64,000 nt of DNA from Cupriavidus necator N-1. Its GTDB lineage: Bacteria; Pseudomonadota; Gammaproteobacteria; Burkholderiales; Burkholderiaceae. The stretch's first letter is position 1. Each line of letters begins with the position of its first letter. The notes below the pieces were generated by a model. The model was not told the DNA's origin. It searched no databases and was given only the letters and a program-made list of their open reading frames with translations. Position numbers and translations under genes: made by a program. Shown here in pieces: positions 1 through 64,000 of this stretch. The stretch covers positions 2,418,001 to 2,482,000 of the forward strand of contig NC_015723.1 of assembly GCF_000219215.1 (NCBI RefSeq). Direction: 5' to 3'.

Positions 1-1
1 C

Positions 2-1243
2 TTCACCTACGACTACGAGCACCTGCAGAAGGCGCCGCTGGTGCAGACCCCGCCCACCGCTCGCCCGGTGTCGGTGCTGACCGGCCGCAAGATGGAAAAG
101 ATCGAGTGGGGCCCGAACTGGGAAGACGACCTCGGCGGCGAATTCAGCTCGCGCGGGCGCGACAAGCTCTTCGACGACGTGCAGAAGGAGATGTACTCGA
201 CCTTCGAGAACACCTTCATGATGTACCTGCCGCGCCTGTGCGAGCACTGCCTGAACCCGGCCTGCGTGGCCTCGTGCCCCTCGGGCTCGATCTACAAGCG
301 CGAGGACGACGGCATCGTGCTGGTCGACCAGGACAAGTGCCGCGGCTGGCGCATGTGCATCTCGGGCTGCCCGTACAAGAAGATCTACTTCAACTGGCAG
401 AGCGGCAAGGCCGAGAAATGCCTGTTCTGCTATCCGCGCATCGAGGCCGGCCAGCCCACGGTCTGCTCCGAGACCTGCGTCGGCCGCATCCGCTACCTCG
501 GCGTGATGCTGTACGACGCCGACCGCATCGAGCAGGCGGCATCGGTGGCCGATGAGCGCGACCTGTACCAGTCGCAGCTCGACGTTTTCCTCGATCCGCA
601 CGACCCGGCGGTGCAGGCCGAGGCGCTGCGCCAGGGCATTCCGCAAAGCTGGCTGGATGCCGCGCGCAAGTCTCCGGTCTACAAGATGGCGTGCGAGTGG
701 AAGGTTGCCTTTCCGCTGCACCCGGAGTACCGCACCCTGCCGATGGTCTGGTACATCCCGCCGCTGTCGCCGATCCAGTCGGCGGCCGAGGCCGGCCACA
801 TGGGCCTGAACGGCGTGATCCCGGACGTAAAGAGCCTGCGCATCCCGGTCAAGTACCTGGCCAACCTGCTGACCGCGGGTGATGTGATGCCGGTGCTGTC
901 CGCGCTGGACCGCATGCTGGCGATGCGCGCCTACAAGCGCTCGCAGGTGGTGGACGGTGTGCAGGACCTGGGTGTGCTGGAGCAGGTGGGCCTGACGCCC
1001 GCCCAAGTCGAGGACATGTACCAGACCATGGCCATCGCCAACTACGAGGACCGCTTCGTGATTCCGTCCTCGCACAAGGAGATGGTCGAGGACAGCTTCA
1101 ATGACAAGGCCAGCTGCGGCTTCACCTTTGGCAACGGCTGCTCGGGCGGTACTTCGGACGGCTCGCTGTTCGGCAAGAAGCCGCAGGGCAGCGTCCACTT
1201 TGTCGACATGCCCAAGTCGCGCAAGAACGCCGTGATGAGCTGA
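2..1243 (+). CDS. narH: Respiratory nitrate reductase beta subunit NarH (5' truncated)
   Basis: Iron-sulfur subunit of the membrane-bound nitrate reductase, passing electrons from the NarI haems to the molybdenum subunit NarG on the cytoplasmic face. The window enters the gene in frame at base 2, so roughly the first fifth of a normally about 510-residue protein is missing and 413 residues remain. Visible cluster ligands are CEHCLNPACVASCP, then CRGWRMCISGCP and CLFCYPRIEAGQ..CSETC. The Trp in CRGWRMC is the known substitution that turns one cubane into a [3Fe-4S] centre. The stop at 1241-1243 is followed at once by narJ, so this is the nar operon with narG upstream, outside the window. Identification is firm. 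Confidence 0.95.
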   Translation, partial: FTYDYEHLQKAPLVQTPPTARPVSVLTGRKMEKIEWGPNWEDDLGGEFSSRGRDKLFDDVQKEMYSTFENTFMMYLPRLCEHCLNPACVASCPSGSIYKREDDGIVLVDQDKCRGWRMCISGCPYKKIYFNWQSGKAEKCLFCYPRIEAGQPTVCSETCVGRIRYLGVMLYDADRIEQAASVADERDLYQSQLDVFLDPHDPAVQAEALRQGIPQSWLDAARKSPVYKMACEWKVAFPLHPEYRTLPMVWYIPPLSPIQSAAEAGHMGLNGVIPDVKSLRIPVKYLANLLTAGDVMPVLSALDRMLAMRAYKRSQVVDGVQDLGVLEQVGLTPAQVEDMYQTMAIANYEDRFVIPSSHKEMVEDSFNDKASCGFTFGNGCSGGTSDGSLFGKKPQGSVHFVDMPKSRKNAVMS

Positions 1244-1272
1244 TGCGTCCCACGAACCGCACGGAGAACAAC

Positions 1273-1947
1273 ATGCCCCTCTATCCCATCCTCAGCGCAC
1301 TGCTCGGCTATCCCGAGCAGGATCTGCTGGACGCCCTGCCCGAGATCGATGCCGCGCTGGCCGAATGGCCGCAGGCGCGCGAGCTGCTGGCCCCCGTGAC
1401 CGGCCTGCTGCGCAGCGAGTCGCTGATCGCGCTGCAGGAGAACTACGTCGCCACCTTCGACCGCAACCCGGCGCACTCGCTGCACCTGTTCGAGCACGTG
1501 CACGGCGAGAGCCGCGACCGCGGCCAGGCCATGGTCGACCTGATCGACGAGTACCGGCGCGACGGCTTTGAACCCGCGGCGTCCGAGCTGCCCGACTACG
1601 TGCCGCTGTTCCTGGAGTTCCTCGGCGCACTGGTGGCCGACGGCAAGGAAGCACGCGCCGAGCAGTTGCTGGGCGAGGCCATCCACGTGCTGGCCGCGAT
1701 CGGCGAGCGCCTGACGCGCAACCAGAGCCCTTGCGCCAGCGTGTTCGCGGTGCTGCGCACGCTGACCGACGTGCAGCCGCAACCGCAGCAGGAACCGCCG
1801 GTGCGCGACATGGACGAGGCGCTGGAGACCTTCGGGCCGGGGGCCGACGGCGTGGAACCGTTGCTGGCGCCGCAGACGGGTCCGCAAGCGGTGAAATTCT
1901 ATCCGCGCGATCCGCGTGTCAGGGCGCCAGTGCCGGCTGCCTGCTGA
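1273..1947 (+). CDS. narJ: Nitrate reductase assembly chaperone NarJ
   Basis: System-specific chaperone that holds apo-NarG while molybdenum cofactor and iron-sulfur clusters are inserted; it is not part of the final enzyme. The 224-residue product has the family pattern: an early LLGYP motif, a largely helical body with FEHVHGESRDRGQAMVDL, and the conserved PDYVPLFLEFL stretch. I chose the ATG at 1273 because GGAG lies six bases upstream. An in-frame ATG at 1243 overlaps the narH stop and would add ten residues unlike the family. The acidic and proline-rich tail after about residue 180 is variable in homologues. narI follows after 48 bases. Confidence 0.93.
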   Translation: MPLYPILSALLGYPEQDLLDALPEIDAALAEWPQARELLAPVTGLLRSESLIALQENYVATFDRNPAHSLHLFEHVHGESRDRGQAMVDLIDEYRRDGFEPAASELPDYVPLFLEFLGALVADGKEARAEQLLGEAIHVLAAIGERLTRNQSPCASVFAVLRTLTDVQPQPQQEPPVRDMDEALETFGPGADGVEPLLAPQTGPQAVKFYPRDPRVRAPVPAAC

Positions 1948-1995
1948 CCGGGCATGGCAATGCAAACTGAACACCAGACAATGGGTTAACACACC

Positions 1996-2679
1996 ATGGC
2001 AACGATCCACCAATTCCTCTTCGGCATCTACCCGTATATCGCTGCCGCCATCTTCCTGTTCGGCAGCCTGGCGCGCTTCGAGCGCGAGCAGTACACCTGG
2101 AAGACCGACAGCTCGCAGGTGCTGTACCGCGGCAACCTGCGCACCGGCAACATCCTGTTCCATGTCGGCATCCTGGGCCTGTTCTTCGGGCACCTGGTTG
2201 GCCTGCTGACGCCGGTGGCGGTGTGGGATGCGCTGGGTGTCTCGCACGGCTTCAAGCAGGCCGTGGCGATGGCCGCCGGCGGCGTGATGGGCACCATGTG
2301 CCTGGCCGGGCTGCTGATCCTGCTGCACCGCCGCCTGACCAACGCCCGCGTGTCGGCGGTCACCCGCACCGGCGACAAGGTGCTGCTGCTGTGGCTGCTG
2401 GTGACGCTGCTGCTGGGCCTGTCCACCATCTTCGAATCCGCCAGCCACATGGACGGCCAGATGATGGTGCAGCTGATGACCTGGGCGCAGCACATCGTCA
2501 CGCTGCGCGGCGACGCCGCCGGCTATGTCGCGGATGCGCCGCTGCTGTTCAAGGCGCACCTGTTCATGGGCATCACGCTGTTCGCGATCTTCCCGTTCAC
2601 GCGGCTGGTGCATGTGTGGAGCGGCTTTGCCTCGGTCGGCTATCTCGGCCGCGCCTGGCAATTGGTGCGTAGCCGCTGA
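1996..2679 (+). CDS. narI: Nitrate reductase gamma subunit NarI (cytochrome b)
   Basis: Membrane anchor and quinol oxidase subunit of NarGHI. The 227-residue protein has five hydrophobic segments. The four histidines expected to ligate the two b haems are visible at residues 56 and 66 (FHVGILGLFFGH) and 188 and 206 (KAHLF, LVHVW), close to the positions known for E. coli NarI. Electrons from ubiquinol or menaquinol enter here and pass to NarH. A clear Shine-Dalgarno is not obvious before the ATG at 1996, so translation may be coupled to narJ. The next gene starts 27 bases after the stop, pointing to an extended operon. Confidence 0.95.
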   Translation: MATIHQFLFGIYPYIAAAIFLFGSLARFEREQYTWKTDSSQVLYRGNLRTGNILFHVGILGLFFGHLVGLLTPVAVWDALGVSHGFKQAVAMAAGGVMGTMCLAGLLILLHRRLTNARVSAVTRTGDKVLLLWLLVTLLLGLSTIFESASHMDGQMMVQLMTWAQHIVTLRGDAAGYVADAPLLFKAHLFMGITLFAIFPFTRLVHVWSGFASVGYLGRAWQLVRSR

Positions 2680-2706
2680 GCGCCGCAACCCGACAAGGAG
2701 AACAGC

Positions 2707-3459
2707 ATGCCTGTCACCGTCAATGGCGTGGAACTGCGCGACGCCGATATCGAACGCGAACTGGACCACCATCACGATGCGGCCAACCCGGCGCGGCTGG
2801 CCACCATTTCGGCCATCCTGCGCCAGCTGGTACGTGCCGAAGCCGACCGCATCGGCCTCGCCGCCGAAGGGCTGGACGACGACGCCCTGGCGCTGGCGCT
2901 GCTGGAACGCGAGGCCGGCATCCCCGAGCCCGACGAAGCCAGCTGCCGCCGCCACTACGACAGCCGCCCGGAGCGCTTTCGCGACGGCGAATGGGTCGAG
3001 GCCGACCATATCCTGTTCCAGGTCACGCCGCGCGTGCCGCTGGACGCGCTGCGCGAGATCGCCGCGCAGACGCTGGCACTGGTGCGGGGCGATCCTTCCA
3101 CCTTCCCCGAGCACGCCCGCGCGCTGTCCAATTGCCCGAGCGGCGCCAACGGCGGCCGGCTTGGCCGCGTGTTCCGCGGCGAGACCGCTCCGGAATTCGA
3201 GCGCGCGCTGTTCGCCGCGCAGCAGGACGGCGTGCTGCCGCAGTTGGTGGAAACCCGCTTCGGCCTGCATATCGTGCGCGTCCTGGAACGCTGCCCCGGC
3301 ACGCGCCTGCCCTTTGATGCGGTACGCGGCGACATTGCCCGCGCCCTGGCCAGCGCCGCGCGCGATCGTGCCTGGAAGCAATACGCCAGCCTGCTGATCG
3401 GGCGCGCGCGCATCGAAGGCATCGAGCTGGAAGGCGCCGACAGCCCGCTGGTGCAGTAG
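2707..3459 (+). CDS. Parvulin-type peptidyl-prolyl isomerase of the nar operon
   Basis: The 250-residue product has the parvulin (PpiC/rotamase) fold. A helical N-terminal part covers residues 1-90. The rotamase core around 95-205 carries the typical ADHILFQV, CPSGANGGRLG and FGLHIVRV stretches. There is no signal peptide, so it should act in the cytoplasm, unlike the periplasmic SurA or PrsA. The AAGGAG site before the ATG is strong and the gene lies 27 bases after narI. A PPIase of this kind is common behind narGHJI in beta- and gammaproteobacteria and is thought to help fold the NarGH complex; that role is inferred from context. Confidence 0.88.
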   Translation: MPVTVNGVELRDADIERELDHHHDAANPARLATISAILRQLVRAEADRIGLAAEGLDDDALALALLEREAGIPEPDEASCRRHYDSRPERFRDGEWVEADHILFQVTPRVPLDALREIAAQTLALVRGDPSTFPEHARALSNCPSGANGGRLGRVFRGETAPEFERALFAAQQDGVLPQLVETRFGLHIVRVLERCPGTRLPFDAVRGDIARALASAARDRAWKQYASLLIGRARIEGIELEGADSPLVQ

Positions 3460-3474
3460 TGCCTGGACGCCGCC

Positions 3475-4182
3475 ATGCATCACATCGAACAACTGCTCAA
3501 AGGTTTCGAACGCTTCCAGCAACGCTATTTCGACGACGAGCCCGGGCTGTTCGACACGCTGCGCACCGGCCAGCGCCCGCCCACGCTGCTGATCGGCTGC
3601 AGCGATTCACGCGTCGATCCTGGCCTGCTGCTGGGCTGCGATCCGGGCGAGCTCTTTACCGTGCGCAATATCGGCAACCTGGTGCCGCCCTGCACCGGCC
3701 GCCATGAAGGCAGCCTGCACGGCGTATCCGCAGCGATCCAGTTTGCCGTGCAGCAGCTGCGCGTGGCCCGCATCATCGTGATGGGCCACGGCGGCTGCGG
3801 CGGCATCCGCGCCTTGCTGGCGCAGCCGGCCGACGCCGGCGACCATCCGCCCGATGAAGGCGAAGACCCCGACTACATCGGCGCCTGGGTGCGCATCGCC
3901 GCACCGGCGCGCAGGCGGGTAGAGGAAACCCTGGCCACGGCCAGCGCCGCCGAGCGCCAGCGCGGCTGCGAGCAGGCGGCGATCCTGGTGTCGCTGCGCA
4001 ACCTGCAGACTTTCCCGTTCGTGCGGCGTGCGCTGGAGGCCGGCAGGCTGACGCTGCACGGCTGGTATTTCGACCTGCAGGCCGGCGCACTGCTGGCCTA
4101 TTCGCAGCGTGCCGACAGCTTCCTGCCGCTGGTGTGCCCGCTGCCCGCCCAAACTGAACTCCGCGAATCCTGCGAACCCTGA
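3475..4182 (+). CDS. Beta-class carbonic anhydrase
   Basis: Zinc enzyme interconverting CO2 and bicarbonate. The 235-residue protein shows the beta-class signature: Cys42-Ser-Asp44-Ser-Arg46 (GCSDSRVDP) and His105-Gly-Gly-Cys108 (GHGGCGG), giving two Cys, one His and the Asp-Arg dyad. Length and the RNIGNLVPP block also fit. There is no signal peptide, so it is cytoplasmic. It starts 15 bases after the PPIase stop and ends four bases before mobB, so it appears cotranscribed with the nitrate reductase genes. Why such an operon should carry a carbonic anhydrase is not clear; bicarbonate supply under anaerobic growth is one guess. Confidence 0.93.
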
Positions 4183-4186
4183 CACC

Positions 4187-4744
4187 ATGCATCCCTTCAT
4201 CCTAGGCATCACCGGCACCTCCGGCAGCGGCAAGACCACGCTGATCACGGCGCTGCTGCCGTGGTTCCGCGCACAGGGCCTGACCGTCAACGTGATCAAG
4301 CACAGCCATCATCCGCTGGAACTGGAACCGCCGGGCAAGGACAGCGCGCGCTTTCGCGCCGCCGGCGCGGCCGAGGTGATGGTGGCATCGCCCTATCGCT
4401 TTGCCATCGTGCGCGAACTGGCCGACGAGGCCGAGCCGACGCTGGCCGAGCAGGTGGCGCGCCTGCGGCCGGCCAATATCACGCTGGTGGAAGGCTTCCG
4501 GCGCGAGGCGATTCCGCGCATCGAGGTCTACCGGCCGGCGCACGGGCGCGCGCCTTACTATCCGGGCGATCCTTCGATCATCGCGCTGGCCACCGATGCG
4601 CGCATGGACACGGTGCTGCCCTGCATGGCTCTTGATGACATTGCACAGGTGGGGGGCTTCATCCTCGCCATGAAGGACGAGGCGGGGGCGGCGACCGCGG
4701 CTGCCGCGTTCAGTCGCTCGCGCGACGGTGCAACGGCCATATGA
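4187..4744 (+). CDS. mobB: Molybdopterin-guanine dinucleotide biosynthesis adaptor MobB
   Basis: GTP-binding protein assisting MobA in forming the bis-MGD cofactor that NarG needs. The 185-residue product opens with a P-loop, [13 protein letters not shown] (residues 5-17), followed by the [23 protein letters not shown] stretch typical of MobB, with the motif [16 protein letters not shown] near residue 105. The ATG at 4187 sits four bases after the carbonic anhydrase stop, so the two are likely translationally coupled. Its place behind narGHJI makes functional sense. The last 35 bases overlap the convergent DUF2889 gene. Confidence 0.92.
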
Positions 4745-5318
4745 CGTTCACGGCCTCGCCGTCGTTGCGGTAGGCGTGGCAGGTGTCCAGTATCCAGGGC
4801 CGGGGTACGGGCTCGTCTCCTGCCAGCTTGGCATCCCACGGCGTCTGTTCGCGCTGGACCGACATCATGGTCTGCATCGCGGTGGTGGCCAGGGGCCCCA
4901 GCAGTTCCGTCAGGTGGGTACAACCCTTGGCGCCCCCCAGGCGCGCCCTGGCCTGCTGCCGGAAGCCACCACCGATGCGCAGACCCTCCAGCTGCCGATA
5001 GGCGGCGTTGATCTCCGCGCAGTACGGCGTCGGGCCGGTCTCGGTGCGGGCCTCGAAGCGCCGGATCACCAGGTCCGCGTCGATGGTCATGCACAGGCGC
5101 ATCTGGTGAATGAGGCCACCTTCGGGCACGCTGACAAAGGGCAATTCGGTGGCGTCGGCGGAAATATCATGCATATCGGCCTCGATGTCATAGAGGCCAT
5201 CGTCGCGCAGATAACCGCGGCATTCGATCTGGCGGGTGTGACGCAGCGTGCGTCCGGGTTGGGGCGTGGGGGCTGTTTCCATGCGCGTTTCCATCAGGCT
5301 TCTGGTATTGCCAGTCAT
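4710..5318 (-). CDS. DUF2889 domain protein
   Basis: Product of 202 residues matching the DUF2889 family, whose function is unknown. Visible features are [19 protein letters not shown] near residue 34, a [14 protein letters not shown] strand region, and a C-terminal [20 protein letters not shown] helix followed by ILDTCHAYR. The conserved Cys and His residues could form a metal site, but this is speculation. No signal peptide or membrane segment is seen. It converges on mobB and overlaps it by 35 bases. The ATG at 5318 was chosen as the longest plausible start; in-frame ATGs nine and thirteen codons later are possible alternatives. Confidence 0.8.
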
Positions 5319-5399
5319 GATGGACGCTAGTGGCGCTGGAATCGCCCCCCAGTATCGGGTGGCGCGGCCCCGATACCGCGCATGATCGCCGCCGGATGG

Positions 5400-6326
5400 C
5401 TACCAGCAGTTGTCCGCGCTGCCCGCGCCGGACGCACGGTGGCTGGCAAAGTGGTCCAGCAGGAAGTCCACCAGCGCCCGCACCTTGTCCGGACGATGGT
5501 TGCGCGCCGGGAACACGAGATGGATATCCGCGGGCGCGAACTGCCATTGCGGCAGCACCCGGCGCAGGGCGCCGCTGCGCAGGTGCTCCGCAACATCCCA
5601 CTCGGAGCGAACGATCAGGCCCTGGCCATCCAGCGCCCAGGCCAGCGCCGATTCCCCGTCATTGGTACTCATGGTGCCGCGGACCTTGACGGTCTCCTGC
5701 TGTGCGCCATGGCGCAGGTGCCAGGTGCCGAAGGTCTCGTCGGCTTCGCGGATGAAGATGCAGTTGTGCCGCGCCAGCTCGCGCGGGCTCGACGGCTCGC
5801 CCCGCGCTTCCAGGTAGGACGGCGCGGCACAGAGCAGGCGGCGGTTGCTGGCCAGCAGGCGCGCCGTCAGCCGCACGTCCGGCATCTCTCCAAAGTGGAT
5901 CATGGCGTCCAGGCCCTGCTCGACCAGGTTCAGGGGCCGGTCGCTCAGGTAGAGCTGGACCTCGATATTCGGAAAGCGGCGCGAGAACCCCGACAGTGCC
6001 GGCGCGATATGCCGCCGTCCGAAGCCGAGCGTTGCGCCGATCTTCAGCAAGCCGTGCGGGGTGCTGCCGGTGCCCGCGATCGATCGCTCCAGCGCCTCCA
6101 TCTCCGCAAGGATCCGCGCCCCTTCCACCAGATAGCTTTCCCCTTCCGGCGTCAGGCTGATGCGGCGCGTGGTCCGGTGCAGCAACCGGACGCGCAGCCG
6201 TGCCTCCAGCCCCGCCAGCCGCTTGCTGACCGCGGGCGGCGTCACGCCAAGCTCCTGCGCTGCGCCGGCCAGGCTGCCGTGCTTGTTGATGCACGCGAAG
6301 AACGCGACGTCCGAGAGGTTATCCAT
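5400..6326 (-). CDS. LysR-family regulator, DmlR-like
   Basis: LysR-type regulator of 308 residues. The N-terminal winged helix-turn-helix (residues 4-63) contains GSLAGAAQELGVTPPAVSKRLAGLE; the effector domain runs from about 90 to 295. Sequence style (RLLHRTTRRISLTPEGESY, FIRE..FGTWHLR) places it in the CrgA/DmlR branch, whose E. coli member controls D-malate use. It is transcribed divergently from the Bug receptor and leuCD-like genes, 102 bases away, so it most likely senses a substrate or product of that pathway and controls the shared intergenic region. The assignment to DmlR itself is only by similarity. Confidence 0.88.
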   Translation of the reverse strand: MDNLSDVAFFACINKHGSLAGAAQELGVTPPAVSKRLAGLEARLRVRLLHRTTRRISLTPEGESYLVEGARILAEMEALERSIAGTGSTPHGLLKIGATLGFGRRHIAPALSGFSRRFPNIEVQLYLSDRPLNLVEQGLDAMIHFGEMPDVRLTARLLASNRRLLCAAPSYLEARGEPSSPRELARHNCIFIREADETFGTWHLRHGAQQETVKVRGTMSTNDGESALAWALDGQGLIVRSEWDVAEHLRSGALRRVLPQWQFAPADIHLVFPARNHRPDKVRALVDFLLDHFASHRASGAGSADNCW

Positions 6327-6428
6327 TAGTGAATACCAGGAAACAAAGAAGTAACTGAGTTTGAATTATGTGCTTCTGAGTGAATGATACGATGGTTTCC
6401 ATAACGATTCCTAAACCAGGAGACACTC

Positions 6429-7391
6429 ATGAAAGTTGCCCACCTCACGGCCTTGCTGCTGTGTGCCGCGTCGATCGGCACGGCCGCGGCGCAGTCCTAT
6501 CCCCAGCGCCCGGTACGCCTGATCGTGCCGTACGCCCCGGGCGGCAGCGCCGACATCGCCGCGCGCCTGGTCTCGGATGCCTGGTCGAAGAGCCTGGGCG
6601 GCACCATCGTGGTCGAGAACCGTGCCGGCGCCGGCGGCAATATCGGCGTCGATGCCGTGGCCAAGGCCGCCGCCGATGGCTACACCATCGGCCTGCAGAC
6701 CGTGTCCCTGGCGATCAACCCGGGCCTGTTCCCGCGCATGCCCTACGACACGCTGAAAGACCTGGCCCCCATCGGCATGGTCGCCAGCTCGCAGCATGTG
6801 CTGGTGGTCAACAACAACGTGCCCGCCAAGAACCTGCAGGAACTGATCGCGGCGGCCAAGGCTACGCCGGGCAAGCTGACCTACGGGTCCGCGGGCAACG
6901 GCAGCACCTTCCATATGTCGGCCGAGCTGTTCAAGTCGGTGGCCAACGTCTCCATCGTCCACGTGCCGTACCGCGGCGGCGGCCCGGCCCTGGTCGACAC
7001 CATTGCGGGCCAGGTGGACATGAGCTTCCCGGTGGTCTCGGCCGCGCAGCAGCATGTGCAGGGCGGCAAGCTCAAGGCGCTCGCCGTCACCGGCACCAGG
7101 CGCTCGCCGCAGTTGCCCAATGTGCCGACCGCGGCCGAGGCGGGCCTGCCCGGCTATGCCTTCGAGACCTGGTTCATGGTGTTTGCCCCGGCCGGCACGC
7201 CCAAGCCCGTGATCGACAAGCTGAACGCGGCACTGAACACCGCGCTGGCCGCGCAGGCAACCCGTGACCGCATGCTCAAGGAAGGCTTCGAGCCCACCCC
7301 GACCACGCCCGAGGCGGCACGCCAGCGCCTGGAAAAGGAGATGCCTGTGTGGGCCAACCTGATCAGGCTGCGCGGCATCACCGCGGAATAA
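6429..7391 (+). CDS. Bug/TctC-type periplasmic substrate receptor
   Basis: Secreted binding protein of the tripartite tricarboxylate transporter family, 320 residues. A cleavable signal peptide covers about residues 1-22 (ends TAAAQ). Mature protein begins SYPQRPVRLIVPYAPGGSADIAARL, the hallmark of Bug proteins, followed by VENRAGAGGNIG and FHMSAELF motifs. CAGGAG lies close before the ATG. No TctA or TctB membrane genes are nearby, as is usual for the hugely expanded Bug families of Burkholderiales, so it may act as an orphan receptor or sensor. It leads an operon with the leuCD-like pair, so its ligand is probably a small carboxylic acid used by that enzyme. Confidence 0.9.
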   Translation: MKVAHLTALLLCAASIGTAAAQSYPQRPVRLIVPYAPGGSADIAARLVSDAWSKSLGGTIVVENRAGAGGNIGVDAVAKAAADGYTIGLQTVSLAINPGLFPRMPYDTLKDLAPIGMVASSQHVLVVNNNVPAKNLQELIAAAKATPGKLTYGSAGNGSTFHMSAELFKSVANVSIVHVPYRGGGPALVDTIAGQVDMSFPVVSAAQQHVQGGKLKALAVTGTRRSPQLPNVPTAAEAGLPGYAFETWFMVFAPAGTPKPVIDKLNAALNTALAAQATRDRMLKEGFEPTPTTPEAARQRLEKEMPVWANLIRLRGITAE

Positions 7392-7411
7392 CGACAGACA
7401 AGGCAGTTGCC

Positions 7412-8830
7412 ATGACCCCCAAGACGCTATACCAGAAGCTGGTCGACTCCCATACCGTGGCCAGGATCGACGACGACAATGTGCTGTTGTACTGCGACCT
7501 GCACCTGATGAACGAGTACACCAGCCCGCAGGCCTTCGCCGGGTTGCATGAACAGGGCCGCGGCGTGCTGGTGCCGGGACAGAACGTCTCGGTGGTCAGC
7601 CATATCATCCCGACGCACCCCACAGCGATCCGCGTGATCGCGGACCCGGCCTCGGCGCTGCAGGCCACCAACCTGCGTGCCAACTGCGAGCGGCACGCGA
7701 TCCCGCTGTTCGACACCAACGACACGCTGCAGGGCATCGAGCACGTGATCGCGCCCGAGCACGGCATGATCCGGCCGGGCATGGTGGTGATCTGCGGCGA
7801 CAGCCATACCACCACCTACGGCGCGCTCGGCGCGCTGGGCTTCGGCATCGGCACGTCTGAGGTCGAGCATGTGCTGGCCACCCAGACGCTGGTCTACCGG
7901 ATGGCCAGGACCATGCGCATCCGCGTGGACGGCAAGCTGCCCGCCGGCACCACCGCCAAGGACCTGATCCTCAGGATCATCGGCGCGATCGGCGCGCAAG
8001 GTGCGCGCGGCTACGTGGTGGAGTACTGCGGATCGGCGATCCGCGACCTGAGCGTCGAGGCCCGCTTCACGCTGTGCAACATGACCGTGGAAGCCGCGGC
8101 GCGCGGCGCGCTGATCGCGCCGGACGCGGTCGCCACCGACTATGTGCTGCGCCGCGCCGTGGATATCGAAGGCCCGCAGCGCGACGCCGCGCTCAGCTAC
8201 TGGGCCACGCTGCAGAGCGATCCGGACGCCGTGTTCGACATGGACTTCGTGTTCGACGCGAGCGAGATCGAGCCCTACGTCACCTGGGGCACCAGCCCGG
8301 ACCAGGTGCTGCCGGTTTCCGGGCAGATCCCGTTCCCGGAAGACCAGATCGACGAGGCCGAGCAGCGCTCGGTCGAGCGCGCGCTGGCGTACACGCACCT
8401 GCAACCGGGCGCCGCGCTGGCAGGCACGCCGATCCAGCACGTCTTCATCGGCTCCTGCACCAACGGCCGCATCGAGGACCTGCGCGCGGTGGCCAGCGTA
8501 GTGCGCGGCCGCAAGGTCGCTGCAGGGGTCCGGGCCATGGTGGTGCCTGGGTCGGGCGCGGTCAAGGCCCAGGCCGAGCGCGAGGGCCTGGCCGGGATCC
8601 TCACCGCCGCCGGCTTTGAATGGCGGCAACCGGGCTGCTCGATGTGCCTGGCCATGAACGACGACGTGCTCGCCGACGGCGTGCGCTGCGCTTCCACCAC
8701 CAACCGCAATTTCGAGGGCCGGCAGGGACGCGGTGCCATCACCCACCTGATGAGCCCGGCCATGGCCGCCGCGGCAGCGGTCACCGGCGTCATCACCGAC
8801 GTCCGCAAGCTGGAGATCACCCATGCCTGA
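7412..8830 (+). CDS. LeuC-like large subunit of an aconitase-family hydro-lyase
   Basis: Iron-sulfur dehydratase large subunit, 472 residues. The three cluster cysteines are Cys349 (GSCTNGR), Cys409 and Cys412 (GCSMC), with the GDSHTTTYGALG active-site stretch near 129-140. It resembles 3-isopropylmalate dehydratase LeuC, but the operon setting (Bug receptor, DmlR-like regulator, no leuA or leuB) argues for a catabolic relative such as maleate hydratase, citramalate/mesaconate hydratase or dimethylmalate dehydratase. I placed the start at the ATG at 7412, which gives the usual family N-terminus; an upstream in-frame start at 7349 would overlap the receptor gene. The stop overlaps the small-subunit start by eight bases. 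Confidence 0.88.
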   Translation: MTPKTLYQKLVDSHTVARIDDDNVLLYCDLHLMNEYTSPQAFAGLHEQGRGVLVPGQNVSVVSHIIPTHPTAIRVIADPASALQATNLRANCERHAIPLFDTNDTLQGIEHVIAPEHGMIRPGMVVICGDSHTTTYGALGALGFGIGTSEVEHVLATQTLVYRMARTMRIRVDGKLPAGTTAKDLILRIIGAIGAQGARGYVVEYCGSAIRDLSVEARFTLCNMTVEAAARGALIAPDAVATDYVLRRAVDIEGPQRDAALSYWATLQSDPDAVFDMDFVFDASEIEPYVTWGTSPDQVLPVSGQIPFPEDQIDEAEQRSVERALAYTHLQPGAALAGTPIQHVFIGSCTNGRIEDLRAVASVVRGRKVAAGVRAMVVPGSGAVKAQAEREGLAGILTAAGFEWRQPGCSMCLAMNDDVLADGVRCASTTNRNFEGRQGRGAITHLMSPAMAAAAAVTGVITDVRKLEITHA

Positions 8831-9467
8831 ACACACCTGCATCGCCGGCAAAGGCGCCGCCATCCGCTTCGAGAACCTCGATACCGACCAGATCATCCCC
8901 AAGCAGTTTCTGCGCGGGATCGACAAGGCCGGGCTGGCCGAGGGCATCCTCTACGACCACCGCTTCGATGCCAGCGGCGCGCCGCACCCTGGCTTCGTGC
9001 TGAACCGGCCCGAGTACGCCGGCACCAGTATCCTGGTGAGCGGCGCCAACTTCGGCTGCGGCTCCAGCCGTGAGCACGCCGTCTGGGGCCTGCAGCAATT
9101 TGGCATCCGCGCCGTGATTGCGCCGAGCTTCGGCGAGATCTTCTATTCGAACGCGATGAACAACCGGCTGCTGCTGGTGATGCTGCCGCGTGAGGTGATC
9201 GAGCCGTTGATGAACGACGTGGATGCGGACGCGGGCAACACCATCAGCATCGATGTCGAGGCGATGCGGGTGCGCACTCCGTCTGGCGACTACGCCTTCG
9301 ACCTGTCGGCACGGCACCGCCGCATGTTTATCGAAGGGCTGGACATGATCGGCCTGTCGCTGCGGCAGCGCGGCGAGATCGAGCAGTTCATCCAGCAGTA
9401 CCGGGGCGCGTTCCCGTGGACAACGAACGTGGCCAGGCGCACGCGCGACCGCTTGGGCCCGACCTGA
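8823..9467 (+). CDS. LeuD-like small subunit of the same hydro-lyase
   Basis: Swivelling small subunit of the isopropylmalate dehydratase type, 214 residues. The family signature is seen as ENLDTDQIIPKQFLRGID near the N-terminus, then GANFGCGSSREHAVWGLQQFGIRAVIAPSF and FYSNAMNNRLL. It starts inside the last codons of the large subunit (ATGCCTGA, eight-base overlap), so the two are translationally coupled and should form one enzyme. Substrate is not shown by the sequence; see the large subunit entry. The operon ends here, with a stem-loop ten bases after the stop. Confidence 0.88.
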   Translation: MPEHTCIAGKGAAIRFENLDTDQIIPKQFLRGIDKAGLAEGILYDHRFDASGAPHPGFVLNRPEYAGTSILVSGANFGCGSSREHAVWGLQQFGIRAVIAPSFGEIFYSNAMNNRLLLVMLPREVIEPLMNDVDADAGNTISIDVEAMRVRTPSGDYAFDLSARHRRMFIEGLDMIGLSLRQRGEIEQFIQQYRGAFPWTTNVARRTRDRLGPT

Positions 9468-9476
9468 ACCCTGCCT

Positions 9477-9508
9477 TGCAAGCGCATCGCCTCCACGGTG
9501 CGCTTGCA
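9477..9508 (+). terminator. Stem-loop after the leuCD-like operon
   Basis: A perfect nine-base inverted repeat, TGCAAGCGC and GCGCTTGCA, is separated by 14 bases and begins ten bases after the LeuD-like stop. There is no run of T after it, so a Rho-independent terminator is not certain; it may instead stabilise the 3' end of the transcript. Confidence 0.4.
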
Positions 9509-9566
9509 CCATCGCAAACGACAAACATCAACCACCCACACTTCGTTCCCACACCACCGCCGCCGT

Positions 9567-9580
9567 TTGATGCCAGTCAA
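9567..9580. promoter_or_regulatory. FNR/DNR-type box upstream of nirS
   Basis: TTGATGCCAGTCAA matches the FNR/CRP-family consensus TTGAT-N4-ATCAA with one change (G for A in the right half). It is centred about 114 bases before the nirS ATG. A class II arrangement (-41.5) would put the transcript start near 9615, leaving a leader of about 70 bases. FNR- or DNR-type control of nirS under low oxygen or NO is established in denitrifiers; binding here is inferred from the motif. Confidence 0.7.
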
Positions 9581-9675
9581 TTCCATGTCGTCAGTGTGTC
9601 CGCATGCTTCCCACATGACGACAGGTGCCCGCCACCCAGGCATGGACACCGCGAAACCGCTTTCCTCACCGCTGA

Positions 9676-11352
<1,677 letters not shown>

Positions 11353-11364
11353 GCCGGCACCACC

Positions 11365-11727
11365 ATGCGTGATCACATCGCCTGGCGGCGCGCTGCACTG
11401 GCGGGGCTGGCAGCTGCCTTGCTGGGCGCAGCGCCCGGCGCGGCGGCCCAGCCCACCCCTGCCCGGCAGGCGCAGCTTGCGCACTGGCTGCGCGATGACT
11501 GCGGCGCCTGCCATGGCATGACGCTGCGCGGCGGGCTGGGCCCGCCGTTGACGCGCGAGGCGCTGTCCGGCAAGCCGCCCGCGGGCCTGATCGCCACCGT
11601 GCTGTACGGCCGTCCCGGCACCGCGATGCCGCCCTGGCAACCCTTCATGACGCAGGATGAAGCCCAATGGCTGATCGATCGACTGCAGGCCGGCAAGCCA
11701 GCGGCCGCCTCGCCGCAAGGCAACTGA
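11365..11727 (+). CDS. nirC: Small c-type cytochrome NirC
   Basis: Periplasmic monohaem cytochrome of 120 residues. A signal peptide ends near AAAQ at about residue 28; the haem motif is CGACH (residues 46-50) and a methionine in GTAMPPW is the likely sixth ligand. NirC proteins donate electrons to NirS or take part in haem d1 maturation. It begins 12 bases after nirS and overlaps the start of nirF by 61 bases, so all are one transcript. Confidence 0.9.
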   Translation: MRDHIAWRRAALAGLAAALLGAAPGAAAQPTPARQAQLAHWLRDDCGACHGMTLRGGLGPPLTREALSGKPPAGLIATVLYGRPGTAMPPWQPFMTQDEAQWLIDRLQAGKPAAASPQGN

Positions 11728-12902
11728 TCCGCGGCCTGGCCGCGGCCTTGTGCGCCACCGTTGCCGCCGCGCTGGTGGCGGGTTGTGCCAGCGCCCTGCG
11801 CGGCACCGGCGACCTGGGCGTGGTGGTGGAGCGCGCCGCCGGGCAGCTGCAGATTGTCGAGACCACCGGCATGACCCGGCTGGCAACGGTGGAAGGACTC
11901 GGCGACTTGTCCCACGCCAGCGTGGTGTTCTCGCGCGATGCACGCTACGCCTATGTCTTCGGCCGCGACGGGGGACTGACGCGCGTGGACCTGCTCAGCG
12001 CCCGCATCACCCACCGCATGCTGCAGGCGGGTAACAGCATCGGCGGCGCGATCTCGCAGGATGGCCGCGTGGTGGCCGCGCAGAACTACGCGCCTGGCGG
12101 CATCCGCCTGTTCGACGCACAGACCCTTGAACCGCTGGCTGACCTGCCGGCGATCGGCAATGACGGCCGCCGCTCCAAGGTGGTGGGCCTGGCCGACCTG
12201 CCCGGCCGCCGCTTTGCCGCCAGCCTGTTCGAATCCGGCGAGATCTGGATCATCGACGCCAGCGATCCGCGCCGGCCGCAGGTGACACGCCTGCCCGCCG
12301 GCCGCGAGCCGTACGACGGACTGGTCACGCCCGATGGCCGCTGGTACCTGGCCGGCCTGTTCGGTGAGGACGGCCTGGCGCTGGTCGACCTGTGGCAGGC
12401 GCCGCTGCTGTCGCGCCGCGTGCTCTCCGGCTACGGCCGCGGCAGCGCGCCGCTGCCGGTCTACAAGATGCCGCACCTGCGCGGCTGGGCCATGGCCCAG
12501 GGCATGGCCTGGCTGCCGGCGATCGGCCGTCATGAGGTGTTGGTGGCCGACCCCGCCAACGGCTGGCAGCAGGCCGCGCGCGTGCCGCTGGCCGGCCAGC
12601 CGGTCTTTGTGATGGCACGGCCAGACGGGCGCCAGGTCTGGGTCAACTTCGCCTTCCCCCACAACGACACGGTGCAGGTGATCGACACCGCCACGCGCCA
12701 GGTGGTGCGCACGCTGCATCCCTGCCGAGGCGTGCTGCACATGGAGTTCACACCCAAGGGCGAGTCGCTGTGGCTGTCCTGCCGCGACGACAACCGTGTC
12801 GAGGTCTACGACACCGCCAGCCTGGCGCGCATTGCCACGCTGCCCGCCGACAACCCCAGCGGCATCTTCTTCACCGTGCGCGCGCAACGGTTCGGCATGT
12901 AA
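11667..12902 (+). CDS. nirF: Haem d1 biosynthesis protein NirF, lipoprotein form
   Basis: Beta-propeller protein needed for a late step of haem d1 synthesis, 411 residues. It has a long positively charged N-terminus, a hydrophobic stretch and a lipobox LVAGC with Cys40, so it is probably a lipoprotein facing the periplasm. Blade motifs such as YAYVFGRDGGLTRVDL and PDGRWYLAGLFGEDGL match the cd1-propeller superfamily. The ATG at 11667 overlaps nirC by 61 bases; an in-frame TTG at 11748 lies just inside the hydrophobic part and would lose the charged region, so the upstream start is preferred. Functional detail comes from Paracoccus and Pseudomonas homologues. Confidence 0.9.
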   Translation: MADRSTAGRQASGRLAARQLIRGLAAALCATVAAALVAGCASALRGTGDLGVVVERAAGQLQIVETTGMTRLATVEGLGDLSHASVVFSRDARYAYVFGRDGGLTRVDLLSARITHRMLQAGNSIGGAISQDGRVVAAQNYAPGGIRLFDAQTLEPLADLPAIGNDGRRSKVVGLADLPGRRFAASLFESGEIWIIDASDPRRPQVTRLPAGREPYDGLVTPDGRWYLAGLFGEDGLALVDLWQAPLLSRRVLSGYGRGSAPLPVYKMPHLRGWAMAQGMAWLPAIGRHEVLVADPANGWQQAARVPLAGQPVFVMARPDGRQVWVNFAFPHNDTVQVIDTATRQVVRTLHPCRGVLHMEFTPKGESLWLSCRDDNRVEVYDTASLARIATLPADNPSGIFFTVRAQRFGM

Positions 12903-12909
12903 GGGCCCC

Positions 12910-13899
12910 ATGTACGATGAACTGAACCTCTACGACACCCTGCAGCGCGATTTCCCGCTGCAGCCGCGGCCCTACCAGGCGCTGGCCGGCAAGCTCGGCC
13001 TGTGTGAACACACGCTGCTGAGCCTGCTGGCGCGCGACCTGGGCAGCGGGCGCATCAGCCGCGTCGGCGCCGTGTTCGCGCCCAACGTGATCGGCGTCAG
13101 CACGCTGGCGGCGCTGTCCGTGCCGCCGGCCCAGCTGGACCGCGTGGCGGCGCGCGTCAGCGCCTGCGCGGCGGTCAGCCACAACTATGCGCGCAGCGGC
13201 CACCCGTACAACCTGTGGTTTGTCGCGGGCGCGCGCGAGCGACGCATGCTCGACGTCACGCTGGCGTCGATCGGGGACATGACCGGCCTGGCGCCGCTGG
13301 ACCTGCCCATGGCCCGCGAGTATCACATCGACCTCGGTTTCCCGCTCGCGCGCCCGGGCAGCGCACGCGCCCGCCGCGCAGCCAGCGCGGCCGCTCCCGC
13401 CGCACCTGTCGCCCTGGACGATGACGACTGGCGCCTGGTGGCAGCACTGGAAACCGGCCTGCCGCTGACGCCGCGCCCGTTCCACGCGCTGGCGGCGCAA
13501 GCGCGGATGCCGATGCCGCAGGTCCTGGAGCGGCTGGCGCGCTGGTCCGCGCAGGGCGTGATCCGGCGCTTGGGCGTAGTGCTGCAGCATGGGCGCTTCG
13601 GCTTCGGCCACAACGCCATGTGCGTGTGGGACGTGCCCGACGCGCACGTGGACGCCATCGGCATGCGGTTGGCCCGGCAGGCGCGCGTGACCCTGTGCTA
13701 CCGCCGCGCGCGCCGGCTGCCCGACTGGCCCTACAACCTGTTTGCGATGGTCCATGCGCGCAATGCGGAGGACTTGCAGCCCGCGCTGGCGCGCATCCAC
13801 GCCACCGCCGGGCTGGAACATGCGCCCGGGACCGTGCTGGTCGGCACGCGCTGCTACAAGCAGCGCGGCACACGCTATGCCATGCAGGTGTCGGCATGA
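12910..13899 (+). CDS. nirD: Fused sirohaem decarboxylase subunits NirD-NirL
   Basis: Two Lrp/AsnC-like halves in one 329-residue chain. The first half (to about 150) holds FPLQPRPYQALAGKLGL, RISRVGAVFAPN and HNYARSGHPYNLWFV. An Ala/Arg-rich linker (about 155-172) follows. The second half holds LPLTPRPFHALAAQA, IRRLGVVLQHGRFGFGHNAMCVWDVPD and CYRRARRLPDWPYNLFAMVHA. NirD and NirL with NirG and NirH decarboxylate sirohaem to didecarboxysirohaem, a haem d1 intermediate. Such NirDL fusions are known, for example in Paracoccus. The ATG lies eight bases after nirF and the stop overlaps nirG (ATGA). Confidence 0.92.
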   Translation: MYDELNLYDTLQRDFPLQPRPYQALAGKLGLCEHTLLSLLARDLGSGRISRVGAVFAPNVIGVSTLAALSVPPAQLDRVAARVSACAAVSHNYARSGHPYNLWFVAGARERRMLDVTLASIGDMTGLAPLDLPMAREYHIDLGFPLARPGSARARRAASAAAPAAPVALDDDDWRLVAALETGLPLTPRPFHALAAQARMPMPQVLERLARWSAQGVIRRLGVVLQHGRFGFGHNAMCVWDVPDAHVDAIGMRLARQARVTLCYRRARRLPDWPYNLFAMVHARNAEDLQPALARIHATAGLEHAPGTVLVGTRCYKQRGTRYAMQVSA

Positions 13900-14360
13900 C
13901 CCGTCCAATCGCAGCACTCGACCCGCTCGACCGCCGCATCATCAACGCGCTGCAGCGCGGCCTGCCACTGGTGCCGCATCCGTATGCCGAAGCCGCGTCG
14001 GCCCTCGGCATCACCGAGGCCGAACTGCTGGAGCGGCTGCGCGCGCTGCTTGCCGCAGGCGTGCTGACGCGCGTCGGCCCGCTGTACCAGATCGAGCGCG
14101 CAGGCGGAAGCTTCGTGCTGTGCGCCTGCCATACGCCAGCCGAACGGATTGAAGCTGTGATCGCCGCCGTCAACGCGCACCCCGAGGTCGCCCACCACTA
14201 TGCGCGGACGCATCACCTGAACCTGTGGTTCGTGCTGGCGGTGGCAAGGCCGGGGGAGGTCGCACCGGTGCTCGCGCGCATTGCCGCGGCGGCCGGCGTC
14301 GAGATCCTGCCGTTCCCGAAGGAACGCGAGTTCTTCGTCAACCTCTACCTGCCCGCCTGA
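13896..14360 (+). CDS. nirG: Sirohaem decarboxylase subunit NirG
   Basis: Lrp/AsnC-like protein of 154 residues, one of the sirohaem decarboxylase subunits. Seen are LDRRIINALQRGLPLVPHPYAEAASALGI at the start (helix-turn-helix region), VGPLYQIERAGGSFVLCACH in the middle, and the HHYARTHHLNLWFV motif with its conserved His, as in the NirD/NirG half of the family. It starts within the nirDL stop (ATGA) and its own stop overlaps the nirH start by one base, so it is translationally coupled on both sides. Confidence 0.9.
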   Translation: MTRPIAALDPLDRRIINALQRGLPLVPHPYAEAASALGITEAELLERLRALLAAGVLTRVGPLYQIERAGGSFVLCACHTPAERIEAVIAAVNAHPEVAHHYARTHHLNLWFVLAVARPGEVAPVLARIAAAAGVEILPFPKEREFFVNLYLPA

Positions 14361-14860
14361 TGTCCGAGCCTGTCGATCCCGTCGACCTGGCGCTGATCCG
14401 CGCCACGCAAGCCGGCCTGCCGCTGGTGCCGGCGCCCTATGCGGCGGTGGCCTGCGAACTCGGCCTGACCGAGCACGAGGTGATCACGCGGCTGGCTGCG
14501 ATGCAGGCGCGCGGCGTTCTGCGCCGTATCGGCGCCGTGCCCAACCACTACCGGCTGGGCTGGCGCGCCAACGGCATGACCGTGTGGGACGTGGACGATG
14601 CGTGCATTGACACGCTGGGCGAGCGCATCGGCGCCCTGCCCTTCGTCAGCCATTGCTATCGCCGTCCGCGCCACTTGCCGAATTGGCCCTACAACCTGTT
14701 CGCGATGGTCCATGCGCGCTCCCGCGAAGACGCCGCGCCGCAGGTTGCCGCGATCGCGGCACTGCTTGGCGACGCCTGCCGCGCGCACGACGTGCTGTGG
14801 TCCACCCGCATCCTCAAGAAAACCGGGCTGCGCCTGCCGTCGCCCGGCCCAGACCAATAG
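14360..14860 (+). CDS. nirH: Sirohaem decarboxylase subunit NirH
   Basis: Product of 166 residues of the NirL/NirH half of the sirohaem decarboxylase family. It has LPLVPAPYAAVACELGLTE, VLRRIGAVPNHYRLGWRANGMTVWDVDD, and SHCYRRPRHLPNWPYNLFAMVHAR, nearly parallel to the second half of the NirDL fusion. Its ATG overlaps the nirG stop (TGATG). Together NirDL, NirG and NirH remove the acetate carboxyls of sirohaem rings A and B. Confidence 0.9.
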   Translation: MSEPVDPVDLALIRATQAGLPLVPAPYAAVACELGLTEHEVITRLAAMQARGVLRRIGAVPNHYRLGWRANGMTVWDVDDACIDTLGERIGALPFVSHCYRRPRHLPNWPYNLFAMVHARSREDAAPQVAAIAALLGDACRAHDVLWSTRILKKTGLRLPSPGPDQ

Positions 14861-14872
14861 GAAACCCCGCCC

Positions 14873-16036
14873 ATGTTCCGCCTGTCCCGCTTCATGGAAG
14901 CCCTGCGCGATGCCGGCCCGGTGCCGCCGCCGCGCAAGCCCGCCGGCCCGGTGGTGATCTGGAACCTGATCCGCCGCTGCAACCTCAACTGCCGGCATTG
15001 CTATGCCACCTCCGCCGACACGGACTTTAAGGGCGAGCTGGATACCGCCGAGGCGCTGCGCGTGCTCGACCAGCTGCGCGATGCGCGCGTGCCCGCGCTG
15101 ATCCTGTCCGGGGGCGAACCGCTGCTGCGGCCTGACCTCTATGAGATTGCCGCACGGGCGCGCGCGCTCGGCTTCCACCTGTCGCTGTCATCCAACGGCA
15201 CGCTGCTTGATGCAGGGCATGCCGCCCGGCTCGCGGCAGCGGGCTTCGACTACGTCGGCGTCAGCCTGGACGGCTTGCCCGCCACGCACGACCGGTTCCG
15301 CCGCAGCGACGGCGCCTTTGCGCAGGCGCTGGCCGGCCTGCGCGCCGCGCGTGCGGCCGGCCTGCGCGTGGGCGTGCGCATGACGCTGACCGAAGCCAAC
15401 GCGGCGCAACTGCCCGACTTGGTGGCCCTGACCGAACGCGAGGGCATCGACAAGTTCTACCTGTCTCACTTCAACTATGCCGGCCGTGCGCGCAGCCATC
15501 GCGCCGAAGACGCGCACCATGCCCGCACCCGCGCCGCGCTCGACTGGCTGTTCGACCACGTCTGGCAGCGCACGCAGCAGGGCCATGCGGGCGACTTCGT
15601 CACCGGCAACAACGATGCGGATGGCGTGTACCTGCTGTACTGGATCGCCAGGCGCCTGCCGCATCGCCTGGCCGATATGCGCCAGCGGCTGGAACACTGG
15701 GGCGGCAACGCCACCGGCGTCGGCGTGGCCAATATCGACAACCTGGGCAATGTCCATCCCGACACGATGTGGTGGCACGTGACCGTGGGCAATGTGCGCG
15801 AGCGGCCGTTCGGCGATATCTGGGCCAGCCGCGCCGATCCGCTGATGGCGGGCCTGGCCAGCACGCCGCGTCCGCTGCAGGGGCGTTGCGCCGGCTGCGC
15901 ATATCGCGCCATCTGCAACGGCAACACCCGGGTGCGCGCCTTTGCGCTGACGGGCAACCCCTGGGCGGAGGACCCGGGTTGCTACCTGAGCGATGACGAG
16001 ATCGCGCATACGCCGGGCACGGAGGTCGCAGCATGA
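14873..16036 (+). CDS. nirJ: Radical SAM haem d1 biosynthesis protein NirJ
   Basis: Radical SAM enzyme of 387 residues acting in the cytoplasm on didecarboxysirohaem, replacing propionate side chains on the way to haem d1. The [4Fe-4S]-SAM motif is Cys36-X3-Cys40-X2-Cys43 (CNLNCRHCY), followed by ILSGGEPLLRPDL and VGVSLDGLPATHDRFR. A C-terminal SPASM-like cysteine cluster is visible as GRCAGCAYRAICNGN and GCYLSDDE, expected to bind a second cluster. It begins 12 bases after nirH and its stop overlaps nirN by four bases (ATGA). Confidence 0.94.
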   Translation: MFRLSRFMEALRDAGPVPPPRKPAGPVVIWNLIRRCNLNCRHCYATSADTDFKGELDTAEALRVLDQLRDARVPALILSGGEPLLRPDLYEIAARARALGFHLSLSSNGTLLDAGHAARLAAAGFDYVGVSLDGLPATHDRFRRSDGAFAQALAGLRAARAAGLRVGVRMTLTEANAAQLPDLVALTEREGIDKFYLSHFNYAGRARSHRAEDAHHARTRAALDWLFDHVWQRTQQGHAGDFVTGNNDADGVYLLYWIARRLPHRLADMRQRLEHWGGNATGVGVANIDNLGNVHPDTMWWHVTVGNVRERPFGDIWASRADPLMAGLASTPRPLQGRCAGCAYRAICNGNTRVRAFALTGNPWAEDPGCYLSDDEIAHTPGTEVAA

Positions 16037-17532
16037 AGACCGTGCTCCGATGGCTGATCGCCCTGGCCTTTGCCGGCGCCGCGCAATCCGCCATGGCCGC
16101 CGAACCCACGGCGGTCTACAGCCAGCACTGCGCCACCTGCCATGGCACCGACCGCCTCGGCGCCATGGGCCCCGCGCTGCTGCCGGAGAGCCTGGAACGC
16201 CTGCGCGCCAGCGAACTTGACCAGGTGCTGCACGATGGCCGCGCCGCCACGCAGATGCCGGCATTCGCCGGCACGCTGGCCGAACCCGACTTGCAGGCGC
16301 TGGCGCGCTGGCTGCGCACGGCGCCCGCAGCCACGCCGCAATGGAAGGCAGAGGCCATTCGCGCCAGCCATATCGTCCACCACGCCCCCGGCAGCCTGCC
16401 GGCACGGCCCGTGTTCAGCGCCGATCCGCAAAACCTGTTCGTGGTGGTGGAGGCCGGCAGCCATCATGTGACCGTGCTGGACGGGGATCGGCTGGCACCG
16501 GTCCATCGCTTTGCCACCCGCTTTGCGCTGCACGGCGGCCCCAAGTTCAGCCGCGACGGCCGCTATGTCTACATGGCCAGCCGCGATGGCTGGGTCAGCA
16601 AATACGACGTGTGGAACCTGGCCTATGTGGCGGAGATCCGGGCCGGTGTGAACACGCGCAACGTCGCCGTCAGCGACGACGGCCGCTGGGTGCTGGCCGG
16701 CAATACGCTGCCGCGCACGCTGGTGCTGCTCCATGCCGAAGACCTGTCGCTGGCGCGGGTGATCGACGTGAGGGGGCGCGATGGCGAGGCCTCGCGCGTC
16801 TCCGCCGTCTACGACGCCGCGCCGCGCCACAGCTTTATTGCCGCGCTGAAGGATATCGCCGAGGTCTGGGAGATTCCGTATGCCGATGCGGCCGGCGCGC
16901 CGCTGCCCGCGCTGGCACCGCGCGTAGTGGTGCTGGATGATGTGCTCGATGACTTCTTCTTCGACCAGTCCTATCGCCATATCCTGGGCGCTTCGCGCAA
17001 AGGTGGCGGACAAGTGATCGACCTGCAGAAGGGCCGCAAGGTTGCGGCGCTTGCGCTTGGCGGCATGCCGCACCTGGGCAGCGGCATCACCTGGCAGCGC
17101 GATGGCCGTGAAGTGATGGCCTCGCCCGACCTCGGGCAGGGGCGCATCACGGTGATCGACATGCAGGCCTGGCATACGATCGCCACCATACCAACCAACG
17201 GCCCGGGCTTTTTCCTGCGCAGCCATGAAAACAACCCCTACGCCTGGGCCGACGCCATGATGAGCCCGAAGCGCGACACGCTGCAGGTGATCGACAAGCA
17301 AAGCCTGCGGGTGGTCGGCAGCGTCACGCCGAGCCCTGGGCGCACCGCCGCCCACGTCGAATTCACGCGCGACGGGCGCTACGCGCTGGTCAGCCTGATG
17401 GAGCGCGACGGCGCCATCGTGGTGTACGACGCGGCCACCTTGCAGGAGGTCAGGCGCCTGCCGATGGACAAGCCAATCGGCAAGTACAACGTCTTCAACA
17501 AGACCACGCGCTCGGCCGGCACCAGCCACTGA
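16033..17532 (+). CDS. nirN: Dihydro-haem d1 dehydrogenase NirN
   Basis: Periplasmic NirS-like protein of 499 residues that carries out the last step of haem d1 formation (introducing the acrylate double bond) and helps pass the cofactor to NirS. It has a signal peptide (about 1-23), a c-type haem motif CATCH near residue 33, and a d1-type propeller with GGPKFSRDGRYVYMASRDGWVSKYD and PGFFLRSHENNPYAW. It is shorter than NirS and lacks its catalytic His blocks. A GGAGG site lies seven bases before the ATG, which overlaps the nirJ stop. Confidence 0.92.
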   Translation: MKTVLRWLIALAFAGAAQSAMAAEPTAVYSQHCATCHGTDRLGAMGPALLPESLERLRASELDQVLHDGRAATQMPAFAGTLAEPDLQALARWLRTAPAATPQWKAEAIRASHIVHHAPGSLPARPVFSADPQNLFVVVEAGSHHVTVLDGDRLAPVHRFATRFALHGGPKFSRDGRYVYMASRDGWVSKYDVWNLAYVAEIRAGVNTRNVAVSDDGRWVLAGNTLPRTLVLLHAEDLSLARVIDVRGRDGEASRVSAVYDAAPRHSFIAALKDIAEVWEIPYADAAGAPLPALAPRVVVLDDVLDDFFFDQSYRHILGASRKGGGQVIDLQKGRKVAALALGGMPHLGSGITWQRDGREVMASPDLGQGRITVIDMQAWHTIATIPTNGPGFFLRSHENNPYAWADAMMSPKRDTLQVIDKQSLRVVGSVTPSPGRTAAHVEFTRDGRYALVSLMERDGAIVVYDAATLQEVRRLPMDKPIGKYNVFNKTTRSAGTSH

Positions 17533-17567
17533 GCCGGCGTGGTGATGCCCCATTGCAGGAGGCCAAG

Positions 17568-18341
17568 ATGAATTCCCCCCTGAAGCCCGGCAAGGTCTGG
17601 CTGGTCGGCGTCGGCCCCGGCAGCCCGGACCTGGTCACGGTACGCGCCATGCGCGCGCTGGCCGCGGCCGAGGTCTGGCTGGTCGATGACCTGGTCGCGC
17701 CGGAGATGTCCTGCTATGCCAGCCCCGGCACCCATGTGGAGTGGGTCGGCAAGCGCGGCGGGCGCTGCTCGGTCAGCCAGGAACGCATCCAGCAGCTGAC
17801 GCTGCAGCATGCGCTGGCCGGCCGCAACGTGGCGCGCGTCAAGGGCGGAGATCCGCTGCTGTTCGGGCGCGGCGGCGAAGAAGCGGCCTTCCTGCGCGGC
17901 CACGGCGTGGCCGTCGAGATCGTCAACGGCATCAGCAGCGGCATGGCCGCCGCGCAGGCACTGGGGATTGCGCTGACCCACCGCGCGCACTGCCATGGCG
18001 TGACCTTTGTCACCGGCCATACCAGCGCGCACGGCTCGCCCGACTGGCAGGCGCTGGTGCGTGGCGGCACCACGCTGGTGATCTATATGGGCATGAGCCG
18101 GATCGCGGCGATCCGCGACGGCTTGCTGGCGGCGGGCATGTGCAGCAACATGCCAGCGGCGGTGGTGATGCATGCCGGCAGCGAGCAGTCACGCAGCTGG
18201 ACCGGCTCGCTCGGCACGCTCGCCGAATCGCTCGCAGCGGGGCTGGCCAGCCCGGCCGTGGTGCTGGTGGGTGGGGTGGTCGGAGACACGCTGCAGGCGG
18301 TCCAGGCGATGGTGCCGGGTGCCGGCGCGCTGGTAGCGTAG
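17568..18341 (+). CDS. nirE: Uroporphyrinogen-III C-methyltransferase NirE
   Basis: SAM-dependent methyltransferase (SUMT, CobA/NirE family) of 257 residues making precorrin-2, the entry step from haem precursors toward sirohaem and haem d1. Family blocks are VWLVGVGPGSPDLVTVRAMRAL, the VKGGDPLLFGRGGEE loop, and GISSGMAAAQALGIALTHR. I set the start at ATG 17568, seven bases or so after a strong AGGAGG; a TTG at 17553 is upstream of that site. As the last gene of the nir operon it makes the pathway self-contained: NirE, then sirohaem formation by housekeeping CysG, then NirDL/G/H, NirJ, NirF and NirN. Confidence 0.93.
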   Translation: MNSPLKPGKVWLVGVGPGSPDLVTVRAMRALAAAEVWLVDDLVAPEMSCYASPGTHVEWVGKRGGRCSVSQERIQQLTLQHALAGRNVARVKGGDPLLFGRGGEEAAFLRGHGVAVEIVNGISSGMAAAQALGIALTHRAHCHGVTFVTGHTSAHGSPDWQALVRGGTTLVIYMGMSRIAAIRDGLLAAGMCSNMPAAVVMHAGSEQSRSWTGSLGTLAESLAAGLASPAVVLVGGVVGDTLQAVQAMVPGAGALVA

Positions 18342-18385
18342 CGTTGGCTGCCGGCAAGTGCTACCGAGTTCCGGGAACCCGATTG

Positions 18386-18421
18386 TTTGCTCCCTCTCCC
18401 GCTCGCGGGAGAGGGAGCAAA
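18386..18421. repeat. Perfect 17-base palindromic stem between nirE and pobA
   Basis: Arms TTTGCTCCCTCTCCCGC and GCGGGAGAGGGAGCAAA are exact complements with only two bases (TC) between them. It sits between the convergent stops of nirE and pobA. It has no T tract beyond the arm, so it may act as a bidirectional terminator. The core also resembles dispersed intergenic palindromes seen in many proteobacterial genomes. Confidence 0.7.
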
Positions 18422-18466
18422 CCCGCAGCATGCAAAAGCTGTCAGCAATCGCGCAGCGCACTCAGC

Positions 18467-20668
<2,202 letters not shown>

Positions 20669-20672
20669 CCGG

Positions 20673-21848
20673 TCAGCCGGCCTGGTCCATCCCGGCGAAC
20701 ACCTCCTCGGCCAGATGAAAGGCCGAGTTCGCCGCCGGCACGCCGCAATAGATCGCGGTCTGCAGCAGCACCTCCTTGATCTCGTCGCGCGTCACGCCAT
20801 TGTTGGCGGCGGCGCGCAGATGCAACCTGAGCTCCTCCGGGCGGTTCAGCGCCACCATCATGGCGATGGTCAGCAGGCTGCGCGTATGCCGCGGCAGGCC
20901 TTCGCGCGTCCAGATCTCGCCCCAGGCATAGCGCGTGATGAGGTTCTGGAATTCCTCGTTGAGCGGGGTCAGCCGCGCGAGCGAACGGTCCACGTGCGCG
21001 CTGCCCAGCACCTCGCGCCGCACGGCAAGGCCGGCGTCGTAGCGCGCATGATCATCGGTCACCGGCAGCCGGCCGCGCACGAAATCGAGCAGCGCTGCCG
21101 TGAAGCGGCCGGGCTGCTCGAAGCTGGAAATATGCGCGGCGGGCAGTTCGACAAAGCGGGCGCCGGGAATCGCATCAGCCAGCTCGCGGCCTTCCTGCGC
21201 AGGGGTCGACGGGTCCTGGCTGCCGGCGATGACCAGCACCGGCACTTGGATCGATGCGACCGACTCGCGGAAATCGGCGTCGCGCACGGCCGCGCAATTG
21301 GCCGCATAGCCGCGCGGATCGAGCCCGGCCAGCACATCGCGCAAGCCGTCCAGGGCGCGCTCCGCCGTGGCGGCAAACCCCGGCGTGAACCAGCGTTCGA
21401 CCGAAGGCGCGACCATCACGGCCATGCCTTCGCGCAGCACGGTGTCGATGCGGGTATTCCAGCCGTCGGCATTGCCGATCTTCGCGGCGGTATTGGCCAG
21501 CACGATATGCGAGAACCGCTGCGGCGCATGGATGCCCAGCCACATCCCGGTGAGCCCGCCCATCGACAGGCCACAGAACACCGCCTGCTCGATCCCCAGC
21601 GCATCCAGGATGGCGATGACGTCCTGCCCGAGCTGCGCCACGGTAAAGGCATCGCCAGGCGCGGTCGAGCGGCCGTGGCCGCGGGTGTCGTAGCGCACCA
21701 CGCGAAAGCGCCCTGCCAGCGCGGCAGCCTGCGGCTCCCACATGGTGTGGTCGGTGCCGAGCGAGTTCGAGAAGAGGATGGCCGGCGCGGAATCGGGGCC
21801 GTCAACGGTGTAGAAGAGCCGGGCGCCGGCGTGGTCGAGGTAGGGCAA
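20673..21848 (-). CDS. pcaL: Fused beta-ketoadipate enol-lactonase / carboxymuconolactone decarboxylase (PcaD-PcaC)
   Basis: Bifunctional enzyme of 391 residues for two successive steps of the protocatechuate branch. Residues 1-260 are an alpha/beta hydrolase (PcaD) with nucleophile motif GLSMGG near residue 100 and RYDTRGHGRS; residues 265-391 are PcaC with YDAGLAVRREVLGSAHVDRSLA and the decarboxylase helix region RSLLTIAMMVALNRPEELRLHLRAAANNGVTRDEI. The start is a TTG at 21848, five to six bases after AAGGAG; a longer open frame upstream belongs to no family. Such PcaDC fusions (named PcaL in some actinobacteria) are also seen in Burkholderiales. Confidence 0.92.
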   Translation of the reverse strand: MPYLDHAGARLFYTVDGPDSAPAILFSNSLGTDHTMWEPQAAALAGRFRVVRYDTRGHGRSTAPGDAFTVAQLGQDVIAILDALGIEQAVFCGLSMGGLTGMWLGIHAPQRFSHIVLANTAAKIGNADGWNTRIDTVLREGMAVMVAPSVERWFTPGFAATAERALDGLRDVLAGLDPRGYAANCAAVRDADFRESVASIQVPVLVIAGSQDPSTPAQEGRELADAIPGARFVELPAAHISSFEQPGRFTAALLDFVRGRLPVTDDHARYDAGLAVRREVLGSAHVDRSLARLTPLNEEFQNLITRYAWGEIWTREGLPRHTRSLLTIAMMVALNRPEELRLHLRAAANNGVTRDEIKEVLLQTAIYCGVPAANSAFHLAEEVFAGMDQAG

Positions 21849-21918
21849 TACAGTCTCCTTGGGTGCGCGGCCGGCGGCGTGGCCGGCGCATCGCGGTAGT
21901 TCCGGGCTCAGGGCAGTC

Positions 21919-23305
21919 TCAGGACTGGCGCGCCGCCAGCGCGGATTGCCAGGCCTGCACGGCGGCGTCCGCAAAGGCCGCTGACTGGCCCGCGTAGTTG
22001 GCCGGGTCGGCAAGGCGGTCCAGCACGGCGTCATCGAGCAGGCCGGCATGCGCCGGGTCGGATTGCAGCGTGAGGGCCAGCGCGTCGCGCAGGCTGGTGC
22101 CGTCGGCCACCGCACGTTGCGAGGCACGCTCTACCAGATGGTGCGCTGGCAGCCGACCGATCCTGCTGCCAAGTTCAAGCATCGCCGCCTCGCCGAGGAT
22201 CAGGCCATGGGTGAGGCCGAGGTTGGCACGCATGCGCGCCGTATCGACCTGCAGCCCCGCCACGACCTCGCCCATCTGGCGCAGCGCGCCGGCGGCCAGC
22301 GTCACGATCTGCGGCAGCGTGTCCCACTCTGCCTGCCAGCCGCCCAGGGCGCGTTCATGTTCCTGCACCATGCCCGCCAGCATCGTCGCCACCAGCGGGG
22401 GCACGCGCACCGCGGCCGTCAGCACTGCCGCGCAGCCGACCGGGTTGCGCTTGTGCGGCATGGTGCTGGAGCCGCCGCGGCCGGGGCCGGCAGGCTCGGC
22501 CACTTCCGCCACCTCGGTCTGCATCATCAGGGAGATATCGCGCGCCATCTTGCCGAGCGTGCCGATCAGCATGCCCAGCGTGGTGGCGATCTCGGCCATG
22601 CGGTCGCGATGTGCGTGCCACGGCAGCACAGGGGCGGCCAGGTCCAGTTCGCGGGCCAGCGCGGCGGTCACCGCGGGCGCGGCCTGACCAAGGCTGGCGA
22701 GCGTGCCGGCGGCGCCGCCGAACTGCAGCACGCGGGTCTGGACACGGGTGGCATCGAGACGGCCGAGATCGCGGCGCAGCGCATCGAGCCAGCCCGCGGC
22801 CTTGAGGCCGAAGCTGGCTGGCAGGGCATGCTGGAGCCAGGTGCGCGCGACCATCGGCGTGGCCCGATGCGCCGAAGCCAGCGCGGCGCAGGCTTCGCCC
22901 AGGCGCACCAGGTCGGCATTCCAGCGCGCGCAGCGCGTCGCCGGCCTGGAGCACCAGTGCGGTGTCGATGATGTCCTGGCTGGTGGCGCCCCAGTGGACA
23001 AAGCGCGCCGCCTCGGCATCGCGCGCGGCCACGGCGGCGGTCAGTTGCCTGACGAAGGGAATGGCGAGATTGCCGGCAGCGACAGCGGCTTGCGCAAGCG
23101 CGTCGCGGTCAATGATGCCAGGGTCGCGGCAGACGTCTGAAATCACGGCCGCGGCCGCGGCAGGGATCACGCCGCTGTCGGCTTCGGCGCGCGCGAGCGC
23201 GGCCTCCACGGCAAGCATACGCTGCACCGTGCCGGCGTCGGAGAAAATGTCCAGCACGGCCGGGCTGCCGGACATGGGATCGGTAAGACGCGTAGCGGTT
23301 GGCAT
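21919..23305 (-). pseudogene. pcaB: 3-carboxy-cis,cis-muconate cycloisomerase PcaB, frameshifted
   Basis: Homology to PcaB (fumarase/aspartase superfamily) is complete but split over two frames. Translation from ATG 23305 gives a normal N-terminus (LFDIFSD-like start, HWGATSQDIIDTALVLQAGDALRAL) and then loses homology. The other frame picks up with NADLVRLGEACAALASAHRATPMVARTWLQHALP and runs to the stop at 21919 through the signature GGSSTMPHKRNPVG. The switch lies at about 22916-22926, consistent with a single inserted base. Either the gene is inactivated in this strain or the base is a sequencing error. Without PcaB the pathway would stop at 3-carboxymuconate unless another isozyme exists elsewhere. 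Confidence 0.85.
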
Positions 23306-23382
23306 TGGGGGCGATGGGTAGCGTGAGTGGCCGTGACATCGACGGCCACCCGATTATGCGTCTGTTGCCGGCAGCGGGGCCT

Positions 23383-23952
23383 TCAGATATCGAAGAACAC
23401 CGTCTCGCCCTGCCCCTGCAGCGCCACGTCCCAGCGCAGCGTGCCGTTGCCGGCATCGCTGGCAATCAGCGTGCCGCGGCGCTCGGCGGGGACCAGCGCC
23501 AGCACGGCATCGGCAGCATTGGCGGCCGCTTCGTCCGGGAAGTACATGCGCGTGGCGACATGCTTGACCAGCCCGCGCATGAACACCGACACCATGATGT
23601 GCGGCGCCTGCGGCCGGCCGTCCGGACCGGGCACGGTGCCGGGCTTGACGGTGACAAAGCGGAACGAGCCGTCGGCCTCGGTCGGCACGCGGCCGAAGCC
23701 GGTAAAGCCAGGCACCAGCGGCAGCTCGCGCGCATCGTCGGGGTGGCGGTAGCGGCCGGCGGGGTTGGCCTGCCAGATCTCGACCATGCCGTCCGGCACG
23801 GGCTCGCCGTCGGCGTCGGTCACGCGGCCTTCGATCACGATGCGCTGGCCAGCCAGTTCCGGCGCGCTGGCGGTCAGGTCGGCGCAGTTCAGGCCGTTCA
23901 GGCCGATATGGAGATAAGGGCCGACGGTCTGGGATGCGGTGGCGTAAAGCAT
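23383..23952 (-). CDS. pcaG: Protocatechuate 3,4-dioxygenase alpha subunit PcaG
   Basis: Alpha subunit of the intradiol ring-cleaving iron enzyme, 189 residues. The start MLYATASQTVGPYLHIGL is typical; the dioxygenase beta-sandwich has VIEGRVTDADGEPVPDGMVEIWQANPAGRY and the alpha subunit lacks the full Tyr/His iron set found in PcaH. It follows pcaH with only four bases between stop and ATG, so the two subunits are made in balance. Substrate is protocatechuate produced by PobA. Confidence 0.94.
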   Translation of the reverse strand: MLYATASQTVGPYLHIGLNGLNCADLTASAPELAGQRIVIEGRVTDADGEPVPDGMVEIWQANPAGRYRHPDDARELPLVPGFTGFGRVPTEADGSFRFVTVKPGTVPGPDGRPQAPHIMVSVFMRGLVKHVATRMYFPDEAAANAADAVLALVPAERRGTLIASDAGNGTLRWDVALQGQGETVFFDI

Positions 23953-23956
23953 GGTC

Positions 23957-24658
23957 TTACTCCATCGGCGTGGCATCGCGGCCACGCAGCACGATATCGA
24001 AATGGTAGCCGAGCGCGTATTCGGGCTGGGTCGTCTCCCAGTCGAGGCTGGCCACAAGCCGGTCGCGCGCCTTTTCGTCCGGCACGCAGTTGAAGATCGG
24101 ATCGAACGGCAACAGCGGATCGCCGGGGAAATACATCTGCGTCACCAGCCGCGTGGCGTAGGCGTTGCCGAACAGCGAGAAGTGGATATGCTGCGGCCGC
24201 CAGGCATTGTGGTGGTTGCGCCAGGGATAGGCGCCCGGCTTGATGGTCTTGAACTGGTAGCGCCCGCTGGCATCGGTGACGGTGCGGCCCTCGCCCGAGA
24301 AATGCGGGTCGAGCGGCGCATCATGCTGGTCGCGCTTGTGCACGTAGCGGCCGGCCGCATTGGCCTGCCAGACCTCGATCAGCGCGTTCGGCACCGGCCT
24401 GCCATTCTCGTCCAGCACGCGGCCGGTCACGAGGATGCGCTCGCCGATGGGCTCGCCGCCGTTGCCGACGGTGAGGTCGTTATCGCCTTCACGGACGAAC
24501 TCGGCGCCAAAGGTGGGACCGGTCACTTCAGACAGCGACTGCGGCAGCGCAATCAGCGGCTGGCCCGGCGAGCGCTTCTGCGTCGAGGCATAGGGATCGA
24601 AGCGGTATTCGGGCTGGGTGTCCCAGTAGGGACGGCGGTACTGGGCAAGACGGGTCAT
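23957..24658 (-). CDS. pcaH: Protocatechuate 3,4-dioxygenase beta subunit PcaH
   Basis: Iron-bearing subunit, 233 residues, opening the protocatechuate ring to 3-carboxy-cis,cis-muconate. The ligand set of intradiol dioxygenases (two Tyr, two His) is seen in NAAGRYVHKRDQH, PGAYPWRNHHNAWRPQHIHFSLFG. AAGGAG precedes the ATG. It heads the pcaH-G-B-DC operon and is divergent from pcaQ, with a palindromic operator candidate in the 94-base gap. Confidence 0.95.
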   Translation of the reverse strand: MTRLAQYRRPYWDTQPEYRFDPYASTQKRSPGQPLIALPQSLSEVTGPTFGAEFVREGDNDLTVGNGGEPIGERILVTGRVLDENGRPVPNALIEVWQANAAGRYVHKRDQHDAPLDPHFSGEGRTVTDASGRYQFKTIKPGAYPWRNHHNAWRPQHIHFSLFGNAYATRLVTQMYFPGDPLLPFDPIFNCVPDEKARDRLVASLDWETTQPEYALGYHFDIVLRGRDATPME

Positions 24659-24688
24659 CGCGCAGTCTCCTTGTCATTGGAATGGTTT

Positions 24689-24711
24689 GACTTTAAACAA
24701 CACATAAAGTC
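24689..24711. promoter_or_regulatory. Palindromic operator candidate between pcaH and pcaQ
   Basis: GACTTTA (24689-24695) and TAAAGTC (24705-24711) are exact inverted repeats around a nine-base AT-rich spacer, in the only AT-rich patch of this gap. Their position between pcaQ and pcaH fits a LysR-type (PcaQ) binding site. It does not match the rhizobial PcaQ consensus I know, so binding is inferred. Confidence 0.5.
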
Positions 24712-24752
24712 ATGTAAATTAAGAATTCGTCGAAATACGATAACTTTTTGAC

Positions 24753-25706
24753 ATGAAACTCCAAGGCCCACTCGCGCTCGAAATCTTCCGCAATCGCGTG
24801 CGGCTGCGGCACCTCTATTGTTTCGTGGCCGTGTCCCAGACCCAGCACCTGGGCCGCGCCGCCGAACGCCTGGGGCTGACGCAGCCGGCTGTCTCCAAGA
24901 CACTGAGCGAGCTCGAGGAACTGGCCGGCACCCGCCTGCTGGTCCGGCAGCGGGCCGGCACTGAACTGACCACCGCCGGCACGCGCTTCCTGCGCCACGC
25001 CCTGCGCATCCTCGCGGATATCGATGCCGCGGCGGACAGCATGGCCGGCGCGGATGCGCTGCCGCAGGAGCGCATCCGGCTAGGTGCGCTGCCAAGCGTG
25101 GTGCCGGCGGTGTTGACTGATGCCCTGCTGCGTTTCCGCGCCGCGCATCCCGAGGTCGGTCTGGCCGTGCAGACCGGCATGAACCGCAACCTCATCGACC
25201 AGCTCAAGGCGGATGTGCTCGATCTGGTCATTGGCCGGATGGACGACCCGGTGGCCATGGAGAGCTTGTGGTTCGAGTCGCTGGGCCCGGACTCGCTGGC
25301 ACTGGCGGTTCGTCCCGGGCATCCCCTCGCCGCCGTATCGCGGCCAACGCTGGTTGACGCACTGGCGTGGCCGCTGGTGATTCCGGCCGCAGGCTCGATT
25401 CCCCGCCACAACACCGAAAGCCTGCTCGCCCGGCACGGCCTGCCGCTGCCGGACGGCTGCGTGGAAACTTCGGACGCCTATCTCGGACGGCTGCTGGCCC
25501 GGCAGAGCGACAGCGTGTGGGCAGCGCCGCTCTCGGCCACCAGCCGTGCGGTATCCGAGGGGGATCTGGTACTCCTGCCAATCGATACGCAGGGCACCGA
25601 GGAACCGATCGGCCTGCTGCGGCACGGCGACCGCACGCTCACGCCGATGGCCGAGGCGCTGGCGAACTGCATTCGCGCCGCGGCGCAGCCTGCTCCCGCT
25701 CAGTGA
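24753..25706 (+). CDS. pcaQ: LysR-family regulator PcaQ
   Basis: LysR-type activator of 317 residues. The N-terminal helix-turn-helix follows the PcaQ/GbpR pattern: RVRLRHLYCFVAVSQTQHLGRAAERLGLTQPAVSKTLSELE. The effector domain holds RIRLGALPSVVPAVLTDALLRFRAAHPEVGL. It is divergent from pcaHGBDC, the usual place of PcaQ, and likely activates those genes in response to beta-carboxymuconate or a related intermediate. The last seven bases overlap the convergent pcaK gene. Confidence 0.9.
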   Translation: MKLQGPLALEIFRNRVRLRHLYCFVAVSQTQHLGRAAERLGLTQPAVSKTLSELEELAGTRLLVRQRAGTELTTAGTRFLRHALRILADIDAAADSMAGADALPQERIRLGALPSVVPAVLTDALLRFRAAHPEVGLAVQTGMNRNLIDQLKADVLDLVIGRMDDPVAMESLWFESLGPDSLALAVRPGHPLAAVSRPTLVDALAWPLVIPAAGSIPRHNTESLLARHGLPLPDGCVETSDAYLGRLLARQSDSVWAAPLSATSRAVSEGDLVLLPIDTQGTEEPIGLLRHGDRTLTPMAEALANCIRAAAQPAPAQ

Positions 25707-27082
25707 CTTGCCACGCTTGCGCCGCCATTGACCGAGTCGGCGGCAGCCACGGGGCGGCTGTTGAAATGCTTCACCAGCAGCGCTCCGGCGGCAAGGAATG
25801 CCGGCACGGTGAGCAGCGTAAAGATCGTGTCGAAGCCCAGGTGCAGGCGCAGCAGTTCGGCACCGAGCAGCGCACCGGTGATGCCGCCGAAACGGCCGAT
25901 GCCAAGCATCCAGGCAACGCCAGTGGCGCGGCCCTGCGTCGGGTAAAAGGCCGCGGCCAGCGAAGGCATCGAAGACTGGGCGCCGTTCATGGCCGTACCG
26001 GCGAGGAAGATCAGCACGCCCAGCAGCACCTGGCTGCCGGTGCCGTGGCCCACGGCGTAGATCAGTACGCCGGTTGCAGCGTAGGTGATGGCGATGACCT
26101 TGTTCGGATTGAAGCGGTCCATGAACCAGCCGGCCGCGATGGTGCCGATGCCGCCGCCGAGCGGGAACAGCGCCGTCAGGAATGACGCGTGCTGGATCGA
26201 GAAACCGGCGTCCTTCATCAGCGTAGGCATCCAGCTCGTCAGCAGGTAGAAGATGACAAGGCCCATGAAGTAAGTGGTCCACAGCATCGCCGAGCCCAGG
26301 CGATAGCCGGGCGCCAGCACGGTGCCGATGGCGGATCGGGTCGCAGGGGCCTGCTCGCCGATGATGAAGTTGTTGGCCTCGGACAGGTCTGCGCCAGTCA
26401 CGCGCCGCAGCACGTTGCGGATCTGGGTGGCAGGATAGTTGCGCAGGACCATGTAGCGCACGGACTCCGGCAGCAGCACCACCAGCAACAGCGCGAGCGC
26501 AAGCGGCACGATGCCGCCAAACAGCAGCACGCTGTGCCAGCCGAAGTGCGGAATCATCGCGGCGGCGACAAAGCCGCCGGCCGCGGAACCAAGCGGAAAG
26601 CCGCAGAACATGGTGTTCACGAGCACGGCACGGCGGCGTTGCGGCGCAAACTCCGATGTCAGCGTCACGGCATTGGGCATGGCGGCACCCAGGCCCAGGC
26701 CGGTCAGGAAGCGCCAGACCGTGAGCCAGCCCAGCGTGGGCGCAAACGCGGTGGCGAGGCTGCAGGCGCCAAAGAAGAAGACGGACAGCACCAGCACCTT
26801 CTTGCGGCCGACACGGTCAGCCAGCGGACCGGCGAAGATCGCACCGAAAGCAAGACCGAACAGCGCCGCGCTCATGACGGGCCCGAGGGCTGCTTTCTCG
26901 ATCCCCCATTCCTGCACCAGCGCCGGCGCGATATATCCGATTGCGGCGGTATCGAAACCGTCAATGGCAACGATCAGGAAGCACAGCACAAGAATGAGCC
27001 ACTGGTAACCAGTGAATCGCTGTCCGTCGATCAGGGCCTGGACGTCCGTGACGCCGCCCTTCATTTGGGTGGGATGTTGCAC
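25700..27082 (-). CDS. pcaK: Aromatic acid:H+ symporter PcaK
   Basis: Inner-membrane MFS transporter of the AAHS family, 460 residues and 12 predicted membrane segments. The family motif DGFDTAAIGYIAPAL lies in the first segment, with GPLADRVGRKKVL in the loop 2-3 and the aromatic acid set RFLTGLGLGAAMPNAVTLTSE. It should import 4-hydroxybenzoate or protocatechuate. The start is GTG 27082, six bases after GGAG; an in-frame ATG is at 27064. It stands opposite pcaQ and has its own upstream region with two matching palindromes. Confidence 0.9.
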   Translation of the reverse strand: MQHPTQMKGGVTDVQALIDGQRFTGYQWLILVLCFLIVAIDGFDTAAIGYIAPALVQEWGIEKAALGPVMSAALFGLAFGAIFAGPLADRVGRKKVLVLSVFFFGACSLATAFAPTLGWLTVWRFLTGLGLGAAMPNAVTLTSEFAPQRRRAVLVNTMFCGFPLGSAAGGFVAAAMIPHFGWHSVLLFGGIVPLALALLLVVLLPESVRYMVLRNYPATQIRNVLRRVTGADLSEANNFIIGEQAPATRSAIGTVLAPGYRLGSAMLWTTYFMGLVIFYLLTSWMPTLMKDAGFSIQHASFLTALFPLGGGIGTIAAGWFMDRFNPNKVIAITYAATGVLIYAVGHGTGSQVLLGVLIFLAGTAMNGAQSSMPSLAAAFYPTQGRATGVAWMLGIGRFGGITGALLGAELLRLHLGFDTIFTLLTVPAFLAAGALLVKHFNSRPVAAADSVNGGASVASH

Positions 27083-27551
27083 TGCTGTCTCCGTTTGCCT
27101 GGAAATCGCACGAGCCGTCCTGCGGGCCGGACATGCGATATTGTTCTAATTGCGAACTGCTGTTCTCCAATTGAACGGAATCTTAGGCAACGGGCGTTGG
27201 GACTCAGAATTAGCGTTAACCCGGCGGGAAATTGGCCATCCAGCGTGTGGATTTCGCCGGAAGGCGCCATTTTTGTGGAACCAGACTGAACATCTGGATC
27301 ACGGAACAGTGCTTTCTATCAGAAAACTGGCTGATCGTGAAATTTACTATCAGACTAACCTTGCGGCATTCCGGCGGTATAACCAAATTTCATGCAAAGA
27401 GCGCCAACTCTCAATTTACATTCCGAAACCCGCGACCTATAGTCCCTGCCCCCGGTGCGCCGAGCCGATGCAATCCTGCGGCGAAGTGCCTGTCCAACGT
27501 CTCAGGACCCGGGGCGCCACAAGCCGCCGGCCCGAACAAATCCATCCGATC
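27083..27551. other. 469-base intergenic region upstream of pcaK
   Basis: No convincing gene is seen. The region is clearly richer in A and T than its surroundings between about 27130 and 27430. It holds a pair of GTTC-N7-GAAC palindromes near pcaK (separate entry) and probably the promoters of both pcaK and the small DUF2905 gene. Frames that stay open through it lack starts and known motifs. Confidence 0.6.
27143..27176. promoter_or_regulatory. Tandem GTTC-N7-GAAC palindromes upstream of pcaK
   Basis: Two copies of GTTC-N7-GAAC occur at 27143-27157 and 27162-27176, 19 bases apart and 61-94 bases before the pcaK start. Both cores contain AATT. Such paired palindromes suggest an operator, for instance for an IclR-type (PcaR/PcaU-like) or LysR regulator encoded elsewhere. 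Confidence 0.5.
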
Positions 27552-27752
27552 ATGCAACGCCTGCTTCTCATCCTTGGCTGCCTGCTGATCGCAGCCGCCG
27601 CTGCCTGGCCCTGGCTGTCGAAGCTGCCGCTCGGGCGGCTGCCCGGCGATATCCATATCGTCCGGGACGGGTTCAGCTTCTACTTTCCGATCACGACCTG
27701 CATCCTGGTGTCGGTGCTGGTGTCGGTCGTGATCTGGGTCTTCCGGCGCTGA
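27552..27752 (+). CDS. DUF2905 small membrane protein
   Basis: A 66-residue protein with two hydrophobic segments (about 3-20 and 44-63) separated by the conserved LGRLPGDIHIVRDGFSFYFPITTCI stretch, which defines the DUF2905 family. These are short inner-membrane proteins of unknown function, widespread in bacteria. The ATG at 27552 gives the normal family length. It ends 15 bases before the stop of the convergent chemoreceptor gene. Confidence 0.85.
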   Translation: MQRLLLILGCLLIAAAAAWPWLSKLPLGRLPGDIHIVRDGFSFYFPITTCILVSVLVSVVIWVFRR

Positions 27753-27767
27753 GCACTGCGAGGTGCA

Positions 27768-29717
27768 CTAGGCGTGCGCCTCGGTCCGGAACACCGCCAC
27801 TGCCCGCTGCATATGCAGCGCCTGCTCCTGCAGTGACTGCGCCGCCGCGGCGGCCTCCTCCACCAGCGCCGCGTTCTGCTGCGTGACCTGATCCATCTGC
27901 GTCACCGCCTGGTTGACCTGGGCGATGCCGCTGCTCTGCTCGCGCGAGGCATGGCTGATCTCATCCATCATCGCCGTCACGCGGCCGATGGCGGCAACGG
28001 TGTTCTCCATGGTCGCGGCAACGTCCAGCGCCAGCGTGTTGCCCGACGCCACGCGCTGCGCCGATTGCGAGATCAGCGTGCGGATCTCCTTGGCCGAGCT
28101 GCCGGCGCGCTGCGCCAGCCCGCGCACTTCAGTCGCCACCACGGCAAAGCCGCGGCCTGCCTCGCCCGCGCGCGCGGCCTCCACCGCCGCGTTCAGCGCC
28201 AGGATATTGGTCTGGAAGGCAATGCCGTCGATCACCGCGATGATGTCGACGATGCGCCGCGAATCGGCCTCGATCTCCTGCATGGTCTGCTGCATGCGCC
28301 CGACCGCATCGCCGCCGGCGCGCGCCACGCCAGACGCCTCGCGCGCCAGCTCGCTGGCCTGGCCGGCATTGCTGGCGTTCTGCTGCACGGTTGCAGTCAG
28401 CTGCTCCATGCTGGCCGCGGTCTGCTCCAGCGACGAGGCCTGCTCCTCGGTGCGCTGCGACAGGTCGATATTGCCCTGCGCGATATCGCCCGCCGCCGCC
28501 AGCACGTTGTGCGCGCCGGCCTTGGTGTCGCCGATCAGCGCGCGCCAGCTGTCCACCAGCGACAGCAGGTGCCGCTTGATCTCGCTCAGTTCGTCGCGCC
28601 CGCGCACCGCGATGCGCAGGGTCAGGTCGCCCGCGTTGATGCGCTCGACCATCTCCGCCACCTGCCGCACGTCGCCGCGCATGCCGCGGCTGAAGCCGAT
28701 GAACAGGTAGAACGCTGCGGCCACGGTCACCAGCGCAATGCCCGCCAGCAATACGAACTGCCCTTCCTGCGCCGCGACACGCTGTGCCAGGATGGTGTCC
28801 ACGATCCCGGCAAACGCCTTGTTGGCGGCCGCCACGCCTTCGATGGCCGCGGTGGCCTCGTCGAAGTAGGTCTTGGCATCGATATCGATGCCGGTCGCGC
28901 CCAGCATCCGCACCTTGAGCGTGCGATGGAAGTTGTCCATCGCGGCGAGCCGCGCCAGCGCGGCATCGATGCGCGGCCGGTACGCGGGTGCCGCGTTCCC
29001 GACGCGCGCGATGTCGCGCCGCACCGTTTCCAGCCCCTCGTGGATCTGCTCGGCGAGCGCGCCCAGGCCCGCCTGCTGCGCGGCATCGGCATAGCCGCCC
29101 TGCGCGATGATGCCGGCCCCGCGGCCGCGCGCCAGCGCGCTCAGCTCAGCCAGGCGCGGCATCGGGCCCACCAACAGGTTGAGCAGGTAGTACGAGCCCG
29201 CTTCACTGTCCAGCGCCAGCTGCGAGCGCTCGGCCACGTCGCCGATAAACGCCTGCGTCTGCCGCACCAGCGCGCTGTGGCGCTCGAACAGCGGCCCCGC
29301 CGTGGTGTCCAGGCCAAGCCCGCGCAGATGCTGCCAGTCCTGCTCCAGCTTGCGCGCCCCGGCCGCCAGTTCAAAGGCAGGATTCTCCGCGATGCTGCGC
29401 GTCAGCCCCGCCAGGCTGGCCGCGGCCTTGTTGTCGGCCGCGTCGAAGGTGGCGCGAAAGGCCGCATTGCCCGACAACACCGCATTGCCGGCGCCGCGCC
29501 GGACCTGGGTCTCGCGCATGAAGTCGAGCGCATGCCCGGCCACGGCAAGCCCCCGCACTTCATCGCCGGTGGTGCGGATCGATCGCGCCGCATCGCTCAG
29601 CACCACGTACATCGCGCCGCATAGCGGCACCAGGAACAGCACGGCGATCAGCGCGAGCTTGCGGTTGATATTCAGGCGCGCCATCAGGCGCTCGGCGGGA
29701 AGGAAAAAGGGATTCAT
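27768..29717 (-). CDS. Methyl-accepting chemotaxis protein
   Basis: Chemoreceptor of 649 residues. TM1 (about 20-40) and TM2 (about 325-350) enclose a 280-residue periplasmic helical ligand domain I cannot assign to a named family. A HAMP domain (about 350-400) and the cytoplasmic signalling helices follow, with the hairpin tip region IVDIIAVIDGIAFQTNILALNAAVEAARAGE intact. The C-terminus AVAVFRTEAHA lacks a CheR pentapeptide. The ATG at 29717 (MNPFFLPAERLMARL) matches starts of related Burkholderiales receptors; the frame stays open further upstream. It stands alone, so its stimulus is unknown. Confidence 0.93.
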   Translation of the reverse strand: MNPFFLPAERLMARLNINRKLALIAVLFLVPLCGAMYVVLSDAARSIRTTGDEVRGLAVAGHALDFMRETQVRRGAGNAVLSGNAAFRATFDAADNKAAASLAGLTRSIAENPAFELAAGARKLEQDWQHLRGLGLDTTAGPLFERHSALVRQTQAFIGDVAERSQLALDSEAGSYYLLNLLVGPMPRLAELSALARGRGAGIIAQGGYADAAQQAGLGALAEQIHEGLETVRRDIARVGNAAPAYRPRIDAALARLAAMDNFHRTLKVRMLGATGIDIDAKTYFDEATAAIEGVAAANKAFAGIVDTILAQRVAAQEGQFVLLAGIALVTVAAAFYLFIGFSRGMRGDVRQVAEMVERINAGDLTLRIAVRGRDELSEIKRHLLSLVDSWRALIGDTKAGAHNVLAAAGDIAQGNIDLSQRTEEQASSLEQTAASMEQLTATVQQNASNAGQASELAREASGVARAGGDAVGRMQQTMQEIEADSRRIVDIIAVIDGIAFQTNILALNAAVEAARAGEAGRGFAVVATEVRGLAQRAGSSAKEIRTLISQSAQRVASGNTLALDVAATMENTVAAIGRVTAMMDEISHASREQSSGIAQVNQAVTQMDQVTQQNAALVEEAAAAAQSLQEQALHMQRAVAVFRTEAHA

Positions 29718-29982
29718 GGCGGTCACAGAACCTGGCTTGGATTTCCTCCTATCGGCCTTGATTTGCAGGCCTGAAGCGCGGATTTCGAAGGCCTTGATAA
29801 TGCGCAAATCCAGTGCAGAAAACGCGCTGAAGTGGGGCAGAAAGCACGGGTTGCGGGCAGCGTCGGCACCGCTGCCTGCCCACCTGCACCGAAGAGGTGT
29901 GGGGCATTGGGCAAAGGGTCACAGCGGCCTGTCCGGCCTTGTGCCCTTGACGGCGTCGTCTTCCGCGCCTCCCTTAGCGCGC

Positions 29983-31005
29983 TCATGCGCGACGGGTCCG
30001 CTCGCCGCGCTCGCGCCGCCGCGGGCCCGCGCTCCCGACCATACCCGGCGTGGGAATGGCTTGCCGCATGGCATCGACAAACGACCTGAGCTTCGCCGGA
30101 TAGAAGCGCGCATAGGGGTAGACCAGGTAGATCGGCAAGGGATCGGCCTGCCACTGCGGCAGCAGGTGCAGCAGCCTGCCGCTGGCAATGTCGTCGGCAA
30201 AGATCCAGGCCGAGCCGACGGCAACACCCAGCCCCAGCCGGGTCGCCGAATGCAGCGCGTAGAGGCTGTCCGTGCTCATGCGCGGCTGGAATGCGATGCC
30301 TTGGCGCGCCTGCGTCTGCGTGTTCTGCAGCACGACCTCATTGCGATAGAAGGTGCGCAGCGCCAGCCATGGCAGGCCCTCCAGGTCTTCCGGCCGGCGT
30401 GGCAGCGGCTTACCCTCAAACAGCGACGGTGCGGCAATGACCGCGCGCGGCACGTCGGCGAGCCGCACCGCCACCACGCCGGGTTCATGCACCTCGCCTA
30501 CATGGATCGCGCAATCGATGGCCTCGGCGATGAAATCCGGGGTACGGTCATGCAGCAGCCATTCCACCGAGACTTCGGGGTACTGCTGCAGGAAGCCGGC
30601 CAGCGGGCCGACCAGCAGCTCCTGCCCGAAAGCGTGCGGCACCACCACGCGCAACGTGCCTGCCGGCGCATGCCCGACCCCGCGCACGTCGGCCTCGAAC
30701 ATGGTCCAGTCGGCCACCAGCCCCTTGGCACGCTCATAGCAGCGTTCGCCGTCCTCGGTCAGCTTCATCGCATGCGTGGAGCGCTGCAGCAGGCGCACGC
30801 CGAGCAGCCGCTCCAGCGTCTGCAGGCGCCGGCTGACGGTGGGCTGGGTCGTCTGCAGCTGCGCTGCCGCCATCGACAGGCTGCCCGCCTCGACGATGCG
30901 CACAAAGGTCTGCATCAGCTCGATGCGGTCGGCACTGGTGGCGCCGCGGGCAGCTGCCCTGCCCTGCGTGGCGGGGGTTCGCGGCAATGCTGGCTGGCGT
31001 TTCAT
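29983..31005 (-). CDS. LysR-family regulator divergent from an MFS gene
   Basis: LysR regulator of 340 residues. The helix-turn-helix (about 28-87) includes GSLSMAAAQLQTTQPTVSRRLQTLERLLGVRLLQR; the effector domain follows to about 320, then a short Arg-rich tail. Effector motifs HVGEVHEPGVVAVRLADVPR and LHHLLPQW-like end resemble the CrgA branch. It is divergent from the MFS gene at 31112, its likely target. An inverted repeat overlaps its own start codon and may mediate autorepression. Ligand unknown. Confidence 0.87.
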   Translation of the reverse strand: MKRQPALPRTPATQGRAAARGATSADRIELMQTFVRIVEAGSLSMAAAQLQTTQPTVSRRLQTLERLLGVRLLQRSTHAMKLTEDGERCYERAKGLVADWTMFEADVRGVGHAPAGTLRVVVPHAFGQELLVGPLAGFLQQYPEVSVEWLLHDRTPDFIAEAIDCAIHVGEVHEPGVVAVRLADVPRAVIAAPSLFEGKPLPRRPEDLEGLPWLALRTFYRNEVVLQNTQTQARQGIAFQPRMSTDSLYALHSATRLGLGVAVGSAWIFADDIASGRLLHLLPQWQADPLPIYLVYPYARFYPAKLRSFVDAMRQAIPTPGMVGSAGPRRRERGERTRRA

Positions 31006-31018
31006 ACGTATCTCGTAT
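31004..31018. promoter_or_regulatory. ATACG-N5-CGTAT operator candidate
   Basis: A 15-base perfect palindrome, ATACGTATCTCGTAT, overlaps the start codon of the LysR gene and lies about 95 bases before the divergent MFS gene. It satisfies the T-N11-A rule for LysR sites. Confidence 0.5.
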
Positions 31019-31111
31019 AACCATTGTTCATCCCGCACGTCTACCAGAATCTGCCCGCGTGGACAACACTTCGAGCCATCCAAACCCGCCTGCGGACCAC
31101 GCAACCCCAAC

Positions 31112-32332
<1,221 letters not shown>

Positions 32333-32386
32333 GCGCCAGCCCCCGGCCTGGCATGCTGAGCCTTCGCGCCCAGCCCGCCCGGGCCT

Positions 32387-34273
32387 CTACGCGGCGGGCG
32401 CGATGCCCTCCCGGTCGGTGCCAGCCTCATCGCCGTCTCCCGGCGCCAGCGGCACCTCCACCGTCAGCGCCGTACTGCCCGGCGCCGACCGGATCTGCAA
32501 CCGCCCGTCGATGGCCGCCGCGCGCACCTGCATATTGCGCAGCCCGCGCCCGCCGCGCGTGGCCTCGGTGTCGAAGCCGCGGCCGTTGTCGGCCAGCGTG
32601 ATCCGGATCACCTGCGCGTCCATGTCCGCATGGGCGGTCACGGTAAGGGCGGTTGCCCGTGCGTGCTGCAGCACGTTGGTGATGCCTTCGAGCAGCAGGT
32701 ATTGCAGCTCCTGCACCTTGCGCGCGGTGAAATGCGCCAGCGTGGGCAGGCGCTCGACCTCCCAGTGGATATCGAGGCCGCCATCGGCGATGCGCGGCCC
32801 CAGGCGGTAGCGCAGGTTGCCCAGCACCGCCGCCAGGTCGCCGCCGGTGTCCTGCATGGCGTCGATGGAAAGCTTCAGCGAATCCAGGGCGTGCCGGACC
32901 TGCACGGCGATTTCCGGCGAGCTGGCCTTGCCGGATTCCAGCATCGAGATCGTGGTGACAAGCTGGCTGCCCAGGCCATCGTGCATGTCGCGCAGGATGC
33001 GGCCACGCTCGCGCAGGGCGGTCTCCTCGGCAGCGATCTTCTGCGTGCGTGCGAAGGCCGCGCGCAGCTGCGCCTCGCGCTGCGCGACGCGCTCGGTCAG
33101 CACCTGGTTGGCGTCCTGCAGGCTCTGCACCGCGCTGGTGTAGCGCTCCACCAGCATCCACGCCATCACCACGCTGAACGGCACCGACACATAGCGGGTC
33201 ATGGAATGGACCCAGTAGTAGTCGCCGGTCAGCCAGACCTTGATCCAGTCCGCCAGGAACAGCACCGCCGACACGCCCACGGTGGCGGCCAGCAGCGTTG
33301 CCTCGCGGCTGGGCCGGCGCAATGCGCCCCATACCATCGCGCCGGCCACGGTCAGGATGATGCCCACCTTGACCAGCCAGCTCAGCGGAAAGACCATCGG
33401 GTGGCTTGACACGGCGGCCAGCGGCGCGATCACCGGCAGCGCCAGCCACAGGTAGGCATTGAGCGTGCGATGCAGCCAGCGCCACGGCACGCGGATCACC
33501 AGCAGGCAGAACCGGGCGATGGCGCCCAGGAACACCTCGCGCGCGGCGGCGACGATATAGCTGCGCAGTTCCGCGGGAATCGCCAGGTCATCGACAAAGT
33601 AGTCGAGCAGCCGCACGCTCCACGCGACCTCGGCCAGCCCGTACAGGCCGAACAGCGGATCGCGCTGGCGCCACCAGATCAGCAGCGCGAGGCCGCCCAG
33701 CACGACGCTGAGCACCGCCGCGATTAACGGGCCGACCACGCGCAGGCGGAAGGCCTGCTCGAACTGCGCGCGCACTTCGGCGGCCGGGCCCACCGTCACC
33801 GGCAGCAGGCCCGAGCGCGCATAGGCGCGCGCCGCCACGGTGATGCGCAGCAGGTTGCCGTGCGTGCTTGCCAGCTCGGGCGGCATGGCCACGTAGTAGG
33901 GTCGCTTGGCCAGCGCCGACGAGGGTGCGTCCAGGCGCCCGCCGGCAGCGATCAGCACGCCATTGAGCCGCACCTCGTAGCTGCCGCCGGCCCATGGTAC
34001 GAACAGCCCCCCAGGGTCAGCCGCGGGCCATTTGCGGTCAAAGCGCAGTTCGTAGACTAGCGTGCCGGACTTGCCCGGCATCTCCCGGTCCCAGTAATCA
34101 GGCAGCGTCAGCGGGAGCGCCGGCAGCACCGTGCCGTCGGTCAGCGTGGCCGAGCGCGTGGCCGCGGCCAGTTCCATCGTGCCCGCGGCTGCCGCCATGC
34201 CGGACAGCATCAGGCAGGCCCATGCCAGCAGCACGGCAAGCAAGGTCCGGAGGTGGCGCGGTCGATGCAGCAT
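32387..34273 (-). CDS. NarX/DesK-type sensor histidine kinase with 7TM sensor
   Basis: Membrane kinase of 628 residues. A signal peptide or first membrane segment (1-30) leads to an external beta-sandwich domain (about 35-170) and seven hydrophobic segments (about 178-375), the layout of 7TMR-DISM sensors. A coiled coil (380-425) precedes the HisKA_3 box with phosphoacceptor His431 (RILRDMHDGLGSQL) and an HATPase_c domain with DNGRGFD and GRGLRNM. It lies nine bases after its response regulator in the same operon. The signal is not known. Confidence 0.9.
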   Translation of the reverse strand: MLHRPRHLRTLLAVLLAWACLMLSGMAAAAGTMELAAATRSATLTDGTVLPALPLTLPDYWDREMPGKSGTLVYELRFDRKWPAADPGGLFVPWAGGSYEVRLNGVLIAAGGRLDAPSSALAKRPYYVAMPPELASTHGNLLRITVAARAYARSGLLPVTVGPAAEVRAQFEQAFRLRVVGPLIAAVLSVVLGGLALLIWWRQRDPLFGLYGLAEVAWSVRLLDYFVDDLAIPAELRSYIVAAAREVFLGAIARFCLLVIRVPWRWLHRTLNAYLWLALPVIAPLAAVSSHPMVFPLSWLVKVGIILTVAGAMVWGALRRPSREATLLAATVGVSAVLFLADWIKVWLTGDYYWVHSMTRYVSVPFSVVMAWMLVERYTSAVQSLQDANQVLTERVAQREAQLRAAFARTQKIAAEETALRERGRILRDMHDGLGSQLVTTISMLESGKASSPEIAVQVRHALDSLKLSIDAMQDTGGDLAAVLGNLRYRLGPRIADGGLDIHWEVERLPTLAHFTARKVQELQYLLLEGITNVLQHARATALTVTAHADMDAQVIRITLADNGRGFDTEATRGGRGLRNMQVRAAAIDGRLQIRSAPGSTALTVEVPLAPGDGDEAGTDREGIAPAA

Positions 34274-34282
34274 TAGGTGGGG

Positions 34283-34957
34283 TCACAAGGACTTGAGCAG
34301 GCCCAGCTTGGCCGCCTCGAACACGGCCTCGCCGCGCGAGCGTACTGCCAGCTTGCCGTAGATGTTCTTGATGTGCGATTGCACGGTATGCACGCTCAGC
34401 CCCAGGTAGCGGGCAGTCTCGGCATAGGTATAGCCGCGCGAGATCAGGTCCAGGATCTCGTTCTCGCGCACCGACAGCACCACGGCGCCGGTGGCCGCGG
34501 TATCGCGCGCAACCGCCTCGGCCGGCGCGCCGCGCAGCCGGTTCACCACCTGTCGCGCGATCAGCGGGCTCATCGGCGAGCCGCCCGCGCGCAGCTCGCC
34601 GATGGAGGCGGCGATGCGGTCCGTGGTTTCGTCCTTGAGCAGGTAGCCGATGGCGCCCGCCTCGATGCTGGCCAGCACGTGCTGGTCGTCGCCGAACACC
34701 GTGACCACCATGCAGTCGCAGGCGGGATAGCGCTCGCGCGCGTCGCGGATCACGTCGATGCCGCTGCCGTCCGGCAGGCCGAGATCGCACAGCAGCACGT
34801 CGGGCTGGTGCTGCGCCAGCCAGGCCAGGGCTTCCGCCGCACTGGCGGTACAGCCGGCCACCACGGTGGCCGGCGCATGCATCTCAACGGCCTGCACCAG
34901 CCGGCTCAGTGCCGCGGGATCGTCCTCGACGATCAGGACTCTTGTTGTGCTTGCCAT
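34283..34957 (-). CDS. NarL/FixJ-family response regulator
   Basis: Two-domain regulator of 224 residues. The receiver has acidic pocket EDD (11-13), phosphoacceptor Asp58 (LLCDLGLPDGSG) and Lys near 107 (YLLKDET). The LuxR-type helix-turn-helix (about 162-220) reads LSVRENEILDLISRGYTYAETARYLGLSVHTVQSHIKNIYGKL. The ATG at 34957 begins MASTTRVLIVEDD. The frame is open far upstream, through a degenerate 12-base repeat, but that part shows no domain. It forms an operon with the kinase gene downstream. Confidence 0.92.
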   Translation of the reverse strand: MASTTRVLIVEDDPAALSRLVQAVEMHAPATVVAGCTASAAEALAWLAQHQPDVLLCDLGLPDGSGIDVIRDARERYPACDCMVVTVFGDDQHVLASIEAGAIGYLLKDETTDRIAASIGELRAGGSPMSPLIARQVVNRLRGAPAEAVARDTAATGAVVLSVRENEILDLISRGYTYAETARYLGLSVHTVQSHIKNIYGKLAVRSRGEAVFEAAKLGLLKSL

Positions 34958-34977
34958 GCCTGTGTTCCCGAGCCATG

Positions 34978-35049
34978 CCGTTGTGCTGCCCGTTGTGCTG
35001 CCCGTTGTCGGGCCAGTCTTGCTGCCCGTACTACTGCATGCTGTGCTCC
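34978..35049. repeat. Degenerate 12-base tandem repeat
   Basis: Six units of about 12 bases. The first two are identical (CCGTTGTGCTGC) and the next four diverge progressively. It lies 20-92 bases upstream of the response regulator start, in its presumed leader or promoter. Confidence 0.6.
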
Positions 35050-35276
35050 GGGCACGACGGCGGATTCTGACATATCCGCCCGCGCATGGGACGGCCGGGC
35101 GGATCCCTTCAGGGTAAACGCCGCCGCGCTTACTCATCGCATAGCCGCGCGTCGTTGCCCATCCCATATTCTGGGGAGGCGTCGAACCGGCCGGCTCCTG
35201 AGCTTGCGCCGGGACAGCCCCATTCGGGGGATGCCACCCCATTTTTGCCGAAAATAGAGCGTTTTTGCCAGTTCTG

Positions 35277-35305
35277 TTGGATTTTGCAGGCTGTACGAAT
35301 ACAAT
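35277..35305 (+). promoter_or_regulatory. Sigma-70 promoter for the lipoprotein gene
   Basis: TTGGAT (35277-35282) and TACAAT (35300-35305) are 17 bases apart, in an AT-rich patch. A transcript would start near 35312, about 40 bases before the ATG at 35352. Confidence 0.5.
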
Positions 35306-35351
35306 GCCCCGGCGCTGGCCGAGGGTGCTGGCGGACCTGGAGAAAAAAAGA

Positions 35352-35966
35352 ATGAAGACGGGAAAACTGGTGGTAGGGCTAGCGCTAGCCGGGTTGCTGG
35401 CGGGGTGTGAATCGATGGACGGCGCAATGTCCTCCATCAGCGGCGTGCTCGACGGCACCGGCGACGTGCTGAGCGGCGACTTCCGCATGCTGGCGGATCC
35501 GAAGCCGGCTTCGCTGGGCGATATCTGGTCGGACTGGAAGAAGAACGAAATCACCGCGAAGAAGAAGTGGGATTCGCAGGCGATCCTGGTAACGGGTACG
35601 GTCGCCCGCATCACCAAGGTGGATGGCCTGCGCAAGTCGGACGACACCATTGCCGTCTACTTCAAGGACTCGGTCAATCCGCAGTGCACCGGCAAGGCGC
35701 TAATGCGCGACGCGCTGATGGTCAACCAGAAGAAGATCAGCAACCTGCAGACCGGGGACAAGATCAACGTCACCGGCGTGCTGGCCACAAGCGATTCGGA
35801 AACGTACAACAACAGCAATACCGAATGCTATTTTGCGTTCGCCAAGTCGAAGATCGAACCGGCCCCGGCGACCACGGCCGCTGGCAGCGCAGCCGCCCCT
35901 GCGAAAGCCACGGCCACCAAGTCGACCAAATCGACAAAGTCGACCAAGACCAGCAGCACGAAGTAA
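35352..35966 (+). CDS. Lipoprotein with an OB-fold-like domain
   Basis: A 204-residue lipoprotein. The signal ends in LLAGC with the lipidated Cys at residue 19. The middle part (about 70-155), WDSQAILVTGTVARITKVDGL...IAVYFKDSV..C.GKAL...LQTGDKINVTGVL, resembles the OB-fold of tRNA_anti-like (DUF4131/YgiW-type) proteins. The tail from about 165 is low complexity, Ala/Pro then repeated Lys-Ser-Thr encoded by near-repeats of GTCGACCAA. GGAG lies upstream of the ATG. Function unknown; it stands alone. Confidence 0.78.
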   Translation: MKTGKLVVGLALAGLLAGCESMDGAMSSISGVLDGTGDVLSGDFRMLADPKPASLGDIWSDWKKNEITAKKKWDSQAILVTGTVARITKVDGLRKSDDTIAVYFKDSVNPQCTGKALMRDALMVNQKKISNLQTGDKINVTGVLATSDSETYNNSNTECYFAFAKSKIEPAPATTAAGSAAAPAKATATKSTKSTKSTKTSSTK

Positions 35967-36275
35967 ACCGGCAAAAAGGTGGCGACGGGCGGCAGTACGG
36001 CCGCCCGGCACGCCTGCCCCGGTGCGCGTGGCGCCCTGCCTCGCGCCATGTGGATACTGCGGCACGCCCCGCCCATCCGGACCGGCATCCCTTACAAGCT
36101 CTGAAACCCTTGCATGGATGGCAATGCGCCAAAGTGCCGGCAAACCCCCGTCCGCGGGGCATCCCGCCGCACGGTACGAATCTTGCCCCTTCTTGATTAC
36201 CCGCCAGCGGTTCGCGCACGGCGTGTGCGCCTGCGCCCGCACATGGCGCCACACGCACACTGTCAGGAAAACAGC
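35967..36275. other. 309-base region between the lipoprotein and BON-domain genes
   Basis: No supported gene. A short stem-loop follows the lipoprotein stop (separate entry), and AGGA precedes the next ATG. I see no clear promoter. Confidence 0.5.
35987..36006 (+). terminator. Stem-loop after the lipoprotein gene
   Basis: GGGCGGC (35987-35993) and GCCGCCC (36000-36006) pair around six bases, 20 bases after the lipoprotein stop. No T run follows, so termination is only possible. Confidence 0.35.
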
Positions 36276-37211
36276 ATGGGCTACTACTACGATGAGCGCA
36301 ATGCGCGCGCCGCGCGCCAACGCCGCCAGGCATGGGAAGACGATGACTGGCAACCTGAATCCGAACAGGAGCGCTGGCAAGCGCGGCGTCGGCGCCAGCA
36401 AATGGCCCCGGGCCAGACCAGCTACGGCGGCTCCGCCCGCCCGGACCGGGATTTCAACGAAGCGTACGGCGCCCGCAGGTACCCGGAACACCCGTCCGGC
36501 GCACGCTCCGGCAGCAACCTGCGCTACGGCCTGAACGGCGGCTATGGCTGGGAACGCGCCAGCGAATGGCGCGATCCGCAGGCATGGCAACGCGACGACG
36601 AGTACGCCGAGCGCCAGTGGCGCCGCAGCGCCGAACGCGCACGGGATCCGCGTGAATCGCCTCACGCGCGCGGCCATGACACCTACTTCAGCGACTTGCG
36701 CAGCGACACCCGCTACTGGGTCGACCCGCACGAGGACTGGGAAGAAAAGCAGCGCTATGAGGCCCGGCGTCACAGCCCGGGCTACCGGGAATATGCGCAG
36801 CGCCGCGGCTGGGAAACCGACAATCTCGATGACGAGCGCGAAGGCTCGCATGGCGTGCTCTACAACCTGGGCCGCCGCATCGGTGAAGCCGTGGGCGACT
36901 GGTTCGGCACCTCCGAACGCCACACTGGCCCACGCGGCTACCAGCGCAGCGACGAACGCATCCGCGACCAGATCTGCGAGCAGCTGAGCTATGCGCGCGG
37001 CGTTGACGTCAGCGACGTCAGTGTGGACGTCAGCGAAGGCGTGGTGTCACTGACCGGCACCGTGCGCGACCGCGGCCAGAAGTTCTATATCGAAGACCTG
37101 GCCGACGGCACCTACGGCGTCAAGGAGGTCAACAACGACATCCGCGTGCGCCGCGAGCTCCCCGAAGCCCGCAGCACCGGCGATGTGACCGGCAGCACCT
37201 GGCGCGGATGA
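36276..37211 (+). CDS. BON-domain protein with a charged, aromatic-rich N-terminal half
   Basis: A 311-residue protein without signal peptide. Residues 1-230 are low complexity, rich in Arg, Glu, Asp, Tyr and Trp (GYYYDERNARAARQRRQAWEDDDW). A BON domain occupies about 230-300: RIRDQICEQLSYARGVDVSDVSVDVSEGVVSLTGTVRDRGQ, followed by VKEVNNDIRVRRE. BON domains bind membranes or lipids and are often found in stress or envelope proteins. Similar SWFGF-like or DUF-containing BON proteins with charged N-termini occur in Burkholderiales. AGGA precedes the ATG. Function unknown. Confidence 0.83.
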   Translation: MGYYYDERNARAARQRRQAWEDDDWQPESEQERWQARRRRQQMAPGQTSYGGSARPDRDFNEAYGARRYPEHPSGARSGSNLRYGLNGGYGWERASEWRDPQAWQRDDEYAERQWRRSAERARDPRESPHARGHDTYFSDLRSDTRYWVDPHEDWEEKQRYEARRHSPGYREYAQRRGWETDNLDDEREGSHGVLYNLGRRIGEAVGDWFGTSERHTGPRGYQRSDERIRDQICEQLSYARGVDVSDVSVDVSEGVVSLTGTVRDRGQKFYIEDLADGTYGVKEVNNDIRVRRELPEARSTGDVTGSTWRG

Positions 37212-37220
37212 CGCCAGCGA

Positions 37221-37261
37221 TGGCGGGCGCCGCAGGCCAGCTTCGGCCTAGGCGCCCGCCA
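37221..37261. terminator. Long hairpin between convergent genes
   Basis: TGGCGGGCGCC (37221-37231) and GGCGCCCGCCA (37251-37261) are perfect 11-base inverted repeats, with an inner stem AGGCC-AGCTTC-GGCCT in the loop. It lies at the convergent ends of the BON gene and the LysR gene (covering that stop), as a bidirectional terminator would. Confidence 0.5.
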
Positions 37262-38174
37262 CGCCAACCTCCGCCGCCAGCCGTTCGCGGATAAACCCCA
37301 GGAACGCACGCACGCCCTCAGGCAGCGTGCGGCCGGCCAGTGTCTGCAGTTCGACCGCGCGGCTGCGCATGCCGCGCTCCCGGATCGAGGCGGCGCGCAG
37401 TTCGCCGCGGCGCAACCTGTCGCCCACGGTGACGGCGCCAGAGATCGACAGCCCGCCACCGTGCAGCACGAAGTTGGTCAGGGTCTCGAAGTGATTGGTC
37501 ACCAGCACCGGTTCAAACACCATGCCGCGTTCGCCACAAGCGATGTCGAACAGCTGGCGCACGGTGTTGTCGCCCTCCGGCAGCGCCAGCGGGTAAGGCT
37601 GCATCTGCGCCAGCGTGACGCTGCGAAAGCGCGCCAGCGGATGGTCCGGACGCATGATGGCAATCACCGGCGCGGGCTGGCGGTGCTCCACCCGGATGCC
37701 CTGCTCCGCGGCGCGGCTATAGGTGATACCGATGTCCGCATCGCCATGCAGCACGATGCCGGTGACTTCGGCCGGCGGCGCCACGCGCACATGGAACTGC
37801 AGGCCCGGATAGCGCTGGCGGAACTCGGCAATGATGCGCGGCAGGAACTCGATCGCAAATCCCGCCGAACTGGCCAGCCGCACCCGGCCCCGGCGCAGGC
37901 CCTGCAGCGCGGCAATCTCTGACACCACCCGATCGGCTTCCAGCGCGCCGCGCAGGGCATAGGCCGCCAGCAACTCCCCGGCCGCGCTGGCCACCATGCC
38001 ACGCGGCCGGCGGTCGAACAGCGGCACGCCGAGCAATGCCTCGAGCGCGCCGACCTGGCGGCTCACGGCCGACACGGTGACATTCAGCCGCTGCGCCGCC
38101 TCGGTCAGCGAGCCGCTGCGTATCACCTCCAGGAAATAGCGCAGCGAGGTTTCCTGCAGGCGATGCGACAGCAT
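37248..38174 (-). CDS. LysR-family regulator divergent from an amidase
   Basis: LysR-type regulator of 308 residues. The helix-turn-helix (about 8-67) reads TSLRYFLEVIRSGSLTEAAQRLNVTVSAVSRQVGALEALLGVPLFDRRPRG; the effector domain covers about 95-300 with VRVAPPAEVTGIVLHGDADIGITY. It is divergent from the amidase and Bug receptor genes, its probable targets. Ligand unknown. Confidence 0.88.
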   Translation of the reverse strand: MLSHRLQETSLRYFLEVIRSGSLTEAAQRLNVTVSAVSRQVGALEALLGVPLFDRRPRGMVASAAGELLAAYALRGALEADRVVSEIAALQGLRRGRVRLASSAGFAIEFLPRIIAEFRQRYPGLQFHVRVAPPAEVTGIVLHGDADIGITYSRAAEQGIRVEHRQPAPVIAIMRPDHPLARFRSVTLAQMQPYPLALPEGDNTVRQLFDIACGERGMVFEPVLVTNHFETLTNFVLHGGGLSISGAVTVGDRLRRGELRAASIRERGMRSRAVELQTLAGRTLPEGVRAFLGFIRERLAAEVGVAGA

Positions 38175-38292
38175 GGGCGGCTCCGGCGGCTGGTTTGCGT
38201 TTTACGCAAGGATATTTGAAAAAAACATCGATTGCGGGAAACCGTGCGCCGCCCGTATGCTTTTTCCCGACACCACAGGAGACACCCGAGCC

Positions 38293-39747
38293 ATGGCGCC
38301 CACCCAGACCCCTGATCCCATCACCGAACTCGATGCCGTCGCCCTGTCGCGCGCCATCCATGGACGCGAGGTCTCGTGCGTGGAAGTGCTCGATGCCTTC
38401 CTTGGCCAGATCGACCGCCACAACCCGCGCGTCAATGCCATCGTGGCGCCGATGGAGCGCGACACCCTGCGCGCGCAGGCCGCCGGGCTCGACGCCGAAC
38501 TGGCACGCGGCACCAGCCGCGGCCCGCTGCATGGCTTCCCGCAGGCGCCCAAGGACATCAGCCCGGCCGCGGGCATGGTCACCACCAAGGGCTCGCCGAT
38601 CTTCGCCGGGCAGGTCAGCGAGGCCGACGCCGTGATCTTCGAGCGCATGCGCGCCGGCGGCGCGGTCTTTGTCGGGCGCACCAACTCGCCGGAGTTCGGC
38701 CTGGGCGGCCATACCTACAACCCGGTTTACGGCACCACTCGCAACGCCTTCGACCCGGCACGCTCCGCCGGCGGCAGCAGCGGCGGCGCCGCGGTGGCGG
38801 TGGCGCTGCACATGCTGCCGGTGGCGGATGGCTCGGACATGATGGGGTCGCTGCGCACGCCCGCGGCGTTCAACCACGTGTATGGCCTGCGTACCTCGGT
38901 CGGCTGCGTGCCGCACGGCCCGGGCGACGAGGTCTTCTTCCAGCAGTTCAGCGTGGCCGGCCCGATGGCGCGCAACGTGCCGGACCTGGCCCTGCTGCTG
39001 TCGGTGCAGGCCGGCTTCGACGCGCGCCTGCCGCTGACGCACCGCGCCGAAGCACCCGGCACCTTCAAGCTGCCGCCCGAACGCGACTGGGCCGGCGTGC
39101 GCATCGGCTGGCTGGGCAACCTGGGCGGCCACCTGCCGACCGAAGCCGGCGTGCTCGATACCTGCGAGCAGGCGCTCGCGCACCTGCGCACGCTCGGCTG
39201 CACCGTGGACGCCGCGCTGCCCGAATTCGACCTGGAGCGCCTGTGGCGCGCGTGGATCGACCTGCGCAGCTTCTCGGTGGCTGGCGCCAGCGCGGCGCTG
39301 TACCACGACCCGGCCAGGCGCGCGCTGCTCAAGCCCGAGGCCGCATGGGAGATCGAGCGAGGCCTGGCCCTGCCGGGCACGCGCGTGTACCAGGCCCTGT
39401 GCGAGCGCAGCGCGTGGTACCAGGCACTGCTCGCGCTGTTCGAGCGCTTCGACTACCTTGTGCTGCCGGCCGCGCAGGTGTTCCCGTTCAATGCCGACTG
39501 GGACTGGCCGCATGTCATCGACGGCCGCGACATGGACACCTACCACCGCTGGATGCAGGTGGTGGTGCCGGCCACCATGGCCGGACTGCCGGCCCTGGCC
39601 GCACCAGCCGGCTTCAGCCCCCAGGGCCTGCCGGCCGGCATCCAGATCATCGGCCCGGCGCAGGCCGACGCCGCCGTGCTGCAGCTCGGCCATGCCTATG
39701 ACCAGGCCGGCGGCTTCTCGCGCGTGCGCAGCCCCTGGCTCGATTGA
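38293..39747 (+). CDS. Amidase-signature family hydrolase
   Basis: Serine amidase of 484 residues with the Ser-cisSer-Lys triad region: Lys in QAPKDISPAAG near residue 95, GGSSGGAAVAVA near 165 and DMMGSLRTPA near 190, where the nucleophile Ser lies in GSLR (GGS[IL]R in most relatives, here MGS). The substrate is some amide or carbamate; the adjacent Bug receptor suggests a small imported acid or amide. Start ATG 38293 follows AGGAGA by about ten bases; ATG 38257 is an alternative. Confidence 0.88.
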   Translation: MAPTQTPDPITELDAVALSRAIHGREVSCVEVLDAFLGQIDRHNPRVNAIVAPMERDTLRAQAAGLDAELARGTSRGPLHGFPQAPKDISPAAGMVTTKGSPIFAGQVSEADAVIFERMRAGGAVFVGRTNSPEFGLGGHTYNPVYGTTRNAFDPARSAGGSSGGAAVAVALHMLPVADGSDMMGSLRTPAAFNHVYGLRTSVGCVPHGPGDEVFFQQFSVAGPMARNVPDLALLLSVQAGFDARLPLTHRAEAPGTFKLPPERDWAGVRIGWLGNLGGHLPTEAGVLDTCEQALAHLRTLGCTVDAALPEFDLERLWRAWIDLRSFSVAGASAALYHDPARRALLKPEAAWEIERGLALPGTRVYQALCERSAWYQALLALFERFDYLVLPAAQVFPFNADWDWPHVIDGRDMDTYHRWMQVVVPATMAGLPALAAPAGFSPQGLPAGIQIIGPAQADAAVLQLGHAYDQAGGFSRVRSPWLD

Positions 39748-39827
39748 GCCTTCGGCTAGTCCTGGCCCCGCTTCGTATTGCTTCCGATTGCCTTCTATTC
39801 CTACAACTGCCGGCAGGAGTGCCAACG

Positions 39828-40817
39828 ATGACCGCAATGCCCCCGAAGCTGTTTCTCGCCTGCGCCGCCGCCCTGACCGCGGTGCTGTCCACAACGCCCG
39901 CCGCCGCGCAGGCCCAATCCTGGCCGGACCGCCCGATCCGGCTGGTGGTGCCCTTCGCCGCGGGCGGCGCCACTGACGTGCTGGGCCGCCTGCTGGCGGT
40001 CGGCCTTGGCGAAAAACTCGGCCAGTCAGTGGTGGTCGAGAACAAGCCCGGCGCCAGCACCGTGATCGGCGCCACCCAGGTATCCAAGGCCGCGCCCGAC
40101 GGCTACACGCTGCTGCTGGCGGCCAGCACCACGCTGACACTGAACCCGGCCATCCGCCAACACCTGGGCTACGACCCCATCAAGAGCTTCACCCCGCTGG
40201 GCCTGGTCGCCGACATGAGCCTGGTACTGGTGGCCAACCCGGACACGCAGATCACCTCGCTCAAGGATCTGGTGACGCAGGCCAAAGCCCACCCGGACAA
40301 GTTCTCCTATGGCTCGTTCGGCGCGGGGTCTTCGGTGCATTTCGGTGCGGAGATGCTCAAGTCCGCCACCGGCATCCGCATGGTCCACGTGCCCTTCAAC
40401 GGCAGCGCCCCCAGCCTGACCGCGCTGGCCGGCGGCCAGGTGCCGGTCGCGGTCGATACCGTGGTGGCCACCCTGCCGCTGATCAAGGGCGGCAAGATCC
40501 GGCCGGTGGCGGTGTTGTCGCCGCAGCGACTGCCAGCGTTGCCGCAGGTGCCTACCGTCGCGGAGAGTGGCTACCCCGGCTTCCAGATGGGCACGTGGTT
40601 CGCGCTGCTGGCACCCGCGGGCCTGCCCGCGCCGGTGCAGCAGAAGCTGGAGAAGGCCCTGGCCGACGTCGCCAACGCGCCGGCTACCAAGGCGCGCATG
40701 GTCGAACTGGCGCTGACGCCGGCTTATGGTAATGGCGCAGCAGTGAAGGCGCGGGTGGAGAAGGAATTGCCGGAGATGCGGGCGGTGGCGGCGCGGGCGG
40801 ATATTCGGGCGGACTAA
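39828..40817 (+). CDS. Bug/TctC-type periplasmic substrate receptor
   Basis: Second Bug-family receptor in the window, 329 residues. Signal peptide about 1-27 (ends AAAQAQ); mature start SWPDRPIRLVVPFAAGGATDVLGRLL and motifs VVENKPGASTVIGA, GYTLLLAASTT and FGAGSSVHFGAEMLK. GCAGGAG lies before the ATG at 39828. It follows the amidase by 80 bases, so it probably captures the amidase substrate. No membrane partners are encoded nearby. Confidence 0.9.
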   Translation: MTAMPPKLFLACAAALTAVLSTTPAAAQAQSWPDRPIRLVVPFAAGGATDVLGRLLAVGLGEKLGQSVVVENKPGASTVIGATQVSKAAPDGYTLLLAASTTLTLNPAIRQHLGYDPIKSFTPLGLVADMSLVLVANPDTQITSLKDLVTQAKAHPDKFSYGSFGAGSSVHFGAEMLKSATGIRMVHVPFNGSAPSLTALAGGQVPVAVDTVVATLPLIKGGKIRPVAVLSPQRLPALPQVPTVAESGYPGFQMGTWFALLAPAGLPAPVQQKLEKALADVANAPATKARMVELALTPAYGNGAAVKARVEKELPEMRAVAARADIRAD

Positions 40818-40825
40818 GTCCACCG

Positions 40826-40847
40826 GGGCGGCCATCGGTTGCCGCCC
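40826..40847. terminator. Stem-loop between convergent genes
   Basis: GGGCGGC (40826-40832) and GCCGCCC (40841-40847) pair around eight bases, in the 30-base space between the stops of the Bug receptor and the convergent oxidoreductase gene. Confidence 0.4.
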
Positions 40848-41624
40848 TTACTCCACATGCGCCGCGAACCCCACCGTTCCCGGCGCCACCTCCTCGCGCA
40901 GCGTCAGCTGCGGAATCCGGTAGTCCCCCGCGTTCTGCCGCCGGAACGGGATCGGTGGGGTAGTCCTGAGGGTATCCAGCCGCTGGCCCAGTTCCTCGCG
41001 AATCTCCGCGAAGCGCGCCTCATCGACCTTGCTGGTCCGATAAACCAGATACGGCGGCAGCACGTCAAACCCGGGGTAGTACAGGATGCCGTGGTGGATC
41101 GGGAACAGGATGTCGTCGATCGGGCCATTGATGCCTCGCGCGCTGTAGTGGGATTCCCAGCCGCCGGTGGTGACGACCAGCATGGCACGCTTGCCAGCGA
41201 GACTGCCTTCGCCATAGCGGTCGCCCCAACGCTCGTCGGAGTGTTCACCTACGCCGTAGGCAAAACCATAGGCATAGACGCGCTCGACCCAGCCCTTCAG
41301 GATGGCCGGCATCGAGAACCACCACAGCGGGAACTGCAGGATGACCGTGTCGGCCCAGCGCAGCTTTTCCTGCTCATGCGCAATGTCATCGCTCTGCAGC
41401 CCGTTCTCGAAGGCATGTTTGGAATCCAGTGACGGGTGGAAGGGCGCATCGCCCGGCTGCGCCTTGGTGTCGGCGCCGTCGATCTGCGCCTTCCATTGCA
41501 TCGCATACAAGTCCGAGACCTGGACCTGGTGCCCGGCATCGCGCAAGCGCTGCACGGCAAAGTCGCGGATCGCCCCGTTGAGCGACCTCGGTTCCGGATG
41601 GGCATAGACAAGCAATACGTTCAT
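40848..41624 (-). CDS. Flavodoxin-fold NAD(P)H dehydrogenase (quinone) family protein
   Basis: FMN- or FAD-binding oxidoreductase of the NQO1/YwrO/KefF-like family, 258 residues. The start MNVLLVYAHPEPRSLNGAIRDFAVQRL is the flavodoxin-fold phosphate loop, with FPLWWFSMPAILKGWVERVYAYGFAYG in the middle and TTGGWESHYSARG later. It should reduce quinones or similar electrophiles with NAD(P)H in the cytoplasm. I chose ATG 41624 over 41639 because the flavin motif begins there. It is divergent from a LysR regulator that probably controls it. Confidence 0.88.
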   Translation of the reverse strand: MNVLLVYAHPEPRSLNGAIRDFAVQRLRDAGHQVQVSDLYAMQWKAQIDGADTKAQPGDAPFHPSLDSKHAFENGLQSDDIAHEQEKLRWADTVILQFPLWWFSMPAILKGWVERVYAYGFAYGVGEHSDERWGDRYGEGSLAGKRAMLVVTTGGWESHYSARGINGPIDDILFPIHHGILYYPGFDVLPPYLVYRTSKVDEARFAEIREELGQRLDTLRTTPPIPFRRQNAGDYRIPQLTLREEVAPGTVGFAAHVE

Positions 41625-41711
41625 GACAGCGGCTTCCAATGATTGAGTGAAGCCAGCATAGGCCGTCGTCCGCTATATTAGAAATGAATATCCAATATCC
41701 CTGGTATTGTC

Positions 41712-42605
41712 ATGACTAATCTCAGGCGGCTGGACCTGAACCTGCTGGTGACGCTGGATGTGCTGCTGTCCGAGCACAACGTGACCCGCGCGGCGCAGCG
41801 GCTGCACCTGTCACAGCCTTCGGTCAGCGTCCACCTGTCCAGGCTGCGTGATTACTTCGGCGACCCGTTGCTGTTGCCGGGCCCGCGCGGCATGCGCCCC
41901 ACCGCCAAGGCCGAATCGCTGCGCGAACCGTTGCGTGAAGCGCTGGGCGCGCTGGAGCACGCGGTCTCGTCCGATAGTCCGTTCGATCCCGCTGCCTCGA
42001 CCCACACCTGGCGCGTGGCCGCGACCGACTACGGCGAATCGACCATCGTGCTGCCGGCGCTGCAGGCGCTGCGCATGGCGGCTCCCGGCGCGCGCCTGGC
42101 CGTAGTGGAGATGGTGCCGCCGCGCATCGCCCGGCAGGCCGAGCGTGCCGAACTGGACCTGGCCCTCCACACCACCGATGGCTCGCCGCCGGGCCTGCAC
42201 CGGCGCGCCCTGTTCACCGAGCGCTATGTGCTGGTGGGTCGCGCCGGTCATCCGCGGCTGAAGCGGCGGCCCACGCTTGCGCAGTTCTGCGCGCTCGACC
42301 ACGTGATCGTGTCGCCGGACGGCGGCGGCTTTTACGGCGTCACCGACGAGGCGCTGGCGCTGGCCGGCATGCAGCGGCGTGTCGTGCTGTCCGTGCCCCA
42401 CTTCCTGTTTGTCACGTCGGCCGTCGCCAGCACCGATCTGGTGGCGATGCTGCCCGAGCGGTTGGTGCGCGGCGTGCCGGCAGTAAAGGTGGTGGAACCG
42501 CCAGTCGAAGTGCCGGGCTATGAGATGTCGATGTTGTGGCCAGAGCGCGTGCATCGCGATCCGGCACACCGCTGGCTGCGTGAACTCATCGCCACATTGG
42601 TCTAG
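41712..42605 (+). CDS. LysR-family regulator (NodD/NahR-like branch)
   Basis: Regulator of 297 residues. The start MTNLRRLDLNLLVTLDVLLSEHNVTRAAQRLHLSQPSVSVHLSRLRDYFGDPLLL is typical of the NodD/NahR/LinR branch, members of which often sense aromatic compounds. It is divergent from the quinone-reductase gene across 87 bases, where TATT-N7-AATA (41676-41690) forms a T-N11-A site. Confidence 0.87.
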   Translation: MTNLRRLDLNLLVTLDVLLSEHNVTRAAQRLHLSQPSVSVHLSRLRDYFGDPLLLPGPRGMRPTAKAESLREPLREALGALEHAVSSDSPFDPAASTHTWRVAATDYGESTIVLPALQALRMAAPGARLAVVEMVPPRIARQAERAELDLALHTTDGSPPGLHRRALFTERYVLVGRAGHPRLKRRPTLAQFCALDHVIVSPDGGGFYGVTDEALALAGMQRRVVLSVPHFLFVTSAVASTDLVAMLPERLVRGVPAVKVVEPPVEVPGYEMSMLWPERVHRDPAHRWLRELIATLV

Positions 42606-42712
42606 CCGACAGCGCCCCGTACTTTTGCATACAAACCTGGAATACAATCAACGCTTTCAACGCCGCGGCATGGGGTGGATAACCCGGTGCCGCCCCAGTT
42701 TTGGAGGAGACC

Positions 42713-43099
42713 ATGACGTATTCAGAAACGGGCCTGACTTCCCGCCACGTGGCCGCGCTCGCGCCGATCGAGGACTACCTGCAGGGCCATATCACCGGCA
42801 AGGCCGAATTCATGTACAAGGCGTTTGCCGCCGACGCGCGCATCGTCTCGTTCCGTGACGGCAAGCTGCATTCGCTGACGGTTGAGGAGTTCACCTCGGC
42901 GCGCTGCCCCGGCCATCCCGCGGCGGACGAGGCGCAGCGCAAGCGCCTTATCACGCAGTTCGATGTGGTGGGCAATGCCGGCGTCGCCAAGGTGGTGCTG
43001 GAATACCCGGGCGTGACCTTCACCGACTATATGACGCTGCTGGAGATCGACGGCGTCTGGAAGATCGTCAACAAGACTTTCAGCGCCGCACCGCGCTGA
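42713..43099 (+). CDS. NTF2-like (lumazine-binding type) small protein
   Basis: A 128-residue cytoplasmic protein of the putative lumazine-binding/NTF2-like family: HVAALAPIEDYLQGHITGKAEFMYKAFAADARIVSFRDGKL, then VLEYPGVTFTDYMTLLEIDGVWKIVNKTFSA, a cone-shaped fold common to small enzymes and binding proteins. GGAGGA lies five bases before the ATG. It follows the LysR gene in the same direction by 107 bases. Function unknown. Confidence 0.82.
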   Translation: MTYSETGLTSRHVAALAPIEDYLQGHITGKAEFMYKAFAADARIVSFRDGKLHSLTVEEFTSARCPGHPAADEAQRKRLITQFDVVGNAGVAKVVLEYPGVTFTDYMTLLEIDGVWKIVNKTFSAAPR

Positions 43100-43256
43100 A
43101 GATAGGACATCCGCTGCGGCAAAGCGCCGCAGCACAGGCCTACTTTGCGGCTGCAGGCAATCCTGCCTTTGACATCGGCCCGAAGAACATTGCCTTCATC
43201 CGCCCGCGCCCGACCACGCGCGCCACTTCGGCAATCACGCAGTCGTTGAGTTGCGT

Positions 43257-43754
43257 TCAGCCCGGCAGCACCGCCGTCGCTTCGATCTCGAACAGCATAT
43301 TGTCCAGCGCCAGCCGCGGCACCGGAATCAGCGTGCAGGCCGGCGTTGGCTTGTCGCCCCACATCTCGCGCAGCGCCGCGCCGAAGGTGCGCAGGCGGTC
43401 GTGCGAGTGGTCGACCACCAGCACCGTGAGCTTAGCCACATCGCCCACGTCGGCACCTGCCGCTTGCAGCGCGATGCGCAGGTTCTGCATGGCGCGCGCC
43501 ACCTGGCGCGGAAAATCGAGCGGCAGGCAACCGGCCGCGTCCTCACCGCCCTGCCCCGCGATATAGACGATGCGGGCCGGGCCTTCCACCATGGCCACAT
43601 GCGAATAGCCGTTGGGCCGCGGGTCGTACAGCCCCTCGGGATTGATGAGGCTCAGCGAGGGATTGGGGCGGGCGACCGGCATGGTGGGCATGGAAGGCAG
43701 CGCGGGCATCGAGGGTGAACGCAAGGATGAGGGCGAGAAGGGGAACATGATCAT
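43257..43754 (-). CDS. RidA/YjgF-family protein under a SoxR promoter
   Basis: Product of 165 residues. The RidA core starts near residue 30: INPEGLYDPRPNGYSHVAMVEGPARIVYIAGQGGED, then VARAMQNLRIALQAAGADVGDVAKLTVLVVDHS and a C-terminal PVPRLALDNMLFEIEATAVL. RidA proteins hydrolyse reactive enamines; distant members have other roles. The N-terminal 25 residues are Ser/Pro/Met-rich and not family-like, so a start at 43691 is possible. A start at 43808 is excluded because it would lie inside the promoter, whose transcript begins near 43787. Confidence 0.85.
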   Translation of the reverse strand: MIMFPFSPSSLRSPSMPALPSMPTMPVARPNPSLSLINPEGLYDPRPNGYSHVAMVEGPARIVYIAGQGGEDAAGCLPLDFPRQVARAMQNLRIALQAAGADVGDVAKLTVLVVDHSHDRLRTFGAALREMWGDKPTPACTLIPVPRLALDNMLFEIEATAVLPG

Positions 43755-43793
43755 CAGCTCTGTATTTGAGGCGTGGCGAACAGTGGAGTCGCA

Positions 43794-43824
43794 AGTATCA
43801 AACCTCAACTTAGCTTGAGGTCAA
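43794..43824 (-). promoter_or_regulatory. SoxR-controlled promoter with 19-base spacer
   Basis: Read on the minus strand, -35 TTGACC (43819-43824) and -10 GATACT (43794-43799) are 19 bases apart, the stretched spacing typical of MerR-family targets. Between them lies CCTCAACTTAGCTTGAGG (43803-43820), an almost exact SoxR box (known consensus CCTCAAGTTAACTTGAGG). It drives the RidA-family gene; soxR is divergent next to it. Confidence 0.85.
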
Positions 43825-43882
43825 GCGCGGCCTTGGTGGTAGCATGGACATTCCTCCGTTCCACTGGTGTCTTCCACTGCCG

Positions 43883-44398
43883 ATGGCCTCCGCGAACAAG
43901 CCCCCTTCACCGCGCCGGCGCCGTACCGCGCCCTCAGAAGAACTGCTCTCCGTCGGCGAAGTCGCCGCGCGCACGGGCATCGCCGTGTCCGCCCTGCATT
44001 TCTATGAATCGCGCGGCTTGATCGCCAGCACCCGCAGCGGGGGCAACCAGCGCCGCTATGCGCGCGCCGTGCTGCGGCGGCTGGCCGTGATCCGCGTGGC
44101 GCAGCGCATGGGGCTGCCGCTGGCGGTGATCGCCGATGCCATGCAGAAGCTGCCGGACGGGCGTGCGCCCACTGTGGCCGACTGGCGCCGGCTGTCGGCC
44201 AGCTGGCGCGATGACCTGGATGAACGCATTCGCACGCTCACGCAATTGCGTGACCAGCTAGATGGGTGTATCGGGTGTGGGTGTCTGTCGTTGAAGGCGT
44301 GTCCGTTGCGCAATCCGCATGACGCGCTGGCCGGGGAAGGGCCGGGGCCGCATTTCCCGCCTACTGGAATGTCTGCAGGTAAGCCAGCAGATCGCTGA
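43883..44398 (+). CDS. soxR: Redox-sensing regulator SoxR
   Basis: MerR-family [2Fe-2S] activator of 171 residues, switched on by redox-active compounds. The winged-helix region has [37 protein letters not shown] and the cluster motif is Cys129-X2-Cys132-X-Cys134-X5-Cys140 ([12 protein letters not shown]), as in E. coli SoxR. An upstream ATG at 43844 is in frame, but the codons between are unlike local usage, so 43883 is preferred. There is no soxS nearby, as usual outside enterics. The 3' end overlaps the convergent cytochrome gene by 38 bases. Confidence 0.92.
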
Positions 44399-44741
44399 TC
44401 TGCTTGTCATCACTGAGACCCCAGAAGCGCATCTTCGTGCCAGGCACGACCTTGCCGGGCGAATGGATGAAGGCACGCAGCGTGTCATGCGACCACACCA
44501 CCTTTGAAGCGCGCATTGCCTCCGAATACTGGAAATCACTGGTGCCGCCCGCGGCACGGCCGAAGATGCCGTTCAGCTGCGGGCCAAAGCCTGCGCGCGC
44601 GTTGCGGCCGACGTGGTGGCACGAGGCGCAGCGCGTGGTGAACAGCGCCTTGCCGGCCTGGATATCGGCGGCGGCAGTGGCTGCGGTGGGGATGGCGGTG
44701 AAGGCGGTCAGGGCCAGCAGGACAAGGGCGGTACGGGGCAT
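44361..44741 (-). CDS. Class I c-type cytochrome (cytochrome c2-like)
   Basis: Periplasmic cytochrome c of 126 residues. Signal peptide about 1-24 (ends TAAA), haem motif CASCH near residue 38 followed by [21 protein letters not shown], and a methionine ligand in [12 protein letters not shown]. This is the mitochondrial/c2 type. The electron partners are not shown by the neighbourhood. The ATG at 44741 gives a proper signal peptide. Confidence 0.9.
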
Positions 44742-44919
44742 GGAGCAGCTAAGGAAGGAAAGAGCTTCGGCAACGGGGTTGCATGATACAGGCGTAGCCA
44801 AGACGTCCCAGCCCTGCAGCAGGGTTACACCACGTCACACTTGCAACACTTCGCGCGCCCCATATTACAAGCCCGCCCCCTACAGTGAGCCCATGTCCAA
44901 CGCCCCTTGGGAGGCAACC

Positions 44920-45454
<535 letters not shown>

Positions 45455-45523
45455 TCAGGCTACCCTGTCGGCAATTTCCAGATCCGGGCCGGGGCCACGC
45501 CCCTGCCCACGCCAGGAGTAGCC

Positions 45524-46186
45524 ATGCCCCAACCCATCAAGATCGACTTCGTCTCCGACATTGCCTGCCCCTGGTGCGCCATCGGCCTGTCTTCACTGCA
45601 GTTGGCGCTGCAGCGCCTTGGCGATGCGGTGGATGCCGAAATCGTCGTGCATCCGTTTGAACTCAACCCGGGGATGCGCCCGGAGGGCGAGGCGATCGTC
45701 GATTATCTAGGCAGGAAGTACGGGCGCACCCCGGCGCAGATCGCAGAGACCCAGGCCATGATCCGCGAGCGCGGCGCCGGCGTGGGCTTTCCGTTTGGCG
45801 AGCGCACACATGTCTACAACACCTTCGATGCCCACCGGCTGCTGCACTGGGCAGGCCTGGAAGGCAAGCAGCTGCCGCTGAAGCTGGCGCTGCTGCGCGC
45901 TTACCATGCCGACGGCAAAGACCCGAGCAATCACGAGGTACTGGTCGAAGCCGCGCAGGGCGTTGGCCTGGATGCCGCGGCGGCGCGCAAGGTGCTGGAC
46001 AGCGATGACTATGCCAATGCGGTGCGCGCGGAAATCCAGGAGTACCAGCGCATGGGAATCCAGTCAGTGCCGTCCATCATCTTCAACAACCGCTACCTGG
46101 TTACCGGCGGGCAGCCGGTGGAGGCTTTCGAACAGGCGATCCGGGAGATCGTGGCCGAGGCGCCGCAGCAGCCCGCGAACGGGTGA
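45524..46186 (+). CDS. DsbA-family oxidoreductase, FrnE-like
   Basis: Thioredoxin-fold protein of 220 residues with a cytoplasmic CPWC active site near residue 15 (DFVSDIACPWCAIGLSSL), an inserted helical domain and the cis-Pro loop QSVPSIIFNNRYLVTGGQPVEAF. It matches the FrnE/2-hydroxychromene isomerase-like branch of DsbA proteins; FrnE of Deinococcus is a cytosolic disulfide isomerase. AGGAG lies seven bases before the ATG. The frame is open upstream through the repeat array, but that is an accident of the nine-base unit. Confidence 0.9.
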   Translation: MPQPIKIDFVSDIACPWCAIGLSSLQLALQRLGDAVDAEIVVHPFELNPGMRPEGEAIVDYLGRKYGRTPAQIAETQAMIRERGAGVGFPFGERTHVYNTFDAHRLLHWAGLEGKQLPLKLALLRAYHADGKDPSNHEVLVEAAQGVGLDAAAARKVLDSDDYANAVRAEIQEYQRMGIQSVPSIIFNNRYLVTGGQPVEAFEQAIREIVAEAPQQPANG

Positions 46187-46243
46187 ACCAGCCTCGATCG
46201 CAGGGCGACACCTCAGTCGCCCTGCCGACGTTCCTCCCGGGAC

Positions 46244-47692
46244 TCAAGGCATGACCGGTGGATGGTAAGGCAGCGTCGTGGCGAACGCCCACAGCATCAG
46301 CAGCACCAGCGGCGTGTGCACCAGCAACTGCGTGAAGGTGAAGCCGACCACATCCTTGGCCCGGATCCCCAGCACGCCGAGCAGCGGCAGCATCCAGAAG
46401 GGATTGATCAGGTTCGGCAGCGCCTCGGCCGCGTTGTAGACCTGTACCGCCCATCCCAGGTGGACTTGCAGTTCATTGGCGGCCTGCATCACGTACGGAG
46501 CCTCGATGATCCACTTGCCGCCGCCCGACGGCACGAAGAACCCCAGCACGGCCGAATACACGCCCATGACCGCTGAGAACGATTCGGTGGTCGCCATCGT
46601 AACAAAGGCCGACGCGAGATGATGGGATAGCGTCGCACCGTCGACTCCGGTCGCCTTGGTGAGGATAAAGGCGATACCGCCATACAGCGGAAACTGGATC
46701 AGCACGCCTGAGGTCGACGGCACCGACCTGGCCACGGCGCGCAGGAAGCGCTTCGGGCGCCAGTTCAGCAACATGCCGAGAAGCAAGAACAGGAAGTTGT
46801 AGGTGTTCAGGTTGGAGATGGCGAGGATCGGGTCTTTTGCGGAAAACTCCTGGTAGAGCCAGCTTGCGCCCATCGCCACCAGCGCCAGCGTCAGTAGCGG
46901 GCTGTATTCCAGCCACTCGCCAGGGCGCGACGGCCACGCGACGCCGTCGTCGGCATCGTTCAGGTCTACACCCATATCGGCCGCGGTGCGGGCCCGCTCC
47001 CCGGTGGGCGCAGAAAAATATGCAATCAGCAGTGACGCGACAATCAGCACGACGGTCATCGCCATCGATTGCCACAGGAAGATCGTTTCAGCGAACGGGA
47101 TCACCCCGGTGATATCCAGCAGCGACTTCGGCAGGCTGACAGGATTTGCCTGTAGCTGCGCGGCCGAGGAACTGAGCCCTAGCGCCCACGTTGCGCCCAT
47201 CCCCAGATAGGCCGCCGCGCTCGCGGCCCGATAATCCACGCGCAAGCCCCCACGTCGGGCAATCGCGCGCACCAGCAAGCCGCTGAAGATCAGGCTGATG
47301 GCCCAGTTGAGCAGCGACGTCAGCAGGCTCACCAGCGCCACGAACGCGACTGCGCCGCGGGCCGTACGCGGCAGCGATGCCAGCCGCGCGATCAGCATCG
47401 ACGCTGGCGGCGAGACCGCCACCACATAGCCGGCGATCGCCACCACCGCCATCTGCATCGTGAACGGGATCAGGCTCCAGAAGCCGTCACCGAATGCCTT
47501 CGCCACGGCCGGTGCCGACGCCCCGACCAGCATAGCGCCGAGCGCCACCACCACGACGGCGATCGCGGCAAAGATGTAGGAATCCGGAAACCAGCGCTCT
47601 GACCAGTTCGTCACCCGTACGGCCAGGCTCTCCAGGCCACCTTGCTGCGGCTTGCCGGCATCGGCAAATGCCATCCTCGTTGTCTCTTTCAT
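46244..47692 (-). CDS. AtoE-family short-chain fatty acid transporter
   Basis: Inner-membrane carrier of 482 residues with about 11 hydrophobic segments, matching the AtoE family (short-chain fatty acids, acetoacetate). Typical stretches are WFPDSYIFAAIAVVVVALGAML, ISLIFSGLLVRAIARR, FPLYGGIAFILT and VPSGGGKWIIEAPYVMQA. AAGGAG precedes the ATG at 47692. It is the third gene of an operon behind the OCD-family enzyme (31-base gap) and the Mo-flavin-ferredoxin fusion, so its cargo is probably the carboxylic acid handled by those enzymes rather than simple butyrate. Confidence 0.88.
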   Translation of the reverse strand: MKETTRMAFADAGKPQQGGLESLAVRVTNWSERWFPDSYIFAAIAVVVVALGAMLVGASAPAVAKAFGDGFWSLIPFTMQMAVVAIAGYVVAVSPPASMLIARLASLPRTARGAVAFVALVSLLTSLLNWAISLIFSGLLVRAIARRGGLRVDYRAASAAAYLGMGATWALGLSSSAAQLQANPVSLPKSLLDITGVIPFAETIFLWQSMAMTVVLIVASLLIAYFSAPTGERARTAADMGVDLNDADDGVAWPSRPGEWLEYSPLLTLALVAMGASWLYQEFSAKDPILAISNLNTYNFLFLLLGMLLNWRPKRFLRAVARSVPSTSGVLIQFPLYGGIAFILTKATGVDGATLSHHLASAFVTMATTESFSAVMGVYSAVLGFFVPSGGGKWIIEAPYVMQAANELQVHLGWAVQVYNAAEALPNLINPFWMLPLLGVLGIRAKDVVGFTFTQLLVHTPLVLLMLWAFATTLPYHPPVMP

Positions 47693-47723
47693 GCTGAACT
47701 CCTTGGCAGTTTCCTTGATCGTT

Positions 47724-48668
47724 CTAGTTATTTGCCACGGCTTCGAAACACATCGCCGCGGCGGCAAGATCTTCCAGGGCGGTACCGACAGCCTTGAAGA
47801 CCGTAATCTCATCGTCTGAAACTCTTCCTGCGTGCCGGGCCCGACAGAGACCGGCAAGGTCGCTACGGATATCTTCCCGGGCGATCACGCCGTTGCCGAG
47901 CGGGGACAGCAGGTCGCCGGCCTTGGTTGCCGCCTCGTCCGTATCGACAAATACAGAGGTGCCCGCAAAGCAAGCGTCATCGGTTTCACGCATCGCTGGC
48001 GTAAAGCCACCGATCAGGTCGACATGGGTGCCGGGACGAAGGTATTCGCGACGGATCAGCGGTTCGGTCGAAAGCGTCGCCGCGCTGATGACGTCCACGG
48101 CGCAGGTGTCCGTCTCGAGCCTGTCCACCACGTATGCGTCGAAGCCATCGCTGCAAAGCTGTTCGGCCAGCCGGCGGCCCTGAGCAGGGTTGATGTCCCA
48201 CACCCCGACCCGCTCGATCTGCCGAACGCTGCGCCAGGCATACGGCACCAGGCTGGCCACCCGACCGGCGCCCAGCAAGAGCATGGATCTGGCGTCCTTG
48301 CGGCTCAGGAAGGATGCGCCGAGCGCCGACGCGGCCGCGGTGCGCCGGGACGTGATCTCGTTGCCGTCGATCAGCGCCAGTGGCTCGCCGGTCTCCACGC
48401 TGTAGAGGATGTAGGTCGAGAACAGTCCCGGCAGCGAGCGCGCGGAGTTGCCGGGATAGATCGAGACGGTCTTGACGCCAAGGTATCCCTGCGACGGGCT
48501 CCAGGCCGGCATCAGCAGCAGCGTCCCCTGCTGGCCCTGCGCGGTGGTGACGGTATGGTTATGCCGCAGCGGCACCTCGCAGCCAGAGGCAAACGCTTCC
48601 TTGAGTGCATCAACAAGCCGGTCAAAAGGGAGCGACGCGCGGGCGCTCTCTGCATCGATATTCAGCAT
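47724..48668 (-). CDS. Ornithine cyclodeaminase/mu-crystallin family enzyme
   Basis: NAD(P)-dependent enzyme of 314 residues in the OCD/mu-crystallin family, whose members are ornithine cyclodeaminases, ketimine (piperideine- or pyrroline-carboxylate) reductases or alanine dehydrogenases. Visible are the substrate part VPLRHNHTV...LLLMPAWS..LGVKTVSIYPGN, DGNEITSRRTAAASALGASFLSRKDA, and the Rossmann loop LLLGAGRVASLVPYA. It is the middle gene of the Mo-enzyme operon, 30 bases after it. The substrate cannot be decided from sequence; a role in reducing or forming an imine intermediate is an inference. Confidence 0.88.
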   Translation of the reverse strand: MLNIDAESARASLPFDRLVDALKEAFASGCEVPLRHNHTVTTAQGQQGTLLLMPAWSPSQGYLGVKTVSIYPGNSARSLPGLFSTYILYSVETGEPLALIDGNEITSRRTAAASALGASFLSRKDARSMLLLGAGRVASLVPYAWRSVRQIERVGVWDINPAQGRRLAEQLCSDGFDAYVVDRLETDTCAVDVISAATLSTEPLIRREYLRPGTHVDLIGGFTPAMRETDDACFAGTSVFVDTDEAATKAGDLLSPLGNGVIAREDIRSDLAGLCRARHAGRVSDDEITVFKAVGTALEDLAAAAMCFEAVANN

Positions 48669-48698
48669 GGCGTTATCGGGTCAGAAGTAGAAAGGGAG

Positions 48699-51600
48699 TC
48701 AGGCATCGATCACCAGGTCACTGGCCGGTACGGCCTGGCACGCGAGACAAATACCGGGGTCATCAGGTACCTCGCCTTGCAAGTGGTGCGCCGACCCGGA
48801 AACGATCCTGACGGCACAGCTTTCGCATTGCCCGACGCGGCATCCGCTGGGCAAGCGCACGCCACGCGCCTCGGCAAAGCCGAGCAGAGCGCCGTCCTCG
48901 GAACGCCATTGGTGGACGACCCCCGACTTGCGGAAATGCACCTGGAATGCCTGTCCGTGCTCGATCTTCGCGACAGCCGGAGAGCGAAAGATCTCCTTGT
49001 GGATATCGAAGTGCGGCACGCCTCTGGCGGCCATGCCCTCGGCGAAGGCAGTCATCATCGGGACCGGGCCGCACATGTAGATCAGCGGGCGCATGGCGAG
49101 CAGCGCTTGCGGGACCGCGTCGGCGGATACGCGCCCATGCACGTGGAAGTCGCGCCCCGCGATGTCCCCGTCAGCCGGCGCATCGTAGTAATTGATCACC
49201 GACAGCGTGGGAATCGCCGCTTCCAGTTCGCGAATCCTGCGCTTGAAGGCGTGCGTCGCACCGTTCTGGTTCGCATAGAGCAGCAGGATCCTGGGCGGCT
49301 CCGCCTGGCCGGCCAATGACTCCAGCAAGTTGATGAAAGGCGTGATGCCGATGCCGCCGGCAAGCAGCACAAGGGGCCGCGCGGTACGGGTCGGCATGAC
49401 AAAGGTGCCGCCGGGCGCGCGCAGTTCGACAACGTCGCCGACTGCGAGCTGTTGGTTGATGAACGATGAGGCGCGGCCGGACACCAGTTCACCATTGGCG
49501 AGCCGCGCCACTGTCTGTCGCACCGAGATCGAATAGCACTGGCGGTCTGCCATGATCGCGGGTCCGGTCAGCGAGTAGGACCGGATCACCTCCTGCCCCC
49601 CGCCGCCGATGAACAACCGGATGGTCGCGTGCTGGCCCGGCAGAAAGTCGGGCAGGCGGCCGCCATCGGTGGGTGCCATGTACACCGATGTGACATCGGC
49701 GGCTTCCTTGCACAGCGCCACCACGCGGAACACGCGGAAGTCCTCCCACGGCCGGCGCCGGATATCGAAAGCGGTTTCGCGCTCGATGCTGCAGCGATAG
49801 GCGCGCAACGGCGACGAGCCGCTGACCGGATCCTGGCGCTGCGCGTCGATCAACCCGTTGAAGTTGACACTGTCCGCGCCACACACGGCGAGCGGTGCTT
49901 GCCCCATCGCGTCGCAGCGTTGCCACCAGCCGTACTCGCCCACCAGCACGGCGGGATGCAGGCCCGGATCGATGCGTGCCGTGAACAATGCACTGCCGCC
50001 CGGCGTCGAGATGCGCACGGGGTCGCCGCTGCGGATGTCCCGTGCCGCGGCGGCTTCCCTGGAGATATCCAGCCGCGGCAGCATCGCCTTGCGCCGCAAA
50101 GACGCGACACCGCGCTGCTGGCTATGGCAGTAGTAGCCATTCTTCGCCGACGTCAACAAATAGGGGAACGCAGATCGCGCGGCATCTCCCTGTTCAATCG
50201 AAGGTTCCTGGTAGCCGGGCAAAGGCGAATAGCCATGCGCCAGCAGCCCTTCGGAGTACAGCTCGACCAGGCCTGTCGGCGTATTGAAAGGCCTGGCGGA
50301 TTTGCCCATGCGGTATTTCATCTCGGTGTCCTCGACCGGGATGCGAACCCCTTCTGGCTTGGCGCGTAGCGCTGCCACGGTCAGCCCCATCGGCGCGAGC
50401 ATGTAGTCCCAGCCGGCTTCCAGGCTTGCGCCGAAGAATGCTTCCTGCAGCCCGATGCGCGCCGCCAGCGCAAACACAATCTCGTTGTCCGAACGCGCCT
50501 CGCCGCGCGGCGGGACCATGCGCTGACGCAGCTGCACCAACTTCTCAGCCTCGGCAGAAACCTCGAAGCCGATGCGCAGCCCCTCGCGTTCCCATGGCGT
50601 GCTCACGGGCAGCAGGATGTCCGCATACTTCGCGCTCGGATTTTCAAAGAGATCGCAATGCACGTAGAACGGCAGCGCGCGCAGTGCCCGCTCCCCCATT
50701 GCCACATCCGGCTGCGAGAGCAGCGGATTCGTGCCGAACGCGATCAGCGTCGTCACCGCATAGGGCTTCTTGTCGGTAATGGCGCGATACAGGTCGCGCG
50801 CGGTGATCCAGCCCTGCGCGGGCGGCCCCAGCGGGCGTTCTGACAATCCCAGGGCCTTGCGCCCCTGCTCCGGACTCAGCAGGTCCAGGCGGCTCACCGC
50901 ATTGAACGGCGGCTTCTGGTAAATGCGGTTGCCACCGCGCCGGTCGAAGCTGCCCGTCAGGGCGTAGAGGCAGGCAATCGCACGCTCGGTCTGCGTGGCG
51001 TTCTCATGCTGCCCGACGCCGGACCAGGCGTGATAGGCAACGCGCCGTGCCGTGCCGATCATGCTCGCGGCATGGCGGATATCGCCCTCCGGAATCCACG
51101 TCAGCCGGGCCGCGCGATCGGCGGGATAGCGCGCGCATTCCGCCGCATAGAGCTCGAACGCCGGCTGGCACATCAGCATGGACTGGTCATGGCGATCGCC
51201 AACGGTCACCTCAAAGGTTCCGCGCAGCGCGATGCGGCCGGGAACATGGCACTGGCCGCCCGCCGGCACGGCCATGCGCTGGTGGGCGTCCCAGACGACA
51301 AAGGCGTCTGTCTGCCCGATACCGATGTCGCGCCCGCGCAGGAAGGCGCCATTGTCCTTGCGTACCAGCAGCGGACCGTTGGTCCATTGCCGCACGAAAT
51401 CGATATCGAAGGCATTGGCCTCGATCAGCAGGTTGGCCAATGCCATGGCCAGCGCGGCATCGCTGCCAGGTTTCACACGCAGCCATTGATCGGCTTCTTC
51501 CGCCAGTCCGGTCTGCCGCGGGTCGACCACGATCAGCCTGGCGCCGGCGGCCCGTCCGGCGCCGATTGCCTCTGCCTGCGACAGCCACGTGTTGGCGGGA

Positions 51601-52127
51601 TTGTGTCCCCACAGAAGAATCAGTTCGGCATTGCGGTAATCCGCCGTCGGCATCCCGCAGCCAAAGGTAAAGGCATGCGCGAAGTCCTTGTGCCAGTTGC
51701 AGATCTCGGTGGCGTAGCAGATGTTGGGGCTGCCGTAGAGGCGGACGAAACGCTCGATCCAGTCGATGCTGTCCGACAGCGCCGTGCCACTGGGTGTGGT
51801 CACGGCGAAGGCAACCGACTCCGCACCCAGCGTGGTGCGCGCCTCGATCAGGCGCGCCGCGATCTGATCGAGCGCCTCCTCCCATGAAATGCGCACCCAC
51901 CCTGGATCCGCTGCGTCTTTTGGGTTCGTCCTGCGCATCGGATGCAACAGCCGCTCGGCGCTGTGCACGAGTTCGGGCGCTGCCTTTCCCTTGAGGCACA
52001 TCGCCTTGCCCGTGGGGTGTTCGCCATCCGGGCGGACCGCAACGAGGGTGTCTCCGTTCACGACATTGATCGTTCCGCAGCGGGAACGACACAGCGTGCA
52101 AAACCCCTTCTTTTCGACTTCGCTCAT
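48699..52127 (-). CDS. Molybdopterin oxidoreductase fused to a flavin reductase and a [2Fe-2S] ferredoxin
   Basis: A 1142-residue three-part enzyme. Residues 1-785 are a DMSO-reductase superfamily (bis-MGD) catalytic chain: a [4Fe-4S] set Cys10, Cys13, Cys17 and Cys44, a likely Mo-ligand Cys143 (ATEICNWHKDF), and the later MGD-binding blocks. Residues about 790-1040 are a phthalate-dioxygenase-reductase-like FAD/FMN and NAD module (RSYSLTG, GGIGITPF near 924, CGPVPMM). The tail is a plant-type ferredoxin with Cys1096-X4-Cys1101-X2-Cys1104 and Cys1127 or Cys1130. There is no Tat signal, so it is cytosolic. It resembles neither a classic formate dehydrogenase (no Cys-His pair) nor NasA. Start ATG 52127 follows GGAAG. 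Substrate unknown. Confidence 0.9.
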   Translation of the reverse strand: MSEVEKKGFCTLCRSRCGTINVVNGDTLVAVRPDGEHPTGKAMCLKGKAAPELVHSAERLLHPMRRTNPKDAADPGWVRISWEEALDQIAARLIEARTTLGAESVAFAVTTPSGTALSDSIDWIERFVRLYGSPNICYATEICNWHKDFAHAFTFGCGMPTADYRNAELILLWGHNPANTWLSQAEAIGAGRAAGARLIVVDPRQTGLAEEADQWLRVKPGSDAALAMALANLLIEANAFDIDFVRQWTNGPLLVRKDNGAFLRGRDIGIGQTDAFVVWDAHQRMAVPAGGQCHVPGRIALRGTFEVTVGDRHDQSMLMCQPAFELYAAECARYPADRAARLTWIPEGDIRHAASMIGTARRVAYHAWSGVGQHENATQTERAIACLYALTGSFDRRGGNRIYQKPPFNAVSRLDLLSPEQGRKALGLSERPLGPPAQGWITARDLYRAITDKKPYAVTTLIAFGTNPLLSQPDVAMGERALRALPFYVHCDLFENPSAKYADILLPVSTPWEREGLRIGFEVSAEAEKLVQLRQRMVPPRGEARSDNEIVFALAARIGLQEAFFGASLEAGWDYMLAPMGLTVAALRAKPEGVRIPVEDTEMKYRMGKSARPFNTPTGLVELYSEGLLAHGYSPLPGYQEPSIEQGDAARSAFPYLLTSAKNGYYCHSQQRGVASLRRKAMLPRLDISREAAAARDIRSGDPVRISTPGGSALFTARIDPGLHPAVLVGEYGWWQRCDAMGQAPLAVCGADSVNFNGLIDAQRQDPVSGSSPLRAYRCSIERETAFDIRRRPWEDFRVFRVVALCKEAADVTSVYMAPTDGGRLPDFLPGQHATIRLFIGGGGQEVIRSYSLTGPAIMADRQCYSISVRQTVARLANGELVSGRASSFINQQLAVGDVVELRAPGGTFVMPTRTARPLVLLAGGIGITPFINLLESLAGQAEPPRILLLYANQNGATHAFKRRIRELEAAIPTLSVINYYDAPADGDIAGRDFHVHGRVSADAVPQALLAMRPLIYMCGPVPMMTAFAEGMAARGVPHFDIHKEIFRSPAVAKIEHGQAFQVHFRKSGVVHQWRSEDGALLGFAEARGVRLPSGCRVGQCESCAVRIVSGSAHHLQGEVPDDPGICLACQAVPASDLVIDA

Positions 52128-52158
52128 CGCCACTTCCAGCAACTTGTATTTGTGCTGG

Positions 52159-52172
52159 ATGCTAGCTAGCAT
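52159..52172. promoter_or_regulatory. 14-base palindrome in the LysR/Mo-enzyme gap
   Basis: ATGCTAGCTAGCAT is a perfect palindrome in the 96 bases between the divergent Mo-enzyme and LysR genes, 32 bases before the former. It satisfies the LysR T-N11-A rule. It lies in the only AT-rich part of the neighbourhood. Confidence 0.5.
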
Positions 52173-52223
52173 GGGGCGATATAGCTAATTCATAGTTCTG
52201 ACATTGCAATATCGGAAAAATCG

Positions 52224-53132
52224 ATGCTCCCAACCTTGAAACAGATACAGCACTTTGTGGCGATTGCTGAGACGGGCCAGGTATCGAGAGCGGCGCAACG
52301 CTGCAATGTTTCGCAATCGTCCATGACCGCCTCACTCAAGGGATTGGAAGACGTCGTAGGCGCCCCGCTGTTCTCCCGGCACGCAGCCGGCGTAAAGCTG
52401 ACCGCGGCCGGCATCCGCTTCCTGCGGCATGCCCAGCAGATCGAGGCTGCGGTACGGGATGCCGTCAGCGCTGCGGCGGTGACCCCCAGCACGGTGACAG
52501 GCGCCATCCGCCTCGGTGTCACCGAAACCATCACGGCGTACGTGCTGCCCAAGCTGCTGCCGGCGCTTGAACAAAAGTTTCCGCTACTCGAACTCGAAAT
52601 CCTGGAAAGGCCTCGCGGCGATATCGAGGCCGATATCCAGGCCGGCAAGCTCGACCTGGCATTGCTGCTGGTTTCCAACCTGCCGGAGATGCATCACATC
52701 GGCTGCGAAACCCTGCTTCGATCGCCGCGGCAACTCTGGGGCCATCCTGACCATCCTCTGATGCAGCTCGAGCAGATTAGCCTGACGGACGTGGCGCGGC
52801 ACGACTACATACTGCTCGACATGGACGAGCATATTGCCACCGTGATCAAGTACTGGAGGCAGTACGGGCTCACGCCGAGCGTCCGCCTGCAAAGCTGCTC
52901 GATCGAAGCCGTCCGCAGCCTGGTAGCGGCGGGACGCGGCGTCTCCATCCTGTCCGATCTGGTCTACCGGCTGTGGTCACTGGAGGGCCAGCGCATCCTG
53001 CGCCGCAGCCTTTCCGACCGGGTCCCATCCATGGACGTCGGCCTGATCTGGAGACTCGATCCAGGACCTGACGAGCACACGCATGCGCTGCGGGAGTTCC
53101 TGAGGATCGCGCTGCTGGAGACCATGCGTTAG
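52224..53132 (+). CDS. LysR-family regulator of the Mo-enzyme operon
   Basis: LysR-type regulator of 302 residues. The helix-turn-helix is TLKQIQHFVAIAETGQVSRAAQRCNVSQSSMTASLKGLEDVVGAPLFSRH; the effector domain begins GAIRLGVTETITAYVLPKLLPALEQKFP. The AbgR/HcaR-like pattern HPDHPLMQLEQISLTDVARHDYILLDMDEH is seen around 190. It is divergent from the Mo-enzyme/OCD/AtoE operon, its likely target. It converges with norB, separated by a terminator. Confidence 0.88.
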   Translation: MLPTLKQIQHFVAIAETGQVSRAAQRCNVSQSSMTASLKGLEDVVGAPLFSRHAAGVKLTAAGIRFLRHAQQIEAAVRDAVSAAAVTPSTVTGAIRLGVTETITAYVLPKLLPALEQKFPLLELEILERPRGDIEADIQAGKLDLALLLVSNLPEMHHIGCETLLRSPRQLWGHPDHPLMQLEQISLTDVARHDYILLDMDEHIATVIKYWRQYGLTPSVRLQSCSIEAVRSLVAAGRGVSILSDLVYRLWSLEGQRILRRSLSDRVPSMDVGLIWRLDPGPDEHTHALREFLRIALLETMR

Positions 53133-53142
53133 ACGTGTTGGC

Positions 53143-53176
53143 AAAAAAAGCAGCCCGCCGCGTACCCCCGGCGGGC
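53143..53176 (-). terminator. Rho-independent terminator of norB
   Basis: On the minus strand a stem GCCCGCCG/CGGCGGGC (53153-53160 with 53169-53176, eight-base loop) is followed by TGC and a run of seven T (complement of 53143-53149). It lies about 30 bases after the norB stop. Confidence 0.75.
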
Positions 53177-53204
53177 CAAGCATTGCTTCTCGTTAAACCG
53201 GCCG

Positions 53205-55493
53205 TCAGCGCACCGCCGTCTTCATCCGCGCCGGCACCGCATCCGCCGCCAGCGGCGTCCGATTCGCCAGCCCCAGCACCACCTGCCAGGCAAACGACAC
53301 CGCGCCGACGATAAACACCACGTCGCCGAAGGTGCGCACCCAGCGCAGGGTCTGCAGGATGGGCTGCTGCATGAATTCCTCACTGCGCGCATACCAGGTG
53401 CCATGCTCCACGCTGGCCAGGAACTGGATGATGCCGATCGGCAGCAGGCTGGTGCCGATCATCAGCACCAGGCCGATGTTCAGCCCCCAGAAGGCGGTCT
53501 TCATCAGTGTTGGGCTGAGCCGGTAGGCCGGACGCACGTAGCGCAGCACCAGCAGCGTGAAGCCCAGCGCCAGGAACCCGTACACCCCGAACAGCGCGGC
53601 ATGGGCGTGCACTGGCGTGGTGTTCTGCCCCTGGATGTAGTACAGCGCGATCGGCGGGTTGATCATGAAGCCGAACACCCCGGCGCCCAGCATGTTCCAG
53701 AACGCCACCGCGACAAAGCACATCAGCGGCCACTTCAGGTCTGCCATCCACGGCGCGCGCTGCTTCAGGCTCCAGTTCTCCCAGGCTTCATGGCCCAGCA
53801 CGATCAGCGGCACCACTTCCAGCGCGCTGAATGCGGCGCCCACCGCCATCACTGGCGTCGTGGTGCCGGCAAAGTACAGGTGATGGAAGGTGCCGGGAAT
53901 GCCTCCGAGCATGAACAGCGAGGCCGAGGCCAGGCTGGCGGCCGTTGCCATCGGGCGCGACACCAGGCCCAGCGTGGAGAAGATGAAGGCCAGCGCGGTG
54001 GTGGCAAAGACTTCGAAGAAGCCTTCCACCCACAGGTGCACCACCCACCAGCGCCAGTACTCCATCACCGTCAGGCTGGTACGTTCGCCGTAGGCCAGGC
54101 CCGCGCCGTAGAACAGGCCGATCGCCACCACCGACGAGGTCAGCAGCGCCAGCAGGTTGCGGTCGGTGCCGCGCGCGCGCAGCGCCGGCAGGATGCCGCG
54201 CATCATCAACACCAGCCAGATCAGGATGCCGGCGAACTTGCCGATCTGCCACAGCCGGCCCAGGTCGACATACTCATAGCCCTGGTGGCCCAGCCAGAAG
54301 TTCAGGTGGGCCGGCAGCTTCTGCGCGATCGCCAGGTAGTTGCCGGTGAACGATCCCACCACCACGACCACCAGTGCCCAGAACAGGATGTCCACGCCCA
54401 GGCGCTGGTACTTCGGGTCCTTACCGCCGTTGATCAGCGGCGCGAGGAACAGGCCCGCGGCCAGGAAGCCGGTGGCGATCCAGAACAGCGCGCTCTGGAT
54501 ATGCCAGGTTCGCACCAGTGCGTACGGGAACCACTGCGAGACGTCGATGCCGTAGAACTTCTGGCCCTCGACGGTGTAGTGCGCGGTAAAGCCGCCCAGC
54601 AACACCTGGAACACGAACAGCGCCACCACCAGGAACAGGTACTTGCCGAGCGCGCGCTGCGACGGCGTCAGCGCCACGGACAGCAGCGGATCGCGCGCCG
54701 GCGCCTGCGGCGGCGCATCTTCCTTGCCGCGCAGGAAGGCCCACGCCCATACCAGGAAGCCGACCCCGGCCAGCAGCACCACCACGCTGATCACCGACCA
54801 CACCACGTTCTCGCTGGTGGGCTGGTTGCCGATCAGCGGTTCATGCGGCCAGTTGTTGGTGTAGGTGGCTTCGTGCCCCGGGCGCGCGGTCGATGCGGCC
54901 CACGCGGTCCAGAAGAAGAAGTGCGTGAGTTGTTCGCGACGCTCGGCGCTGGGCAGCGTGTTCTCCTTCATCGCGTAGTGCTCGCGCGTGGTGTGCAGCG
55001 CGGGCGCATCGGAGAAGAGCTTGTCGTAGTAGGCGGCTGTATTGGCAATGGCCTGCGCGCGGCGCTTCGACACAGTCAGTACCTTGGTGGCCGGATCGGC
55101 GGCATTGCCGCGGTACTCGGTGCGCAGCTGCTCGCGCAGCGCGGCCTGCGCCGGCGCGTCAAGTTGCGCATAGGGCCGGCCGTAGGCGTCCTGCGCGGCC
55201 AGCTCCAGCCACGCGGTCAGTTCGCGGTGCAGCCAGTCGGCGGTCCAGTCCGGCGCCTGGTAGGCGCCGTGGCCCCAGATGGAGCCAAGCTGCATGCCGC
55301 CCACGGACTGCCAGGCGGTCTGGCCGTCGAGGATCTCTTCACCGGTGAAGAGCGTGCGGCCCTCGGTCGTGACGACCTTGGCCGGCATTGGCGGGGCCTG
55401 CCGGTACACCTCGACGCCGTAGTAGCCGAGCAGGGAGAACGTGACCGCCAGCACGGCGATCAGCAGGAACCAGAGTCTGCGGTAGGAACCCAT
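53205..55493 (-). CDS. norB: Quinol-dependent nitric oxide reductase NorB (qNor)
   Basis: Single-chain NO reductase, 762 residues, taking electrons from quinol to reduce NO to N2O. The first about 260 residues are the extra N-terminal part found in qNor: a membrane segment (8-30) and the periplasmic domain with ILDGQTAWQSVGGMQLGSIWGHGAYQAPDWTADWLHREL. Then follow about 12 membrane segments with haem-copper motifs HIQSALFWIATGF, GYEYVDLGRLWQ, VVHLWVEGFFEVFATT (binuclear centre His and Glu) and FHHLYFAGTTTPVMAVG. No separate NorC is needed. It lies 34 bases after norA in the same transcript and ends at a strong terminator. Confidence 0.96.
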   Translation of the reverse strand: MGSYRRLWFLLIAVLAVTFSLLGYYGVEVYRQAPPMPAKVVTTEGRTLFTGEEILDGQTAWQSVGGMQLGSIWGHGAYQAPDWTADWLHRELTAWLELAAQDAYGRPYAQLDAPAQAALREQLRTEYRGNAADPATKVLTVSKRRAQAIANTAAYYDKLFSDAPALHTTREHYAMKENTLPSAERREQLTHFFFWTAWAASTARPGHEATYTNNWPHEPLIGNQPTSENVVWSVISVVVLLAGVGFLVWAWAFLRGKEDAPPQAPARDPLLSVALTPSQRALGKYLFLVVALFVFQVLLGGFTAHYTVEGQKFYGIDVSQWFPYALVRTWHIQSALFWIATGFLAAGLFLAPLINGGKDPKYQRLGVDILFWALVVVVVGSFTGNYLAIAQKLPAHLNFWLGHQGYEYVDLGRLWQIGKFAGILIWLVLMMRGILPALRARGTDRNLLALLTSSVVAIGLFYGAGLAYGERTSLTVMEYWRWWVVHLWVEGFFEVFATTALAFIFSTLGLVSRPMATAASLASASLFMLGGIPGTFHHLYFAGTTTPVMAVGAAFSALEVVPLIVLGHEAWENWSLKQRAPWMADLKWPLMCFVAVAFWNMLGAGVFGFMINPPIALYYIQGQNTTPVHAHAALFGVYGFLALGFTLLVLRYVRPAYRLSPTLMKTAFWGLNIGLVLMIGTSLLPIGIIQFLASVEHGTWYARSEEFMQQPILQTLRWVRTFGDVVFIVGAVSFAWQVVLGLANRTPLAADAVPARMKTAVR

Positions 55494-55527
55494 GATGCGA
55501 AGTCGTTGGTTATGGTGGCGGGAGGGC

Positions 55528-56244
55528 TCAGGCGTGCGTCGAGCAACCGCATCCGGTGGCTTGCGCGGCGGCGGGTGCCGTGGTGATCTCGAACAGCACG
55601 TTGTTTTCCAGGTGGATGTGTTCCATCAGGTCTTCGCGCAGCGTGCGCAGGCCCAGGTAGAGCGCGCGCCAGGTATTGCAGGCCGCGCGCGGCAGCGTGA
55701 TGTCGTTGGTCAGCGCCGCCAGCCGCTGCAAGGCCACGCCGTGGTCGTCATGCTCGGCGCGCATCACCATGATCGGCCGGCCCGCGGCGGCATGCAGGCC
55801 GCGCGACAACATCGGGAACAGCACCTGCTCTTCCTTCTGCATATGCATTTCCAGCTCGCCCAGCATCTCGCTCAGGTGGTCGGCCAGGCCAAGCGGGCAA
55901 TCGGGCCGGTCACCGTGCACCTGCTCTACGCGCCGCGCCAGGCGGATCAGCTCGGGCAACTGCTCGCGATGGCGCGCATGGAAGCGCGTGAGGATATGGT
56001 CGATCAGCTCGGCCGGCGCCGCCGTGTTCCAGTCCTGCGCCGACGGCCCGGTTTCGTCCTGCAGCGCACGCAGCCGGGCGTCGATGGTGCCGACGGCAGC
56101 CGCATCGAGACCCTTTTGCTGCGCGGCGTCGCGCAGGGTCTGCTTGCCCCCGCAGCAGAAGTCCAGCCCGTAGTCGTGGAAGATCCGGGTGGCACCGGGG
56201 ATCAGACGGGCCAGTTGGCCAAGCGAGTGGTCCTGCAAAGTCAT
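55528..56244 (-). CDS. norA: NO-linked di-iron protein NorA (RIC/YtfE/ScdA family)
   Basis: Di-iron hemerythrin-like protein of 238 residues of the RIC/YtfE/DnrN family. The ScdA-type N-terminus holds FHDYGLDFCCGGKQTLRDAA; the hemerythrin-like domain (about 80-220) has several conserved His and Glu (HARHREQLPELI, HMQKEEQVLFP, EHDDHG, EHIHLENNVLF); the C-terminus ends in CGCSTHA. In R. eutropha the homologue NorA is co-transcribed with norB, binds NO and lowers cytoplasmic NO; repair of damaged iron-sulfur clusters is proposed for relatives. It begins the norAB operon, under the sigma-54 promoter and NorR sites. Confidence 0.93.
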   Translation of the reverse strand: MTLQDHSLGQLARLIPGATRIFHDYGLDFCCGGKQTLRDAAQQKGLDAAAVGTIDARLRALQDETGPSAQDWNTAAPAELIDHILTRFHARHREQLPELIRLARRVEQVHGDRPDCPLGLADHLSEMLGELEMHMQKEEQVLFPMLSRGLHAAAGRPIMVMRAEHDDHGVALQRLAALTNDITLPRAACNTWRALYLGLRTLREDLMEHIHLENNVLFEITTAPAAAQATGCGCSTHA

Positions 56245-56284
56245 GATGGTTGCTCCGTGTCGAAGTTATGCCTGCATGACTTAC

Positions 56285-56298
56285 GCGAGGAGCGTGCC
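56285..56298 (-). promoter_or_regulatory. Sigma-54 promoter of norAB
   Basis: On the minus strand GGCACGCTCCTCGC gives the -24 GG and -12 GC with ten bases between, close to the sigma-54 consensus TGGCAC-N5-TTGC. A transcript would start near 56273, about 29 bases before norA. The NorR sites lie 40-110 bases upstream, right for an enhancer. Confidence 0.75.
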
Positions 56299-56338
56299 TG
56301 AAAAAAACCTATCCGGATCAATGACTTGAAACAGTGAT

Positions 56339-56395
56339 GGTGATTAATACCTTATACTTCTCGTGGTACTAATTACCCTGACGGTGTTTTTCACC
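56339..56395. promoter_or_regulatory. Three NorR enhancer sites (GGT-N7-ACC)
   Basis: GGT-N7-ACC occurs three times: 56339-56351, 56365-56377 and 56383-56395, all with AT-rich cores. This is the motif established for NorR in R. eutropha, and three sites are the known number. The last one ends directly before the norR ATG, so NorR binding probably limits its own expression. Confidence 0.88.
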
Positions 56396-57961
56396 ATGCT
56401 ACCGAGCGCGATGTATCCCGAGTTGCTGGCCGACCTTGTCACCGACCTGCCGCATGCGGTGCGCCTGCAGCGGCTGGTCAGCATGCTGCGCACGCATTTC
56501 CGCTGTGGCGCGGTGGCGCTGCTGCGGCTGGAGGAAGACCACCTGCGCCCCGTCGCGGTCGATGGCCTGGTGCGCGATGCGCTGGGCCGGCGCTTTGCAG
56601 TCGGCCTGCACCCGCGCCTGGCCGCCATCCTGGCGCGGCGCGGCGTGACCTGCTTTCATCACGACAGCGTGCTGCCCGATCCGTACGACGGCCTGATCGA
56701 CGAGCACGTCGGCGAGCCGCTGCCGGTGCATGACTGCATGGGCACCAGCCTGGCCGTGGACGGCCAACCCTGGGGCGCGCTCACGCTGGACGCGCTGGCG
56801 ATCGGCACCTTCGATGCGGCGGCCCAGGCCGAGCTGCAGCGGCTGACGGTGATCGTCGAAGCGGCCATCCGCACCACCCGGCTGGAAGGCGAGATCCGCG
56901 CGCTGCAGCTGGCGCGCGGCACGCCCGATGCCGACGAAGGCACGGCCCAGCATGGCGACATCGGCGGCGAGATCATCGGTCAGAGCGAGGCCATCGCCAA
57001 CCTGCTGCATGAGCTGGAAGTGGTGGCCGATACCGACCTGCCGGTGCTGCTGCTGGGCGAGACCGGCGTGGGCAAGGAGCTGTTCGCGCACCGCCTGCAC
57101 CGCCAGTCGCGCCGGCGCGCGCAGCCGCTGGTGCATGTCAACTGCGCGGCGCTGCCGGAGTCGCTGGCTGAAAGCGAGCTGTTCGGCCACGCGCGCGGCG
57201 CCTTCTCCGGCGCGACCGGCGAGCGCCCGGGGCGCTTCGAGGCCGCCGACGGCGGCACCCTCTTCCTCGATGAAGTCGGCGAACTGCCGCTGGCGATCCA
57301 GGCCAAGCTGCTGCGCACGCTGCAGAACGGCGAGATCCAGCGGCTGGGCTCGGACCGCCCGCGCCGCGTCAACGTGCGCGTGATCGCCGCCACCAACCGC
57401 AACCTGCGCGAGCATGTGCGCGACGGCTCGTTCCGCGCCGACCTGTACCACCGCCTGTCGGTCTACCCGATCCCGATCCCGCCGCTGCGCGAGCGCGGCA
57501 ACGACGTGCTGCTGCTGGCCGGGCGCTTCCTGGAGCTGAACCGCGCGCGCCTGGGGCTGCGCAGCCTGCGGCTGTCAGGTGGTGCGCAGGATGCGCTGCG
57601 CAGCTACCGCTGGCCCGGCAACGTGCGCGAGCTGGAACACGTGATCAGCCGCGCGGCGCTGCGTGCCGTCAGCCGCGGCGCGGGCCGCAACGACATCGTG
57701 ACGCTGGAGCCTGAACTGCTCGATCTCTACGGACTGGATGTGCCCGCGGCACACCATGCCGGCGCCGGCATGGCCAGCGCGTTCGCCGCCCCGGCACTTG
57801 CCGCAGGCATCACCCTGCGCGACGCGGTGGAACAAACCCAGCGCGCCTGCATCGAACAGGCACTGACGGACCAGGGCGGCAATTGGGCGCAGGCAGCGCG
57901 CCAGCTGGGTATCGATGCCAGCAACCTGCACAAGCTGGCCAAGCGGCTGGGGTGCAAGTGA
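56396..57961 (+). CDS. norR: NO-responsive sigma-54 activator NorR
   Basis: Enhancer-binding protein of 521 residues. An N-terminal GAF domain (about 15-170) binds NO through a mononuclear iron; possible ligands are in PLPVHDCMG. The AAA+ domain (about 190-430) has Walker A GETGVGKE (221-228), the sigma-54 contact loop GAFSGA (268-273) and Walker B GGTLFLDE. A Fis-type helix-turn-helix closes the protein (NWAQAARQLGIDASNLHKLAKRL). The sigma loop has Ser where GAFTGA has Thr. ATG 56396 directly follows the third NorR site; ATG 56411 is an alternative. It activates the divergent norAB. Confidence 0.95.
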   Translation: MLPSAMYPELLADLVTDLPHAVRLQRLVSMLRTHFRCGAVALLRLEEDHLRPVAVDGLVRDALGRRFAVGLHPRLAAILARRGVTCFHHDSVLPDPYDGLIDEHVGEPLPVHDCMGTSLAVDGQPWGALTLDALAIGTFDAAAQAELQRLTVIVEAAIRTTRLEGEIRALQLARGTPDADEGTAQHGDIGGEIIGQSEAIANLLHELEVVADTDLPVLLLGETGVGKELFAHRLHRQSRRRAQPLVHVNCAALPESLAESELFGHARGAFSGATGERPGRFEAADGGTLFLDEVGELPLAIQAKLLRTLQNGEIQRLGSDRPRRVNVRVIAATNRNLREHVRDGSFRADLYHRLSVYPIPIPPLRERGNDVLLLAGRFLELNRARLGLRSLRLSGGAQDALRSYRWPGNVRELEHVISRAALRAVSRGAGRNDIVTLEPELLDLYGLDVPAAHHAGAGMASAFAAPALAAGITLRDAVEQTQRACIEQALTDQGGNWAQAARQLGIDASNLHKLAKRLGCK

Positions 57962-58107
57962 TTAACACACTCGGGTGCCAGGATGCCGGCATGGCGATGC
58001 GCGCCGTTACCGCATAAGCTAGTCCGGGTGCAGCCCGCATCGCGGCATCGCCGTGTGCAGCAACTGCCGCCCCGCTGCGCGCACGCCCACCACCGGAGGT
58101 TCCCGTG

Positions 58108-58536
58108 ATGATGACCGCAACGCAAGTCTTCTGGCCGCTCGGCTTCTGGCCGTTTCCCACCTTCTACTCCGGCGCGCACCAGTTTGAGGCCATGCAAGCC
58201 GACCTGTCGGACAACTGGCGCCGCATGGCCGAGCTCAACCTGGACTTCGCCCGCACCATGTATGAAGAACTCCAGTTCGATGCCATGGGCCCGATCCTCG
58301 CGCCGGAGCCAGAGGCCTTCTACGCGCGCGAGATTGCCTGCGAGCTGCCGCTGATCGGCGGCCCGCTGCACTATGCGTCGGCCATGCTGGAGCTGTGCGC
58401 TCGGGCCCAGCAGAAGTGGATCGATGGCTGGGGCCACCTGTTGACTCAGGGCCTGATGCCTGACTGGCAAGGCATGCAAAGGGACGTCACCGATATCCCG
58501 TTCTGGCTGGTCCGCGAAACCCCGCGGCCGGCATGA
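58108..58536 (+). CDS. Small protein downstream of norR, possibly phasin-like
   Basis: A 142-residue protein without signal peptide. An aromatic, Pro-rich start (FWPLGFWPFPTFYSG) is followed by amphipathic helices (FEAMQADLSDNWRRMAELNLDFARTMYEELQFDAMG, then MLELCARAQQKWIDGWGHLLTQG). Such small helical proteins in this group include phasins of polyhydroxybutyrate granules, but I cannot assign it to the family with confidence. GGAGG lies eight bases before ATG 58108. It has its own leader 146 bases after norR. Confidence 0.6.
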   Translation: MMTATQVFWPLGFWPFPTFYSGAHQFEAMQADLSDNWRRMAELNLDFARTMYEELQFDAMGPILAPEPEAFYAREIACELPLIGGPLHYASAMLELCARAQQKWIDGWGHLLTQGLMPDWQGMQRDVTDIPFWLVRETPRPA

Positions 58537-58746
58537 CCCGGCCACCCCCGCCTTGCCCCGTCGCGGCGATCATCGCGATCGATTCGCTCGACGCCAGGTA
58601 GCGGGGCGCCCCGCGTCCCTTGCCTGCCAGCTGTTGCATCGGCGCACCCACAGCCAAGCCAGCCGCGCAGCCCGGTATCATGCTGGCTGACGAGATCGCG
58701 GATCGCCGGAACCAACGCCCGGGTCTCGGGACGCGCTCCGCCCTCA

Positions 58747-60321
58747 ATGCCCTCATATTCCCTGGTTCTCCTGCTTACCGTCGCCGTGGTTGCCTGCATC
58801 GGCATGGCCATCGCCACCTGGCCGCGGCGCGACGATCCGACCGTCCAGGCGTTCCTGGTGCTGGCATTCGGCGCGGCGACCTGGAGCGGCGGCCGCCTGC
58901 TCGAGATCAGCGCCACCGACCTGGAGGGGCGCATCCTGTGGGCCAAGATCCAGTACCTCGGGATCGTCGCCGTGCCGATCGGCTGGCTGGTGGCGATGGT
59001 GCACCTGAGCCGCCCGCGCTATGTGGTGCCCTGGTCCAGGCTGTGGCTGCCCGTGCTGGTGGCCGTCGTCACCGTGGTGATGGTCTTCACCAACGAGCGC
59101 CACCGGCTGATCTGGCCGCGCATCACGCTGATGCCTCCCGGCGTATTGCCCGGCGCGGTGTTCGACCATGGCATCGGCTATGCCGCAGTGGCCGTCTGGT
59201 CATACCTGCTGCTGGGGGTGAGCCTGTATTTCCTGGTCACGGCCGAAGTGCCCAACGGGGCCTTGTCGCGCCGGGGCCGCGCCATCCTGGCGTCGGGCCT
59301 GGCCCTGCCCCTGGTTGCCAATGTCGCCTACCTCAACCGCTGGACCGGGCCGCTGGGCGGGGACCTGACGCCGGCGACGTTCTCGCTGATGGCGGCGCTG
59401 GTCTGGTTCTGCGCGCTGCGCACGCACCTTGACGATATCGGCCACTACGCCCGCCTGCGGGTGTTCGATGCCCTCAGCGAAGGCTGCGTGATCGTCGACA
59501 GCCATGGTGTCATCGTCGAATTCAATCCGGCCGCGGCGCAGCTCTGGCCGGCCCTGCGCCGCGGCGACCTCCTGCCCTCCGGCTGGGAAGCCGCGCTGCA
59601 GCACTCGCCTGCCGACACTGCCAGCCACGCGGCCACGCCTTTCGTGCCGCCGGGCGCGCCCTTCGAGCTTACCGTGGAAGGGGTTGCCCGACTGGACGGC
59701 AGGCAGATCGGCAGCCTGCTGTTCCTGCGCGACATCAGCCGCTTCCAGTCGCGTGAGCTGGCCCTGACCGCGCGGCTCGGCCAGACCGAAGAGCAGTTGT
59801 GGCAGGTGCAGGCCGACCTGGACATCGACGCCCTGACCGGCATCCGCAACCGGCGCTACTTCCAGCGCGAGTCGATCGCGGCCGTGACCCGGGCGTGCGA
59901 GCGCAACCAGGCGCTGGGCCTGCTGATCCTGGATGTGGACCAGTTCAAGCAATACAACGACCTGCATGGCCACGTGGCCGGCGACGACTGCCTGCGGCAG
60001 ATTGCCGGCGCGCTGACCCGCACGCTGTCCGGCGAGCAGTTCTGCGCCCGGCTGGGCGGCGAGGAATTCGCGGCGGTGCTGCCCGGCGCCACGCGCGACG
60101 AGACCCGTGACGTGGCGCGCCGCATGGTGGCGGTTGTGCGCGATCTCCGCATCGCGCACAACGGCACGCCGGTGCAGCCGGTGGTCACCATCAGCGTGGG
60201 CGCGGTCTGCACCGTGCCGGAAGCGCCGCGGCTGGAGCCGCTGCTGCACCGCGCCGACAGCGCGATGTACCGGGCCAAGCGCGCGGGACGCAACCGCTTC
60301 ATGCTGGACGGCGACGCCTGA
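58747..60321 (+). CDS. Membrane diguanylate cyclase with 7TM sensor and PAS
   Basis: Product of 524 residues. Seven hydrophobic segments (about 1-225) resemble the histidine-kinase N-terminal 7TM region. A PAS-like domain (about 238-345) has RVFDALSEGCVIVDSHGVIVEFNPAAAQLWP. A coiled coil leads to the GGDEF domain (about 358-520), with DALTGIRNRRYF, DVDQFKQYND and active-site RLGGEEF, so it should make cyclic di-GMP. An RxxD inhibitory site is not evident. No effector gene is linked. It converges on ubiT. Confidence 0.9.
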   Translation: MPSYSLVLLLTVAVVACIGMAIATWPRRDDPTVQAFLVLAFGAATWSGGRLLEISATDLEGRILWAKIQYLGIVAVPIGWLVAMVHLSRPRYVVPWSRLWLPVLVAVVTVVMVFTNERHRLIWPRITLMPPGVLPGAVFDHGIGYAAVAVWSYLLLGVSLYFLVTAEVPNGALSRRGRAILASGLALPLVANVAYLNRWTGPLGGDLTPATFSLMAALVWFCALRTHLDDIGHYARLRVFDALSEGCVIVDSHGVIVEFNPAAAQLWPALRRGDLLPSGWEAALQHSPADTASHAATPFVPPGAPFELTVEGVARLDGRQIGSLLFLRDISRFQSRELALTARLGQTEEQLWQVQADLDIDALTGIRNRRYFQRESIAAVTRACERNQALGLLILDVDQFKQYNDLHGHVAGDDCLRQIAGALTRTLSGEQFCARLGGEEFAAVLPGATRDETRDVARRMVAVVRDLRIAHNGTPVQPVVTISVGAVCTVPEAPRLEPLLHRADSAMYRAKRAGRNRFMLDGDA

Positions 60322-60330
60322 GCGCCACGG

Positions 60331-60795
60331 CTACGACGCCGCACCGGCCCGCCCCACGGTGGCCCCGTGCAAGGCCACCAGCCGCGCCGCGGCCTGGCTG
60401 ACCCATGCGGGCCGCGGCGCGGCATCGAGCCAGTATTTGACCTCCAGGCCCAGCGCGGTATCGCCGCTGATCACCAGCCGGCGCTGGAAGAACAGCGTGT
60501 CGGTATCGGCCTCGCCGCCCAGCAGGCGCAGGTAGTCGACCGCGCAGGCGCGCAGCGTCAGTTCAGGCTCGGCGTCCGCTGCAGCGGCGCGAAAGCACCC
60601 GCCTTCGCAGCGGAACGGCACGGCCAGCCCAAGGTCCTGCACCGTCAGCAGGAAGGCGTGCCCGTCCAGTGCGGCCGGCGGCTCCAGCCATCCCGCGCGG
60701 CGCGCCAGCTCCAGCGCCGCCACCAGCGGCAACGCCCGCGCACGGGCGGGCATGCGCCGGTGCACGCCCGCGATCAGCTTGTGCAGCGCGCTCAT
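60331..60795 (-). CDS. ubiT: UbiT, SCP2-type lipid-binding factor of O2-independent ubiquinone synthesis
   Basis: Small SCP2 (sterol carrier) domain protein of 154 residues that presents ubiquinone precursors to UbiU-UbiV under anaerobic conditions. Typical start MSALHKLIAGVHRRMPARARALPLVAALE and core DGHAFLLTVQDLGLAVPFRCEGGCF, then LTLRACAVDYLRLLGGEADTDTLFFQRRLVISGDTALGLEVKYWLD. Its ATG overlaps the ubiV stop (ATGA), so the three genes are one transcript ubiU-V-T. Confidence 0.9.
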   Translation of the reverse strand: MSALHKLIAGVHRRMPARARALPLVAALELARRAGWLEPPAALDGHAFLLTVQDLGLAVPFRCEGGCFRAAAADAEPELTLRACAVDYLRLLGGEADTDTLFFQRRLVISGDTALGLEVKYWLDAAPRPAWVSQAAARLVALHGATVGRAGAAS

Positions 60796-61724
60796 GCCCG
60801 GGCCTCCCAGGCGATGCCCGCGCTGCCGTGCCAGTAGCCGTTGCACGGCTGGGCGCCGGCCGGCGTGATGCCGCTGGCAGCGGGTGCCTGTTCACCTGCA
60901 CGAATCGCCGCGAGCTGTTGCACCACCTGCAGCGTGCCGGATGAATGCGGGCTCACGCGCAGCATCCCCACCCCCATCCGCGCCATCGCCAGCGCCTCCG
61001 CGCACAGGTCCAGGCAGGTGGCGCTCTGCGTCTGCACGCCGTTGAGCGTGAAGAACGCCTGCCCTTCGCCGGTGGCGGCCACCAGGCCGTCGGGATAGTC
61101 CATGCAGCGGAACTCGCAACTGTCCTTGCGCAGCCGATGGTGGCGCGCGGTAAAGCAGCGCGCCGAGAATGCCAGCGGCAGGCGGCCCCAGACAAAGGCT
61201 TCCAAACGCATGCCAGTGGGGCGCGCGGCTGCCAGCGCGGCCAGCGTGCCGCCGTCCATCTCCACCGGCGCGACGCAGCCGGCCGCGCCCAGCCCGGCCA
61301 GCCACGCCAGCGTATCGGCGTGGTAGACATTGAGGTGGGGGCCGCCGACAAAGGGCCGCCCTGCCATGCAGCGCACCGCGCCAAGGTCGTTGGCCTCGAC
61401 CAGGTAGTCGTCCTGCGCGCAGGCGCGGCGCATCCAGGCGATATCGGTGTCGGACTCCACCAGCACCGGCGTCGACAGCACCACCTCCTTGCCGGCATCG
61501 CGCAGCATCTGCGCAATCTCCAGCCATTGCGCATGGCGGACTTCATGGCGGCGCGTGCAGACGGTCTCGCCGAGGTAGACGCGGTCGACCGGCGCATCGG
61601 CGACCGACGCATAGAACTGCATCACGGCCTCGCGCGGCCAGTAGTACAGCAGCGGGCCCAGGGCGATGCCGAAGTCTGGCATCGCTACGGCTTGCGGCAT
61701 CGCGGCCGCGGCAATCTCTGGCAT
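60792..61724 (-). CDS. ubiV: O2-independent ubiquinone hydroxylase subunit UbiV
   Basis: U32-peptidase-like iron-sulfur protein of 310 residues, partner of UbiU. The family start is GIALGPLLYYWPREAVMQFYASVADAPVDRVYLGETVCTRRHEVR; cluster cysteines are in ARCFTARHHRLRKDSCEFRCMDYPDG and the C-terminus ends in CNGYWHG. With UbiU it hydroxylates ubiquinone precursors using prephenate as oxygen donor in E. coli. I chose ATG 61724, about seven bases after GGAG; ATGs at 61739, 61766 and 61682 are also possible. The gap to ubiU is 47 bases. Confidence 0.9.
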   Translation of the reverse strand: MPEIAAAAMPQAVAMPDFGIALGPLLYYWPREAVMQFYASVADAPVDRVYLGETVCTRRHEVRHAQWLEIAQMLRDAGKEVVLSTPVLVESDTDIAWMRRACAQDDYLVEANDLGAVRCMAGRPFVGGPHLNVYHADTLAWLAGLGAAGCVAPVEMDGGTLAALAAARPTGMRLEAFVWGRLPLAFSARCFTARHHRLRKDSCEFRCMDYPDGLVAATGEGQAFFTLNGVQTQSATCLDLCAEALAMARMGVGMLRVSPHSSGTLQVVQQLAAIRAGEQAPAASGITPAGAQPCNGYWHGSAGIAWEARA

Positions 61725-61771
61725 GGGAAGCTCCGTCATGGCCGGTTCAACGCAGATCGATGTCATGGGTG

Positions 61772-62818
61772 TCACCGCCATGGCCGGTCGTAGGCGCCTT
61801 GCGTGACCTGGTCGCCTTCGGCATGGCGCCCCAGCGTGCTCTGCCACTCTTGCCGCGGCACGAAGCGCGCCGGATCGGCGCAGGCGGCGTCGATGGCCGC
61901 GCGCAGCACGCCGACCACATCGCCCACATAGCGCGGGCTGCGCTGCCGGCCTTCGATCTTGATGGCGGCGATGCCCATGTCGATCAGCGCCGGCAGCAGC
62001 GACAGCGCATTGAGGCTGGTCGGCTCTTCCAGCACGTAGCCGCGCTCGCCCTCCACCTCGAAGCGGCCCTTGCACAGCGTGGGATAGCCGGCCGGCTCGC
62101 CCGGCGCATAGCTGTCGATCAGGATGCCCGACAGGCGAGCCTGCATGGTGCCGTCCTGCTCGGTCCAGCGCACCGCGTGCGCGGGCGAGCAGACGCCCTT
62201 GTTGTTGGGCGAGTCGCCGGTGGCGTAGGACGACAGCAGGCAGCGCCCCTCGGCCATCACGCACAGGCTGCCGAAGCCGAACACCTCCAGCTCCACGCTG
62301 GTCTGGCGCGCCAGCTTGCCGATCTGCGCCAGCGACAGCACGCGCGGCAGCACCACGCGGCGGATATGGAAGCGCTCGCGCATCAGCTCGATGGCGTCGG
62401 CATGCGTGGCCGAGCCCTGCACCGACAGGTGCAGCCGCAACTCAGGATGGCGCTCGCACGCATAGCCCATCAGGCCGGCATCAGCCATGATGACCGCGTC
62501 GGCGCCAAGGTCCGCCGCCGCATCGACCGCGCGCTGCCATTGCGCCACCGCGCCCATCTGGGCGAAGGTGTTGATGGCGAACAGCACCTCGGCGCCGCAC
62601 GCGTGGGCTTCGGCCACGCCGGTGCGGATGTCGGCCTCGGTAAAGTTCAGGCCGCCGAAGTTGCGCGCGTTGGTGGCATCGCGCAGGCCCAGGTAGACCG
62701 CGTCGGCGCCGTGCTGCAGCGCCATGCGCAGGGCCGCCAGCGAACCGGCGGGCGCAACAAGCTGGGGCCGGCGCGGCAGGCTTGCCGCGGCGGATGGGGC
62801 TGGGGAGGCAGGGGTCAT
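61772..62818 (-). CDS. ubiU: O2-independent ubiquinone hydroxylase subunit UbiU
   Basis: U32-family protein of 348 residues. Blocks are PQLVAPAGSLAALRMALQHGADAVYLGLRDATNARNFGGLNFTE, the VVLPRVLSLAQIGKLARQTSVELEVFGFGSLCVMAEGRCLLSSYATGDSPNNKGVCSPA stretch containing the four cluster cysteines, and EGRQRSPRYVGDVV. Together with UbiV and UbiT it lets the cell make ubiquinone without O2, which fits a denitrifier using ubiquinol for Nar and qNor. ATG 62818 gives the normal length plus a short Ala/Pro-rich leader; an open frame further upstream is spurious. Confidence 0.92.
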   Translation of the reverse strand: MTPASPAPSAAASLPRRPQLVAPAGSLAALRMALQHGADAVYLGLRDATNARNFGGLNFTEADIRTGVAEAHACGAEVLFAINTFAQMGAVAQWQRAVDAAADLGADAVIMADAGLMGYACERHPELRLHLSVQGSATHADAIELMRERFHIRRVVLPRVLSLAQIGKLARQTSVELEVFGFGSLCVMAEGRCLLSSYATGDSPNNKGVCSPAHAVRWTEQDGTMQARLSGILIDSYAPGEPAGYPTLCKGRFEVEGERGYVLEEPTSLNALSLLPALIDMGIAAIKIEGRQRSPRYVGDVVGVLRAAIDAACADPARFVPRQEWQSTLGRHAEGDQVTQGAYDRPWR

Positions 62819-62890
62819 CGGTGATGGCGCCGGCGGCGGCGCGAAGATGAAGACAGCGGCCGATGCTAGCCAAGCGCTTGCAGCAGGGGC

Positions 62891-62904
62891 TTGACCGCGC
62901 GCAA
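62891..62904. promoter_or_regulatory. FNR-like box upstream of ubiUVT
   Basis: Read toward ubiU the site is TTGCGCGCGGTCAA, with the right half exact and the left half weaker. A class II spacing puts the start near 62856, and TAGCAT on the minus strand (62863-62868) is a -10 at the right place, with a 38-base leader to ubiU. Confidence 0.5.
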
Positions 62905-62980
62905 ACCCACGCCAACGGCACACCGCCCGCGTTGGCCTATGCCGGTTGGCGTAGGCCGATGGCAGGCCACCACCGCGCGC

Positions 62981-62994
62981 TTGACCTGCGGCAA
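62981..62994. promoter_or_regulatory. FNR-like box toward the nitronate monooxygenase gene
   Basis: TTGACCTGCGGCAA differs from TTGAY-N4-RTCAA by one base in the right half. It is 95 bases before the ATG at 63089 and 90 bases from a matching site on the ubiU side. No good -10 is seen at class II distance, so it is weaker. Confidence 0.35.
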
Positions 62995-63088
62995 ACGCCG
63001 GCCCGTGCCGCTGTGCCACGCTTGCCCGGTCATCCCCGCGGCTGGCCGCACGCCGGCCCCGCGCCCATCCTCTCCCGGAGACGTATTT

Positions 63089-64000
63089 ATGAATCAACCC
63101 TGGCTCAAGCTGGCCGGCCGCCGCCTGCTGCCCATCGTGCAGGGCGGCATGGGCATCGGCATTTCGGCCCACCGGCTGGCCGGCGCCGTCGCGCGCGAGA
63201 ACGGCGTCGGCACCATCGCCAGCATCGACCTGCGCCACCACCACCCCGACCTGATGGAACGCACCCGCGGCAGCCGTGACAAGCCCGCCATCGAAGCCGC
63301 CAACCTCGAGGCGCTGGATCGCGAGATCCGTGCCGCGCGCACGGCGTCCGAAGGCCGCGGGCTGATCGCCGTCAACGTGATGAAGGCGGTGGGCTCGCAC
63401 GCCGCGCTGGTGCGGCAATCCTGCGAAAGCGGCGCCGATGCCATCGTCATGGGCGCCGGCCTGCCGCTGGACCTGCCCGAGCTGACCGCCAGCCACCCCA
63501 GGGTGGCGCTGATCCCGATCCTGTCCGAGGCACGCGGCATCGGCCTGGTGCTGCGCCGCTGGATGAAGAAGGGCCGGCTGCCCGATGCCATCGTGGTCGA
63601 ACACCCGGCGCATGCGGGCGGCCACCTGGGCGCGGCCACCATCCAGGACTTGTCGGAGCCGCGTTTCTCGTTTTCGCGCGTGCTGGCCGAATGCCGCGAG
63701 CTGTTTGCGCAGCTGGGACTGGCCTGGGACAGCATTCCGCTGATCCTGGCCGGCGGCATCGACAGCCATGCCAAGGTGCGCCACTGGCTGGGCGAGGGCG
63801 CCGCCGCGGTGCAGCTGGGCACGGCCTTCGCCGTGACCGAGGAATGCGATGCCCACCCGGCCTTCAAACAGGTGCTGGCAACGGCGCGGCCCGAGACCCT
63901 GCGCGAGTTCACCAGCGTAGCCGGGCTGCCCGCGCGCGCGGTGCTGACGCCGTGGCTGTCGCGCTACCTGTCGAGCGAGTCGCGGCTGCAGCGCCGCGCC
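63089..64000 (+). CDS. Nitronate monooxygenase / NAD(P)H-dependent flavin oxidoreductase family (3' truncated)
   Basis: FMN-binding TIM-barrel protein of the 2-nitropropane dioxygenase family; the first 304 codons are in the window and the frame runs off the end. Visible are the N-terminal RRLLPIVQGGMGIGISAHRLAGAVARENGVGTIAS, VNVMKAVGSHAALV, VVEHPAHAGGHLGAATIQDL and ILAGGIDSHAKVRHWLGEGAAAVQLGTAF (FMN phosphate site). Real nitronate monooxygenases oxidise toxic alkyl nitronates, but many relatives have other roles. CGGAG lies eight bases before the ATG. It is divergent from ubiUVT across 270 bases. Confidence 0.9.
   Translation, partial: MNQPWLKLAGRRLLPIVQGGMGIGISAHRLAGAVARENGVGTIASIDLRHHHPDLMERTRGSRDKPAIEAANLEALDREIRAARTASEGRGLIAVNVMKAVGSHAALVRQSCESGADAIVMGAGLPLDLPELTASHPRVALIPILSEARGIGLVLRRWMKKGRLPDAIVVEHPAHAGGHLGAATIQDLSEPRFSFSRVLAECRELFAQLGLAWDSIPLILAGGIDSHAKVRHWLGEGAAAVQLGTAFAVTEECDAHPAFKQVLATARPETLREFTSVAGLPARAVLTPWLSRYLSSESRLQRRA

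Follow-up and report, generated by a model that had tools for sequence, protein, structure and literature searches.

The window, a 64,000-nucleotide stretch of the Cupriavidus necator N-1 genome, carries an operon for a molybdenum enzyme with its own electron-transfer parts, an OCD-family enzyme and an AtoE-type carrier, a gene set that is widespread in soil bacteria, unstudied, and likely to convert a small ring-shaped acid (pyrrole-2-carboxylate, perhaps) to proline. In our leading reading, held tentatively and at somewhat less than an even chance, the operon serves the import and assimilation of a small cyclic carboxylate through a Mo-made imine to L-proline. The carboxylate would enter through AtoE (or, in some Rhizobiales relatives, through an apparent Liv-type ABC transporter), and electrons would pass within one cytosolic chain from NADH or NADPH through flavin, [2Fe-2S] and [4Fe-4S] to a Cys-ligated bis-MGD molybdenum, where the substrate would undergo two-electron reduction to Δ1-pyrroline-2-carboxylate (Pyr2C). 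The OCD-family enzyme would convert Pyr2C to L-proline, and the usual breakdown of proline would then lead to glutamate. The sequence gives the domains, the operon, its conservation and the reductase class; we infer the direction, the cyclic-imine product and, with least certainty, the substrate.

The operon itself is real. A LysR gene on the plus strand diverges from the genes of the Mo-flavin-[2Fe-2S] chain, the OCD-family enzyme and the AtoE carrier, which follow in this order on the minus strand with gaps of 30 bases (Mo gene–OCD) and 31 bases (OCD–AtoE). Open reading frames, gaps and domains agree with the preliminary description. The same gene set recurs across many genera, which argues against a chance arrangement. 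A protein search with the Mo chain returned 2026 proteins at E ≤ 0.001 among 8000 candidates scored, and the 120 listed of these share 52–95% identity over 95–100% of the query. Under even sampling, with the center genome included, the Mo locus occurred in 5/369 of the class, 3/248 of the family of locus L009 and 2/296 of the class of locus L061. The locus sample took in 55 of 62 places of one search, 18 of 20 of another (one more was already included as L051) and 17 of 39 plasmid matches.

Among 125 distinct Mo-gene relatives, AtoE is a neighbor at 66, OCD at 58 and both at 46, the OCD figures being a combined recount that leaves out Asp/Thr-222 members where gene clustering recognized them and includes tblastn matches unchecked for Phe. 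This recount replaces earlier OCD counts, since the tblastn threshold had missed clear cases. Both partners are present at all 17 relatives with at least 60% identity, and neither OCD nor AtoE lies nearby at any of the 15 below 45%; conservation of the neighbors, on which the operon proposal had been made to depend, thus holds for close relatives and fails for distant ones. At 65/125 relatives neither OCD nor an Ldh_2 reductase is found nearby, which counts against our leading reading and suggests that several substrates may be served across the wider Mo family. The three enterobacterial plasmid loci examined, where the Mo gene stands without either partner, also count against it, as does an arginase gene after AtoE at three Cupriavidus loci, of which the reading gives no account. 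In locus L009, moaA begins 139 bp past AtoE (365.1 versus a cut-off of 284.05), which fits Mo dependence. A link to the adjacent nor genes was rejected: a norB-cluster gene recurred solely in Sphingobium (L092) among the neighbor listings inspected, with no systematic count, and we treat the adjacency as chance.

The Mo chain, defined on the minus strand by its open reading frame, domain matches and structure model, has two candidate ATG starts, at 52127 (48699..52127, 1142 aa, the length given in the preliminary description) and at 52172 (1157 aa). Because the ATG at 52172 sits within a palindrome seen solely ahead of this gene in Cupriavidus-group loci, the 1142-residue form is the likelier. 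Numbered on the 1157-residue form, and all on the minus strand, the chain comprises a [4Fe-4S] and bis-MGD molybdenum part matched by Pfam (residues 22–789; 49806..52109), a flavin/NAD(P)H reductase part (residues 808–1064; 48981..49751) and a plant-type [2Fe-2S] domain (PF00111, residues 1092–1149; 48726..48899). Molybdop_Fe4S4, Molybdopterin, Molydop_binding, NAD_binding_1 and Fer2 all score above their Pfam cut-offs, with FAD_binding_6 slightly under (20.2 versus 21.1). The likely Mo ligand is Cys158 (codon 51699–51701), which 122 of 125 relatives share. Among the 112 relatives that exceed 1050 aa, 109–110 keep each of the four cysteines of the [2Fe-2S] domain (1111, 1116, 1119 and 1145). 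In the structure model, pLDDT falls below 50 at residues 1–15, 1063–1068 and 1109–1117, the last stretch lying by the [2Fe-2S] cluster. Inspection of the N-terminus by eye revealed no twin-Arg motif, in agreement with the earlier statement that a Tat signal is lacking. The single chain with all electron-transfer parts likewise stands as described, but its fusion is not universal: in two split homologues the reductase part is a separate gene, so the Mo, flavin and ferredoxin parts are not always fused.

Membership of the Mo part in the DMSO-reductase superfamily, with bis-MGD predicted, follows from its Molybdopterin and dinucleotide-binding domains, the [4Fe-4S] Cys set and the superfamily fold. 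Within that superfamily it is placed by sequence in a separate, predicted Cys-ligated clade outside nitrate reductase and formate dehydrogenase (122 rows, SH-aLRT 100, in a quick tree with long reference branches), and it scores far under the cut-offs of the 25 NCBIfam models listed out of 45 matched. Assimilatory nitrate reductase NasC/NasA (NF047855, 140.9 versus 1100; NF041323, 78.8 versus 1000) and formate dehydrogenase alpha (TIGR01591, 219.5 versus 666.25) were rejected on these scores and on the separate clade, so model cut-offs and tree together put the Mo part outside NasA, NapA and FDH. We thus found neither placement in a clade of known substrate nor a lack of neighbor conservation in other genomes, the outcomes that the preliminary description had named as counting against it. 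The C-terminal fused reductase and [2Fe-2S] domain also set the chain apart from the Cys-ligated branch (acetylene hydratase, polysulfide/thiosulfate reductase, FDH, Nap/Nas). Fold comparison of the model gave acetylene hydratase as the best of the 50 matches listed, at 26% identity; the two share this fold and identity alone, and acetylene hydratase performs a non-redox hydration of acetylene at a W site. The arrangement of a flavin-NAD(P)H part with a ferredoxin behind it at the C-terminus is that of PDR/flavohaemoglobin-type reductases such as phthalate dioxygenase reductase (2pia, matching residues 812–1156); those reductases serve an iron oxygenase, whereas here the reductase is fused to a bis-MGD molybdenum part. 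Reductases of this class usually take electrons from NAD(P)H, and the preliminary choice between an NAD(P)H-driven and an NAD(P)+-reducing enzyme can accordingly be narrowed to a putative flow from NAD(P)H to substrate.

The cyclic imine is suggested by the partner enzyme. The OCD/mu-crystallin-family protein (47724..48668, minus strand) matches NF004793, an imine reductase of the pyrroline/piperideine-2-carboxylate reductase type, over residues 1–312 with 432.5 bits (cut-off 322). Its residue 222 is Phe (Phe222), and L184, a cyclodeaminase-like paralogue in the same genome, has Asp there, the residue in GGDCPGK that we take to be catalytic in ornithine cyclodeaminase; across 91 OCD cluster members (duplicates included), position 222 is Phe in 85, Asp in 4 and Thr in 2. 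Ornithine cyclodeaminase was rejected for this replacement and for a score of 119 against 350 with NF005762. As the NF004793 cut-off is passed and the cyclodeaminase Asp is absent, this "OCD" is not an ornithine cyclodeaminase, and it is likely to carry out the imine reductase step. Two loci lacking OCD carry an unrelated family of the same predicted activity, a swap based on these two loci: in L107 an Ldh_2/MLD2 protein lies between AtoE and the Mo gene, and in L147 the Mo gene has an Ldh_2 protein as its divergent neighbor. L021 and L045, in the same small clade as L107, retain OCD. The nearest PDB entry to both Ldh_2 proteins is 1wtj, Δ1-piperideine-2-carboxylate reductase (239 bits; next 128 and 126), and L107 matches the Ldh_2 profile by construction, its own protein being among the seeds. 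Proline-ketimine reductase activity has been reported for members of both superfamilies, OCD and MLD2 (PMC4113996). Of the imine or keto intermediate proposed earlier, the imine fits the partner enzyme (NF004793, Phe222, Ldh_2 swap) and is most likely cyclic, and the keto route is not needed. On balance, we judge it probable that the Mo enzyme makes Pyr2C.

The surroundings of other loci point weakly, and post hoc, to proline. Of 125 loci, 8 have proline-linked genes nearby, against none of 60 control stretches (p = 0.03 by bases and 0.04 by loci), with cut-offs chosen after the matches were seen, controls from 13 genomes of which 12 are Burkholderiaceae, and queries drawn from target loci (ProDH/P5CDH from L096, PutA from L035, PF05544 from L009). 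The count of 8 leaves out P5CDH-like aldehyde-dehydrogenase matches below 300 bits (L008, L009, L026, L075, L092, L109 and L159). ProDH and P5CDH lie 5–8 kb from the Mo gene at two Rhodococcus loci, and a PutA-like gene lies at a distance of 1.9 kb in Zobellella, whose genome has a second Pro_dh gene, and of 6.8 kb in Xanthobacter, where it is the genome's sole Pro_dh gene. At the divergent, paralogous locus L101, P5CDH begins 21 bp past AtoE (804.1 versus a cut-off of 613.6). Further proline-linked neighbors are a PF05544 gene in L009 and a relative of PF05544 in L046. The operon in the window itself showed no proline gene out to about 10 kb, a point against our leading reading. A trans-3-hydroxyproline role was rejected for the window's genome, which has no PF05544 gene.

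Pyrrole-2-carboxylate, two hydrogens short of Pyr2C, would be the most economical substrate, and we propose it provisionally, as a possibility short of even. NADH reduction of a pyrrole should be chemically demanding, which weighs against the leading reading. The fuller idea, which we regard as doubtful though credible, is that a one-chain NAD(P)H-driven Mo enzyme breaks the aromaticity of pyrrole-2-carboxylate reductively, without ATP, yielding Pyr2C and then proline, and that the L101 paralogue, with its P5C dehydrogenase gene, would form the other tautomer, P5C. Known breakdown of this acid proceeds by a flavin oxygenase or a decarboxylase, as cited in PMC12899673, which calls its microbial metabolism "known but poorly understood"; the proposed route would share the substrate but be reductive rather than oxidative or decarboxylating. 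In hydroxyproline pathways (PMC4113996), the same two reductase families alternate and proline is the product, but the imine comes from a hydroxyproline dehydratase, whereas here it would come from the Mo enzyme. The earlier remark that no known pathway has this gene set is borne out by the literature searched, which, judged mainly by titles and abstract openings, held no such enzyme or pathway and reached few subscription papers. If correct, the proposal would add a new reaction type for molybdenum enzymes (NAD(P)H-dependent ring reduction of a heteroaromatic acid without ATP) and a reductive route for pyrrole-2-carboxylate, and would explain a large family mostly named only "molybdopterin-dependent oxidoreductase". 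The single self-contained chain is practical for expression and assay.

Other reactions could feed the same reductase. Since both reductase families also accept a six-membered imine, pipecolate is a possible product, a point against our leading reading. The Mo enzyme might thus act on a six-membered ring to give Δ1-piperideine-2-carboxylate and pipecolate, or reductively dehydroxylate a hydroxypyrroline. The six-membered imine is covered by or named in NF004793 and 1wtj, and proline-racemase-family genes lie 6–7 kb from the Mo gene in L009 (PF05544) and L046 (a relative of PF05544), but PF05544 is missing from the window's genome and the nameable catabolic neighbors are proline and P5C dehydrogenases, in a neighbor search for proline-linked genes; we consider this alternative unlikely. 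Deoxygenation of a cyclic nitrone or N-hydroxy amino acid to the cyclic imine, followed by OCD-family reduction, shares the evidence of NF004793, Phe222 and the Ldh_2 swap, and other Mo enzymes do reduce N-hydroxylated compounds. However, no recurrent N-oxygenase gene was recognized in the neighbor listings inspected, where most neighbors are unannotated, and N-hydroxyproline would yield proline directly, making an imine reductase superfluous, so that this route appears rather unlikely.

The same imine evidence would suit an enzyme working oxidatively, dehydrogenating D-proline or an N-substituted proline to Pyr2C with electrons passed to NAD+ and the OCD-family enzyme re-reducing Pyr2C to L-proline, as the direction cannot be read from the sequence. 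Against this, the reductase part belongs to the flavohaemoglobin/PDR type, which normally draws electrons from NAD(P)H, and we know of no amine dehydrogenase among the Mo enzymes of the 50 fold matches listed; we hold it improbable. Reduction of N-hydroxy-ornithine or -arginine by the Mo enzyme, with the OCD enzyme cyclizing ornithine to proline, would agree with the OCD family name and with the arginase gene at the Cupriavidus loci. It is highly improbable, given that the cyclodeaminase Asp is missing here and present in the genome's paralogue, and that an Ldh_2 reductase is not expected to deaminate ornithine.

The carrier and regulator complete the locus. The AtoE-type (SCFA_trans) carrier (46244..47692, minus strand, ATG at 47692) matches PF02667 with 286.7 bits (cut-off 27) and falls under the TIGR00366 cut-off (280.2 versus 575.75). 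In some Rhizobiales relatives, an apparent Liv-type ABC transporter would take its place. HTH_1 and LysR_substrate Pfam matches assign the divergent regulator (52224..53132, plus strand) to the LysR family, and a gene of the same LysR cluster occurs somewhere in the sequence sampled around the locus at 94 of 178 loci (duplicates included). The perfect palindrome ATGCTAGCTAGCAT (52159..52172), a candidate operator, is matched once in the window, with 0.11 matches expected when two mismatches are allowed. Its exact form occurs at 15 of 264 loci (some duplicates) and in none of 60 control stretches, always in front of this Mo gene and only in Cupriavidus-group loci.

A tree that included nine molybdenum enzymes from the window's genome, built by a quick method with a midpoint root and a warning flagging its long reference branches, gathered the 122 family rows into one clade (SH-aLRT 100); forms of ~800 residues were among the early branches of this clade. 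The cysteine at the Mo-ligand position is retained in 122 of 125 relatives of the fused chain (hereafter Mo). Two Variovorax plasmids carry the reductase as a separate gene adjoining the Mo gene, which suggests that the one-chain form arose by fusion. We rate the enzyme as a member of a known superfamily with an uncharacterised fused architecture and clade.

A contig scan found 235 stretches encoding the Mo gene, of which the best 80 were used, supplemented with 17 of 39 plasmid matches (H-numbers) and with whole-genome loci (matches in 57 of the 398 genomes of the family, in 15 of the 297 of Xanthobacter's order, and in others besides). The resulting 178 loci (L-numbers) clustered at 90% identity into 125 distinct Mo genes, 116 of them flanked by 3 kb or more on either side. 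The best 80 of the 235 stretches plus the window carried an AtoE-cluster gene in 49/81, an OCD-cluster gene in 47/81 and a LysR-cluster gene in 41/81. Across the distinct loci, AtoE lay within 3 kb of the Mo gene in 66/125, an OCD gene within 3.5 kb in 58/125, and both in 46/125. The preliminary description had tied the Mo chain to these two neighbours; the association holds for relatives at least 60% identical to the window protein (both genes in 17/17), thins at 50–60% (AtoE 34/46, OCD 28/46) and 45–50% (15/47 and 13/47), and breaks down below 45% (0/15 for either). AtoE is replaced in some Rhizobiales relatives by an ABC transporter, read as Liv-type, and several Actinobacteria show a GntR-Mo-OCD-AtoE arrangement.

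The window OCD-family protein scored 432.5 against the pyrroline/piperideine-2-carboxylate reductase model (cut-off 322), the only cut-off it passed among 14 NCBIfam models listed. The cyclodeaminase Asp position is Phe in this protein and in 85/91 cluster members (duplicates included), while the GGDCPGK form occurs in L184, a cyclodeaminase-like paralogue of the same genome. At L107 the OCD gene is absent nearby and a protein of the unrelated Ldh_2 reductase family is encoded between AtoE and Mo; OCD is retained at L021 and L045, which share a five-row clade with L107. Another Ldh_2 protein adjoins Mo divergently at L147. The closest PDB match of both is Delta1-piperideine-2-carboxylate reductase (239 bits; next 128 and 126). 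PMC4113996 reports that precisely these two superfamilies have members with proline-ketimine reductase activity. This swap, seen at two loci, provides the best support for a cyclic imine.

Proline-linked genes were found within ~10 kb at 8/125 distinct loci versus 0/60 random stretches (1.16 Mb from 13 Mo-gene-carrying genomes, 12 of them Burkholderiaceae), a split with a chance of 0.03 by bases and 0.04 by loci in a post hoc test whose queries came from the target loci and whose cut-offs were chosen afterwards. They comprise proline and P5C dehydrogenases (ProDH, P5CDH) at two Rhodococcus loci that collapse into one, PutA-like genes in Zobellella and Xanthobacter, P5CDH directly after AtoE at the divergent paralogous locus L101, which lacks a nearby OCD gene, the Ldh_2 reductases of L107 and L147, and proline-racemase-family proteins at L009 (by Pfam; it reaches no cut-off among its four listed named functions) and L046 (by similarity to the L009 protein). 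Against this link, no recognised proline gene lies within ~10 kb of the window's own operon.

The reductase class of the Mo chain normally accepts electrons from NAD(P)H, so we propose that electrons would pass from NAD(P)H through flavin, [2Fe-2S], [4Fe-4S] and Mo to the substrate. Two-electron reduction of pyrrole-2-carboxylate, the simplest stable precursor, would yield Delta1-pyrroline-2-carboxylate. L101 fits a tautomer reading as well: if the two electrons went to other positions of the ring, the product would be P5C, the other tautomer and the substrate of the P5CDH there. According to references cited in PMC12899673, the pyrrole-2-carboxylate metabolism known so far proceeds by oxygenase or decarboxylase. 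Our search of a literature library with few subscription papers returned no description of such an enzyme or route, and the Mo-enzyme pathway is probably new.

Against the proposed route, neither an OCD nor an Ldh_2 reductase gene lies nearby at 65/125 loci, and Mo stands without partner genes in the three enterobacterial plasmid loci examined. Enterobacterial plasmid matches H25–H33, H35, H38 and H39 align over only 54–78% of the query; near-full-length matches occur on other plasmids (H5–H9). Distant relatives adjoin other pathways (orotate-type genes in Variovorax; genes annotated as L-aspartate dehydrogenase and Liv-type transporter in L158), so more than one substrate is probable for the family at large. 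The split enzyme of the Variovorax plasmid loci L095 and L161 may be a relative that acts on a pyrimidine-type acid.

At L095 and L161 the split Mo and reductase genes lie opposite dihydroorotase, hydantoinase/carbamoylase-type and dihydroorotate dehydrogenase genes. L137, L140 and L158 form a subgroup with a Liv-type transporter and an aldo-keto reductase in common, and a small protein is also conserved between L140 and L158; an L-aspartate dehydrogenase, annotated in L158, is present in L140 by our own reading. At L101 (6159 to ~7800 in script orientation), two proteins are encoded divergently from the paralogous Mo gene: one matches tautomerase weakly, and the other is a rubredoxin-cupin-like fusion (the cupin part being our own reading), which L097 has too. 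As a further point against the proposed route, arginase genes lie directly behind AtoE at three Cupriavidus loci (L104 after 9 bp, L112 after 124 bp, L113 after 40 bp); the family model TIGR01229, run on L112, gave 281.6 vs 227.6.

In the window, genes read from their ORFs as a norB-type NO reductase, a NorA/RIC-like protein and a NorR-like regulator (53205-57961) adjoin the operon, and narG lies just beyond the window (G000:C1:2414280-2416445); the operon is therefore located in a denitrification region. A nine-base tandem repeat, TGGGACTGA, spans 45313-45406 with 10.4 copies and 97% matches.
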